From the IMG/VR virus record IMGVR_UViG_3300035122_000002, positions 1 to 38,262 of that record: DNA of 38,262 nucleotides, one strand, 5' to 3'. The position numbers and the translations under genes are program-made. Below the pieces are notes generated by a model. The model did no database searches and was not told the DNA's origin. It worked only from the letters and a program-made list of their open reading frames with translations. The stretch is from a virus. Below, in pieces: positions 1 through 38,262 of this stretch; position 1 is the first letter of the stretch, and every line of letters starts with the position of its first letter.

Positions 1-1
1 T

Positions 2-109
2 TCATCTTCTCCCCTTTCTGCCATCTGTTAGCGCATAACGGATGCGCTGGATCTCGATAAGCGTGCCCTCGACGTGTGTCTCCACACATGACCTGCCATT
101 ATCTTCCAT
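2..109 (-). CDS. hypothetical 35-aa protein
   Basis: A short complete frame starting MEDNGRSCVETHVEG and ending KGRR. The start is supported by a strong GGAGG six bases ahead of the ATG, and that ribosome site overlaps the stop of the DUF1064 gene upstream. The peptide is charged, has no membrane segment, and I recognise no family. Its TGA overlaps an ATG at 3-5, preceded by GGGGAGAAG, which is presumably the first codon of the next gene; that gene runs off the left edge. The coupling suggests both continue the recombination operon. Confidence 0.6.
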   Translation of the reverse strand: MEDNGRSCVETHVEGTLIEIQRIRYALTDGRKGRR

Positions 110-110
110 G

Positions 111-491
111 TTACACCTCCCTAAATACATATTCCTGGTAGCGCTTAAGGAAGAGCTTCTTCTTGAGCACGTAGACCTTATCCTTCGCCGTGGCTTCCGA
201 TTTTACATCCTCGACCACCGTCCGGCCTTGCTCGTCCGTGTAGCTGAAGTCTGCCAGGTAGACGATACGTTTGTGGGGAGTCCCATCTCGGTCGACGAAG
301 GCATCCTGTAGCGTGAACGCAGGTTGAAGCATGAGTTTTGTGATTTTGCCAGCACGCGCCAACAGCTTCAGTTCCGTATATCTGCGCCCTTCCTTTTTTG
401 AGTCAAATGTGTATCCGTCGATGGATACTCTGTGATTTCCGTATTTTCTACGCGGGCCTGTGAGGCCGCTGGAAAGACCAGGTTTCCACAT
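111..491 (-). CDS. DUF1064 family phage protein (putative nuclease)
   Basis: A 126-aa protein with the DUF1064 signature: a YGNHRVSIDGYTFDSKKEG start (residues 17-35), an RRYTELKLLARAGKI helix, LQPAF, then YLADFSYTDEQGRTVVEDVKS. The conserved D and E-D-V-K residues resemble a PD-(D/E)XK nuclease core, so a role in processing phage recombination or replication intermediates is an inference; the family is not well characterised. ATG follows AAGGG at good spacing. It lies directly after the annealing-protein candidate and two genes after the RecE-like exonuclease, which fits a recombination module. The length is normal for the family. Confidence 0.8.
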   Translation of the reverse strand: MWKPGLSSGLTGPRRKYGNHRVSIDGYTFDSKKEGRRYTELKLLARAGKITKLMLQPAFTLQDAFVDRDGTPHKRIVYLADFSYTDEQGRTVVEDVKSEATAKDKVYVLKKKLFLKRYQEYVFREV

Positions 492-494
492 TGG

Positions 495-1856
495 TTACCC
501 TTCTTCCAATGATACGTAGAACTCATCGATCGCCGCCAGAATCCCAGCATGGTCATCCATGAAGGCATCGATGTTGTCAGCTGTAAGCATACAGTTCGTC
601 ACGAACCTATTGAGATCCGTACGTTTGACGCCGTACTGGATAAGATCAGCATACCGGGCTGACACTCGGCCGCTAATTTCGTTGCTGAACTCACGTCGAG
701 CGTCCTTTTGCTCTGGCGTACTCGTCGCGATCGAGTGGTCCGGTTGCTTCCCAGGCTGTTCCACCTGCCCTCCATCTTCTTTGAACCCAAAAAGCTCGTC
801 CGCGCCACCGTCGCCAACGACTTCTCCTGTCACAACGTCATGGCCAGGGAGCTCGTCATCTTCAATGGGGGCTTTCGCTTTAGCCTCAGCCTGCTCCCTG
901 CTGATCTCTGCCTTACGGGCCTCAACCTTCTTGAAAAGCGATGGGTACGTGATGTTGGATCGGAACTTTACGCCGATTGTTTCGGCCTCTGTTTTGAGCG
1001 CTTCAAGCTTTTCGTCCACCTTGGGGACTTGTTCCTTTTCTTTTTGCCCATCACCCATTCTGTTCAGAGCCTCCTTGAGGTCGTCCGCCTCCTCGAACCA
1101 GTCTTCTGTCGAGCTCATGCCGTCACGGATTGATGCATATATCTTCCGCAGGGAAAGCACCTGTGCCGGCCGTATCGTGTCGATACGGCGCTGGATGCGT
1201 TTCTCAAGCTGTTTTTTTGTTACTCCAAGCGCCTCGAAAGCAGTTATCATTTTCTGGGTAGCTGCCGGAGAGGTGTCAGCGTTGGCCGTTAACGTAATCT
1301 CGCACTGGTTGACGGCCGATTCGATCACGTCGCCTGGTATCACCGACAAGATGCATGCCCGTAGGCGCCGTGCACCGTTGTTCGCAACCATCTCGTACAC
1401 ATCGCGCGGGTCTTCAAGCTTGTTGCGTCCCTTGCGGGTATGGCGGACGTGCGGCACCTGGAAGACGATCTCCTTGCGGGTGTTTGTCTCCACGTCCCAT
1501 GCGTAAGCCATTACCGTCGATTCCCCTCCGCTCTGGTCAAGCTCACGCATCCCGAACTGGATATTCCCCCACTGCTGGGCGATCGCCTCTGCGAGACGGA
1601 TTGACGGGCCGGTGATCTCGGAACCGCCCCTCGCATATGAGTAAAGAGCAGATTCTGCGAGAGTCGGCCTGGCGCATGCGTTGAGGATGCGGTCCATTGC
1701 TGCAACCTGGTCACGCGGGTTGGACTTCGCCAGGATCATTGCTGCCTGGACCTCTGCAACTTGACGCTGATGGTCGCTCGCTGCGAGCGCACCGCCTGCT
1801 GGCGCCTGGGCCATGTTTTGTTGGAACGGATTTGATACCTGGATACTGTTTTTCAC
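495..1856 (-). CDS. putative phage recombination (single-strand annealing-like) protein
   Basis: A 453-aa soluble protein read from a GTG behind AAAAAGGAG. Residues about 30-200 form the conserved part: LAKSNPRD, ARPTLAESALYSYARGG, GPSIRLAEAIAQQWGNI, AYAWDVETNTR and NGARRLRACIL. This pattern is familiar from many prophages, usually without assigned function. It is followed by a basic helical stretch and an acidic, low-complexity tail after about residue 270. Its place directly after a RecE-type 5'-3' exonuclease is where a RecT/Bet-like annealing protein normally sits. I infer that role from context; I cannot assign it to RecT, Erf or Sak by sequence. Function confidence is moderate, gene confidence high. 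Confidence 0.7.
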   Translation of the reverse strand: MKNSIQVSNPFQQNMAQAPAGGALAASDHQRQVAEVQAAMILAKSNPRDQVAAMDRILNACARPTLAESALYSYARGGSEITGPSIRLAEAIAQQWGNIQFGMRELDQSGGESTVMAYAWDVETNTRKEIVFQVPHVRHTRKGRNKLEDPRDVYEMVANNGARRLRACILSVIPGDVIESAVNQCEITLTANADTSPAATQKMITAFEALGVTKKQLEKRIQRRIDTIRPAQVLSLRKIYASIRDGMSSTEDWFEEADDLKEALNRMGDGQKEKEQVPKVDEKLEALKTEAETIGVKFRSNITYPSLFKKVEARKAEISREQAEAKAKAPIEDDELPGHDVVTGEVVGDGGADELFGFKEDGGQVEQPGKQPDHSIATSTPEQKDARREFSNEISGRVSARYADLIQYGVKRTDLNRFVTNCMLTADNIDAFMDDHAGILAAIDEFYVSLEEG

Positions 1857-1868
1857 TGAATCTCCTTT

Positions 1869-2666
1869 TTACGATGAAGCGTTTTTTCTATAGAAAACGT
1901 AGCTCGGCAGCTCGATCGTCTGCACCACGTCACCGGTGGCTGTGTCAACATATAGAGGGCGCTTATAATTATCGATATCGCTCAAGATTTTGAACGCTCT
2001 GCGATACTCATCACGCCCGAAATCTCGGGCGACATGGTCAAGTTCGTATATTCCGACCATGTGAGGCGGCTTCCTTTCAACTGCGATGAAAATGAACCTT
2101 GAAACTGGCTTCCCAGATGATAGAAGGACGTCGCAGTAGAAAGGGTCCTGGATGTAGTAGCCAAAGTTGGCTACAGCCTTCGCAAAGCCGTCAGGGCTAG
2201 CGTCCTCTGTGCTCTTGACGTCAACGACAATACCGTCGCGCTCCCGGTAGTAGTCAGGGCGGCATTTGCACGCCACACCGTCGAGATCCGCGAAGTGTGA
2301 CGATTCGGCAACACCGTCGGAGAGCAGGAACTGCGCTTCGGGGTGGTACAGAACGGATTCGGCTGCTCCTTTGGCAGTTTCGTAATCTTCCGCGGCCAGG
2401 ACTGTCTTGCCGACGGAAGCACCTACGAATTCAGCCCACGCCTCTTTCCCGGCCTTGGTGCGACGATCGACAGAAGGTGCTACAGCAAACTCTTTTTCAA
2501 AATCGTGTGGCTCCAGGATCAGCTTGTGAATAGCCGAACCGATGTCGAGGTTCTTTCCTGTCATCTCTTGAGGGTGAAGATAGCTGTATGGGTTTTTCAG
2601 AATGCTCTTTACCCCACTGCTTCCGAGCGCTGGATGCGCATGGTATTCTGAATTTGTCATAGCCAT
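1869..2666 (-). CDS. RecE-like exonuclease (PDDEXK, DUF3799 type)
   Basis: Start chosen at MAMTNSEYHAHPALGSSG, preceded by AAAGGA with seven-base spacing; an upstream in-frame start adds 18 unlikely residues. The protein (265 aa) matches the C-terminal exonuclease domain of RecE: the SEYHAHPALGSSGVKSIL entry helix, GSAIHKLILEP, then the nuclease core with CRPDYYRERDGIVVDVKST, where D and DVK fit the PD-(D/E)XK catalytic set, followed by a conserved GYYIQDPFYCDVL segment. RecE-type enzymes resect double-stranded DNA 5'-3' and load an annealing partner, here probably the next gene. The length matches stand-alone phage RecE domains. Confidence 0.88.
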   Translation of the reverse strand: MAMTNSEYHAHPALGSSGVKSILKNPYSYLHPQEMTGKNLDIGSAIHKLILEPHDFEKEFAVAPSVDRRTKAGKEAWAEFVGASVGKTVLAAEDYETAKGAAESVLYHPEAQFLLSDGVAESSHFADLDGVACKCRPDYYRERDGIVVDVKSTEDASPDGFAKAVANFGYYIQDPFYCDVLLSSGKPVSRFIFIAVERKPPHMVGIYELDHVARDFGRDEYRRAFKILSDIDNYKRPLYVDTATGDVVQTIELPSYVFYRKNASS

Positions 2667-2749
2667 TAAAAAATCCTTTCGGCCAAAACAGCCAGTCTCG
2701 TTTCGAAGTCTTCTAACCATTGGTTCAGGAGGTCAATGCAGCGCTTCAT
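2666..2749 (-). CDS. possible 27-aa peptide coupled to RecE-like gene
   Basis: A short frame, MKRCIDLLNQWLEDFETRL to AERIF, predicted helical. A GGAAGG lies eight bases ahead of the ATG. Its TAA overlaps the ATG of the exonuclease gene (TAATG), and its start overlaps the end of the 82-aa gene upstream. This arrangement fits translational coupling. No family is recognised, and it could be chance, since a frame this short carries little statistical weight. Confidence 0.35.
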   Translation of the reverse strand: MKRCIDLLNQWLEDFETRLAVLAERIF

Positions 2750-2981
2750 CACTCACACCTTCCAGACTCGAAGTCCCACTCCCAGCTTCCCCCTCGGTGG
2801 GGGAGGTCGTCGGTGATGTCTGATCGCTTGCGCTTGATCCAAAGCCCTCTTCTTTCATCAGGGCGTCGAGCTCTTCCTTCGCTTCCCTGAGCTGATTCTG
2901 ATGCATCCGGTTCCGCTCCGCATGTCCGATAGGACCCTCGCCCTTGATCGCGGCGGTTACGATTCTGTTTGCCTGGCACAT
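2733..2981 (-). CDS. hypothetical 82-aa protein
   Basis: Read from MCQANRIVTAAIKGEGPIGH because AAGGA lies six bases before that ATG. Residues 20-45 form a charged helix (HQNQLREAKEELDALMKEEG) that could be a coiled coil. The C-terminal third is Ser/Thr/Glu-rich and probably disordered. I recognise no family. A competing frame beginning MANVPGKQ is very arginine-rich and looks like a shadow. It is the first gene after the structured non-coding element and the hairpin near 3.03 kb, and it precedes the recombination genes. Confidence 0.5.
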   Translation of the reverse strand: MCQANRIVTAAIKGEGPIGHAERNRMHQNQLREAKEELDALMKEEGFGSSASDQTSPTTSPTEGEAGSGTSSLEGVSDEALH

Positions 2982-3028
2982 TCGCCATCCTTGATTTGTG
3001 CTATCATTGTGATTGCCTTTCATAAAAG

Positions 3029-3048
3029 CAGACGGTCGCATCCGTCTG
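3029..3048 (-). terminator. short GC hairpin, possible terminator or attenuator
   Basis: CAGACGG and CCGTCTG form a perfect seven-base stem with a six-base loop. On the minus strand it is followed by CTTTTA, on the plus strand by TTTCTC, so the U-tract is weak on both. It lies about 50 bases upstream of the 82-aa gene and may limit readthrough into the recombination operon. Not a canonical terminator. Confidence 0.35.
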
Positions 3049-3091
3049 TTTCTCCCAGCATCTAAGCCGGTACTTCAATACATTATCTTTT

Positions 3092-3205
3092 AAGCTCTCT
3101 CAGTGCACTTATGGCAGGTCGCTACGCTGCTAGGAGGTTGGACGCTGTTGCGCTACCCAATCGTGCATGCTTCTCCACGCCGCATAAGTGCACCATTGAA
3201 AGCTT
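3092..3205 (-). other. multibranched structured non-coding element
   Basis: A gene-free stretch framed by a perfect 11-base inverted repeat, GTGCACTTATG (3103-3113) and CATAAGTGCAC (3183-3193). An extra AAGCT/AGCTT pairing lies outside at 3092-3096 and 3201-3205. Within the 69-base interior, on the minus strand, I can draw three small hairpins: CGTG/CACG, a UUGG-GCGC stem with an AACA loop and a GUA bulge, and GCAG/CTGC. The result resembles a four-way junction. It has no tRNA landmarks (no TTCGA loop, no CCA, stem too long). It could be a leader RNA, a processed small RNA or a DNA cruciform. Confidence 0.5.
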
Positions 3206-3228
3206 TCTGAGAAGAGCACCGCCCCCAT

Positions 3229-3429
3229 TCAATCATTCACCCATCGTCCGACCCCCAACTCCAGAAGTTTTTCCATGATCCTCTGAGCCTGTGACCCATC
3301 GCGGAAGTGGTTTCGACCATTGATCGCGTAAATGTCGATTCGCGGGAATCCGTGTCGTGCGCAGAATGTCTTAACGCTTCCGCCGCCAATCTCTTTGACT
3401 TTCGCCATGTTTACTTCGAAGTGTGCCAT
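3229..3429 (-). CDS. small possible DNA-binding regulator (66 aa)
   Basis: A 66-aa basic, mostly helical protein (MAHFEVNMAKVKEIGGGS, then a KTFCARHGFP segment and SQAQRIMEKLLELGV). The helix-turn-helix-like pattern is suggestive, but I do not recognise a named family. The first ATG is preferred because AAAGGG precedes it at five to six bases. It is the first gene of a new transcription unit after the lysis cassette, driven by a near-consensus promoter with imperfect dyad symmetry around the -10. Position and size would suit a Cro-like or operon regulator, but that is inference. Confidence 0.65.
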   Translation of the reverse strand: MAHFEVNMAKVKEIGGGSVKTFCARHGFPRIDIYAINGRNHFRDGSQAQRIMEKLLELGVGRWVND

Positions 3430-3442
3430 GTGAACCCTTTTT

Positions 3443-3458
3443 GTGTTATGCTTGTATC
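3443..3458. promoter_or_regulatory. candidate operator shared with the 27.9-kb promoter
   Basis: GTGTTATGCTTGTATC on the plus strand, immediately downstream of the -10 of the promoter at 3459-3487. A nearly identical 16-mer (14 of 16 bases) occurs on the minus strand at 27874-27889, covering the -10 of that promoter. Two copies at promoter cores suggest a common regulator; no protein can be assigned. Confidence 0.35.
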
Positions 3459-3487
3459 ATTGTATACGTTTTTATGTTGCTTGTCAA
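3459..3487 (-). promoter_or_regulatory. sigma70-type promoter for the recombination unit
   Basis: TTGACA (3482-3487), 17-base spacer, TACAAT (3459-3464) on the minus strand, about 30 bases ahead of the 66-aa gene. The -35 is perfect and the -10 differs at one base. The sequence GTATACAATGATAC around the -10 is an imperfect dyad that could bind a repressor. It separates the late (lysis) genes from the recombination genes. Confidence 0.75.
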
Positions 3488-3577
3488 GGTGGTTTTGAAA
3501 TTTGCGTAATGAATTGTAATTGTAGATATTGGGGTAATTGTGGATAGGTTAAACGTGCGCTACCTGTGCATATGCTA

Positions 3578-3811
3578 TCACCGACACACGTCCTCAGCCT
3601 GCTCGTGCGCCTTAATGCACCGGTAAAGCTCGATCACGACCTCACTATCGTTGAGATCCGCAAGAGGCCCGCACAGTACTTCAGGCACCACACAAGGAAC
3701 CGGGACCTTAACCTCTATCGGACGATCGACATAAACAGGATCGCATACCAGGCCACAGCAGCCGCTAAAGGCCAGCGCGACGAACAGCGTCAATAGTACT
3801 TGCAGTTTCAC
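3578..3811 (-). CDS. o-spanin lipoprotein (Rz1-like)
   Basis: A 77-aa protein read from a GTG directly after GAGGAGTGCC. Residues 1-20 form a lipoprotein signal (VKLQVLLTLFVALAFSGC), with the cysteine of the lipobox near residue 18. The mature part is short and proline/valine-rich (YVDRPIEVKVPVPC), as in Rz1 proteins. Outer-membrane o-spanins pair with the inner-membrane i-spanin to fuse the membranes at lysis. The 5' end overlaps the i-spanin gene by 47 bases in another frame, a classic Rz/Rz1 layout. It is last in the lysis cassette. The mature domain has extra cysteines. Confidence 0.75.
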   Translation of the reverse strand: MKLQVLLTLFVALAFSGCCGLVCDPVYVDRPIEVKVPVPCVVPEVLCGPLADLNDSEVVIELYRCIKAHEQAEDVCR

Positions 3812-4148
3812 GGCACTCCTCCTCACTAATATTTCTATCCACATAGACGATCTTAAGGCGCTCTCGCACCTCAACCCTGGTTATAGGCCGGATCGATGCA
3901 ATGCGTTCCTCATAGTTGATGCGCTGGGCTTCGATAAGATCGCTTTGGTCCACCAGCGCCGCACGGAGTCGAACCACGTTCGCCGATGCCGTCGCGCTTA
4001 GGGCCCTGCATTCGTCAAGATCGTGTTCCCGCCTGGCCCTGTCGAACTGGGTCACTGCGATATACGCCGCCATCGCACCCATCACGATATAGAGCACCCG
4101 AAGTGCCCCTGCCGAAAGTAGCCCCCCGGCGACCTGCATCTTACTCAT
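3765..4148 (-). CDS. i-spanin (Rz-like)
   Basis: A 127-aa protein starting MSKMQVAGGLL, chosen because GGAGG lies seven bases upstream and the ATGA overlaps the stop of the lytic transglycosylase. Residues about 12-33 form one membrane segment (ALRVLYIVMGAMAAYIAV). The rest is a charged helical periplasmic domain with DRARREHDLDECR and a later EAQRINYEERI helix, typical of i-spanins. It would anchor in the inner membrane and meet the Rz1-like lipoprotein encoded by the overlapping gene. The assignment rests on architecture rather than residue identity. Confidence 0.75.
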   Translation of the reverse strand: MSKMQVAGGLLSAGALRVLYIVMGAMAAYIAVTQFDRARREHDLDECRALSATASANVVRLRAALVDQSDLIEAQRINYEERIASIRPITRVEVRERLKIVYVDRNISEEECRETASTIDAVRRAGL

Positions 4149-4717
4149 CTGTCTGCCTCCATCATTTTGTGCCAGTACGCTATACGTCTGACGTATGCGA
4201 TCGTCTCTTCGGAGTGTCGCCCAGTTACTGCCGGCAGACACTCGATGATCTCGTCGTAGAGCACAGCGCCGCCGCACTCCAGCTGCGCCTTAATTAAGTT
4301 GCCCATACCTGCGTTGTAGGATGCCTGGGCGAGCTTCTGCCGATCGCCAGCTGGGCGCGGACTTGACCATCCGCGTCGCAGTCTCCGCATGTAGTATGCC
4401 CCGGCCTCAATCGCCAGCTTCGGGTCGTGCGGAGAGGAGTACTTGCCATAACGCATCAAGCGGCGCATCTCGCGCCACGTGCCGGGCATGAACTGTGCGA
4501 GCCCTGCGGCGCCGACCGGCGACACGGCGGACGGGTCCAGACGACTCTCCTGGTAGAGCTGCGCCTTCCACTTGAGCCAGTCCGGTAGATCTGGCCAGTA
4601 GAGCTTGACCGCTTTACGAATATGGCGATCGTACTGATCAGGAAAAGAGCCAGCCGAGGCCGATAAACACAGCCAGTAGGCGAGCGCTATAATAAAGAGC
4701 AAGTGCTTTCGGGTCAA
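4145..4717 (-). CDS. lytic transglycosylase, SLT domain (probable endolysin)
   Basis: A 190-aa protein with an N-terminal hydrophobic export signal (residues 5-22, LLFIIALAYWLCLSASAG). An SLT-type muramidase fold follows: catalytic Glu57 in YQESRLDP, GLAQFMPGTW at 72-81 and ASYNAG at 132-137. It would cleave the glycan strand of peptidoglycan. The signal suggests Sec export or a signal-arrest-release form, so lysis timing may be set by the membrane rather than a large holin. Flanked by small membrane proteins and spanins, it is the only muralytic gene in the cassette. Confidence 0.9.
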   Translation of the reverse strand: MTRKHLLFIIALAYWLCLSASAGSFPDQYDRHIRKAVKLYWPDLPDWLKWKAQLYQESRLDPSAVSPVGAAGLAQFMPGTWREMRRLMRYGKYSSPHDPKLAIEAGAYYMRRLRRGWSSPRPAGDRQKLAQASYNAGMGNLIKAQLECGGAVLYDEIIECLPAVTGRHSEETIAYVRRIAYWHKMMEADR

Positions 4718-4859
4718 GTGAGATCCTTAAAATCATGGTTTTGAACGTCAGGCCGCTCAGGTGATCCAGCCAACGCAAAAGAAAGAACGCCGCGGTTACA
4801 AGCACCACTGCGTAAACTACCCTCGTGCCAAACCCTGCTGCTATCATTTCGTAGTCCAT
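4638..4859 (-). CDS. small two-TM membrane protein, holin candidate
   Basis: A 73-aa protein starting MDYEMIAAGFG, with GGAG before the ATG and a TGATG overlap with the upstream gene. Two hydrophobic stretches are visible, about 11-31 (RVVYAVVLVTAAFFLLRWL) and 54-72 (YYSARLLAVFIGLGWLF). Size, topology and position directly ahead of the SLT enzyme suit a class II-like holin or pinholin, but no family is recognised. Its 3' end overlaps the SLT gene by 80 bases, which is long even for this compact genome. Confidence 0.6.
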   Translation of the reverse strand: MDYEMIAAGFGTRVVYAVVLVTAAFFLLRWLDHLSGLTFKTMILRISLDPKALALYYSARLLAVFIGLGWLFS

Positions 4860-5218
4860 CAAATCTCCTTGTCCTTTGTTTTCATGGGCACTGGACCGTG
4901 CTCCATGATGTTGCAAATGCGCTCAATCATCTCGCTTTGGTGTGAAAGCTCCCTGAGAAACTTCTCCTCGATGTGCTGTGTTGCTGTGTCGTGCTCTTTG
5001 CGTGTGATGAACAAATCATAAACGAATTTCTCCGTCGCATACGTGCGGTTCAGCGCCTCAATGATTGTCAGCTGCTCCGTGTGCATATCGTTGAGGCGCT
5101 GCTTGTTCAGGTCATCCCTACGGTACAACTCTCCGATTTTGAAATGGTCGACTGCGGCCTTCGCAACAAGAGCCAGGATTGCTGCAATAGCTGGGATGTA
5201 GATCATGCCTTCGCTCAT
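4859..5218 (-). CDS. membrane-anchored coiled-coil protein, lysis-associated
   Basis: A 119-aa protein with one N-terminal membrane segment (IYIPAIAAILALVAKAAV, residues 6-23) followed by a long charged helix (KQRLNDMHTEQLTIIEALNR, then ERICNIM). The layout is like holin-accessory or XhlA-type proteins. It is the first gene after the tail fibres and is coupled by TGATG to the holin candidate. The function is inferred from topology and neighbours only. Confidence 0.6.
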   Translation of the reverse strand: MSEGMIYIPAIAAILALVAKAAVDHFKIGELYRRDDLNKQRLNDMHTEQLTIIEALNRTYATEKFVYDLFITRKEHDTATQHIEEKFLRELSHQSEMIERICNIMEHGPVPMKTKDKEI

Positions 5219-5230
5219 GGTTGCTCCTCT

Positions 5231-6808
5231 TTAATATCTGGGCATTGACGCAATAAAAATATCCGTGTCAGTAGACCCATTACCATCATGTGAGTCATAC
5301 CATGCGCATAATGCAGTGTGCTTGACACCTGGGATAGTCAAGATTGACGGATATCCAAAGTCACCTTTTACTGCGGAACCGAGCTCTATATTACTACGCC
5401 ACATCCTGCGCATTGGTTCGGTAAACCCTGTTGGCGGGCTCCTAAAGAACAAGTCTTTATTGACCCTCACTGCATACAAGGAATAGTCCGCAGCCCTAAC
5501 GCCCCATGCAATAAGCAGCTCGTTATCCATCAAAGCCATAGCGACCGGGGAACCATTATCCGTTAAAGTGGCAGTAGTCCAATCAAATAATTTACCAGAA
5601 GTCGTCTCCCACGTATACCCGCCATCCAAGCTGCGAGTCCAAAAATACCGACTTCCGTCTTGATCATCCCGTATAATTAGTGCCAGCCTGTCGTTATCGA
5701 TTGCTACAATAGCTGGCTCCGTTTGTGTGGCCGCAGCTTGAGTCACAGAATAAATTTCATGTCTGTCCCCCCACGTTGCACCACCATCAGTTGAAAAAAG
5801 AAGATAAGCGAATTGCTGATTTGTGCTAGCTCTGATACCATAAAACACTTGAGCCAGCCCATTGCTAGTAGTAACCATTGGCCCGAATGGGATCATATAA
5901 TCGTATGTCAAATCACTGAATAGCGAATCCAGCGATGTGGGGGATGACCATGTTGACCCATTGTCGGTTGATGTGAGATAATAAGTACTAACATGAACTG
6001 CTCCCCCGGCGTTATATGTTCGGTCAAAAACGATTACTCTGCCCGACGATGGGTCAACTCCGCAAGCTTGATTTCGCGTATCATACGATGCATCATCGTG
6101 AATATCAAACTCACTACCCCATGTCGCTCCATTATCTGAAGATATTTTCCCTACCACTTTCCCATCATCCGATGAGTGCGCCGATCCCCTGCGATAAACG
6201 CAAATAACATCTCCATCAGCAAGACGAGCCAAGCGCGGCTCAGAATAGTAATCTACTCCGGTATTTGTAGCGGCTACTGTTGTTTTTGGTAGCGCGAAGT
6301 CGTAATACTCTGATCCTGATGACCCAGTCGTAATGTTTACAACAGACCCATCCAAGATTGTCCCTGCCGCCGGCAGTATCCCATCTGCGATGTACCTCGA
6401 TAACGTCGATCTTACGATGATCATAGTGCCATCACGCAGTGGGATGCCATATGGCGAGCTCGTAGAGTCTACAATGTGGATGCCAGCAGAATTTAGCCAA
6501 TTTGACCCGTCATCTGTTTCTGGATCGTTTCCGGTACTCCCCGATGCGTTCACGCATTCGACGGTACCGACACCTGGGACGTGCGCCATTCCGTACTGCG
6601 GGTAGTCCATATCTGATGCATACTGCGCTACTCCGCTTTTGAACAGATCGAGTAGCGCTTCGTAAGCACGAAGATCTTTCCAGTTCGCATGAGCTCGCAC
6701 CGGGGTAGGGTTTTGGTCCCACCCAAGGCTCTTATCAGCTTCGGACGGTTCTGTTACTGTTGCCCCTGATGTCGCCCATCGGGGGAGATCTGCTTTTAGT
6801 GTTGCCAT
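5231..6808 (-). CDS. tail fibre/spike with sialidase-like (Asp-box) propeller
   Basis: A 525-aa protein. Residues 1-105 are an attachment module shared with the next tail fibre (LPRWATSGATVTEP, NPTPVRAHANW, GNDPETDDGSNW). Residues about 185-525 look like a sialidase-fold beta-propeller. Four perfect Asp boxes of the form S-x-D-x-G-x-T-W occur at 223, 280, 339 and 393, roughly one per blade. Blade-type strands include EPRLARLADGDVICVYRR and TEPAIVAIDNDRLALIIR. Such a domain on a tail fibre would bind or cleave host surface glycan. Whether the arginine triad and nucleophile of true sialidases are present cannot be settled by eye, so enzymatic activity is inference. Confidence 0.8.
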   Translation of the reverse strand: MATLKADLPRWATSGATVTEPSEADKSLGWDQNPTPVRAHANWKDLRAYEALLDLFKSGVAQYASDMDYPQYGMAHVPGVGTVECVNASGSTGNDPETDDGSNWLNSAGIHIVDSTSSPYGIPLRDGTMIIVRSTLSRYIADGILPAAGTILDGSVVNITTGSSGSEYYDFALPKTTVAATNTGVDYYSEPRLARLADGDVICVYRRGSAHSSDDGKVVGKISSDNGATWGSEFDIHDDASYDTRNQACGVDPSSGRVIVFDRTYNAGGAVHVSTYYLTSTDNGSTWSSPTSLDSLFSDLTYDYMIPFGPMVTTSNGLAQVFYGIRASTNQQFAYLLFSTDGGATWGDRHEIYSVTQAAATQTEPAIVAIDNDRLALIIRDDQDGSRYFWTRSLDGGYTWETTSGKLFDWTTATLTDNGSPVAMALMDNELLIAWGVRAADYSLYAVRVNKDLFFRSPPTGFTEPMRRMWRSNIELGSAVKGDFGYPSILTIPGVKHTALCAWYDSHDGNGSTDTDIFIASMPRY

Positions 6809-6817
6809 GTTGTGCTC

Positions 6818-7618
6818 CTAGTATCCAATTGCAATGTATCTCACTGGGAAATCACCAGGGTTGCCTTCGTCTCCCGCTGTGATCTTCTTAAAACCTGTCG
6901 TGGTGACGTCATAGATATAGCACCCAGCCATGCTATCCGCCCCGGTAGTCGGAGTTCCAACAATCGTGTAGCAGGCATTTGGAAACGGGATATCAAAATT
7001 GTTGACAACATCATTTGCTGATCCGGTTGTGCCGAATTGCAAAATAGTCCCGTCGGTGAATTGCTTACTGCCGATTGGCGCCATATTCAAATTTGCATTT
7101 ATTTCAGATCTCGAGTATGTCTCGCTCTTTGAATATACGTTCAGATTTGTGCGAGATGCCGCCTTGCTTGCGAGGTCGTCCAGGTTCTGACTCTTTTTCA
7201 TGTAGATCAGATCAGACGCTGCTGCAGTTGAGTATGAGCCCTCAAGCTGCCCTTTTGTGATCGCGTTGTTGGACTCAGTAGCATCCGGGAAGCCTGGAGG
7301 CTTCCACCATGTTCCGTCATCAGTCTCAGGATCGTGCCCGGTGTTGCCTTCCTGCTGGCTTTGGTACAGATTCCAGTCTCGACCGATACATACTGACCCT
7401 TTTTTGAATGTGTGCTCATCGTTGTACCCTGTTACACCTGATTCTAGGACCCATTTCAAAGCCAAATACGTGTATTTCGTGAGCCAGTTGTCGAACTCTC
7501 GAACGGGCTTCTGTGTCGAGTTGTACCCGTCATCCTTGATGGCCTGGTCAGGCTCTTCGATTGTAGCGCCTGCTCCGGTAGCCCACTCCGGAAGTTCAGG
7601 GATATCATGTACTGCCAT
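6818..7618 (-). CDS. tail fibre protein with gp53-like C-terminal domain
   Basis: A 266-aa protein. The first 105 residues are homologous to the neighbouring spike (LPEWATGAGATIEEP, KPVREFDNW, GHDPETDDGTWW) and probably anchor both to the baseplate. A short helical linker follows (TKGQLEGSYSTAAASDLIYM, then DDLASKAASRTNL). The C-terminal 85 residues (QFTDGTILQFGTTGS, FPNACYTIVGT, RYIAIGY) match the gp53-like receptor-binding tip of P2-type tail fibres. It recognises the host surface. It follows the DUF2612-like gene, the usual fibre position. Confidence 0.82.
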   Translation of the reverse strand: MAVHDIPELPEWATGAGATIEEPDQAIKDDGYNSTQKPVREFDNWLTKYTYLALKWVLESGVTGYNDEHTFKKGSVCIGRDWNLYQSQQEGNTGHDPETDDGTWWKPPGFPDATESNNAITKGQLEGSYSTAAASDLIYMKKSQNLDDLASKAASRTNLNVYSKSETYSRSEINANLNMAPIGSKQFTDGTILQFGTTGSANDVVNNFDIPFPNACYTIVGTPTTGADSMAGCYIYDVTTTGFKKITAGDEGNPGDFPVRYIAIGY

Positions 7619-7629
7619 TTTTCATCCTT

Positions 7630-8436
7630 CTACCATGGTGTTATTCCTGTGCCGCCGAAATCCCATACTCCGCCAGGATCTACTGTGCCAAGAAATGTTA
7701 TTTTAACGCCTGCAGGCGTTGGAGTTGCACGCTCTATAGCGAGCTTTCTTAGTTCCGAAAGCGAAGGATCTCCAATCACAACTTCCAACTCGCGTACTTT
7801 TCTATTTACGTACACGGGGGGACCCATGCTCGCTAACGTAATTATATCTATATAGTCTGGGGTTGTCACTGCGGAGTAATTCGCCCTGGCTTTAGCATGG
7901 ATGAAGGCACGGAATATATCGTCTGATGCTGGGATAAACGTTTCAGAAATGCTCTGATATCCACTGGCATCAGCTTCGTGCAGGTAGTATTGGGTCTCAT
8001 ATGTTGCTTCACATCCGCCCCACCCGAGCGCGTCCGGATCATCTGAAAATCCGAAATACCCTCCATCGGCGGCATATCGAGCGGGAGCAACTTCCGACCA
8101 CACCCCCCCAGTGAGATTAAAAGAAACCGATACACCTGATGCATCAAAGTAATTGTATGGCTCTGCCGTCGGGTCGTCATCAAAACCAAAATATCCAGAG
8201 CTGTCCGGGTCTCCGAAAGAGGGGCGGATAACATATGGGAGAAGCGCTATGGTATCCAGCACTTCCCCTGTGGCGCCATCTATATATCTGCTATCAACAT
8301 AGTCTGCCTCCCTGGCGTACAGAGAGCGCACCTCATCCAGTGCAATGTTTAGGATGTTGACAAAATTGTCTTTGTCGCGATCTTGCGTGAGTATACGGTC
8401 ATTACCGAGCTGGATGATGTCGATGTCAGGTAACAT
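7630..8436 (-). CDS. DUF2612-like tail protein (baseplate-fibre connector)
   Basis: A 268-aa protein directly after baseplate J. The N-terminus (NDNFVN-like helix, ALDEVRSLYAREADYVDSRYI) and the C-terminal DDIFRAFIHAKARANYSAVT segment fit DUF2612, the positional analogue of P2 gpI or Mu gp48. It links the baseplate wedge to the fibres. The middle contains two related glycine/aspartate-rich units, GYFGFDDDPTA (about residue 81) and GYFGFSDDPDA (about residue 126), not typical of the family and possibly an insertion. It overlaps the baseplate J gene by 11 bases. Confidence 0.72.
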   Translation of the reverse strand: MLPDIDIIQLGNDRILTQDRDKDNFVNILNIALDEVRSLYAREADYVDSRYIDGATGEVLDTIALLPYVIRPSFGDPDSSGYFGFDDDPTAEPYNYFDASGVSVSFNLTGGVWSEVAPARYAADGGYFGFSDDPDALGWGGCEATYETQYYLHEADASGYQSISETFIPASDDIFRAFIHAKARANYSAVTTPDYIDIITLASMGPPVYVNRKVRELEVVIGDPSLSELRKLAIERATPTPAGVKITFLGTVDPGGVWDFGGTGITPW

Positions 8437-9298
8437 TTACTGTGATCCTTTCGCCGGCGATCCTAGCTATCTCATCAACAGCTATTGTGATATTTGCTGT
8501 TCCTGCAGGCGGGTCAACGATATCGACATACAGGCTATCTACCTGATGCCCAGGTACTGAATTTATCGGCGTGAACAGGCGCGAATAGACGACATCCTGG
8601 CCGATCTCGAGGTCACCTCCGTATGCGACAAGAGCGTCTCTGATTGATACCGCTCCGCCCACCGGAAAATCAGAGTCAACAGTAATATTGACCTCGATGT
8701 AGATATTGACGTCGCCTGGACGCGAAAAGCTGATATCGTGGGAGATGCCTTGCGAATCAATGACAGGTATTGTTATATCGCCGTCTGTAGGAGTCCCGGC
8801 GCAAACCTCCTCAAATATCTTTTGTGCTATCTCGTCGCTGTCCCCGTCGAGGACTACAGCGAGTATCGCGTAAGGAGAAATTCCGTCAGGAGATGTTGTG
8901 CTCTCTTTGTTCTCGTAGACTATCGCCTGCGATACGTCAGCAACATCATTGACGATCGCCGCCTGGATTGCTTCTACTGTTCCATTCCCGGCGGCCTCAA
9001 GAGTGGTCCCCCTGCGGTTTCGAAAATCCGCATCACTCTCCCCTTCCTGCCTGACGATCCCGTTCAGGGCGTACAATCTGTCCTGCAGCGTACCCTCGAC
9101 GGCATTTGCATCAAATGCAAGATACCCTATCTCGGCAGCTTCCTCAGTTGTGGCAATCTGCTCGGCAACTATTGCAAAGAACTGATATAAAATACCCGAT
9201 TCTGTATCGTTTAGAGACGTTCCGAATTTAGCCCTGGCGCTCGACAGCATGGCATCAAGCACCTCTTCTGTTCTGCGCCGCGTGAACACGTCAGCCAC
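8426..9298 (-). CDS. baseplate J-like protein
   Basis: A 290-aa protein of the gpJ/Mu gp47 family: a DTESGILYQFFAIVAEQIA helix near the start, LQDRLYALNGIVRQEGESD, FRNRRGTT, and a C-terminal wing that follows IYIEVNITVDSDFPVGG. Baseplate J forms the wedge of contractile baseplates. It follows the gp25-like gene and overlaps it slightly, the usual order. The length is somewhat short but complete. Confidence 0.9.
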   Translation of the reverse strand: MADVFTRRRTEEVLDAMLSSARAKFGTSLNDTESGILYQFFAIVAEQIATTEEAAEIGYLAFDANAVEGTLQDRLYALNGIVRQEGESDADFRNRRGTTLEAAGNGTVEAIQAAIVNDVADVSQAIVYENKESTTSPDGISPYAILAVVLDGDSDEIAQKIFEEVCAGTPTDGDITIPVIDSQGISHDISFSRPGDVNIYIEVNITVDSDFPVGGAVSIRDALVAYGGDLEIGQDVVYSRLFTPINSVPGHQVDSLYVDIVDPPAGTANITIAVDEIARIAGERITVNVT

Positions 9299-9641
9299 CT
9301 TGCACCTCCTCTGCGATAGTGATCAGGCCGTATGCTGTGTTGATTTCAGCATCTACTGTCATGACCCCGTTATCGAGATCGATATTTAGGGAATGGATGC
9401 CGGTGACTTCATCATCATCCAATATGACTCGTCGGAATTCTGCATATACGATAAGCGGCTGTGGTTGCACGCCGAGCACTTTTCCGAAATAATCGACGCC
9501 CTTCTTCCGATTCAGAAACCACTCACCCCAAAATGTAAGCAGGCGCCTCTTTACCCTCTGCCTGAGCGCGTCCTCTCCGTCCACGATCACAACATCTGAG
9601 CCATCGAAAACAATATCATTGTATGAGTCAATGTCTACCAT
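9291..9641 (-). CDS. gp25/gpW-like baseplate wedge protein (DUF2634 type)
   Basis: A 116-aa protein with the hallmark DALRQRVKRRLLTFWGEWFLN segment near residues 24-44, then GVDYFGKVLG. This is the gp25-like wedge found in contractile tails and type VI secretion. The acidic N-terminus and beta-rich C-terminus (MTVDAEINTAYG) are typical. The ATG lies just downstream of the gp138-like gene, and its stop overlaps the start of baseplate J. Confidence 0.88.
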   Translation of the reverse strand: MVDIDSYNDIVFDGSDVVIVDGEDALRQRVKRRLLTFWGEWFLNRKKGVDYFGKVLGVQPQPLIVYAEFRRVILDDDEVTGIHSLNIDLDNGVMTVDAEINTAYGLITIAEEVQGG

Positions 9642-9671
9642 GCTGCTCTCCTATCCTCAAATTATACACCA

Positions 9672-10304
9672 TCATCCAACTGATCCCTTTATGCCATCCA
9701 GCTTTGCCTTCAGCGCAAGCAAAGCGGCTTTAGCCGTCAGGTCCTCATTGTCGATAGTCGTTTTTGTGTTCGCGATCTCTCCAAGGGCTTCGCTCACTAT
9801 GTCCAGCAGTTCAGCGGAGCTGTTCCCAATAGCAACTTTCCCGCTCCCGTCTATCGATATTTCAGTGCCTGAATAGTCCATTGCCGTCTTTCCAGACAAA
9901 GGCTCAACCCAGTCGGAGAACGATGACAAGCCAACAATGGCCATTGCATCGCTGAGGTTGTTGCGCCTGAAATCCAGAGGATCAGGGTCTCCGCCGTTGG
10001 TAAGCCACTCGTCCAGACTGACCTCGGAAAAGACCAACAGACACGGGTCTCCAGCTGATATCGGGAACGTGACCCTGCCCCCTCCGCCCTGCATCACGGC
10101 AATGGGCACATTGCTGATAGTCGGGAGCTCAATAACAGACGTTTCCCCTGTATCCCTATCCCTGGCCGGGTACTTTATCAGCGGCTTGACCGTAGCCTTT
10201 CCAGTTGCGCTGTCAAACGTCTCGATTCGCCCAGGCCTTGAAAAATGGCGAACGGCAAACTGGTAATTCATGGCGTCGATAATGGATTTCACGATATCGC
10301 TCAT
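9672..10304 (-). CDS. baseplate spike, gp138 N-terminal-like
   Basis: A 210-aa protein whose first 120 residues match the gp138 N-terminal OB-type domain: TVKPLIKYPARD, LPTISNVPIAVMQGGGGRV, FPISAGDPCLLVFSEVSLDEW, then DFRRNNLSDAMAIVGL. The middle has beta-type repeats of a spike (GTEISIDGSGKVAIGNSSAE), and the C-terminus is a charged helix. It would form the membrane-puncturing central spike. It overlaps the hub gene by four bases. Confidence 0.85.
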   Translation of the reverse strand: MSDIVKSIIDAMNYQFAVRHFSRPGRIETFDSATGKATVKPLIKYPARDRDTGETSVIELPTISNVPIAVMQGGGGRVTFPISAGDPCLLVFSEVSLDEWLTNGGDPDPLDFRRNNLSDAMAIVGLSSFSDWVEPLSGKTAMDYSGTEISIDGSGKVAIGNSSAELLDIVSEALGEIANTKTTIDNEDLTAKAALLALKAKLDGIKGSVG

Positions 10305-11122
10305 CTCTCTATGACCTCAAGATCGGAATAAAACGCCTGCCCGCGCGAGTCCCCAGTGTGCTTAACTTTCTGGATCCTGAAAACTCCATTTAGTGTAGGG
10401 CACTCAACCTGGACCAGTCGCCCAGGGTTTAGATGGCCGATAAGCCGTGACCGTATCGAGTACATCGGCTTTGTCGTCACCGTGCGATAGTTCTCCTGCG
10501 TAATCCTTTGTGGTACATCAAGCAGGCCGGTTTCATACGTCATCAGAAACATATCCGTTGATATCGGATCTCCCTTTGGCGCCACGTGTAGCTCGTAGTC
10601 CTGGACTGTCCACGTTAAGCCAAATCTGTCAGACAACGATGAGATTGCATCGGCAGCAGGACCAATAGCTGCGAACCCGGCAGACAGGGTATCTGTCACA
10701 TCGGATATATTGACACCATCGAAACCCATGGATTCAGCTATATCCGCAATCATATCCCCCGCTGGCGTACCGGCATCATACGTCTTGGAAATGTTGACAT
10801 TTGATATTGACAAAGCACCGTCATCTGCCTCTATTTTGACAGACGATCTGCTGCCCTCGATTTTCGTCACGTCTCCTACAAAAATAGTCCGCGCTATCCC
10901 GTCATGGCCAGCCCCCAGGACGATGCGGTCTCCCTGTTTGATCTGGGACGTCGTATCATGAGACAGATTGTAGACGACAAGCGTAGCAGAGTTTGCTGGC
11001 TTTCCCCGGTCATCTTTTGATACCTCAAATGAAACCCTGAATGCGGAAAGCTCTACCCCTTCCTCTCCCTTCGGTCCTATTTGTAGCGAAACAATACGAT
11101 TAAACAGCCGCATCAATCTCAT
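10301..11122 (-). CDS. baseplate hub protein (gpD/gp44-like)
   Basis: A 273-aa protein with the layout of phage hub proteins of the late-control-D/Mu gp44 class: FRVSFEVSKDDRGKPANSA, ATLVVYNLSHDT, GDRIVLGAGHDG, then the DVTKIEGS strand and a GLTWTVQDYELHVAPKG segment. It probably caps the tube and holds the spike encoded next. The family assignment comes from these motifs and from its position between the plug and the gp138-like spike. Confidence 0.8.
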   Translation of the reverse strand: MRLMRLFNRIVSLQIGPKGEEGVELSAFRVSFEVSKDDRGKPANSATLVVYNLSHDTTSQIKQGDRIVLGAGHDGIARTIFVGDVTKIEGSRSSVKIEADDGALSISNVNISKTYDAGTPAGDMIADIAESMGFDGVNISDVTDTLSAGFAAIGPAADAISSLSDRFGLTWTVQDYELHVAPKGDPISTDMFLMTYETGLLDVPQRITQENYRTVTTKPMYSIRSRLIGHLNPGRLVQVECPTLNGVFRIQKVKHTGDSRGQAFYSDLEVIER

Positions 11123-11429
11123 CCTGCGAAGCTATTATAATCACGTACCTGCTCGCAAAGTTATCCAATGTTGGCGGCTCATCAGACCCCTCGGAATCAA
11201 GCATTACGATGTCGCCGTCAGGAAGATCGGCACTAACGTAGTTTGTCAATAGCGGAACCCCTGGGATCAGCTTTATAGTGCCTACGATGAGCGCCTTATC
11301 TTCGTCCAATATATCCATCGTCCAGTGCTCTCCAATGACATTCCATACGAATCGAAAATACCCGCTCCAGCCATAGGCGTTAATGCGCTGCATCTGATCA
11401 GGAGCGTCGAAAAGAGTTATTTTTTTCAT
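11100..11429 (-). CDS. phage baseplate plug protein (Pam3 gp18-like)
   Basis: A 109-aa protein matching small baseplate-plug proteins: SGYFRFVWNVIGEHWTMDIL, then an IKLIPGVPLLTNYVSADLPD turn and a terminal ASRYVIIIAS strand. These plug the hub lumen in small contractile baseplates. It sits between the Dit-like protein and the hub, as in Pam3-type gene orders. It overlaps the hub start by 23 bases. Confidence 0.75.
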   Translation of the reverse strand: MKKITLFDAPDQMQRINAYGWSGYFRFVWNVIGEHWTMDILDEDKALIVGTIKLIPGVPLLTNYVSADLPDGDIVMLDSEGSDEPPTLDNFASRYVIIIASQDEIDAAV

Positions 11430-12022
11430 CAGTTTACAAGCTGGAACAGGAATGATGCCCGCTCCTCCTCCTTGGGTGTTGCAGGTTTAGTGGGCTGACG
11501 TCCTGCATTCGTCTGAGACTGCAGCGCACCTTTGTCCGCATCATTGAGCACGTCTGCAGGTATTGCAACTGTTATCGAATTCTGGACATCTATATGCTTT
11601 AGGGTGGCAGCGAACATCATCGCATCAGTTCCATCCTCTACCGATTCAGGCATAGACAGGGATTCAAACGCCATGCTCTCATACACCTTTCTCCTCGTGA
11701 TTACGGTGAAAGGTTCTCGTGAATCATAAAGCTGCTCAAGCTTATCGAACACGTCCTGGACTGTGTTTGGCGGCGTATTTATGGCCCCGCTGATAACGCT
11801 GTATGCCTTGGTCGGGTAATTTGTGACGAACCCACTTATCGCAACAACTCTCTGGCCGTTGACGATCTGGTCCGAAACAGATCCGCTCTCAACAGGGTCC
11901 TCCGGAACGGATGCAGTCCTTGTGTGATTGGCTGCCATCATAAGGTCTGCTTCAATTTGGATTGTGTCAGATTGAAAGATAATATTGCTTGTATTGCTGA
12001 ACAATGTATCAATCAATGCCAT
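11429..12022 (-). CDS. Dit-like phage tail protein
   Basis: A 197-aa protein with the N-terminal Dit-like domain: IQIEADLMMAANHTRTASVP, EDPVESGSVSDQIV, VVAISGFVTNYP, and an FTVITRRKVYESMAFESL strand pair. It connects the tail tube end to the baseplate. The C-terminal 30 residues are polar and proline-rich (GRQPTKPATPKEEERA). Placed directly after the tape measure gene, as expected. Confidence 0.8.
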   Translation of the reverse strand: MALIDTLFSNTSNIIFQSDTIQIEADLMMAANHTRTASVPEDPVESGSVSDQIVNGQRVVAISGFVTNYPTKAYSVISGAINTPPNTVQDVFDKLEQLYDSREPFTVITRRKVYESMAFESLSMPESVEDGTDAMMFAATLKHIDVQNSITVAIPADVLNDADKGALQSQTNAGRQPTKPATPKEEERASFLFQLVN

Positions 12023-12033
12023 GTAATCACCCC

Positions 12034-13566
12034 CTATTCCGAGCTGTATAGATGTCCTGGCATATTAGTAGACAGTCTACTGGCTGCCCGTGCCAAGCTG
12101 TCATTCATGCCAATCTCAGCCTGTCTCCTGACTGCCGTAATGTCGTCCTGCGTCATCCCGGGGCGGGCGTTGACTGTCACGTTTGCGTTGACCGTCTGGT
12201 TAGAACTATACCCCCCGGACAATCCAGACGCAACTGCAGGCTGCATAGTATAAGAGAGCTCAGCATCACCGAACATGTCACCGATCGCGCTGAACGGAGA
12301 TGCAAGCCAGCTTCCTATGCGCTTAAGATTTGCTATCCCTCTCTCTATCGACTCACTCCAGAAGTCTGAAAACTTCTGCCATTTGGCATCCAGCCAGTCT
12401 ACAATGCCGCCGAATTTTGCTTTGACATCTTCCCACGATCCCAGCCACTCTCCGAGCATCGTTTTGCCCTTGCCGGTAAACCACAGGTATAGCTCCTCTC
12501 CAAGGAGCAGCGCTGCTGTAAAAATGGCACCAATGATCGTGCGTTTAAAAACTGCGCTCGTAAAAATAGCTGCAAAGCCCAATGCCTTGATCGCCCCGGC
12601 CAGACGTACAACCATGGCAACCAGAGACGTAATGGCTCCAACAACTGTTACAGATGCCATGAATAGCAGAGCCAGCCCTACCAGCCTCACGGCGTGCTCC
12701 ATCCCGCCCATCGCGTCAACAACTTTTGATACAGCCGAAACAAGGAACCAGAACGCATCAGAAACTGACCTGACAATAATCTTCAGCACATTTAGTGCCG
12801 TGTCAATCCTGCTCTCTAGAAGCTCCTTGTTTGACCTGATCCACTCCGTCATGCCGTCGAGAAGGCTTTGTATCTCAGGCATGAGCTCCGCCCCTATCGT
12901 CAGAGCGATCCCTTTTACAGATGCGGCAGTGCGAAGCATGGCATCGTCGAACTCTTCGGCAGCCCTGACGTTGCGCTCGCTCAATACTGCCCCAAGGTCA
13001 TGTGCTTCCTTGCGCATTTCAGCCATGCCTGCAGATCCATCTTTGAGCAGATTGACCATGCCGGCGCCTTCTGAGTCGAAGAGCTTAAATGCAAGACGGA
13101 GCCTGTCCTGCTCACCTTTGACGTTTTGCATCGCATCAGCTACATCCGATAGGATCGAATCCGCGCTACGCATCTTCCCGGAACTGTCGGTCAGTTTTAC
13201 GCCGAGCTCTGCCAGTGCGTCTTTTGCCTCCCCGGTCCCATTGGCAGCTTCGGCCGCGCGCCTGCTGAACCGCTGAAGGGCCATGTCGACAGCACCTATC
13301 CCAAGGTCCGTAGCATTTTGTGCTGCATAGCGAAGTTCCTGGAGTGCATCTGTTGAGAATCCGATTTTATCCGCAGTCTTTGCTATTTGATCTCCGACTT
13401 CGGATGCTGATTTTGCGAGCCCGAACAAAATGCCTGCAGCAGCAGCCCCGGCATAAGCTGTTACTTTGATGGCATTGTTCACTGTTGCTATGGATGCTTC
13501 TAGCTTTTTCATCGGCTTTTCGTCGATGTCGAAACCCCACACAGTGAGCAGTTCCCGTACGATCAT
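12034..13566 (-). CDS. tail tape measure protein
   Basis: A 510-aa, alanine-rich, largely helical protein. The N-terminus carries FGLAKSASEVGDQIAKTADK and FSTDALQELRYAAQNATDLG, typical of the tape-measure family. The middle has strong hydrophobic helices (LALLFMASVTVVGAITSLVA) that may insert into the host membrane. The C-terminal tail is polar. At about 0.15 nm per residue the length suggests a short tail of roughly 75 nm. It follows the G/GT chaperone gene, the standard order. Confidence 0.9.
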   Translation of the reverse strand: MIVRELLTVWGFDIDEKPMKKLEASIATVNNAIKVTAYAGAAAAGILFGLAKSASEVGDQIAKTADKIGFSTDALQELRYAAQNATDLGIGAVDMALQRFSRRAAEAANGTGEAKDALAELGVKLTDSSGKMRSADSILSDVADAMQNVKGEQDRLRLAFKLFDSEGAGMVNLLKDGSAGMAEMRKEAHDLGAVLSERNVRAAEEFDDAMLRTAASVKGIALTIGAELMPEIQSLLDGMTEWIRSNKELLESRIDTALNVLKIIVRSVSDAFWFLVSAVSKVVDAMGGMEHAVRLVGLALLFMASVTVVGAITSLVAMVVRLAGAIKALGFAAIFTSAVFKRTIIGAIFTAALLLGEELYLWFTGKGKTMLGEWLGSWEDVKAKFGGIVDWLDAKWQKFSDFWSESIERGIANLKRIGSWLASPFSAIGDMFGDAELSYTMQPAVASGLSGGYSSNQTVNANVTVNARPGMTQDDITAVRRQAEIGMNDSLARAASRLSTNMPGHLYSSE

Positions 13567-13593
13567 TCTAGCCTCCTGCTATTCCAAGGTTAT

Positions 13594-14207
13594 TCAGCTC
13601 TTCTCCTGCGCCTCTTGTTGAAGTTGATTTTTGATGTCAAGGGCCCTATTCGCCTTCAGCATGAGCTCAAAAGTATAGTGACGATCAATCTCCTCGACTG
13701 TCGCCACATTTTCAAGCACGAGCCGCCATATAAGCCACTCTTCCTCTACAAGCTTCCACCATCCTGGCCGGCGCTTTGCCGTAGCTTTCCCTGCGCAGTC
13801 GCCATGAGTTCCTGGACTCTCCCACCCCAGTTCGCCCGTACAACTTCTACAGCGAGTTTGACAGGGGTGAACGTCGTATCTTCAAACGATGTCTCCCATG
13901 TTCCTTTTGTGATCGGAGATCCATTGTATAGGCACGACTCCAGCAGGCGCTCCATAACCTCGAGCATTCTGTCGCCTCGAGGACCGTCAAGCAGCATGAG
14001 CGCTGCTTCTGTAAAATCGATATCTGCGTCGATGCCTTTGCTCATGACGTCTGCCATAGACCCACCAGACACAAGCTTTGACAGTGCTGGGACTATTACT
14101 GCCGTCACGTCCTTAAACATCTTCAGCGCGTCAAAACCAGTGAACTTGCGGATTACATACTCCCGCCCGTCAACGATCACAAGTGCCTCGTTTTTTGCAA
14201 GAGCCAT
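13594..14207 (-). CDS. tail assembly chaperone GT (frameshift fusion)
   Basis: The predicted -1 frameshift product of the gene described next. Translation follows the zero frame for 141 codons to GGGAAAG (13785-13791), slips back one base, and reads 63 more residues to the TGA at 13594. The total is 204 aa. The extension contains WWKLVEEEWLIW, VLENVATVEEIDRHYTFEL and KANRALDIKNQLQ, which look like a real T-type domain although the frame has no start codon of its own. This is the lambda G-GT strategy, where both products chaperone the tape measure. Confidence 0.8.
13746..14207 (-). CDS. tail assembly chaperone G-like (short form)
   Basis: A 153-aa protein starting MALAKNEALVIVDGREYVI, coupled by TAATG to the tube gene. 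A FTGFDALKMFKDVTAV helix and the acidic MADVMSKGIDADIDFTEAAL region fit chaperones between tube and tape measure. It ends soon after the slippery heptamer, at QDGGSL. It is expected to be made in excess over the frameshifted GT form. Confidence 0.8.
   Translation of the reverse strand: MALAKNEALVIVDGREYVIRKFTGFDALKMFKDVTAVIVPALSKLVSGGSMADVMSKGIDADIDFTEAALMLLDGPRGDRMLEVMERLLESCLYNGSPITKGTWETSFEDTTFTPVKLAVEVVRANWGGRVQELMATAQGKLRQSAGQDGGSL
13785..13791 (-). promoter_or_regulatory. programmed -1 frameshift slippery site GGGAAAG
   Basis: On the minus strand the zero-frame codons read CAG GGA AAG, giving the X-XXY-YYZ heptamer GGGAAAG, the same heptamer used in lambda G-GT. The downstream -1 frame stays open for 63 codons, while the zero frame stops after 12. 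I did not find a compelling downstream pseudoknot by eye. Confidence 0.8.
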
Positions 14208-14623
14208 TAGCTGTTACCCCCCTGAATTGCATTCGCGTTGTAGAGGTTCATCGTGTACGTCACGTCGCCTGCTTCCTGGCCAAACGCCATGTCTCCCTGT
14301 TGGGACACGTCAGCCACCGCGGTAGCAACGGTCGCAATGCCAGACCCGTCGTTAAAAATTACCGGTACTACCTCGCTGGAAAGTGCCAGCACATCGAGGA
14401 TGGCGACACCTTCGCTCTGCTGGTTGAGAACAATCGTGCATGTTTTGAGGACGTTACGCTTTACCGATCGGCTCTGCTGTCCGTCGGCAGACCGGCGCGG
14501 GGTCACCCTTGCCTCTGCGTCTGCAAACGTAATCGACTCCCATCCGATAATTCTGGTGCCGCCGACGATTAATGAGACCTGGGACGGGTCATATGTCCCC
14601 TGGAACTTGAATTGATCAGCCAT
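14207..14623 (-). CDS. tail tube protein (DUF3277-like)
   Basis: A 138-aa protein of the DUF3277 type: KFQGTYDPSQVSLIVGGTRI, GWESITFADAEARV, then VTYTMNLYNANAIQGG. It follows the DUF3383 sheath and precedes the chaperone gene, the standard sheath-tube-chaperone order of this myovirus group. It should form the rigid inner tube. The length fits the family. Confidence 0.85.
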   Translation of the reverse strand: MADQFKFQGTYDPSQVSLIVGGTRIIGWESITFADAEARVTPRRSADGQQSRSVKRNVLKTCTIVLNQQSEGVAILDVLALSSEVVPVIFNDGSGIATVATAVADVSQQGDMAFGQEAGDVTYTMNLYNANAIQGGNS

Positions 14624-14633
14624 TTATTCCCCC

Positions 14634-15968
14634 TTAGACTTGTAGATTCGCGGAGATCTCGACACGGGTCGTCTCCTGCGCGTAGTTGAATGAAATCGTG
14701 ATGCCTGACCAGATGCCGTTCGCCTTGTCTGCAGTCGCAATATCATCAGGGTGAGGAACATACACAGGGTTTACCGCCTCTCCAGTGATGGGGTCAAGGC
14801 TGAGTGCCTGATTCGGGTTGTCAGGGTTCGGTCGAATAAACCCGTCATCAATACCCTCCTTCAGCTGCTGCTCGATCATCGAGACAAGGCGCGCGCGGCC
14901 CTCTACCGTCATCGGAAACTTCGGAAGGTCAATCATGGCCTGTACGATGCGCTGCTGCAGATAATAGACGAACTTGTCGGCGCCGTGGATAACGAACACT
15001 GGCGTGCCATCAGCAAATTCCGATCCGATAGTTACCGTCCGAGTTGCCAACTCTTGAAGAGTAGCTATGTTCGCAGCAGTGAGTAGCGCCCGTTTTGATG
15101 TAGTGATCTCGTCCGCAGCAATGCCGTACAACTCGTTATATTGGTACGATGCCGCACCAGGCGTCTGCGGGAGGTAGTAGCCTGCATGTGCAGCGGAAAG
15201 GTTGGACGTACTGTGATATTCGACGACTGACCGCTGGTAGTTGTTAGCTGCGAACAGCCCGCCGATCTCTGCAGCATCATACGTTGTTGCAGAGTCGTCC
15301 CACACGGAGTGCGTTTTGAGGTTCGCGGACATAATCCATGCCGCAGCTGCCACCGCATCGGAAGAACTTGGTTTGATCTGGATCAGGCGATACCATCCTG
15401 AATCATAGTCCTCGATTTCGTCGAGATCATCGGCAACCGTTCCTGCCGGAGACAGGGTGCCAACCGTTTGGCCGGCATCAACAGAAACAGAGAAGGCAGT
15501 CCCTGCGACATCGGCGTCAAGGTCATACGTGCCGTCGAGATTGTCGGTCGCCGTAACCGGTTCGCTCCCGAGATTAATCGCCGCTACAAGCCCGGCCGCG
15601 ATCTCCTCTGCGGTAGCGTCGGTGTCGGACACGAAGACATACTCTGTCCCGTTGATCGTTGTCGTGTATGTCGTCTCGTCATCAACTGTTGTTACCGATA
15701 CAACGACGTTATCGACTTGGCGACGAAGGATTTTGAGATACTGAGGTTTGACAGACTGCCCGAAATAAAGCTGCGCTGCGAGATACTCGTCGGACGCTGT
15801 CCCGTAGCCGTAATCTGTCAGCTCTGATGCAGATGTCACGGCAATAGTCCGCTCCGTGAACCCTACAGATGTGGATAGGATCGCTCCAATGCCAAACGAT
15901 GCGAGCGGGAACTTTGTCCCGGTCAGCGTGACAGATATTGCGACAACGGATGAAATTGGAATACTCAT
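14634..15968 (-). CDS. tail sheath protein (DUF3383-like)
   Basis: A 444-aa protein with DUF3383 features: ISSVVAISVTLTG near the start, FGIGAILSTSVGF, LTDYGYGTASDEYLAAQLYF, PQYLKILRR and a C-terminal GIWSGITISFNYAQETTRVE strand that would connect sheath subunits. Residues about 90-175 form a threonine-rich beta insertion. It makes the contractile sheath and is the main evidence that this is a myovirus. ATG follows a clear AAGGAG. Confidence 0.88.
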   Translation of the reverse strand: MSIPISSVVAISVTLTGTKFPLASFGIGAILSTSVGFTERTIAVTSASELTDYGYGTASDEYLAAQLYFGQSVKPQYLKILRRQVDNVVVSVTTVDDETTYTTTINGTEYVFVSDTDATAEEIAAGLVAAINLGSEPVTATDNLDGTYDLDADVAGTAFSVSVDAGQTVGTLSPAGTVADDLDEIEDYDSGWYRLIQIKPSSSDAVAAAAWIMSANLKTHSVWDDSATTYDAAEIGGLFAANNYQRSVVEYHSTSNLSAAHAGYYLPQTPGAASYQYNELYGIAADEITTSKRALLTAANIATLQELATRTVTIGSEFADGTPVFVIHGADKFVYYLQQRIVQAMIDLPKFPMTVEGRARLVSMIEQQLKEGIDDGFIRPNPDNPNQALSLDPITGEAVNPVYVPHPDDIATADKANGIWSGITISFNYAQETTRVEISANLQV

Positions 15969-15977
15969 GTGAACTCC

Positions 15978-16508
15978 TTATGATATGGTGACGTCAACTT
16001 CATAGGTTGCCGACCCGTCAGCATTACGCTCTTCCAAATTATAGCGAACTTCTGCCAGCATATCTTCAGCTTGATACCCCGTAAACTCGTACGTGTACCC
16101 AAGCAGCAGATCGGCCTGCGCTCTTCGCTCATGGTGAGAGTTGAGATATTGCGGGATGTCTGTTGCCGCCAGCCGGTCAAGATACACCAAGCCGATATCG
16201 CGCAGCGCCCCCCCGGCATCGCGCATAACAGCTGCGCTCCTGGTGAGCTGCAGCATTGGCTCAGCCCCTCCGATTATCTGCATCACCATCGTAACGTTCT
16301 TGTTTACGCGGTACTGTGGCTTGTCGGATGAGTCGTAGCCAAGGAGCCGCACTTTTGTCGTCTCGGAGTCGGACTGAAATCGTATCGTTCCGTACGGCGT
16401 TCCTGGGCGTGGAGCTGTCGGTGCGGTTGCATCGGCGTACCGTATCCACGTGATCCCAGTGCGGGCTTCGAGCAGCTCTATCACTGATTTTTCGATGGCA
16501 TGAGTCAT
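15978..16508 (-). CDS. neck/tail terminator-like protein
   Basis: A 176-aa protein with the LIC_12616/gp12-like neck-terminator layout: a YGTIRFQSDSETTK strand, VNKNVTMVMQIIGG, RSAAVMRDAGGALRDIGLVY and a final ATYEVDVTIS strand. It would cap the tail at the head end. It sits between the completion proteins and the sheath, the expected position. Its stop overlaps nothing; its start overlaps the previous gene by four bases. Confidence 0.7.
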   Translation of the reverse strand: MTHAIEKSVIELLEARTGITWIRYADATAPTAPRPGTPYGTIRFQSDSETTKVRLLGYDSSDKPQYRVNKNVTMVMQIIGGAEPMLQLTRSAAVMRDAGGALRDIGLVYLDRLAATDIPQYLNSHHERRAQADLLLGYTYEFTGYQAEDMLAEVRYNLEERNADGSATYEVDVTIS

Positions 16509-16822
16509 GATCCCTCGATTTTGTTCAGCATCACCCTGTAGTGTGGCAGGATGCCGGACTGATATGGTGTCGACTGCGCCACGACATACGACGTCCCGCC
16601 GTGAGATGTGACGTCGTTTACTGATACAGGAGTGGCCGTGTAAAATTTGCGCGTATCGGTAGTATACTGCCCGGATGCATCGTTATCAATATCGCGCCCG
16701 CTGGCAGGCTGCAGTGTGCCGGTTGCGGTATATGCAGACCCCGATGAGGTGTACGCTCCGCCCGACCACGAGCCACCACCTGATGGGGTAAATGTAAGCG
16801 TAACTTTGTTGAATAGGCTCAT
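16505..16822 (-). CDS. small head-tail joining protein
   Basis: A 105-aa, glycine/serine/threonine-rich beta protein (TFTPSGGGSWSGGAYTSSG, ATGTLQPASGRDIDN, SYVVAQSTPYQSGILPHYRV). No family can be named with confidence. Size and position between the gp10-like completion protein and the neck terminator suggest a head-closure or stopper role. It overlaps both neighbours by four bases. Confidence 0.6.
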   Translation of the reverse strand: MSLFNKVTLTFTPSGGGSWSGGAYTSSGSAYTATGTLQPASGRDIDNDASGQYTTDTRKFYTATPVSVNDVTSHGGTSYVVAQSTPYQSGILPHYRVMLNKIEGS

Positions 16823-17289
16823 TTCTTGCCCTTAAGATCAACATACTTTTTAACAGCGTTTCGCATCGTTCCTGTGTCGATAAGTGGGTTGTCAGCCCCC
16901 CTCTTTTTCTCGATCGTGTATGGAGCATTTGGTGGGGTGTCAAGGTTCGTAATAAACATCTTCACATCTCCAACAACAAACTCTCCGAACTGAGACAGTT
17001 CCTGAGCAACGGTGCTTCCCGTAAGTATTGCAGAAAACCGCTTTTTAATATCTGCCTGGTATTGCTTGCGCTTCTCGTCGTGATTACCTGACAAAAACGG
17101 GCGGGCAGGTATTGTATCGGTTCCGTATTCATTGTATGTTGCAATATCAACTATCCTGGTATTGCTTTCATCGTGTGTTTTGTCGCCGCGGAAGCCGATA
17201 GACACTTTTGCATTGTCCGCTATGCGGAGCTGCTTCACGATATGCTTAAAGCCTTTGTCCCGCTCTTTTGTGTAGGCCCCGCTGCTCAT
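16819..17289 (-). CDS. HK97 gp10-like tail completion protein
   Basis: A 156-aa protein with the family signature IATYNEYGTDTIPARPFL (residues about 49-66) and a C-terminal NPLIDTGTMRNAVK. A basic N-terminal helix (FKHIVKQLRIADNAKVSIGF) precedes them. Members complete the tail before joining to the head. It overlaps both neighbours by four bases (ATGA). Confidence 0.82.
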   Translation of the reverse strand: MSSGAYTKERDKGFKHIVKQLRIADNAKVSIGFRGDKTHDESNTRIVDIATYNEYGTDTIPARPFLSGNHDEKRKQYQADIKKRFSAILTGSTVAQELSQFGEFVVGDVKMFITNLDTPPNAPYTIEKKRGADNPLIDTGTMRNAVKKYVDLKGKK

Positions 17290-17903
17290 TCGTATCTCCG
17301 ATACTGCTCAAGAATGAGGTCTTTAATATAAGTCATAAACCCGAGGGATCCGCCTGCAGTGATTGAGTACATTACACTAAGGTCTCCCTCTTGTTTTTGA
17401 TTTATACCTACATCTCCGCCCACCTGCCCGAGCATCCCGGTAGCGTACATAATGGCAGCCTCCTGGATATCGGCAGGGGTCTCGCCGTATCCGCACGAGT
17501 ACTGGACCTCGATATTTAGGCGGCCCGTCCTACCTACCGGGTCCCATGCGGCTCCTCCAGATGCAAGGCGCTCCATCGGCCATACCCCGTAATCTCTGTA
17601 GAGCACGCCTTTTTCTCCATCGGCTGAAAAGTCTGAAACTTCCCCTCCGTTGATCTTTACGTGCTCCACAGAAGTGACGGGCCACTCCTGCAGGTTGAGG
17701 GAAACCTCCCCAGATCCGGGGATAGTTTCTTTCAGCGTTTGCGCACGGAATTCACGCTTGCAGAACCCGTTAATGAACGTCGTCGCCGACGAGATCAAAG
17801 CGGTCAGAACAGCATCCTGATCTGTGCCGGTGATCCCAAGGCGAGATTTTAGCGTTGCAAGTTCAACATATCCGCCCGTCGGCGCCGTTACTACATCAAC
17901 CAT
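17286..17903 (-). CDS. gp6-like head-tail connector
   Basis: A 205-aa protein with the connector pattern: ELATLKSRLGITGTDQDAVL, ISSATTFINGFCKREF, the LQEWPVTSVEHVKINGG strand and a final helix with IQEAAIMYATGML. Such proteins form the ring below the portal. It precedes the completion proteins and follows the capsid genes as expected. Confidence 0.82.
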   Translation of the reverse strand: MVDVVTAPTGGYVELATLKSRLGITGTDQDAVLTALISSATTFINGFCKREFRAQTLKETIPGSGEVSLNLQEWPVTSVEHVKINGGEVSDFSADGEKGVLYRDYGVWPMERLASGGAAWDPVGRTGRLNIEVQYSCGYGETPADIQEAAIMYATGMLGQVGGDVGINQKQEGDLSVMYSITAGGSLGFMTYIKDLILEQYRRYE

Positions 17904-17916
17904 GATTCAACCTTCT

Positions 17917-18129
17917 TTACGCTTTTTTTGGTCTTCCTGGACGCTTTTTCTGCTCCGGCGCAGGCTCCTCTTCAGGCTCCTCTTCAGGTGCCGGTTTCGG
18001 CGCAGGCTCCTCGGGGAAAGGCATGCACTTCTTTTTTTTGATGGCGTCTTCAGCCTCTTTGTCCGGGAGGCCGAAAACCTCGCCGGCATTAAAATGGCCG
18101 TAGCGCTTTACTGCTTTAACGACTTTCAT
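17917..18129 (-). CDS. hypothetical 70-aa protein with charged tail
   Basis: The N-terminal 35 residues (MKVVKAVKRYGHFNAGEVFG) resemble small proteins often found between capsid and connector genes. The second half is Pro/Glu repeats (KPAPEEEPEEEPAPE) ending in a basic KKRPGRPKKA, which resembles an AT-hook. Binding of DNA or of a head protein is possible but unproven. Reading frame, ATG and spacing look genuine. Confidence 0.65.
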   Translation of the reverse strand: MKVVKAVKRYGHFNAGEVFGLPDKEAEDAIKKKKCMPFPEEPAPKPAPEEEPEEEPAPEQKKRPGRPKKA

Positions 18130-18146
18130 GTGGCGCCCCTATCCGG

Positions 18147-18605
18147 TTAGATAGGGTATGCACGTGCTCCTGAGAGCACCGCAACGCCTGCAATTGCCGC
18201 TGTATCAGTATCTGCAGCGGAAAGAGTCGGGGTAACCTGGAGTCTTACATAGCGATTCGCGCCGCCAAGATCGACATTAATCTCGATCTCTCCAGTCTCT
18301 GTTGACCCACCGGTGCCACCTGTCGCCACTACCGCAGCAGCGTATGCGTCGCCGTAGTCTGCCGCTCCTGTCCCATCTGATGCCGTTGCATCCTGGAGAT
18401 TTGCTGCGATAGTCAGCGTCTCGCCCTCCGCAAGCGTCGTGCTGAACGGAACCACGAAAACGGCGCTAAGGCGATCATCACGATCGATCCATGCCCCGTC
18501 CTGTTCCGTGCCGTCGCCTGCCGCTCCCGCCGTTACTGCGTTCGGGATAAGGGCGAATTTGCCCTCGATGACCGAACCGATGTCATGTTGTTCTGCTGGT
18601 GTCAT
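18147..18605 (-). CDS. head decoration/cement-like structural protein
   Basis: A 152-aa acidic beta protein directly downstream of the major capsid gene (SAVFVVPFSTTLAEGETLTI, YVRLQVTPTLSAADTDTAAI). It has the look of Bbp16-like or other capsid-stabilising proteins, and the position is typical for a cement protein. No catalytic motif. The family name is uncertain. Confidence 0.6.
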   Translation of the reverse strand: MTPAEQHDIGSVIEGKFALIPNAVTAGAAGDGTEQDGAWIDRDDRLSAVFVVPFSTTLAEGETLTIAANLQDATASDGTGAADYGDAYAAAVVATGGTGGSTETGEIEINVDLGGANRYVRLQVTPTLSAADTDTAAIAGVAVLSGARAYPI

Positions 18606-18639
18606 TTACTGATCTCCTTGTCTTTGATGTCAGGGAGCA

Positions 18640-19815
18640 TTACGCCCCCCATGTTACCCCGGTGAGTACCGCGATAGCCTCGTCGTACTGCATACCGATG
18701 TCATGTTCACCGATCAGGCGAACGATGCTTTCGTCCTGCTGTGCAGCGTAGACAGTGCCGGATCCGTCGTAGTACGTTGCACCATCTAGAGTGTCGAGGG
18801 TGAACTCATACGTGTCACCGATCAGCGTGTAGCCCATATCGACCAGGTACACTTCTGCCTCGTTTGTGCCGGATCCTAGGGTAGTAGGGATCTGGTTCGA
18901 CACTTTGATCGGATGACCCTTGAGAGTGTTCGACTCTTCGATCGACGGGTATACCTTTTGACCGTTGTCTTTGAGATTCGCCAAGTACTCGCGAACGCGG
19001 AGAGGCATAAACCACGTCGGGCGAATCGGCGAAACGTTCTGGCCGTAGATCGCTGTGATCATGCGGCTGATGTCGGTCTGAACAGTAGTTGCTGATACGG
19101 AGCCGGTCATGTTCAGCACATTGGCTGATGCCGCGAGATTCCGGAAGCCCTTCGGCGTATTGGCGGTGCCGTCGCCGCGGATGAACGCAAGGTCTTCCCT
19201 CGCCGAAGCATCGCGCATCATCTGATTTCCGAGCATCTCAAACGTCATTGTATCTGCCCGGCGAATCAGTGAGTTGGAGAACGGTACAACCGTGACCAGC
19301 TTCTTGGCTGTCAGTTGCAGGATTCCGGTTGTCGGTCTGCTGGTTGAGGCCAGGCCCGTCTCGCCGACGTACTGAGCGTTCGACCCCTGCGTCAGTTTGC
19401 GCTGGGTATACGATCCAGACGGCATCGGAACCATTTGCGGGTTTGATCCGCGCACGACCGCTGCGGCTGTAAGCGCAGGGATGATTTCCTCGCCCATGTT
19501 GCCCTGGATAAACGAGCCCCCATATGTAAACTCGCCTGAGTTCATGGACGACGGGGACTTCGCATAGAAGATGGATTTCTGGTACGCGTTGAATTTCTCT
19601 TTGACGTACTGCTCCACCGGGAGGCCCATGTGCTTTGCCATGGTTGTCGCATGGATCATTGACCCCATTTTGAAGCGCTTCACTTCGTCACGGGAAGGCT
19701 CCTGGACCGATGCGTTCGGAATTTTAAACGGCTGGTTGCCGTCGCCGAGCACTCCTTTGATTGCCGCCGTGACTTCGTTGCGGATAACGTCTTTCTGTTC
19801 TGCTGAAAGTGGCAT
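18640..19815 (-). CDS. HK97-fold major capsid protein
   Basis: A 391-aa protein. The first 95 residues are a charged helical region of the type removed by the prohead protease. The fold follows: SFIQGNMGEEIIPALTAAAV, KKLVTVVPFSNSLIRRA, AREDLAFIRGDGTANTPKGF, TWFMPLRVREYLANLKD and a C-terminal ESIVRLIGEHDIGMQYDEAI. These are standard HK97 landmarks. ATG follows GGAGGG. It is preceded by protease and scaffold and followed by the cement-like protein. Confidence 0.93.
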   Translation of the reverse strand: MPLSAEQKDVIRNEVTAAIKGVLGDGNQPFKIPNASVQEPSRDEVKRFKMGSMIHATTMAKHMGLPVEQYVKEKFNAYQKSIFYAKSPSSMNSGEFTYGGSFIQGNMGEEIIPALTAAAVVRGSNPQMVPMPSGSYTQRKLTQGSNAQYVGETGLASTSRPTTGILQLTAKKLVTVVPFSNSLIRRADTMTFEMLGNQMMRDASAREDLAFIRGDGTANTPKGFRNLAASANVLNMTGSVSATTVQTDISRMITAIYGQNVSPIRPTWFMPLRVREYLANLKDNGQKVYPSIEESNTLKGHPIKVSNQIPTTLGSGTNEAEVYLVDMGYTLIGDTYEFTLDTLDGATYYDGSGTVYAAQQDESIVRLIGEHDIGMQYDEAIAVLTGVTWGA

Positions 19816-19827
19816 GTTATGCCCTCC

Positions 19828-20670
19828 TTAATCAAGTTTTCCCGTTAGGGATTTTACGACCTCAACGGTCACCTCTTTCACATAAGCTGCGATCTCTTCA
19901 TCTTCGGTGGACTTCTGAGGCTTCACCCCGGCCGCCTTCAATGTGTTAATCTCATCCTGCATGCCCTTGATGATCTCCATGATGTTCGACTTTTCAGATT
20001 TTACCACCTGACCCGTCTCCATGTCAAACTCCTCCCCGTCTTCCATCATGCGGAATTCCGGCGCCGTGCGATCGAACTCGCCATAATGTTGTGCGAGATG
20101 GTCATACGCTCCTTGACGATCTGCATCTGGGATATCAACGCCGCCGCGCCCACCGAGTAGCGCAGCCATCGCAGCAGCAACCCCGCGCCACACGACCTGG
20201 TGCTCCCCACCTGCCATGTGGTGCGGCAGTTTGTAGCCCTGCTTAATGTCTTCATTCTCAGGGTCAACATAGGCACACATTACCATCAGGTCCTCAACCT
20301 CTGCGGCCGCCACCTCTTCAGGCCCGCTCCATTCCGCATCTTCCGGAGCCTTCGGAGTTCCTTCAGGGTGTGCGGCAGCGTAGGTGATTACTTCCTTTTC
20401 TTCAACATGGTAGCCTTTTGTTTCCGGCTCTCCGCCCTGGCTTTCCACGGCCGGACGGACAGCATTTCCGAACGCCGTCGCAGCATCAGCCATGTTAACA
20501 GCCATTTCGTCGGCCGTGATATCTCCGTCTCGCAAAGCGCTCATGTTCGAGTAGATCGTGTCATCAAGGACGCGGTATGCTTCCCAAAACGTTTCCTGGA
20601 GCTCCATTTCGTTCCATGTTTCGTCGAACGTCAGACCTTTTATGACTGACACCTGCTGTTTTTTGCTCAT
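19828..20670 (-). CDS. possible nested scaffolding protein (internal start)
   Basis: An in-frame ATG at 20670 inside the protease gene is preceded by AAAGGAG nine bases away, a strong site for an internal start. The product (280 aa) begins MSKKQQVSVIKGLTF and covers the region after the protease domain. It contains KLPHHMAGGEHQVVWRGVAA, then GGRGGVDIPDADRQGAYDHL, and ends with a charged helical stretch. A separate scaffold from an internal start is known for lambda C/Nu3; here it is inferred from the ribosome site. Confidence 0.55.
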   Translation of the reverse strand: MSKKQQVSVIKGLTFDETWNEMELQETFWEAYRVLDDTIYSNMSALRDGDITADEMAVNMADAATAFGNAVRPAVESQGGEPETKGYHVEEKEVITYAAAHPEGTPKAPEDAEWSGPEEVAAAEVEDLMVMCAYVDPENEDIKQGYKLPHHMAGGEHQVVWRGVAAAMAALLGGRGGVDIPDADRQGAYDHLAQHYGEFDRTAPEFRMMEDGEEFDMETGQVVKSEKSNIMEIIKGMQDEINTLKAAGVKPQKSTEDEEIAAYVKEVTVEVVKSLTGKLD

Positions 20671-21342
20671 AACTGATTTCTCCTTTGTTGGTTTTGAAAT
20701 GCTGCACCCCGTCCCGGTACATGCCTTATACGCCTTTTCTAGATTGTCGCGGGGGATAATGAGGCCGTCCTTCTCCTCCCACTCGTCCATGGCGTACTCC
20801 ATCCAGCCCTTCATCGCCATAATTGACCTCTCGTCAAGCTCCTTTTTTGCCTGCACAATAGCGTTAGGGTTTGCAGGAACCGGAACGATTGAGTTTTCTA
20901 AAAGCTCCTGCCGAAGAAAATCGAACCCGCTTTTATCGCTGCGCTCCTGCCATTCTATCGGGTTGAAGCCGACTGAGAAAGTGTTGAGGTATCCGCGCCG
21001 TAGCATTTCCCCGACGGTCCACCCGAATTCGTATACCTCCCTGGGGGTAAAGTCGAGATCTCCCTGCCAAAGTGCGCCGTCTTTAACAAACACTTTCCCA
21101 GCTCTCGCAACGGGAAGTTCGTGGGATTTGTGGGCGAACAAAATCACGGGGTTCTTTAGGTAGTTGTCGAGCACCCACCCATCTGCCTTGATTGTATCGC
21201 CGTCTCTGTCCATGTCAGCGGTGCTGATGATGGCGCTAATATCCCCAGAGTCGCCCTTAATGATGCTTGCGTTAACACCCTTTCTAAGGCTTCCGCCCCC
21301 GTTTTTTGCGAACGTGTCGCGGCCTACGAACTCAAATGCCAT
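19828..21342 (-). CDS. HK97-type prohead protease with C-terminal scaffold region
   Basis: A 504-aa protein. Residues 1-165 are the S78 prohead protease: NPVILFAHKSHELPVARAG with His71/His74, FGWTVGEMLRRGYLNTFSVG with Ser123, and LLENSIVPVPANPNA. Residues 225-504 are the scaffold-like part, with an acidic alanine-rich region (AATAFGNAVRPAVE, then GTPKAPEDAEWSGPEEVAA), a GGRGGVDIP module and terminal coiled coil. It processes the capsid delta domain during maturation. ATG follows GGAGG and overlaps the portal gene by 11 bases. Confidence 0.88.
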   Translation of the reverse strand: MAFEFVGRDTFAKNGGGSLRKGVNASIIKGDSGDISAIISTADMDRDGDTIKADGWVLDNYLKNPVILFAHKSHELPVARAGKVFVKDGALWQGDLDFTPREVYEFGWTVGEMLRRGYLNTFSVGFNPIEWQERSDKSGFDFLRQELLENSIVPVPANPNAIVQAKKELDERSIMAMKGWMEYAMDEWEEKDGLIIPRDNLEKAYKACTGTGCSISKPTKEKSVMSKKQQVSVIKGLTFDETWNEMELQETFWEAYRVLDDTIYSNMSALRDGDITADEMAVNMADAATAFGNAVRPAVESQGGEPETKGYHVEEKEVITYAAAHPEGTPKAPEDAEWSGPEEVAAAEVEDLMVMCAYVDPENEDIKQGYKLPHHMAGGEHQVVWRGVAAAMAALLGGRGGVDIPDADRQGAYDHLAQHYGEFDRTAPEFRMMEDGEEFDMETGQVVKSEKSNIMEIIKGMQDEINTLKAAGVKPQKSTEDEEIAAYVKEVTVEVVKSLTGKLD

Positions 21343-23344
21343 CTCCTGCCTCCTTTAAAACTTTGATCACCCTTGTTGCCTGGGACTCAAACGCAGCGCG
21401 TACGGCATCAACAGTTGCTGACTCAATAGGGATACGGTCATTTTCTGCTGCCTTCCAGATACCCTTCCGCACTTCTGGTGTAACGTCCTTGCCGGCCGCT
21501 GCCGGTATTACTGTGCAGCGGCAGTTGATGTCATCCTCTGCGACCCCGAATGCACCCGGGTGAACAGCGAACGCGCCAGTGACTGGGCTGGTGAACTGTC
21601 CGTTGACCGGTATCGTGACGCCGTCAAGTGCGCCATGGGACTCTCTGACCCTGTCATCACGGCTGGAAAGCCACATTTTCTGCTGAATCCCAGCCTGCCT
21701 CATAGATTCCATAGCGCCGAAGTTAGACGACCGAACCGTCTCCGTGCGTGCAATAGTGATAGCCCTGCGACGTGATGCATCGGCGAACACTTCCTGCACG
21801 CGGTCGGCGATAGCGTCTATCGTCTCTCCAGCTTCAAACCCTTCGACCAATTGCGCGTTAAGGGCATCTAGCGTTGTCTTGTCGATAAGACCTGTCACGC
21901 GGCTCGCAGTCTCGGCCTTCGCGTAATGGATAGTCTCCGGGGATTCTGCGAAAAAATCATCCGGGCTCAGCCCTGAAAGCTGCATCGTTCGGCGGCCAAA
22001 AACATTAATGGACCGCATTGCGCTCTGTTCAAGCGCTGATGCCATTTCGGGGCCCGCTACTGATGCCAGAACACTGCTGACGAGTGACTGGTCGCCTGCG
22101 GCAAGCTCCTTTGTCCGGCGCTGCATCTTCTTGATTGACTTTGCAGGGATAGGGGCGAACGAGAAAGGGGCCCATCGCTCATCGGCCCATGCCTCTTCCT
22201 GAACCCCGGCAATCTCGCGAACCTCATTATCTGTGAACGCCTGCGGGCGTGTCTGCATGACAGAAAGCTTGAACTCCCTGTCCTCTTTGACCGGCGATAC
22301 ATAATGCACGACGATCCTGTCGTCAAAGTCTACCGCAAGCTGCTCCTGGAATACATTTCTGAGGAACTCGAGGCGCGGGAGTACCACATTTGTAGTGAAG
22401 ATGTGATCTGCGGCTTCAATGGTGGACCTGTTTGAATTTTCGATGATCCCAAGCTTCTCGGGTGGTATTCTTAGCACGTGCCTGATCATGTCCTGCTCAA
22501 ATCGTCTCAGGTCGACCATCTTGAGCTGATCGAGACTGTACCCAATAGTCTCCACTTTTGCGTTCCACGTGACGAAGTGCGGAAGGAATTTCTTGCCTAC
22601 TCCCCTGAGCTTCTGCATCCATTTGCTCTCAACGCGCTCGATGTCGTCCTTGCCTGCTCCCTCTGCCGTGACAAGAATAGGGGGCGTGGCGTCGTTGTAA
22701 AAAAACTCTTTCAGGAATTTCGAAGCATACTCGTCCGTGTCGATCTCGTCAGCAATGGCCCTGCCGACTCCTGCCCCGCGGCCGTATGGATCAGCTGGGT
22801 TCGGCTTTTTTGCCCAAACGACCTCTGACATCGGCACTTCCGCTTCAGAGCCGTCTATTCTAAACCTAAAAGAGTCCTGTGATGGTCCTGGGATATCAAC
22901 AATCCATGACGGTGGGATAGGCCACAGAGCAACCGGAACGCCCAACTCATTCCGCTGCTTCAGCAGGCACCCCTCGCCCACTGCGTCAATATGGATCTGA
23001 AACACCTGCAGTGCGGCATGACCAGTGAGATAAGGGTTTGGGTTTGCCAGCAAGGTATACATGGGGTGGTCCTGCTGCACCTCATCCCCTCCCTGCTGCT
23101 TGATCATCTTCATCCTCGATCCCCACGTGTTCGCACGCTGGCACTTGGTATTTCGATAGATTTTACCGTCAATGCCTCGTGTTGCGTACAGCTCCCACTC
23201 CGTAGATGCAACGGACTCTGATATCAACGATAGTCCAGAGTAATACATCGGAGTTTGGCTGTATGCGTTCAGGTTCTCAGTAGTGCCGCGCTCAGGAGGC
23301 CGTCTCTTGGTCGAGGCTCTCGAGTTGTGAATCACCTCTATCAC
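21332..23344 (-). CDS. portal protein fused to MuF-like minor head protein
   Basis: A 670-aa protein read from GTG behind AAGGA. Residues 1-about 400 are an HK97-type portal: YYSGLSLISESVASTEWEL, HPMYTLLANPNPYLTG, LWPIPPSWIVDIPG, then NRSTIEAADHIFTTNVVLPR. Residues about 480-640 are the MuF/SPP1 gp7 domain: ASRRRAITIARTETVRSSN, FGAMESMRQAGIQQKMWLS, RDDRVRESHGALDGVTIPV and DINCRCTVIP. The portal is the DNA entry ring; MuF proteins join head morphogenesis. Usually these are two genes. No frameshift or stop separates them here. Confidence 0.9.
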   Translation of the reverse strand: MIEVIHNSRASTKRRPPERGTTENLNAYSQTPMYYSGLSLISESVASTEWELYATRGIDGKIYRNTKCQRANTWGSRMKMIKQQGGDEVQQDHPMYTLLANPNPYLTGHAALQVFQIHIDAVGEGCLLKQRNELGVPVALWPIPPSWIVDIPGPSQDSFRFRIDGSEAEVPMSEVVWAKKPNPADPYGRGAGVGRAIADEIDTDEYASKFLKEFFYNDATPPILVTAEGAGKDDIERVESKWMQKLRGVGKKFLPHFVTWNAKVETIGYSLDQLKMVDLRRFEQDMIRHVLRIPPEKLGIIENSNRSTIEAADHIFTTNVVLPRLEFLRNVFQEQLAVDFDDRIVVHYVSPVKEDREFKLSVMQTRPQAFTDNEVREIAGVQEEAWADERWAPFSFAPIPAKSIKKMQRRTKELAAGDQSLVSSVLASVAGPEMASALEQSAMRSINVFGRRTMQLSGLSPDDFFAESPETIHYAKAETASRVTGLIDKTTLDALNAQLVEGFEAGETIDAIADRVQEVFADASRRRAITIARTETVRSSNFGAMESMRQAGIQQKMWLSSRDDRVRESHGALDGVTIPVNGQFTSPVTGAFAVHPGAFGVAEDDINCRCTVIPAAAGKDVTPEVRKGIWKAAENDRIPIESATVDAVRAAFESQATRVIKVLKEAGDGI

Positions 23345-24579
23345 AGTTTGTCCTTCCAGAACAGCGCCGCGCGCGCCGTCACTGTTGTCGTTGATGTATT
23401 GCGGGCGATGAGCGCGAATACATCTCCGCGCACTGCCACTAGCCCTGACTCTCGGGCGTTAAATTTACCAGGTGTCGTGATCGACACGTTTCCCTGAGAC
23501 GAGAACGCTACCGGGCCATATGCCCTTAGCTTGCCCGTGCCGGCTTCTATAACAGTATTAATGCTGTACTCCATTGGGGACTCCCCATCCTCAATTGGCG
23601 TAAAGTCACCCGGAGATGTGATTGTCGGGTTTGCCAAAATCTCAAACTCCACGGTCCCTGACCCAAGAGCAGGCGCATCCACGAAAAACACATAGTCAAG
23701 CATTTCAGACATTGTGCAGTTAGGCTCCCCGTTAAATGTGTCTGGCATTCTGAAAACAACAATAGTAGTTGTTGCGCTCTGCGTTGCAGACACAACTCTC
23801 TTATAGCCCTGCGCCCTAGTATTCACGCCGGAATCATAGCCCGCGAATCCTGCAGAGAACGCTCGTGTCGAAACTGAGATGTTACCTGGGCCCCCAACTT
23901 CATACATAACGGGCGTAGATGGGTTGCCTATGGGTACGGATGAGGAGTTGTTTTCGTTGCTGATCGTGTGAAACGGGACCCATCCTATATCAGTCAGCAC
24001 CCAGAATGTTGCGGGCGCCGCAGCCATGTCCCCGTATGTTACACAAAACAGGTTGTTGTATTCGGGGGTCAGTACAAAGGATAAATATGGGTCATCCGTG
24101 ATGATGTTATAGTCGAATTCGCTTGCATGCACAATGTAGTCGGTTGAGTTTCTTCGCTTTCCGACCACGAACTCTCCGTCTTTGAAGCCTACAAAGTATC
24201 CGCCGTTATAGCACAAAGGCCCGGCGAACGCATAACCTTCGCTGTAATTGTCCCACGATGCTGAAAATATGCTGTATGCCATATGCCCTGGGGGGAACCT
24301 CATCGGCGCCCTTGAAACCATGCGTGCAGGGCCCGTATCAGATCCTGACGACAAAACGGCCTTACCGGATACGTGCTCCAATGTGCTGGTCGTATTTGCA
24401 AGGTAGACAACATCATAGTCCGAAATACCAAATTGAAAATGCACGAGGATCTCATCGGTGCGCTGCGCTACGGTCATATCCCCGAAAATTGATACCATAG
24501 GGAAGTTTCCTGCACGGTCTGCGTGCAGTGGGATAGTTGCGATGTTTGGGGAGAATGCGCCTGAGCTGTGTTTCGGCAT
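23341..24579 (-). CDS. beta-rich virion protein (putative head fibre/decoration)
   Basis: A 412-aa protein between terminase and portal. The N-terminal half follows a layout seen in many phages without assigned function: SGKAVLSSGSDTGPARMVSR, RFPPGHMAYSIFSASWDNYS, CYNGGYFVGFKDGEFVVGKR. The C-terminal half is strand-rich (MSEMLDYVFFVDAPALGSG) and may be a trimeric head fibre or decoration domain. There is no signal peptide or catalytic motif. Function is inferred from composition and head-gene neighbours. It overlaps the portal start by four bases. Confidence 0.6.
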   Translation of the reverse strand: MPKHSSGAFSPNIATIPLHADRAGNFPMVSIFGDMTVAQRTDEILVHFQFGISDYDVVYLANTTSTLEHVSGKAVLSSGSDTGPARMVSRAPMRFPPGHMAYSIFSASWDNYSEGYAFAGPLCYNGGYFVGFKDGEFVVGKRRNSTDYIVHASEFDYNIITDDPYLSFVLTPEYNNLFCVTYGDMAAAPATFWVLTDIGWVPFHTISNENNSSSVPIGNPSTPVMYEVGGPGNISVSTRAFSAGFAGYDSGVNTRAQGYKRVVSATQSATTTIVVFRMPDTFNGEPNCTMSEMLDYVFFVDAPALGSGTVEFEILANPTITSPGDFTPIEDGESPMEYSINTVIEAGTGKLRAYGPVAFSSQGNVSITTPGKFNARESGLVAVRGDVFALIARNTSTTTVTARAALFWKDKL

Positions 24580-24624
24580 GGAAATCCCTTTTTGTGTGCT
24601 CGTTATCGTATTTTAGCACAACGT

Positions 24625-26010
24625 TTAGAAAACGTCGAATGTTTGCCGCTTGCGAGTCAGAGTGATGTACGCATCGGATGCAGCGTCAACCTGGTCATCT
24701 GTCTCTGATGATCCTCGCCCAGTGAATGCATGGACCTCTGCTAGGAATGCATCATTCCACGGCCCTCGCAACAGCTTTACAATACCATTCTCCACGGCTG
24801 CAGCGAACGGCATAGCCCTGGTGAGCTTGGACCCTGTAGGCGAACGTAGCTCCACGACGAACTCCGCCAGATCTTTCGCAAAATCTTCAGCCTGCGCCTT
24901 GCCTGCCTGCCCTGGGTCTTGAGGCAGACCGACCGTGCATCCGTACCCGTCCTGCCCGGCGGTTGTTTTTATGGTTGCCTTCACGGCCCCAGGAGCATAC
25001 TGGCCTCGCGACACATCTATGATATAGAAGTTTCCGTCGTCGCCGCGGGACATCTTAACGCCGGCCGTCCAGTCCCCCCCGTCATTTGTCGCCGCAAGGT
25101 CCCAAAACCTAACCTGTGCTGATATCTCACACGGTAATGAGTCCACCACCTCAAATTTTGATCGATCGAATACCTCTCCTGCAGTCTCGCGCACTTTCCA
25201 GTTCCCCCCGGCAAGTCTCTCGCGCTCGACCTTGGGGAGAGCCTGGAGATTGGCCTTATAGCCAGGGTCTTTCTCCATCAGTATTCTGTTGTCCTCCAGC
25301 CTCGCAGGGATAAACGTGAGCGATTTTGGCTCTGGCATCGACTCTGCATCAGGCATCGTTTGCAGGAGAGTTTCTTCGAGAGATTCTTTCGACGCTCCCC
25401 ATATAATCTCTCCGTCGATCTTGACGAACCACCTGACGACACCGGACCGATCCTGGATAGGTAGACCATCATCTCCTATCCACCAGTCTATCAGCCTCGC
25501 CACCCAGCTATCTGCATCTGGATTCGTAGTTGCCCGGACATACGGGCGAACGCCACACATAGATCGATTTCTGGACAGCATGTACCAGAACTGTTTTTCT
25601 GAAAAGTGGGTAAGCTCGTCAAAGCATACCAGAGGGACCTGGGAGCCCTGCCATGAAAATACGTGCTTGTCATATTGCAGGTGGCGGAATGACACGCGCG
25701 CTCCGCTGGAAAATGTCCAGTCGTGATGAGGTGATACGCGCGGCTCTGCCCCCAGTTGGGCGTACAGTGCTTCTGACGTATCCCACAGGCCGCCTTCGTT
25801 CGTGATCTGCGTCGACTCACGGCGAAAGATTACGGCACCGAAATCAGGATTAGCCACGTGCCGTAGGGGCTCCATAAGTAGCGCGAACGTCTTACCGCCT
25901 CCAGCGGCGCCTCCATAGATTGCTATGTCTGCGTGCGTCGATAGGAATTGCTCTTGTGGACCTCCCTGCGGCTTTATGATGTTAGGACTATGCTTTACGC
26001 CATTGGACAC
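24625..26010 (-). CDS. terL: terminase large subunit
   Basis: A 461-aa protein read from a GTG with GGGAG upstream. Walker A GGAAGGGKT at residues 33-41 and Walker B VPLVCFDE at 125-132, followed by LTHFSEKQFW, mark the ATPase motor. The C-terminal nuclease includes VRFWDLAATNDGG with acidic Asp304 and later acidic residues. It translocates and cuts DNA during packaging. Directly downstream of the small subunit. Normal length for a P-loop terminase of this group. Confidence 0.95.
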   Translation of the reverse strand: MSNGVKHSPNIIKPQGGPQEQFLSTHADIAIYGGAAGGGKTFALLMEPLRHVANPDFGAVIFRRESTQITNEGGLWDTSEALYAQLGAEPRVSPHHDWTFSSGARVSFRHLQYDKHVFSWQGSQVPLVCFDELTHFSEKQFWYMLSRNRSMCGVRPYVRATTNPDADSWVARLIDWWIGDDGLPIQDRSGVVRWFVKIDGEIIWGASKESLEETLLQTMPDAESMPEPKSLTFIPARLEDNRILMEKDPGYKANLQALPKVERERLAGGNWKVRETAGEVFDRSKFEVVDSLPCEISAQVRFWDLAATNDGGDWTAGVKMSRGDDGNFYIIDVSRGQYAPGAVKATIKTTAGQDGYGCTVGLPQDPGQAGKAQAEDFAKDLAEFVVELRSPTGSKLTRAMPFAAAVENGIVKLLRGPWNDAFLAEVHAFTGRGSSETDDQVDAASDAYITLTRKRQTFDVF

Positions 26011-26012
26011 GT

Positions 26013-26603
26013 CTACTCCCTATTGTTGTCCGGCAGGTAGAATACAACCGAGCCTGGGCCTTCTCCGTCGTTGTTTTGTTGTACAGCGACTTTAGTCCCA
26101 GGTCTATCTACAATTCCCTGAGTCTGTGCCGATTTATCATTGGCCTCAGCTGCATCGCGATAGTCCTTTGGAGATAGCCTGACAGGCTCGACAACCTGTA
26201 CCCCGTCGCCCTTGTTTACCTTCTCATCTCTAGTCCCAGACTTCAGCATATCGTACAGCCCTATTTGGATTTCCTGGGCAACATTGAATGTTAAATTTCT
26301 GGCCTGCGCCTCTTCCAGAAAAAGCCGATCATACACGTCTCGTTCGTGCGCACTAAATGCGTTTTTTGTGCGTTTTATTGCGCTTTTACGTTCTTTGACC
26401 TCATCTTCAATAATTATGGTATCGAGCTCTTCGTGTACAAGCGTTTTTAATGCGTTTTTTACAAACCCATGAGTTTTAGCTGCCTTTCGAGCCGCGGACT
26501 CACTGCACCCTGCCTGCTCAGCTGCACGGTAAGTGGAATCTCCTCCCCCTATGGCGGCCCTTATAATGTTTAACTGATCATCTGTAAGCCCAGGTCTTGC
26601 CAC
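26013..26603 (-). CDS. terS: terminase small subunit
   Basis: A 196-aa protein read from GTG behind GAGGAG. The N-terminus has a helix-turn-helix (DSTYRAAEQAGCSESAARKA, residues about 22-41) for pac or cos recognition. A long basic, coiled region follows (EDEVKERKSAIKRTKNAFSA) and a polar C-terminus that probably contacts TerL. Two bases separate it from terL. The assignment rests on HTH plus position. Confidence 0.8.
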   Translation of the reverse strand: MARPGLTDDQLNIIRAAIGGGDSTYRAAEQAGCSESAARKAAKTHGFVKNALKTLVHEELDTIIIEDEVKERKSAIKRTKNAFSAHERDVYDRLFLEEAQARNLTFNVAQEIQIGLYDMLKSGTRDEKVNKGDGVQVVEPVRLSPKDYRDAAEANDKSAQTQGIVDRPGTKVAVQQNNDGEGPGSVVFYLPDNNRE

Positions 26604-26605
26604 AA

Positions 26606-26884
26606 TTACTCCTCATAAACTAATGGTAGCGTTTGATGGCTTGAAAGATATTTTCTCTTCCACGCGAAAACGCTTTTGGCATCCATCACCAGAACTGAAG
26701 ACACGCTATCTGGGTAAGCATGGTGGAGATGTTTTCTAAACTTTATAGCTGCTGCGCCAGGATGAGCACACAACCCGCACAGATCTATCGCAGCCTTCGC
26801 CATCATGTCAAAGTCATCATCAAATATCTCGCAGAAAACGTAGAATTCATCGAGCTGCTTGTGTATGTCCATGGCAATAGTCAT
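26606..26884 (-). CDS. hypothetical 92-aa protein
   Basis: A small soluble protein with an acidic helical N-terminus (IHKQLDEFYVFCEIFDDDFD) and a basic C-terminus with several His residues. I do not recognise a family. The ATG overlaps the stop of the preceding gene (ATGA), and its end is two bases from terS, so it belongs to the packaging operon. Another start, MDIHKQ, five codons on, is possible. Confidence 0.6.
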   Translation of the reverse strand: MTIAMDIHKQLDEFYVFCEIFDDDFDMMAKAAIDLCGLCAHPGAAAIKFRKHLHHAYPDSVSSVLVMDAKSVFAWKRKYLSSHQTLPLVYEE

Positions 26885-27054
26885 TCCCCGCCGGCAACGG
26901 TTTCAATCTCATCGAGGTCAATAATCCCATTGGCGGCAGCCTCAAACTGAATCTTCTGCGCCTCGCCCTCATGAACCGCTGATTCGATCGGGCTCGACGC
27001 GTAGTACCAGATTGAAAATGCCAAAATCGCTAAAAATATTGTCCCGATGTTCAT
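26881..27054 (-). CDS. small membrane protein (57 aa)
   Basis: Begins MNIGTIFLAILAFSIWYYAS, with GGGAG six bases ahead of the ATG; a longer in-frame start exists but has no such site. Residues 3-19 form one membrane helix. The rest is an acidic tail (IDLDEIETVAGGE). No family recognised. Overlaps the next gene by four bases. Confidence 0.6.
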   Translation of the reverse strand: MNIGTIFLAILAFSIWYYASSPIESAVHEGEAQKIQFEAAANGIIDLDEIETVAGGE

Positions 27055-27085
27055 GATGCACTCCCTTCCCCGAGAACATTCATTT

Positions 27086-27265
27086 TTAGTTCCCCCATAT
27101 GAATTGAGCAGCCACGCTTGTGGCCATGATGGAAATAAACGCAAAAACCCACACTAAAAGTGCAGGCTTACCGCCAAGCTTCCCTTGCGCGTCTAAAATC
27201 CCCGTGACCAACGAAATGAATGACAAGATAAAAAACAAAACAAATGCAGCCCAAGCGATAATCAT
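27086..27265 (-). CDS. small two-TM membrane protein (59 aa)
   Basis: Begins MIIAWAAFVLFFILSF behind GGAGG at six bases, with ATGA coupling to the 51-aa gene upstream. Residues 3-22 and 37-57 (LLVWVFAFISIMATSV) are hydrophobic helices joined by a basic loop (DAQGKLGGKPA). The architecture resembles a small holin or phage membrane protein, but it lies far from the lysis cassette. Function unknown. Confidence 0.6.
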   Translation of the reverse strand: MIIAWAAFVLFFILSFISLVTGILDAQGKLGGKPALLVWVFAFISIMATSVAAQFIWGN

Positions 27266-27417
27266 TTCACACCTCCAACAAAATTTTTACAGACGGCACT
27301 ACCGCCGGCCGCGATGATCTTGCAGAACAGCCTGAACGCATCTTTTGCCGGCAGTTGAGTGCATGACGTTGCACCGTCGTTGCGTTCGACTACAAACCAT
27401 TGTTTTTCTGTGTTCAT
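27262..27417 (-). CDS. hypothetical 51-aa protein
   Basis: Begins MNTEKQWFVVERNDGATSC and ends NFVGGVK. It has three cysteines and a short helix (AKDAFRLFCKIIAAGG). AAAGGG lies eight bases ahead of the ATG. It overlaps both neighbours by four bases. No family recognised. Confidence 0.5.
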   Translation of the reverse strand: MNTEKQWFVVERNDGATSCTQLPAKDAFRLFCKIIAAGGSAVCKNFVGGVK

Positions 27418-27512
27418 TTCATGCCCTTTTCTCTTTGTTCAGAATCCGCGCAATACTTCACCAACCTTGCCCAAAGCATGGCGGACTGCTCCGGGCTTAC
27501 CCCGTTATTCAA
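27414..27512 (-). CDS. possible 32-aa peptide with TTG start
   Basis: A frame from a TTG preceded by GAGGG (NNGVSPEQSAMLWARLVKYC, ending REKGMK). Its stop overlaps the next start (ATGA) and its start lies just before the end of the 114-aa gene, so it would complete an unbroken coupled chain. The rare start and short length keep confidence low. Confidence 0.4.
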   Translation of the reverse strand: MNNGVSPEQSAMLWARLVKYCADSEQREKGMK

Positions 27513-27849
27513 TGTTGCCCTCAATTTCACGTAGTCTTTTGCTTCTCTCTTCGGTCATTGAAAATTCATCAATCTCCTCAATGTCCCATTTTTTGATTCT
27601 ATTTTTATTTTTCCTGAATGCTTCGGCATCAACTTCCAGTTCAAAAACAGAACCTGCTTTCACGACACAGTACCAGTTTTTTCTGCTCCCACCTGAATCT
27701 ATTTCGCCGCTAATCATTCTTACACCATATCCGACTCTCGCACCTGAATCTCTATCAAATGCTACTGCTACTTTTTCACCCATGAAAACAACCGCGAAGC
27801 GTCTTTCGTTATCTTCTTTCGCGGTGATTCTTACTTTTACGTTTTCCAT
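27505..27849 (-). CDS. hypothetical 114-aa protein
   Basis: A basic, strand-rich N-terminal half (VKVRITAKEDNERRFAVVFM, GARVGYGVRMISGEID) followed by a charged helical C-terminus (WDIEEIDEFSMTEERSKRLR). Soluble, with no membrane segment, and I recognise no family. AGGA lies seven bases ahead of the ATG. It is the first gene after the promoter at 27880-27908, so it heads the unit that leads to terS/terL. Confidence 0.65.
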   Translation of the reverse strand: MENVKVRITAKEDNERRFAVVFMGEKVAVAFDRDSGARVGYGVRMISGEIDSGGSRKNWYCVVKAGSVFELEVDAEAFRKNKNRIKKWDIEEIDEFSMTEERSKRLREIEGNIE

Positions 27850-27879
27850 CTCATATCCTTTTTCTTTTTATATGACACT

Positions 27880-27908
27880 AGCATAACACATATACATACA
27901 AATGTCAA
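27880..27908 (-). promoter_or_regulatory. sigma70-type promoter ahead of the packaging unit
   Basis: TTGACA (27903-27908), 17-base spacer, TATGCT (27880-27885) on the minus strand, with TG one base ahead of the -10 (extended). The -10 lies inside the 16-mer GTGTTATGCTAGTGTC shared with the 3.4-kb promoter. It would drive the small genes and then packaging and head genes. Confidence 0.7.
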
Positions 27909-27922
27909 TAGAAAAAGTACAT

Positions 27923-28159
27923 TTACCTGTATTTTGATCCAAACATCAGGTACATAACAGTCCTCATTCGCATTGCTGCAGGTATCCTGTCGTCAAGCAT
28001 CCCGGCCCAGTAGTCGATCAGCTTCTTGTTGTAGTATGCAGCGGCCTCTTTTCTCTGCATGCGCTCCGGCCATTTGTCAGGCCACTCGCTTACCAATTTC
28101 CCGCCATCAACTCTAACAGCGCGCTTCATCTTGTACCAGGCTTCGCCGTATGTCTGCAT
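27923..28159 (-). CDS. hypothetical 78-aa protein
   Basis: Start taken at MQTYGEAWYKMKRAVRVDGG; GAGGAAG precedes at about 10 bases, and the longer frame needs a GTG without a good site. The protein is basic and tryptophan-rich (EWPDKWPERMQRKEAAAYYN) and ends in FGSKYR. No family recognised. It is the last gene before the promoter at 27.9 kb. Confidence 0.55.
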   Translation of the reverse strand: MQTYGEAWYKMKRAVRVDGGKLVSEWPDKWPERMQRKEAAAYYNKKLIDYWAGMLDDRIPAAMRMRTVMYLMFGSKYR

Positions 28160-28164
28160 GATGT

Positions 28165-28416
28165 CTACTTCCTCTTGAGCACATCTCTCCCGATGCACTC
28201 TTCGATCACCCCGGCGATAACGTCATCGGAATAATCGTAGATCCCGGCATGCTCGCACGACCTCTCTGCTGCAGCTCGCAGTTCGTCGATAACGTCGTAG
28301 TAAGCATCGCTCAGCGTGCTGATGATGTAGTCAAGCTTCTCGCGCGTCACCTGCTCTCTGTGTTCACGCTTCGCTAGGTCGTGCTCGTAGTGTTCCATAT
28401 TGTTTGTTCTTTCCAT
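28165..28416 (-). CDS. hypothetical 83-aa protein
   Basis: Charged, helical protein (EHDLAKREHREQVTREKLDY) with an acidic C-terminal half. Soluble, with no recognised domain. The first ATG lacks a clear ribosome site and MEHYEH a few codons on is an alternative start. It overlaps the 72-aa gene by about 50 bases. Confidence 0.5.
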   Translation of the reverse strand: MERTNNMEHYEHDLAKREHREQVTREKLDYIISTLSDAYYDVIDELRAAAERSCEHAGIYDYSDDVIAGVIEECIGRDVLKRK

Positions 28417-28582
28417 TGCAAAATAGATCTGCGCAATCCTGTTGCATCAGCTCATATATCTTTGTCTTATACTCATCGCACAGCGCATCAATGGCGTCGT
28501 CTGCGTGACGAAGCGATGCAGTGTGGCCATATTTGACAACAACTCTGCTCCGAATAGTTCTTTTTGCCTCATCTCGCGTCAT
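28364..28582 (-). CDS. hypothetical 72-aa protein
   Basis: Read from MTRDEAKRTIRSRVVVKYG because AAGGAG lies six bases upstream; the upstream extension is a shadow of the neighbouring gene. Middle region ASLRHADDAIDALCDEYKTK is helical. The start overlaps the stop of the upstream gene (ATGA). No family recognised. Confidence 0.55.
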   Translation of the reverse strand: MTRDEAKRTIRSRVVVKYGHTASLRHADDAIDALCDEYKTKIYELMQQDCADLFCNGKNKQYGTLRARPSEA

Positions 28583-28821
28583 TTTATCTCCTTGTTTCTG
28601 CATTGGGCCGTAGCTTTTTTCTTCCAGCCAAGCACGATTTCGATCGCATCGTCGACGGAAATATCTTGGTCGTGAAGACCGATTGCTTTCCAGAAGCGAT
28701 CCATTTCTTGGGCCTGCATGTTTGCCAGATCTATTGCCATGCCAAGGAGTGGTCGGCAACAGTCATTCATCGTCTCCATCTCTTTGAGAAGCTTTTCTTG
28801 TAGTTCTTGCATACCGTCCAT
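28579..28821 (-). CDS. hypothetical 80-aa protein
   Basis: Starts MDGMQELQEKLLKEMETMND behind AAGGAG. Helical, with DISVDDAIEIVLGWKKK near the C-terminus. The ribosome-site block CAAGGAGATAAAATG is repeated almost exactly upstream of the next gene (28580-28602 and 28819-28841), suggesting local duplication. No family recognised. Confidence 0.55.
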   Translation of the reverse strand: MDGMQELQEKLLKEMETMNDCCRPLLGMAIDLANMQAQEMDRFWKAIGLHDQDISVDDAIEIVLGWKKKATAQCRNKEIK

Positions 28822-29064
28822 TTTATCTCCTTGCTTCTGCACAAAGTATCGCATATTTTTCTGCAATCGCGCTGTATTCCATGAGAATTTAAAAATTTAT
28901 TCGCTTTTCTGTTTCGTTTTTACACACAAAGCGCAAAATCTCAAAATCACTCATATTTCGATTCTAAGGCGTTTTTTATGCCTACCTATACCTAACCATT
29001 ACCTGGCGCCTGTTTTTGATTCCTTGGTGCTCCTGTGAATCGTGGAGACGCATAATGCATTGCA

Positions 29065-29889
29065 TCAATTCCCCATTCTTTTCTGATTTGTAGGGTTCAC
29101 AAACTCCAATGCCCCACGCTTGTACAGCTCCACCATACGCTCAGGGGCAAGTGTAGCGACCAGAACCCCGTCGCTGTAGACAGCTGATCGCTCTTCGACG
29201 TACTCGCCCTCGATAGTCTTCCCGTCGGTCTGCACCCTGATCAGCTTCGGCATGTAGGATAAGTAGACTTCATTACGGATGAAGTTCGCCAGGTTAAACC
29301 TTCTCCCTTCGGTCTCTGGGTCATGCAGGTACTGAACTGATGCCAACTTCAACAGATGAACATCGACCCCTGCTTTCCGATAGGCCAGGTACGCATCTTC
29401 CCTCTTCCCCTTGAATTTAGCATTGACAGAGAAAGTGAACCACAAATCGTTGAATGCATGATCCATGAATGCGCCAGCGTCATCATCGTTATTATTTATA
29501 TTTAATACTTTGTTCGGTTGCTTGTGTTCGGTTTGTTCGGTATGTGTCTCTAGAACGCCTGTTTTTTGGGCTTTTATGGTGTTCGGTTTGTTCGGCTCTA
29601 GGTGTTCGGTTTGTTCAGTCTGATTTTTTGCGTAGATATAGTGTGACCTGTTTCTATCACGCCACGCCTTCTGATATTCATCGATTTTCCCGTTAAAATC
29701 ATTGACCCACTTGTGGGTCTGACCTGTTGACATCCCCCAGCTCTTCGAGTAGAAACGGACTGAGTTGTCCTCTCCCCGCTCCATGTCGTAATAGTACTCC
29801 CAAAACGCACGGGCTTTTTGACGCTGCCCCTTATTACGAAGCTCGTCGGCGTATGCAGTAGGGAATGTTGCGTATGTCATCCTATTCAT
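29065..29889 (-). CDS. replication protein, putative helicase loader (DnaD-like)
   Basis: A 274-aa protein immediately after the DnaB-type helicase. Residues 1-80 could be a winged-helix DNA-binding region (RAFWEYYYDMERGEDNSVRF, SWGMSTGQTHKWVNDFNGKI). A polar linker with two TEQTEH units and PNK motifs (residues about 90-130) separates it from a C-terminal domain (FNDLWFTFSVNAKFKGKRED). The layout resembles phage replication initiators or helicase loaders. I infer the role from neighbours and architecture. Confidence 0.6.
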   Translation of the reverse strand: MNRMTYATFPTAYADELRNKGQRQKARAFWEYYYDMERGEDNSVRFYSKSWGMSTGQTHKWVNDFNGKIDEYQKAWRDRNRSHYIYAKNQTEQTEHLEPNKPNTIKAQKTGVLETHTEQTEHKQPNKVLNINNNDDDAGAFMDHAFNDLWFTFSVNAKFKGKREDAYLAYRKAGVDVHLLKLASVQYLHDPETEGRRFNLANFIRNEVYLSYMPKLIRVQTDGKTIEGEYVEERSAVYSDGVLVATLAPERMVELYKRGALEFVNPTNQKRMGN

Positions 29890-31127
29890 AGTACCACAAC
29901 CTCGACTTTGTTTTCATCAACCCCGCCGACACAATACGCTATTTCTACATTCCTCGTATCCTCGAACTTCAGTTCTTCCTTGTTCAGCCACAGCTTCGCC
30001 GGTTCGTGCAGGACTTCCTGGCGCTCCTTCGTCACCTTCGCCTCTACGGATCCGTCTCCGTCCTTCGAGTGGTAGAGCATGATCTGCATGTCCGCCTCAT
30101 AGTCCGAGAGCCCTGACCCATAGTTAGACATAGTCCCCTTCTCGATGTCGTCCTTCTTCAGCTGTGTGATCATCATCAGCGTAATGCCCGTCTCCTGCAC
30201 CACCGAGTTGAGCACCGCGTCAATATCTCCCTTCCGGTCGCTGTCGCTGTTCCCCCGGAAGGTTTTGTGGGTCAGCTTCATCTTCGAGTCGATGAGAACA
30301 AAGCGTACACTGTGCTTTCGAACCATCATTCGTATCATCCTAGCCACGTCCATCACGTCGCGGCTCTTCATCATCTGCGTGTCGATTATGCGGTATCGGT
30401 TCAGGTTCGCAGGGCCGCTCATGCGCTTCGTATATTTCGCCATCTTCCAGGCAGGCATCTCGAAACTGAAGAAGAGCGAGTCGAACCCTGCCGACGTGTT
30501 ATATAGTATTTGCTTTAGCAATGTTGTCTTCCCTACGTTCTTTTCGCCCCCCACGTGCACCAGCTGCGCAGGCTCGATCCCCCCGCACAGCATCTCGTCG
30601 ATCTTCCTGATCCCCGTTGAGATCTTAGGTGGCTCAACCATCCCGTCGTAGTCGCGGATCGCCTGCGCCATCGTGACAGGCATCCCAATCCCGCTAGCGT
30701 CCTCAAGCGCTACAAGCTCCCGCTCTATCATCGCCTGCACGTCGTCAGCAGTGGCGTAGTCCTCAATGACCATCTTTTTTATTTCTGTTGTCATCGTGAC
30801 AAAACGGCGCTTTTTTGCCATGTCTCGCAGCTGGAGTGTATATGGCTCCGTACGCGCCGTTCCGTTCGCGGCAAGCACTTCAAGCAACGCACCCTCGTTG
30901 AACTTTTTTTCTTCAAGCAGCGTCTTCTTGACGAATTCCTCGTCAACTGGCTTCCCGTTGCGGTATAGAGTTCGAATTGCGTTGAAGATGTCCTGGTGGG
31001 CCTCAAGATAAAAGAGCGTATCGTCAAGCTGGTAGTAGATAGATTCGAAATTTTCAGGTGTGAACGCAGAGAGCAGCGACGCCAGCACCGTCCGCTCAAA
31101 TGCAATGTTATAGAGGTTCTCCTCCAT
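29886..31127 (-). CDS. replicative DNA helicase (DnaB-like)
   Basis: A 413-aa protein started at MEENLYNIAFERTVLASLL, with GGGGG five bases upstream and TGATG coupling. The N-terminal primase-interacting region is FYLEAHQDIFNAIRTLYRNG. The RecA core has Walker A GEKNVGKT at 194-201, the FFSFEMP motif at 219-225, and VLID at 277-280, followed by ITLMMITQLKKDD. It unwinds DNA at the phage fork. No primase or polymerase is seen in the window. Confidence 0.9.
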   Translation of the reverse strand: MEENLYNIAFERTVLASLLSAFTPENFESIYYQLDDTLFYLEAHQDIFNAIRTLYRNGKPVDEEFVKKTLLEEKKFNEGALLEVLAANGTARTEPYTLQLRDMAKKRRFVTMTTEIKKMVIEDYATADDVQAMIERELVALEDASGIGMPVTMAQAIRDYDGMVEPPKISTGIRKIDEMLCGGIEPAQLVHVGGEKNVGKTTLLKQILYNTSAGFDSLFFSFEMPAWKMAKYTKRMSGPANLNRYRIIDTQMMKSRDVMDVARMIRMMVRKHSVRFVLIDSKMKLTHKTFRGNSDSDRKGDIDAVLNSVVQETGITLMMITQLKKDDIEKGTMSNYGSGLSDYEADMQIMLYHSKDGDGSVEAKVTKERQEVLHEPAKLWLNKEELKFEDTRNVEIAYCVGGVDENKVEVVVL

Positions 31128-31273
31128 CACGACCCCCTGAACCCGCAAGCCTTGAGCTTTCGCTTGATGAATCCGTAGAAGTGGAGTTTCGTGTCGCCTG
31201 CAATAAGTGCAGACCCCACGGCGGCCCTGTTGAGCCGAAGAAGCTGTTCGCTTTGAATGAGTAGTAGTTTCAT
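31127..31273 (-). CDS. 48-aa protein leading the helicase gene
   Basis: MKLLLIQSEQLLRLNRAAVG, ending LKACGFRGS. GGAAGG lies six bases ahead of the ATG and is buried in the predicted structure 31277-31348. Its stop overlaps the helicase start (TGATG), so its translation should control helicase synthesis. It is basic and has no recognised domain. It may act as a leader peptide as much as a protein. Confidence 0.6.
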   Translation of the reverse strand: MKLLLIQSEQLLRLNRAAVGSALIAGDTKLHFYGFIKRKLKACGFRGS

Positions 31274-31276
31274 GAT

Positions 31277-31348
31277 GACCTTCCAAGTATCATGACACAG
31301 AAAGACGGCCGCCCGACTTGGAAGGTCAGAATAGCAGCGGCCTTTCTG
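31277..31348 (-). promoter_or_regulatory. pseudoknot-like leader that covers the ribosome site
   Basis: Two long inverted repeats interleave in the 5' leader of the 48-aa gene. Repeat A: GACCTTCCAAGT (31277-31288) with ACTTGGAAGGTC (31316-31327), 12 perfect pairs. Repeat B: CAGAAA...GGCCGC (31298-31312) with GCGGCCTTTCTG (31337-31348), with a three-base bulge. Their order is B-A-B'-A', so they can form an H-type pseudoknot or compete. The A' arm contains the GGAAGG ribosome site. This looks like a translational control element, possibly autoregulatory. Confidence 0.65.
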
Positions 31349-31418
31349 TATGCTATTTGTTGGCACCCGAGGTGCGCATTTGCGAGTTCTACATACAGTA
31401 TGCTAGCGTTTTGTTGGC
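31348..31418. repeat. pair of direct repeats at the replication promoter
   Basis: GTATGCTATTTGTTGGC (31348-31364) and a related unit GTATGCTAGCG...TTTGTTGGC (31398-31418, with four extra bases) lie 50 bases apart, start to start. The second overlaps the -10 and spacer of the promoter at 31400-31429. They could be operators or short iterons. Confidence 0.5.
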
Positions 31419-31429
31419 CAAAATGTCAA
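31400..31429 (-). promoter_or_regulatory. promoter for the replication operon
   Basis: TTGACA (31424-31429), 18-base spacer, TAGCAT (31400-31405) on the minus strand. The -10 is a moderate match. The predicted start near 31393 gives a leader of about 120 bases containing the pseudoknot-like element. Confidence 0.55.
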
Positions 31430-31479
31430 GAAATTACTAGCAGACAGGTGGTTCTGCGCCCTGCCCTAATTCTTGCCAT
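31426..31479 (-). CDS. possible 17-aa peptide
   Basis: MARIRAGRRTTCLLVIS, with GGAAGG six bases ahead of the ATG. The stop falls inside the -35 of the replication promoter. A second tiny frame (12 codons) starts two bases after the 60-aa gene at 31521. Both are very short and may be chance. Confidence 0.2.
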   Translation of the reverse strand: MARIRAGRRTTCLLVIS

Positions 31480-31523
31480 TGTCTACCTTCCTCTCCATCC
31501 TGGGAAAATGGTCGCCAACATTC

Positions 31524-31706
31524 TCATATCATCCCCTTTTTGATCATTTCGCGTACAACCGATACGAGATGACGAAGCCCGGCATTTTCTTGTGTTCTGA
31601 GCGCTTTTGCGGCGCGATTGAGTAGGGCGTTGAGATCGTGCAGCGTATCACCGCTTTCTGATGCTAGGATTTTTTTCACTTCCCGCTCGAATTGTGCCGA
31701 CGTCAT
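31524..31706 (-). CDS. hypothetical 60-aa helical protein
   Basis: MTSAQFEREVKKILASESG then TLHDLNALLNRAAKALRTQ, all helical and charged, ending IKKGMI. GAGG lies eight bases ahead and the start overlaps the end of the antirepressor gene by four bases. No family recognised. It may work with the antirepressor, by position only. Confidence 0.6.
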   Translation of the reverse strand: MTSAQFEREVKKILASESGDTLHDLNALLNRAAKALRTQENAGLRHLVSVVREMIKKGMI

Positions 31707-32449
31707 CGCTCATCCCTCATCACATCGACAATCTTCTTAGCAAGCGCCACCTGGCCCCGACCTGTGATGCGTGTTGTAAAACGTTGGTGCGTCCCTGTGC
31801 TTCCGGCAAACGTCTGCGTTGTTACTTCAAAGTATCCGTTGTCGACGTATTTCTGATATGGGACGTTCCGGCGATTGCCGTGAGAGATCAGGTATCCGTT
31901 ATCGCGCAGCCATTCGAAAAGTTTGTTTTGCCCGATTTTAATGCCTTCCGCGTCGCTGAGAAGCTTCGCGTAATTCCCGATCAGAACGGAATCAACTGAT
32001 GCCTCCACCGATTGCGCAAAGCTCACGCGAGGTCGATCCGCTTCGATCTGTGCCAGGGCCTTCTCTCTGAGCTCGTACTGTTCAGCCCATGCGCGGGCCG
32101 ATTCTGCTGGGTTTGTGAAGTCTGGGAGTTTAATTTCTGCATGTTTTTTTTCGATCTCGATGAAGTAGTCTCGGATCTCTTTTCCGCGGTAGTTGCGCTC
32201 CATCATGCCGAGGTGCTTGGCGATGTCGGTAGTGATGATATAGTCGATCAGTTTTTGACGCTCCATTTTTTTGTGGAGCGTCAAGAAGTCTTCACCTTCA
32301 ACTGCTCCAAGCTGTTCGAGTCGCTTTTTAATCCATGTCGAGTAGTCCTGTTTCGACTCGACATACTCATGGATGTCGCGTGAGTTGACGCCATTCGTGG
32401 TAGCCCCGTTGAGCCGTACTTGGCTAATTGCTATGATATCTTTTGTCAT
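31703..32449 (-). CDS. phage antirepressor, AntA/AntB plus KilAC domains
   Basis: A 248-aa protein started at MTKDIIAISQVRLNGATTNG, with GGAGATGCGAT before the ATG. The AntA/AntB domain covers residues about 10-95 (VNSRDIHEYVESKQDYSTWI, LGAVEGEDFLTLHKK, TTDIAKHLGMMERNYRGKEI). The C-terminal KilAC/ANT domain follows (IGQNKLFEWLRDNGYLISHG, then GTHQRFTTRITGRGQVAL). These proteins oppose repressors in temperate phages or bind DNA. Length is normal. Confidence 0.88.
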   Translation of the reverse strand: MTKDIIAISQVRLNGATTNGVNSRDIHEYVESKQDYSTWIKKRLEQLGAVEGEDFLTLHKKMERQKLIDYIITTDIAKHLGMMERNYRGKEIRDYFIEIEKKHAEIKLPDFTNPAESARAWAEQYELREKALAQIEADRPRVSFAQSVEASVDSVLIGNYAKLLSDAEGIKIGQNKLFEWLRDNGYLISHGNRRNVPYQKYVDNGYFEVTTQTFAGSTGTHQRFTTRITGRGQVALAKKIVDVMRDER

Positions 32450-32510
32450 ATCGCATCTCCGTGATGCCGCCGACATTTAAATTTTAAAGGGTGATTGTTT
32501 TTGCGATGAT

Positions 32511-32556
32511 GGCGGGGTCGTCGCGTCAGCCCTTAATGCTCGGAAGCGACCCCGCC
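32511..32556 (-). promoter_or_regulatory. long GC hairpin in the antirepressor leader
   Basis: GGCGGGGTCG (32511-32520) pairs perfectly with CGACCCCGCC (32547-32556) around a 26-base loop. It lies in the roughly 165-base leader between the promoter at 32621-32649 and the antirepressor start. No U-run follows on either strand, so a simple terminator is unlikely. It may be an RNA or antisense control element. Confidence 0.5.
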
Positions 32557-32620
32557 AAGGATGCTGAACTTCCGATCATTAAACGCTGCATGGTGGCGAA
32601 ACATTCGTGTTCCGCCCATT

Positions 32621-32649
32621 ATTGTACCATGAAGTTATTTGTTTTGCAA
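32621..32649 (-). promoter_or_regulatory. extended -10 promoter for the antirepressor
   Basis: TTGCAA (32644-32649), 17-base spacer, TACAAT (32621-32626), with TGG before the -10. A dyad GGGTAT (32651-32656)/ATACCC (32668-32673) with an 11-base spacer lies just upstream of the -35 and could bind a regulator. Confidence 0.6.
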
Positions 32650-32763
32650 TGGGTATAGCTTTAACCGATACCCTTCCCATAATGTGATCACATGCGAAAT
32701 TAAGCATACAATCAGCCAAACAATATAACTTTCTCTTGATGGTCTAATATATAATTTTCTCAT
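32635..32763 (-). CDS. 42-aa membrane protein
   Basis: MRKLYIRPSRESYIVWLIVC, then LISHVITLWEGYRLKLYPLQ. One hydrophobic helix at about 13-29 with basic flanks. AAGGAG five bases ahead of the ATG, and ATGA coupling to the 71-aa gene upstream, argue it is real. The 3' end overlaps the antirepressor promoter. Function unknown. Confidence 0.55.
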   Translation of the reverse strand: MRKLYIRPSRESYIVWLIVCLISHVITLWEGYRLKLYPLQNK

Positions 32764-32975
32764 TTCTGCTCCTTGATCTGCTTTATTTTATTCCCATCGC
32801 ACTGCATGATTACATCATTTAGCCACTTTTCTATGCGCTTGTTTCTGTCATCCCAATAATCTTTTCTGCCCCAGTAAATACCTTCATCCATAACATGCTC
32901 AAATATACTAAGCAGTTGGGCAAAGTCAGCGTGTTTCATCCCTAATATGTCAACGGAATCTATTTGTGTTGCCAT
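32760..32975 (-). CDS. hypothetical 71-aa protein
   Basis: Soluble, helical protein (SVDILGMKHADFAQLLSIFE, then WDDRNKRIEKWLNDVIMQCD). AAGGAG precedes the ATG. I recognise no family. The upstream neighbour is the frameshifted zinc-ribbon gene, whose stop lies two bases ahead of this start. Confidence 0.6.
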   Translation of the reverse strand: MATQIDSVDILGMKHADFAQLLSIFEHVMDEGIYWGRKDYWDDRNKRIEKWLNDVIMQCDGNKIKQIKEQK

Positions 32976-32977
32976 TT

Positions 32978-33191
32978 CTACTCCTTGTAAAAATCAAGCA
33001 GACTCCCGGTGCGCGTATCCTCAGTCTCGAAATGGCGGCATGTTGATCCCACTTTCACCAGCGTATCAAAGTGCTTGCTTTTGTTGTTGTTGCACTCGCA
33101 ATAACCGTCGTCAATCGTGATGTCGAACCAGGCGAAACGGCAGTTCCCGCAGGTATTTTTTTGTTCGTAGTTTTGGGGGGTAGTCTTTCAT
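32978..33191 (-). pseudogene. frameshifted zinc-ribbon-like small protein
   Basis: The gene starts MKDYP and, if one C of a six-C run (33175-33180) is skipped, reads on through NTCGNCRFAWFD, GYCECNNNKSKHFD and STCRHFETED to a TAG at 32978, 70 aa. Without the skip, the start frame gives a short basic peptide, while the cysteine frame has no start codon. CxxC, CxC and a later Cys suggest a zinc-binding fold. The break may be a sequence error, a real mutation or a +1 shift on CCC. Frame continuity and position favour one original gene. Confidence 0.6.
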
Positions 33192-33258
33192 TTTTAGCAT
33201 TTCCTTTTTCAATCCTGATTTATGCACGTGTGCTCGACGACCGGAATAAAGCGCCGGT

Positions 33259-33543
33259 TTATCGATAGCAGCCGTCAAAAATGAATTCTCTGGGCTGCAC
33301 CCTATTGCTGAAGCAGTGTTTAACAAGAAACTCAACCGCCTCCTTCTTGTGCATCGGACAAAACAGATGCTGCATGCGTTCCATGCCGCCGATGCCCATC
33401 ATTAGGCCTACGTAAACTCCTGGTAATGGTCGCCCACCCGCACGTATATCAATCACGGTATCGGCCTCAGCAGTAGCGACCCGCATGATGCTGATAAACG
33501 CCGCATCGAAGACGGCTTTTTCTTGCTTGGTGAGGACTCTCAT
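33259..33543 (-). CDS. hypothetical 94-aa protein
   Basis: MRVLTKQEKAVFDAAFISIM, a VYVGLMMGIGGMERM region and a HLFCPMHKKEAVEFLVKHC segment with Cys/His. The ATG overlaps the stop of the 57-aa gene by four bases; there is no clear separate ribosome site. Mild hydrophobicity in the middle. No family recognised. Confidence 0.6.
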   Translation of the reverse strand: MRVLTKQEKAVFDAAFISIMRVATAEADTVIDIRAGGRPLPGVYVGLMMGIGGMERMQHLFCPMHKKEAVEFLVKHCFSNRVQPREFIFDGCYR

Positions 33544-33713
33544 GCTGTGTCGTCCCCGGCTTCGAGCTCAACAAGCATGATCGCCAGCGACAATTCACTA
33601 GCACTGCCGATCTCTTCACCCATGTAGTACGCGACGAAGAGATTGTCTTCTTTCTCTACGACGTATCCGCCGCAACCTTCCCACGTTATATCATAGTATT
33701 CGCTGTACTTCAT
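33540..33713 (-). CDS. hypothetical 57-aa acidic protein
   Basis: MKYSEYYDITWEGCGGYVVE, then LFVAYYMGEEIGSASELSLA. AAGGGA lies seven bases ahead of the ATG. Strongly acidic with beta/helix pattern. It overlaps the next gene by four bases (ATGA). No family recognised. Confidence 0.6.
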   Translation of the reverse strand: MKYSEYYDITWEGCGGYVVEKEDNLFVAYYMGEEIGSASELSLAIMLVELEAGDDTA

Positions 33714-33814
33714 AACGATTCCCTTATTTTGATGTAAATGGTTGACGCAATAACGATCAGCGCCGGGAGTAGCTTAAGCCCGATGTAGATCAGGCCGTAT
33801 TTGTCGAATATCAC
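33710..33814 (-). CDS. 34-aa membrane peptide
   Basis: Read from a GTG with AAAAGGAG six bases ahead (VIFDKYGLIYIGLKLL, then a PALIVIASTIYIK helix). An ATG at 33862 would give 50 aa but has poor ribosome-site spacing. One membrane helix. Overlaps the next gene by four bases. Confidence 0.5.
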   Translation of the reverse strand: MIFDKYGLIYIGLKLLPALIVIASTIYIKIRESL

Positions 33815-33858
33815 AGCTTGCTCCTTTTTAAAGTCAAAACTAAAACGCAATCCATGTG

Positions 33859-34164
33859 TCATGCCTTGATCTTTTTGAAATACAGCACGTTCCCAAGCAG
33901 CATGACCTCTTTTTCTGCCGACATCCTTACGCACCGCATCTCGTACTCCTCAAGCAGGTCGTGGTGGTAGCACAGTTGGCGGAGCATCTGTGTGATGTTG
34001 TGGTCCTCAAGCCCAAGGCATGGCTGACATTCTGCAGCGCGGAACCATCCGGTGGGGAGTATGGGGATCCATGCTCTCAGCTCCGGGCATAGGTCTGCTT
34101 CGTTTCGCATTTTCTTTTTCTGTTGAGAATCTGCGAACAGTCCTCCAAGCTCTATTTCTTGCAT
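33859..34164 (-). CDS. hypothetical 101-aa protein
   Basis: Started at MQEIELGGLFADSQQKKKMR; an upstream extension in the same frame looks like shadow of the 62-aa gene. Contains ADLCPELRAWIPILPTGWFR and a Cys/His-containing ECQPCLGLEDHNITQMLRQL stretch, so metal binding is possible. It overlaps the 62-aa gene at its start. No family recognised. Confidence 0.55.
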   Translation of the reverse strand: MQEIELGGLFADSQQKKKMRNEADLCPELRAWIPILPTGWFRAAECQPCLGLEDHNITQMLRQLCYHHDLLEEYEMRCVRMSAEKEVMLLGNVLYFKKIKA

Positions 34165-34340
34165 CTGTTGCCACCATTGTGATTCTCGATGACCCCCTCG
34201 ATGTATGCTCGAAAATCGATATACACGTGACTGGCTGCTTGCTGATCGAGCACTGCCATATGCGCCGCATGCCTGGCGCAGGAATTTCGGTGAATGCATC
34301 CATCGCCTGTGCATCGAGACCGATCATTTGGCCATATCAT
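34152..34340 (-). CDS. small cysteine-rich protein (62 aa)
   Basis: Started at the ATG that overlaps the upstream stop (ATGA), with AAGGA before it (MIWPNDRSRCTGDGCIHRNS). The C-x4-C-x5-C-x2-H pattern CTGDGCIHRNSCARH resembles small phage zinc proteins with a C-x4-C-x5-C core, seen in many phages without assigned function. The C-terminus is helical. Confidence 0.6.
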   Translation of the reverse strand: MIWPNDRSRCTGDGCIHRNSCARHAAHMAVLDQQAASHVYIDFRAYIEGVIENHNGGNRCKK

Positions 34341-34930
34341 TCCGCATCCTTCGCCCACATGATGAATTTGGCGTTATCCCAATCAATCCCAACTTTGCTT
34401 CTGTAGCAATATTGTTCTTTTTCATTAACTTCCTTGATGAGGACAACAGTCTTATCCTCATCCCCAACATCCCACACCCAACAGATCGCCATGTTGCCCT
34501 CGCTGACCAGCTCGGTCCAGTCTTTTGGTGCGGGCTTGGCGTTGGGCCAGTGTGTACACGATGTTCCGGTTATGTTATAGCAGATAAACCCTTTTCCGTC
34601 TTTTGTCATGGTGATGAATTCACGCTTTGCGGTATTGTCTTCATTAACGTTCCACACCATGATCATCTCGCCCGGCTCCGGCGTCCACTCTTCGCATGTT
34701 CCGTTTGTGCGGATGAAGAGTTCGGCGTCTACTTCTTCGTATCTGGCAGCTTGGTGGTCTGCCCAGCTGCCATTTGCTGTTAGCAACTTGTCTACTTCGA
34801 TGAAGAGCTGCTCCATGTCAGTGTTTTTAATTGTCTTTCTTCTGTACCAGTTTGCACCTTGTGCAATAGCGATCTCCTGCACCTTGCGGCTTTGTTCAGG
34901 TGTTACTTTCATAACGATGTTTGTTTTCAT
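34337..34930 (-). CDS. hypothetical 197-aa protein
   Basis: The N-terminal region (MKTNIVMKVTPEQSRKVQEI) is helical. The middle and C-terminal parts carry repeated tryptophan/acidic motifs (WTPEPGEMIMVWNVNEDNTA and WVWDVGDEDKTVVLIKEVNE). Two similar strands suggest an internal repeat or SH3-like fold, but I do not recognise it. Soluble. It is coupled by ATGA to its neighbours. Confidence 0.65.
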   Translation of the reverse strand: MKTNIVMKVTPEQSRKVQEIAIAQGANWYRRKTIKNTDMEQLFIEVDKLLTANGSWADHQAARYEEVDAELFIRTNGTCEEWTPEPGEMIMVWNVNEDNTAKREFITMTKDGKGFICYNITGTSCTHWPNAKPAPKDWTELVSEGNMAICWVWDVGDEDKTVVLIKEVNEKEQYCYRSKVGIDWDNAKFIMWAKDAE

Positions 34931-35181
34931 TTTGAACTCCTTACAAACCCGTCGTCATCCAGCATGTCAGAAATTTCAAGCTTGCTGCACAACTCCGCGA
35001 TCTTCGTTGTGTTGATTACCGCGGCGTGCGGGACAAACTCTGTCTCCCCAGCAGCGATGCTGGCTCCGATTTTCTGGATGAGGTACTGATACCTCTTCTC
35101 GCATCTCGTTGAGTTACGATACCCTGACGAGTAGTTTGCTGGGTGGATACCGATAGCCTCTGCTATTTTTTTGTCTGTCAT
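34927..35181 (-). CDS. small HTH-like regulator (84 aa)
   Basis: TDKKIAEAIGIHPANYSSGY resembles a helix-turn-helix of Cro/CI type (residues 2-21), followed by a basic helix and a helical C-terminus. GGAGG precedes the ATG. It heads the unit from the promoter at 35212-35241, whose -10 lies in the palindrome TTTACAGTAAA. A self-regulating repressor is plausible but unproven. Confidence 0.6.
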   Translation of the reverse strand: MTDKKIAEAIGIHPANYSSGYRNSTRCEKRYQYLIQKIGASIAAGETEFVPHAAVINTTKIAELCSKLEISDMLDDDGFVRSSK

Positions 35182-35211
35182 TTCGCCTCCAATTTATTTT
35201 GGTCATAGATA

Positions 35212-35241
35212 AGTTTACAGTAAATTGTTATGAAATGTCAA
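35212..35241 (-). promoter_or_regulatory. promoter of the HTH-like gene
   Basis: TTGACA (35236-35241), 18-base spacer, TAAACT (35212-35217) on the minus strand. The palindrome TTTACAGTAAA overlaps the -10. The -35 lies within the apparent 3' end of the extended ssb frame, which supports the view that the true ssb ends earlier. Confidence 0.6.
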
Positions 35242-35785
35242 TAGTTTTTTGAAAAATGTTTTGGGAAGATTGCGCGTGTGGCTTGAGTGGGTAACGCCGA
35301 CGATTCGGCGCTATATTTTTAGAAGGGGGGGGCTCCTCTGAATCCATGTCGATTTCAGGAGTAGTGTTCTCAGGCATCTGCCGTTTCTGCTGATAGTCCT
35401 GCTTCACCTGTGCATCGTAACCGCCATGTGATCCATTGCCTCCATCGTTGTTTGTGCCACTGCGAGAGTCGAGCATCTGCATGTTTTCTACTGTCACAGA
35501 GTGCTTGGAGCGTTTGCCGCCGTTCTGGTCCGTCCACTGTGCAAAGTGAAGGCGTCCCTCGACAAGGATTTTTGATCCCTTGAGGAGATGCTGGTTGGCA
35601 ATCTCTGCAGAGCGCCCGAAGAAGGTGATGTCGATAAAGCAGGTCTCCTCCTTCTTTTCTCCGTTGCTTGTGAATCTCCTGCTTGTCGCGATGGAGGTCT
35701 TTACTATGGCTACCCCGCCCGATGTGTATCGGAGCTCGATGTCTCTGACGCAATTACCAATAAGAATTATTTTGTTATAGCCCAT
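35228..35785 (-). CDS. ssb: single-stranded DNA-binding protein with displaced tip
   Basis: A 185-aa SSB: OB-fold residues 1-108 include KIILIGNCVRDIELRY, EKKEETCFIDITFFGRSAEI, LLKGSKILVEGRLHFAQWTD and KRSKHSVTVENMQMLDS, followed by a Gly/Gln linker. The linker ends PEIDMDSEEPPP and continues 31 residues past an eight-C run (35325-35332). Nine or six Cs would give EEPPPF or EEPPF and a TAA at 35319, the standard acidic tip that binds host partners. AAGGAG precedes the ATG and overlaps the HNH stop. The N-terminus appears supplied by the HNH insertion. Confidence 0.92.
   Translation of the reverse strand: MGYNKIILIGNCVRDIELRYTSGGVAIVKTSIATSRRFTSNGEKKEETCFIDITFFGRSAEIANQHLLKGSKILVEGRLHFAQWTDQNGGKRSKHSVTVENMQMLDSRSGTNNDGGNGSHGGYDAQVKQDYQQKRQMPENTTPEIDMDSEEPPPSKNIAPNRRRYPLKPHAQSSQNIFQKTIDIS
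35295..35310. terminator. hairpin CGCCGA-CGAT-TCGGCG
   Basis: Perfect six-base stem between the corrected ssb stop and the next promoter. On the plus strand it is followed by CTATATTTTT, on the minus strand by no U-run. It may end transcription entering from the left or simply separate units. Confidence 0.35.
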
Positions 35786-35802
35786 TTGTAAACTCCTTGT
35801 AC
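35771..35802. repeat. left copy of HNH-flanking direct repeats
   Basis: Contains TTTGTTATA (35771-35779) and ACTCCTTGTAC (35792-35802), the start and ribosome-site region of the working ssb. The same two strings occur at 36447-36473 on the other side of the HNH gene. They mark a duplicated ssb 5' end. Confidence 0.7.
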
Positions 35803-36368
35803 GTTTCTCTTCTTGTTATTTTCAAAATAGATTGCTTACTGACAGGGTATTCTTTTGATAAGGAGTAGGCACTTTGGCCTTCTTTATTTCTTTTGAAAAT
35901 TTCGACAACAACATCTTTTGAAAGCTTTCTTCTTGCTTTTCCATTATTAGAGCAATGCATCTTCCCTTCTTCACTGCTATTCCATCTAAGCATTTTTTCT
36001 CTTGATATTTTTCTAACATTATCATTCGAATTAGATAGTCCAGTTTCCCAGGCATGAATGCAATTTTCTTTTGGAGTGCACCACTCGAGATTTTCTATCC
36101 TGTTATCGTGCTTTACCCCATTTTTATGGTTAACATGTTTTTTATCTTTATTTTCTCCAAAAAATGTTAGGCACATCAGCCTATGAACTGCATATTTTTT
36201 TTGTTTTCTATTTTTATGCAATGTGACATATTCATAACCTCTGTCTTTTGTTTTTTTAAGCCAATTGCCTTTTAGATATTTGACATATTTATTAGTTTTT
36301 GGATAACTCCATACTTCCCCTTCCCTGGTGACAGCGTATAACCCTTCATAGTTTGGTATATCTATCAT
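35775..36368 (-). CDS. HNH homing endonuclease with NUMOD4-like start
   Basis: A 197-aa protein from MIDIPNYEGLYAVTREGEVW, with AAGGGAG before the ATG. Residues 1-50 match NUMOD4; the HNH core is at about 60-100 (VHRLMCLTFFGENKDKKHVN and HKNGVKHDNRIENLEWC, His78/His81/Asn83). The C-terminus (LSKDVVVEIFKRNKEGQSAY) is a helix-turn-helix-like DNA-binding region. The gene is markedly AT-rich against its neighbours and has its own promoter. It lies between an ssb 5' remnant and the working ssb, and its last codons overlap the new ssb ribosome site. Confidence 0.9.
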   Translation of the reverse strand: MIDIPNYEGLYAVTREGEVWSYPKTNKYVKYLKGNWLKKTKDRGYEYVTLHKNRKQKKYAVHRLMCLTFFGENKDKKHVNHKNGVKHDNRIENLEWCTPKENCIHAWETGLSNSNDNVRKISREKMLRWNSSEEGKMHCSNNGKARRKLSKDVVVEIFKRNKEGQSAYSLSKEYPVSKQSILKITRRETYKEFTNGL

Positions 36369-36387
36369 TAAATCTCCCTTCAATAAC

Positions 36388-36417
36388 ACTATACCATGCT
36401 TCATTACCTAATGTCAA
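36388..36417 (-). promoter_or_regulatory. promoter of the HNH gene
   Basis: TTGACA (36412-36417), 18-base spacer, TATAGT (36388-36393) with TGG before it (extended -10). It lies inside and after the ssb remnant; the remnant stop codon is part of the -35. Confidence 0.7.
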
Positions 36418-36458
36418 TGGTGCGTTAGATTTCCTACCAGGATGACTTTGTTATACAT
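36414..36458 (-). pseudogene. ssb 5' remnant (14 codons)
   Basis: MYNKVILVGNLTHH then TGA, behind AAGGAG. MYNKVILVGNLT is a typical SSB start and matches the working SSB (MGYNKIILIGN) in amino acids but differs in most third codon positions. It is the original ssb start cut by the HNH element. Confidence 0.8.
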
Positions 36459-36473
36459 TTCTACTCCTTGTAC
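36447..36473. repeat. right copy of HNH-flanking direct repeats
   Basis: TTTGTTATA (36447-36455) and ACTCCTTGTAC (36463-36473), the partners of the strings at 35771-35802. Together they bound the inserted HNH segment of about 0.67 kb. Confidence 0.7.
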
Positions 36474-36706
36474 TCATCGAATTCGCCGATATCATAAACA
36501 TCACCGTTCACTGCCATAACATCAACCACCGGCGCTCCAATCGTGTCGAGGAAGTCGTAGCATTCCCTCTTCGTCGCGTTAGTGCACTCACTCATGCTTA
36601 TGATCTCCCGCACCTTTCCGATGTCCCCGTGGTTCGTAAGTAGCCTACGGCAGATATGCTCAGGACCTTCGTAATTTTGTGGGTATTCGCTGTATTTGCT
36701 TCTCAC
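36461..36706 (-). CDS. hypothetical 81-aa protein
   Basis: MRSKYSEYPQNYEGPEHICR, then KVREIISMSECTNATKRECY and an acidic end (DVYDIGEFDEYKE). Three cysteines. Start overlaps the upstream stop by four bases; the end carries the ribosome site of the original ssb start. No family recognised. Confidence 0.6.
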   Translation of the reverse strand: MRSKYSEYPQNYEGPEHICRRLLTNHGDIGKVREIISMSECTNATKRECYDFLDTIGAPVVDVMAVNGDVYDIGEFDEYKE

Positions 36707-37221
36707 AGCCCTGCCTCCATTTCCATTTTTTTAAGATTCGCCTTCGCCCTGGCTGTGGCCGCTAGCCTTGAAAGTGCGCTCTCGCGCTGCGGTGCCATCT
36801 CCCCAAGAGCGCTTCGGATCTTATCCTTCAGATATGCCGTCACCTTGTAGCTGTTTTGTTCAGGATCGAGGTGCATTCCTTTGTCGCCAATCGCATACGC
36901 AGACACCATCTTTTCCGTAATGCCGAAATATCTCTTCAGCCCTTCCGGGTCTTCCGAGTGCAGGCTGACGACATAAGCTACAGCCTCAATACTGATGTTT
37001 TGTTTCGTGTAGTGCTCTACTGCACGCCGCCAGATATCATCCGCCATGTGAACCGCGTCTACCGTATCCTGCCGCTGCGAACTGTTCGCTCGTGCGCGCA
37101 TATTCTTACGGATTGATCTCATGATTTTTGAGATTGTCTGGTTGCGCTCATTGACCGAGTACATTGCAAGGATTGTCCCGATCATGCTTGCGATGATTAC
37201 CGATTTTTTGTATGAGCTCAT
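36703..37221 (-). CDS. hypothetical 172-aa protein
   Basis: N-terminal hydrophobic stretch (VIIASMIGTILAMYSV, residues 8-23) may be a membrane anchor. The rest is helical and basic (SKIMRSIRKNMRARANSSQR), then EGLKRYFGITEKMVSAYAIG, ending with an alanine-rich helix. AAGGA is unusually close to the ATG, so a later start is possible. No family recognised. Confidence 0.6.
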   Translation of the reverse strand: MSSYKKSVIIASMIGTILAMYSVNERNQTISKIMRSIRKNMRARANSSQRQDTVDAVHMADDIWRRAVEHYTKQNISIEAVAYVVSLHSEDPEGLKRYFGITEKMVSAYAIGDKGMHLDPEQNSYKVTAYLKDKIRSALGEMAPQRESALSRLAATARAKANLKKMEMEAGL

Positions 37222-37234
37222 TTCATTTCCTTGT

Positions 37235-37450
37235 TCAGCCTTTGAGGTTTTTCACGGTGATCCTGTAAACCTCTTTGCCATTTTCCGATAGGATTACAGG
37301 TTCTCCAAAATTTAGAGCGTGTTCAGCGACGGCGAGAAGCGCTTCTGTCGTCAGGTCTTGCTTGCCAGCAGCCCATTCCCCAGGCTTCTGAACATGCCCG
37401 GCGTAGATTCTGTTTGAAAGCGGGCTTACGGCGATATGTAGTTTTTTCAT
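37235..37450 (-). CDS. DUF7446-like small phage protein
   Basis: A 71-aa protein with a layout common in phages: KLHIAVSPLSNRIYAGHVQK, a KQDLTTEALLAVAEHALNFG helix, then a YRITVKN strand. The function is unknown. It overlaps the end of the DUF3310-like frame by four bases, as expected for coupled genes. Confidence 0.65.
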   Translation of the reverse strand: MKKLHIAVSPLSNRIYAGHVQKPGEWAAGKQDLTTEALLAVAEHALNFGEPVILSENGKEVYRITVKNLKG

Positions 37451-37689
37451 TTCATGTCCTTGTTACGTAGATATTCATAATATGCCTCGAACGTTTTTAT
37501 TTTTTCGATTTCTTTGATCGGGTCGTCTTTCTTTCCAACCCGCAGCCGGTACTTCATCGCTGTGATCTTCGCCCAGGCAATCAACTATTCAGGTTGGTAC
37601 ATCGCTTCCAGATGCTCTATCGCTTCTTTTCCCCCGGGCATTGCGTAGTGCGGACTGTCCGGGTTAAGGAGGGGGTGCCGGTGTTTCAT
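37447..37689 (-). pseudogene. DUF3310-like protein with in-frame TAG
   Basis: MKHRHPLLNPDSPHYAMPGG, then KEAIEHLEAMYQPE, then TAG (37585-37587), then LIAWAKITAMKYRLRVGKKD and KEIEKIKTFEAYYEYLRN, to a TGA that overlaps the next gene by four bases. Both halves match DUF3310 (SaV-like), where the stop position would normally be a residue such as Gln. A CAG-to-TAG change or an amber readthrough explains it. TAG is used as a normal stop elsewhere in the window, so general recoding is unlikely. Confidence 0.75.
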
Positions 37690-37784
37690 TTGTTTTCGCC
37701 CCATCGGCGCTTTTTGTGCGTCAGCGCAGCGACGCATATAGCGATCACACCGCTGACGAAGATACAATCAAGAACAGTATCCAT
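37686..37784 (-). CDS. 32-aa membrane peptide
   Basis: MDTVLDCIFVSGVIAICVAA, then basic LTHKKRRWGENK. AAAGGAG precedes the ATG, and its stop overlaps the DUF3310-like start (ATGA). One membrane helix with basic cytoplasmic end. Function unknown. Confidence 0.55.
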   Translation of the reverse strand: MDTVLDCIFVSGVIAICVAALTHKKRRWGENK

Positions 37785-37815
37785 TGTTACTCCTTTGAAT
37801 TTTGAATAAATCGTT

Positions 37816-38070
37816 CTATTCGCCAAACTTCATGTTTTTGAGTTTAGCAATGGCTTTTTCGTGTGATTTTATTTCCTTGTCACGCATAATTTCTGCTTGC
37901 TTGATTGCATCATCCATTGTTGTATGTAGTTCAGTACCGATCTTGAAAAACATGTAATTGTTTCCATCGATCCAAGCGTACGTGCCATCAGTAGATAGCT
38001 TAGTCAACCCTACTTCACGGATTTTTCCTTCCGTAAGCGAATATTTTGTAAGGTAATATCTATTTTGCAT
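37816..38070 (-). CDS. hypothetical 84-aa protein
   Basis: MQNRYYLTKYSLTEGKIREV, then a YAWIDGNNYMFFKIGTEL region and a charged helix (DDAIKQAEIMRDKEIKSHEK). It looks like small phage proteins of the Tyr-rich type. AAGGA precedes the ATG. No named family. Confidence 0.6.
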   Translation of the reverse strand: MQNRYYLTKYSLTEGKIREVGLTKLSTDGTYAWIDGNNYMFFKIGTELHTTMDDAIKQAEIMRDKEIKSHEKAIAKLKNMKFGE

Positions 38071-38100
38071 TGTTTATCCTTCGCTGTTGATTTTCAAAGC

Positions 38101-38262
38101 TTACTTGCTGCTTTCCGCAAGCACCTCACGTATGTTTACGTACTCTTTTCTCGCCTTGTCATACGTGTCAAACTGCCAGTCTCCTACAACATTCCCAATT
38201 TTGAGATACACAACAAAGTTCACGTCATCAATCGCCGCAGCATTGTCCCCATATTCGGCAGA
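38101..38262 (-). CDS. partial gene at right edge (53 codons seen)
   Basis: Open frame entering from the right edge: SAEYGDNAAAIDDVNFVVYL, then VGDWQFDTYDKARKEYVNIR, ending LAESSK. The start lies outside the window. Coding composition is like the neighbours. No family recognised. Confidence 0.6.
   Translation of the reverse strand, partial: SAEYGDNAAAIDDVNFVVYLKIGNVVGDWQFDTYDKARKEYVNIREVLAESSK

Follow-up and report, generated by a model that had tools for sequence, protein, structure and literature searches.

Described systems closest to the ssb locus

The replacement of one end of a gene by a mobile endonuclease gene is not new in principle, since it is known at the 3' ends of genes in yeast and in fungal mitochondria. 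In the WHO elements of Torulaspora and Lachancea, a resistance-conferring allele replaces the 3' end of FBA1 and the old end is left as a relic (PMC7282813). Mobile open reading frames with foreign gene ends have been described in fungal mitochondria for atp6 of Allomyces and for atp6, atp9, cox2 and nad3 of Glomus (PMC3630166), and introns of Tremella contain a second copy of part of their host gene (PMC7315562). Among phages, the cited extract on T4 describes SegG as the product of a free-standing gene which adjoins and targets gene 32, the phage ssb, in intronless homing, and it places the cuts of SegG-like enzymes hundreds to thousands of bp from the insertion site (PMC2988022, extract). 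A study of the I-HmuI-like HNH genes of Skunavirus mentions neither ssb nor a restored start (PMC12724721). Our literature search, which took in few subscription papers and preprints so that absence is not proof, turned up no phage element that restores a 5' end.

The locus described here lies on one environmental contig, a virus record of 38,262 bases which encodes a terminase of the T4 type as well as a phage capsid protein and which, taken as a whole, we call the window. From the comparisons given below we consider it highly probable that a free-standing HNH homing gene is directed at the conserved 5' coding part of ssb and takes along an altered ssb start of its own. By mechanism the element is WHO-like, and by descent it is an HNH_3 homing endonuclease. 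As in the WHO elements, a homing nuclease lying outside any intron or intein is associated with an essential target of which one end is swapped, and the relic would serve here, as it does there, as the second homology arm. The WHO nucleases are LAGLIDADG intein-like proteins acting at 3' ends in yeast nuclei, whereas here the nuclease is of the HNH type, the hosts are phages and the 5' end is affected, and because the 5' end is replaced, a ribosome site and start codon are also supplied, partly within the nuclease gene. An end replacement of the WHO type together with a relic was found in the window, in a pair of phages that includes E. coli phage HC6, and in a Campylobacterota locus (L414). 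With regard to descent, a LAGLIDADG intein-like nuclease with a zinc finger is absent, Pfam giving NUMOD4 and HNH_3 only for the window protein. The mitochondrial mobile reading frames share with the window an endonuclease reading frame within a coding gene and a foreign, DNA-divergent end which replaces the native one while the relic stays, but theirs are C-terminal ends, LAGLIDADG or GIY-YIG nucleases and mitochondrial genomes, and an HNH_3 nuclease with an N-terminal end does not point to descent from them. The Tremella elements are similar in that a homing element brings in and swaps a fragment of the host gene, but they are spliced mitochondrial introns and the window locus has no intron. 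SegG, so far as the extract goes, is likewise a phage endonuclease gene beside ssb with signals of the essential gene inside the nuclease gene, but it is of the GIY-YIG type and intergenic, and the extract describes neither a split target nor a carried recoded start (PMC2988022).

Organization of the window locus

On the minus strand of the window, the genes follow in the order of an 81-amino acid gene (36706-36461), a relic ssb start (36458-36422), the HNH gene (36368-35775) and the working ssb gene (35785-35228). The native ssb ribosome site GTACAAGGAGT is at 36463-36473, and the TAG stop of the upstream gene (36461-36463) sits between this site and the relic ATG. Sequence comparison with Sulfuricurvum identified the relic as the ATG, codons 2 to 12 and the first base of codon 13, an Arg codon; it reads GTACAAGGAGTAGAA-ATG TAT AAC AAA GTC ATC CTG GTA GGA AAT CTA ACG C and encodes the peptide MYNKVILVGNLT. 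The short reading frame of the relic, MYNKVILVGNLTHH (36458-36414), ends at a TGA within the -35 box TTGACA of a predicted sigma-70-type HNH promoter (36417-36388), composed of TTGACA, a spacer of 18 and TATAGT with an extended TG. The HNH gene encodes 197 amino acids and comprises NUMOD4, HNH_3 and a variable C-terminal region; its frame is readable from an ATG at 36404, and a ribosome site, GAAGGGAG, precedes the ATG at 36368. The carried ssb start (35785-35744) consists of an ATG and 13 codons, MGYNKIILIGNCVR, in which native NLTR has become NCVR at the insertion site. It is joined to a native body from 35743 onward, and the resulting hybrid gene, which begins MGYNKIILIGNCVRD / MGYNKIILIGNCVRDIELRY and overlaps the end of the HNH gene by 11 nt including its stop, matches the Pfam SSB family at 1.6e-31. 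The HNH gene (32.8% G+C) and the new ssb start (31%) are AT-rich beside the ssb body (52.5%) and the whole genome (50.9%). Joining position 36422 to 35743 gives MYNKVILVGNLT(R)DIELRY with the Arg13 codon alone incomplete, and because the relic and body so joined restore the native reading, the mobile unit, made up of the promoter, the HNH gene and the carried ssb start, would extend from about 36421 to 35744 on the minus strand, at the Thr12/Arg13 boundary of ssb.

The sequence observations in the preliminary description of this DNA all hold, with corrections to how some of them are read. It had placed a complete ssb ribosome site, ATG and 12 codons upstream of an AT-rich HNH gene, all of which are present, and a new ssb ribosome site within the last HNH codons, which lies at 35802-35792 over Tyr-Lys-Glu. 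Its statement that the working gene restarts with the same peptide in mostly different third bases needs amending: the restart exists, and relic and carried 5' end are identical at 20 of 27 nt across their common codons, but the changes also reach the amino acid level at the inferred target and are not confined to third bases. The promoter that it assigned to the element matches the consensus at 11 of 12 positions and is a prediction; on that consensus match it would allow separate expression of the nuclease. Both of the flanking repeats it reported were found, TTTGTTATA within a 27-nt repeat of 74% identity and ACTCCTTGTAC as an exact repeat with copies 671 bp apart, but they were rejected as target-site duplications or insertion footprints since one reflects the shared Tyr-Asn-Lys codons and the other the ribosome site. 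The second copy of the ribosome-site repeat encodes the Tyr-Lys-Glu near the C-terminus of this type of nuclease, a feature also present in two other loci (L177 and L414). A run of eight C was also observed near the 3' end of the window ssb gene (35325-35332, minus strand). With nine C the SSB protein would finish ...EEPPPF, resembling the canonical SSB tip, and as read it continues SKNIAPNRRR...; the explanation is a sequencing error in the homopolymer or else a genuine frameshift.

The window nuclease matched HNH_3 (3.4e-13) and NUMOD4 (1.5e-5) above the Pfam cut-offs, with no other Pfam domain, and aligned with I-HmuI (PDB 1u3e) over NUMOD4 and HNH with an E value of 8.5e-11. By domains and sequence it is thus an I-HmuI-like homing endonuclease of the NUMOD4-HNH_3 kind, with predicted cleavage activity. 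It differs from intron-encoded I-HmuI in being free-standing: the HNH reading frame has its own start and stop, the relic frame ends at its TGA, the downstream ssb gene has its own ATG, and the gene lies outside any group I intron or intein. Nothing in Rfam, whose intron families were covered, matched at the locus, and no splicing is required for ssb because the new start is complete, in agreement with the earlier view that neither an intron nor an intein is involved.

The relic is the native ssb start

The window ssb gene has relatives in IMG/VR and in some 48 genomes of Campylobacterota, chiefly Sulfuricurvum; these relatives have no interruption and start with M(F/Y)NKVILVGNLTRDIELRY or similar. 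In the closest group of Sulfuricurvum ssb starts the window relic agrees at 31 of 36 nt, in comparison to 24 to 26 of 36 for the new start, and the relic is on this evidence the native start, which the relatives match in preference to the new one. The comparison with HNH-free relatives, proposed in the preliminary description, gave a single uninterrupted start matching the relic. Two ssb starts lacking an HNH gene, the pattern it had named as evidence against a homing element, were not seen among the relatives, and no empty site with the window's own flanking genes was found.

A close homologue of the window nuclease, with 42% identity, was present in 1 of 397 Campylobacterota genomes (L414), and it occupies the same Thr/Arg boundary of another ssb gene, in the order of relic MFNKIVLVGHLTR, nuclease and new start MNKVILLGRLVRD / MNKVILLGRLVRDIELRY. 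Because the relic is the native start of the relatives and another genome has a homologous nuclease between the same two codons, the two-start arrangement is not due to chance. The window-type nuclease is known at ssb from these two cases only, which share ancestry and have diverged. The nuclease gene in L414 (reverse complement of 1433-2101) is frameshifted and this copy may be decaying; the ssb start there lies downstream of a gene that we read from its reading frame as RecT-like. A free-standing element which inserts at the ssb start and restores the gene, as first proposed, is supported by the relatives, by L414 and by a second nuclease family.

A second HNH family at ssb and its mobility

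The second family, A2, was defined by an alignment grown from Hafnia phage yong1; its members have an N-terminal helix-turn-helix-like region and HNH_3 and are unrelated to the window nuclease. In yong1 the HNH gene starts upon the ssb start and finishes in the new ssb start. All 28 full-length A2 loci from IMG/VR (L048-L075) lie directly upstream of ssb, and a recognisable relic start remains in 25 of them. Some relics are free-standing, such as MARGVNKVI/KS in HC6, MLNKVMLIGH in L019 and MAGSVNKVILIGR in L062, each followed by a stop, and others continue in frame into the nuclease, such as MAGVNKVI... in Pasteurella phage Pmp11 and MASRGV... in yong1. The C-terminus of the A2 nuclease gene also serves as the ribosome site or as the ssb start itself. 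A relic stop inside a TTGAC box was seen in the window, HC6, L019 and L062, with TTGAC at the junction in L063, and was considered as a shared left end of the elements but rejected; the box is frequent and not defining because it is absent from L048-L051, L065 and L414.

The A2 element is carried by E. coli phages HC6 and ZCEC08 and by Klebsiella phages BUCT541 and KlebP_265. Among 151 records with a matching stretch, only a handful carry the element, and the near relatives listed lack it. HC6 and its HNH-free, 98%-identical relative ST1UNAM form an exact filled and empty pair, with identity at 532 of 555 nt in the left flank and 430 of 445 in the ssb body in comparison to 16 of 48 in the carried start; the insertion falls directly after codon 9 (...AAAGTAATT), and the native ssb restarts at the Asn-Asp-Pro codons. 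HC6 and BUCT541 are unrelated (about 40% identity) over most of the upstream gene and 98 to 100% identical across the relic, HNH gene and carried start, and within ssb the identity falls to 82, 71 and 57%. Over the A2 pairs, the HNH genes are 91 to 98% identical, the carried starts agree at 35 to 36 of 36 nt and the ssb bodies are 59 to 85% identical, with upstream DNA at 24 to 42% in five of the six pairs. For L049 and L050 the nuclease identity is 98% and the carried starts agree at 35 of 36 nt, the upstream DNA is unrelated (24%), and the relic alleles are each phage's own. A transfer footprint with co-converted flanks was observed in HC6/BUCT541 and in the pairs L049-L051 and L067-L075, and these comparisons show the A2 nuclease and carried start, as judged from sequence, moving as a unit between phages. 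A megablast search of L012 against E. coli genomes gave no match.

Altered target in the carried starts

The A2 relics that reach the core contain Asn-Lys-Val/Ile/Ala in all nine lineages, and the A2 carried starts have NRV, NRA, NKC, CKV or NLV. None of the 15 carried-start lineages has NKV, which is present in 124 of the 156 uninterrupted ssb genes that belong to the same two types (Fisher P about 6e-10, and 4e-6 and 1e-4 within each ssb type separately), P values which are indicative because the 15 lineages share ancestry and are not fully independent. At the nucleotide level, every core-intact A2 relic but that of L065 contains AAYAARRT, as do 128 of the 156 uninterrupted genes; no A2 carried start contains it. 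The window-type alteration affects the Thr codon beside that nuclease's own insertion site: uninterrupted starts of this group have NLTRD (48) or NLTKD (1), with the viral variants NLSRD and, in Nitratiruptor phages, NIVRD/NIVRE, and the carried starts have NCVRD in the window and RLVRD in L414 in place of native NLTRD. Each type of nuclease is thus associated with a change where it is inserted, which is what protection from cutting would predict. This strong comparative signal supports the view that carried starts confer immunity to their own nuclease; as to the cleavage-resistant start originally proposed, the alteration of the target was found and resistance would follow from it. Some of the changes may reflect divergence of the donor, as NKC and NRV occur in natural ssb alleles lacking the nuclease and Val occurs at the window's site in Nitratiruptor phages. 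The ssb gene of Salmonella phage ST46 (L041) is HNH-free and its core reads NKC, so that it shares the residue change of the HC6 carried start, and this is either a natural allele or a putatively resistant one left after loss of the nuclease.

Such alleles bear on a rival account, in which an HNH gene adjoining a donor ssb gene was imported by ordinary recombination and the new start is just the allele of the donor, not one selected to resist cleavage. The HNH gene and the carried start are both rich in AT, and NKC-like alleles exist naturally where no nuclease is present, for example in ST46, both of which fit a passive hybrid of this kind. We nevertheless regard it as unlikely, since the carried starts of both nuclease families are altered exactly at the inferred target, and nuclease and carried start enter phages of unrelated upstream DNA as a unit and always at the same codons.

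Two further accounts concern the presence of two starts. It is improbable that the relic, instead of being a dead fragment, works as a leader peptide or upstream frame which tunes translation of HNH or ssb: the ribosome site and start codon are retained and the relic often stops just ahead of the HNH promoter or start, but its codons vary where intact copies are conserved (GGC to GTC in BUCT541, and in KlebP_265), its length varies, several lineages have it running in frame into the HNH gene, and a role as homology arm is sufficient for its retention. There is very little likelihood that the ssb 5' end was first duplicated in tandem and an HNH gene landed later between the copies. A peptide and ribosome site common to both copies would be expected from such a duplication, but a two-start relative lacking the HNH gene was not seen and relatives are single-start, the copies have only 20 of 27 nt in common and unlike G+C content, and the A2 relic is each phage's own allele while the carried start is shared.

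Proposed mechanism

Homing with a carried, altered start would connect the insertion, relic, restored start and altered target, and in the A2 family the mobility as a unit, all of which are read from the sequences above. The nuclease would cut an intact ssb gene near codons 5 to 13, and for the HC6 type the cut is predicted close to the AAYAARGT codons, for the window type close to those of CTNACNCGN. The break would then be repaired from the carrier phage, the upstream gene and relic supplying homology on the left and the ssb body on the right, and a footprint of exchange fitting such repair was seen. The recipient would be left with the relic, the HNH gene, a new ribosome site, ATG and first codons, and its own ssb body, an arrangement seen directly. 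The hybrid ssb gene would still encode SSB and, because the carried start differs at the target, would be immune; the sequence changes themselves are observed. Precise loss of the nuclease gene would be hard without loss of ssb because the working ssb start is inside and just after the HNH gene. Rebuilding the start of a gene offers a route by which a nuclease gene can reside within an essential one with no need of a self-splicing intron or an intein, and it accounts for hybrid ssb genes and for misleading ssb starts in phage annotation. The pairs of relic and carried start form a natural map of nuclease target sites which can be tested in E. coli phages, with HC6 against ST1UNAM or Bas77-81.

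Wider occurrence of start replacement

We think it likely that start-swapping homing elements are widespread in phages, with at least two unrelated HNH families having independently entered ssb at its first codons and with one further phage gene or more affected, each with a cleavage-resistant 5' replacement. If so, these elements would be the prokaryotic mirror image of the yeast WHO elements and a source of odd first residues in some phage SSB proteins. The element also connects phage biology with the WHO model that has been proposed for how the yeast HO endonuclease arose. The other gene, an unnamed phage gene, is found in L177 (1444-2348), where a NUMOD4-HNH gene restores its start, the relic MALTERTIIDKYEI being fused to the nuclease and the restored start reading MANLTERTVIDKYEI. 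The wider NUMOD4-HNH family of the window nuclease is not generally tied to restored starts, L177 being the only case among 80 loci; further NUMOD4 matches in Campylobacterota (L422-L426) had no restored start, and an IMG/VR single-protein search with the window HNH protein returned no relatives. In L207 an HNH gene stands ahead of a member of L177's target gene family, with no clear relic.

Several other loci were noted. Salmonella phage 29485, E. coli phage N7 and E. coli phage Dewey (L030-L032) gave no clear case; in Dewey (L032:1980-2757) the HNH gene overlaps a second HNH-annotated gene by 8 nt, and a scan for a duplicated start found none. One IMG/VR contig (L003:1) terminates exactly at the ATG of a related ssb gene, probably by chance or through an assembly break. 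In Providencia phage PSTNGR2lys (L029:1866-2558), a longer HNH gene that begins MASK... shares about 58 nt with the start of ssb (MNQCNFTGRIG...), which is possibly a further variant of the arrangement of nuclease and ssb start.
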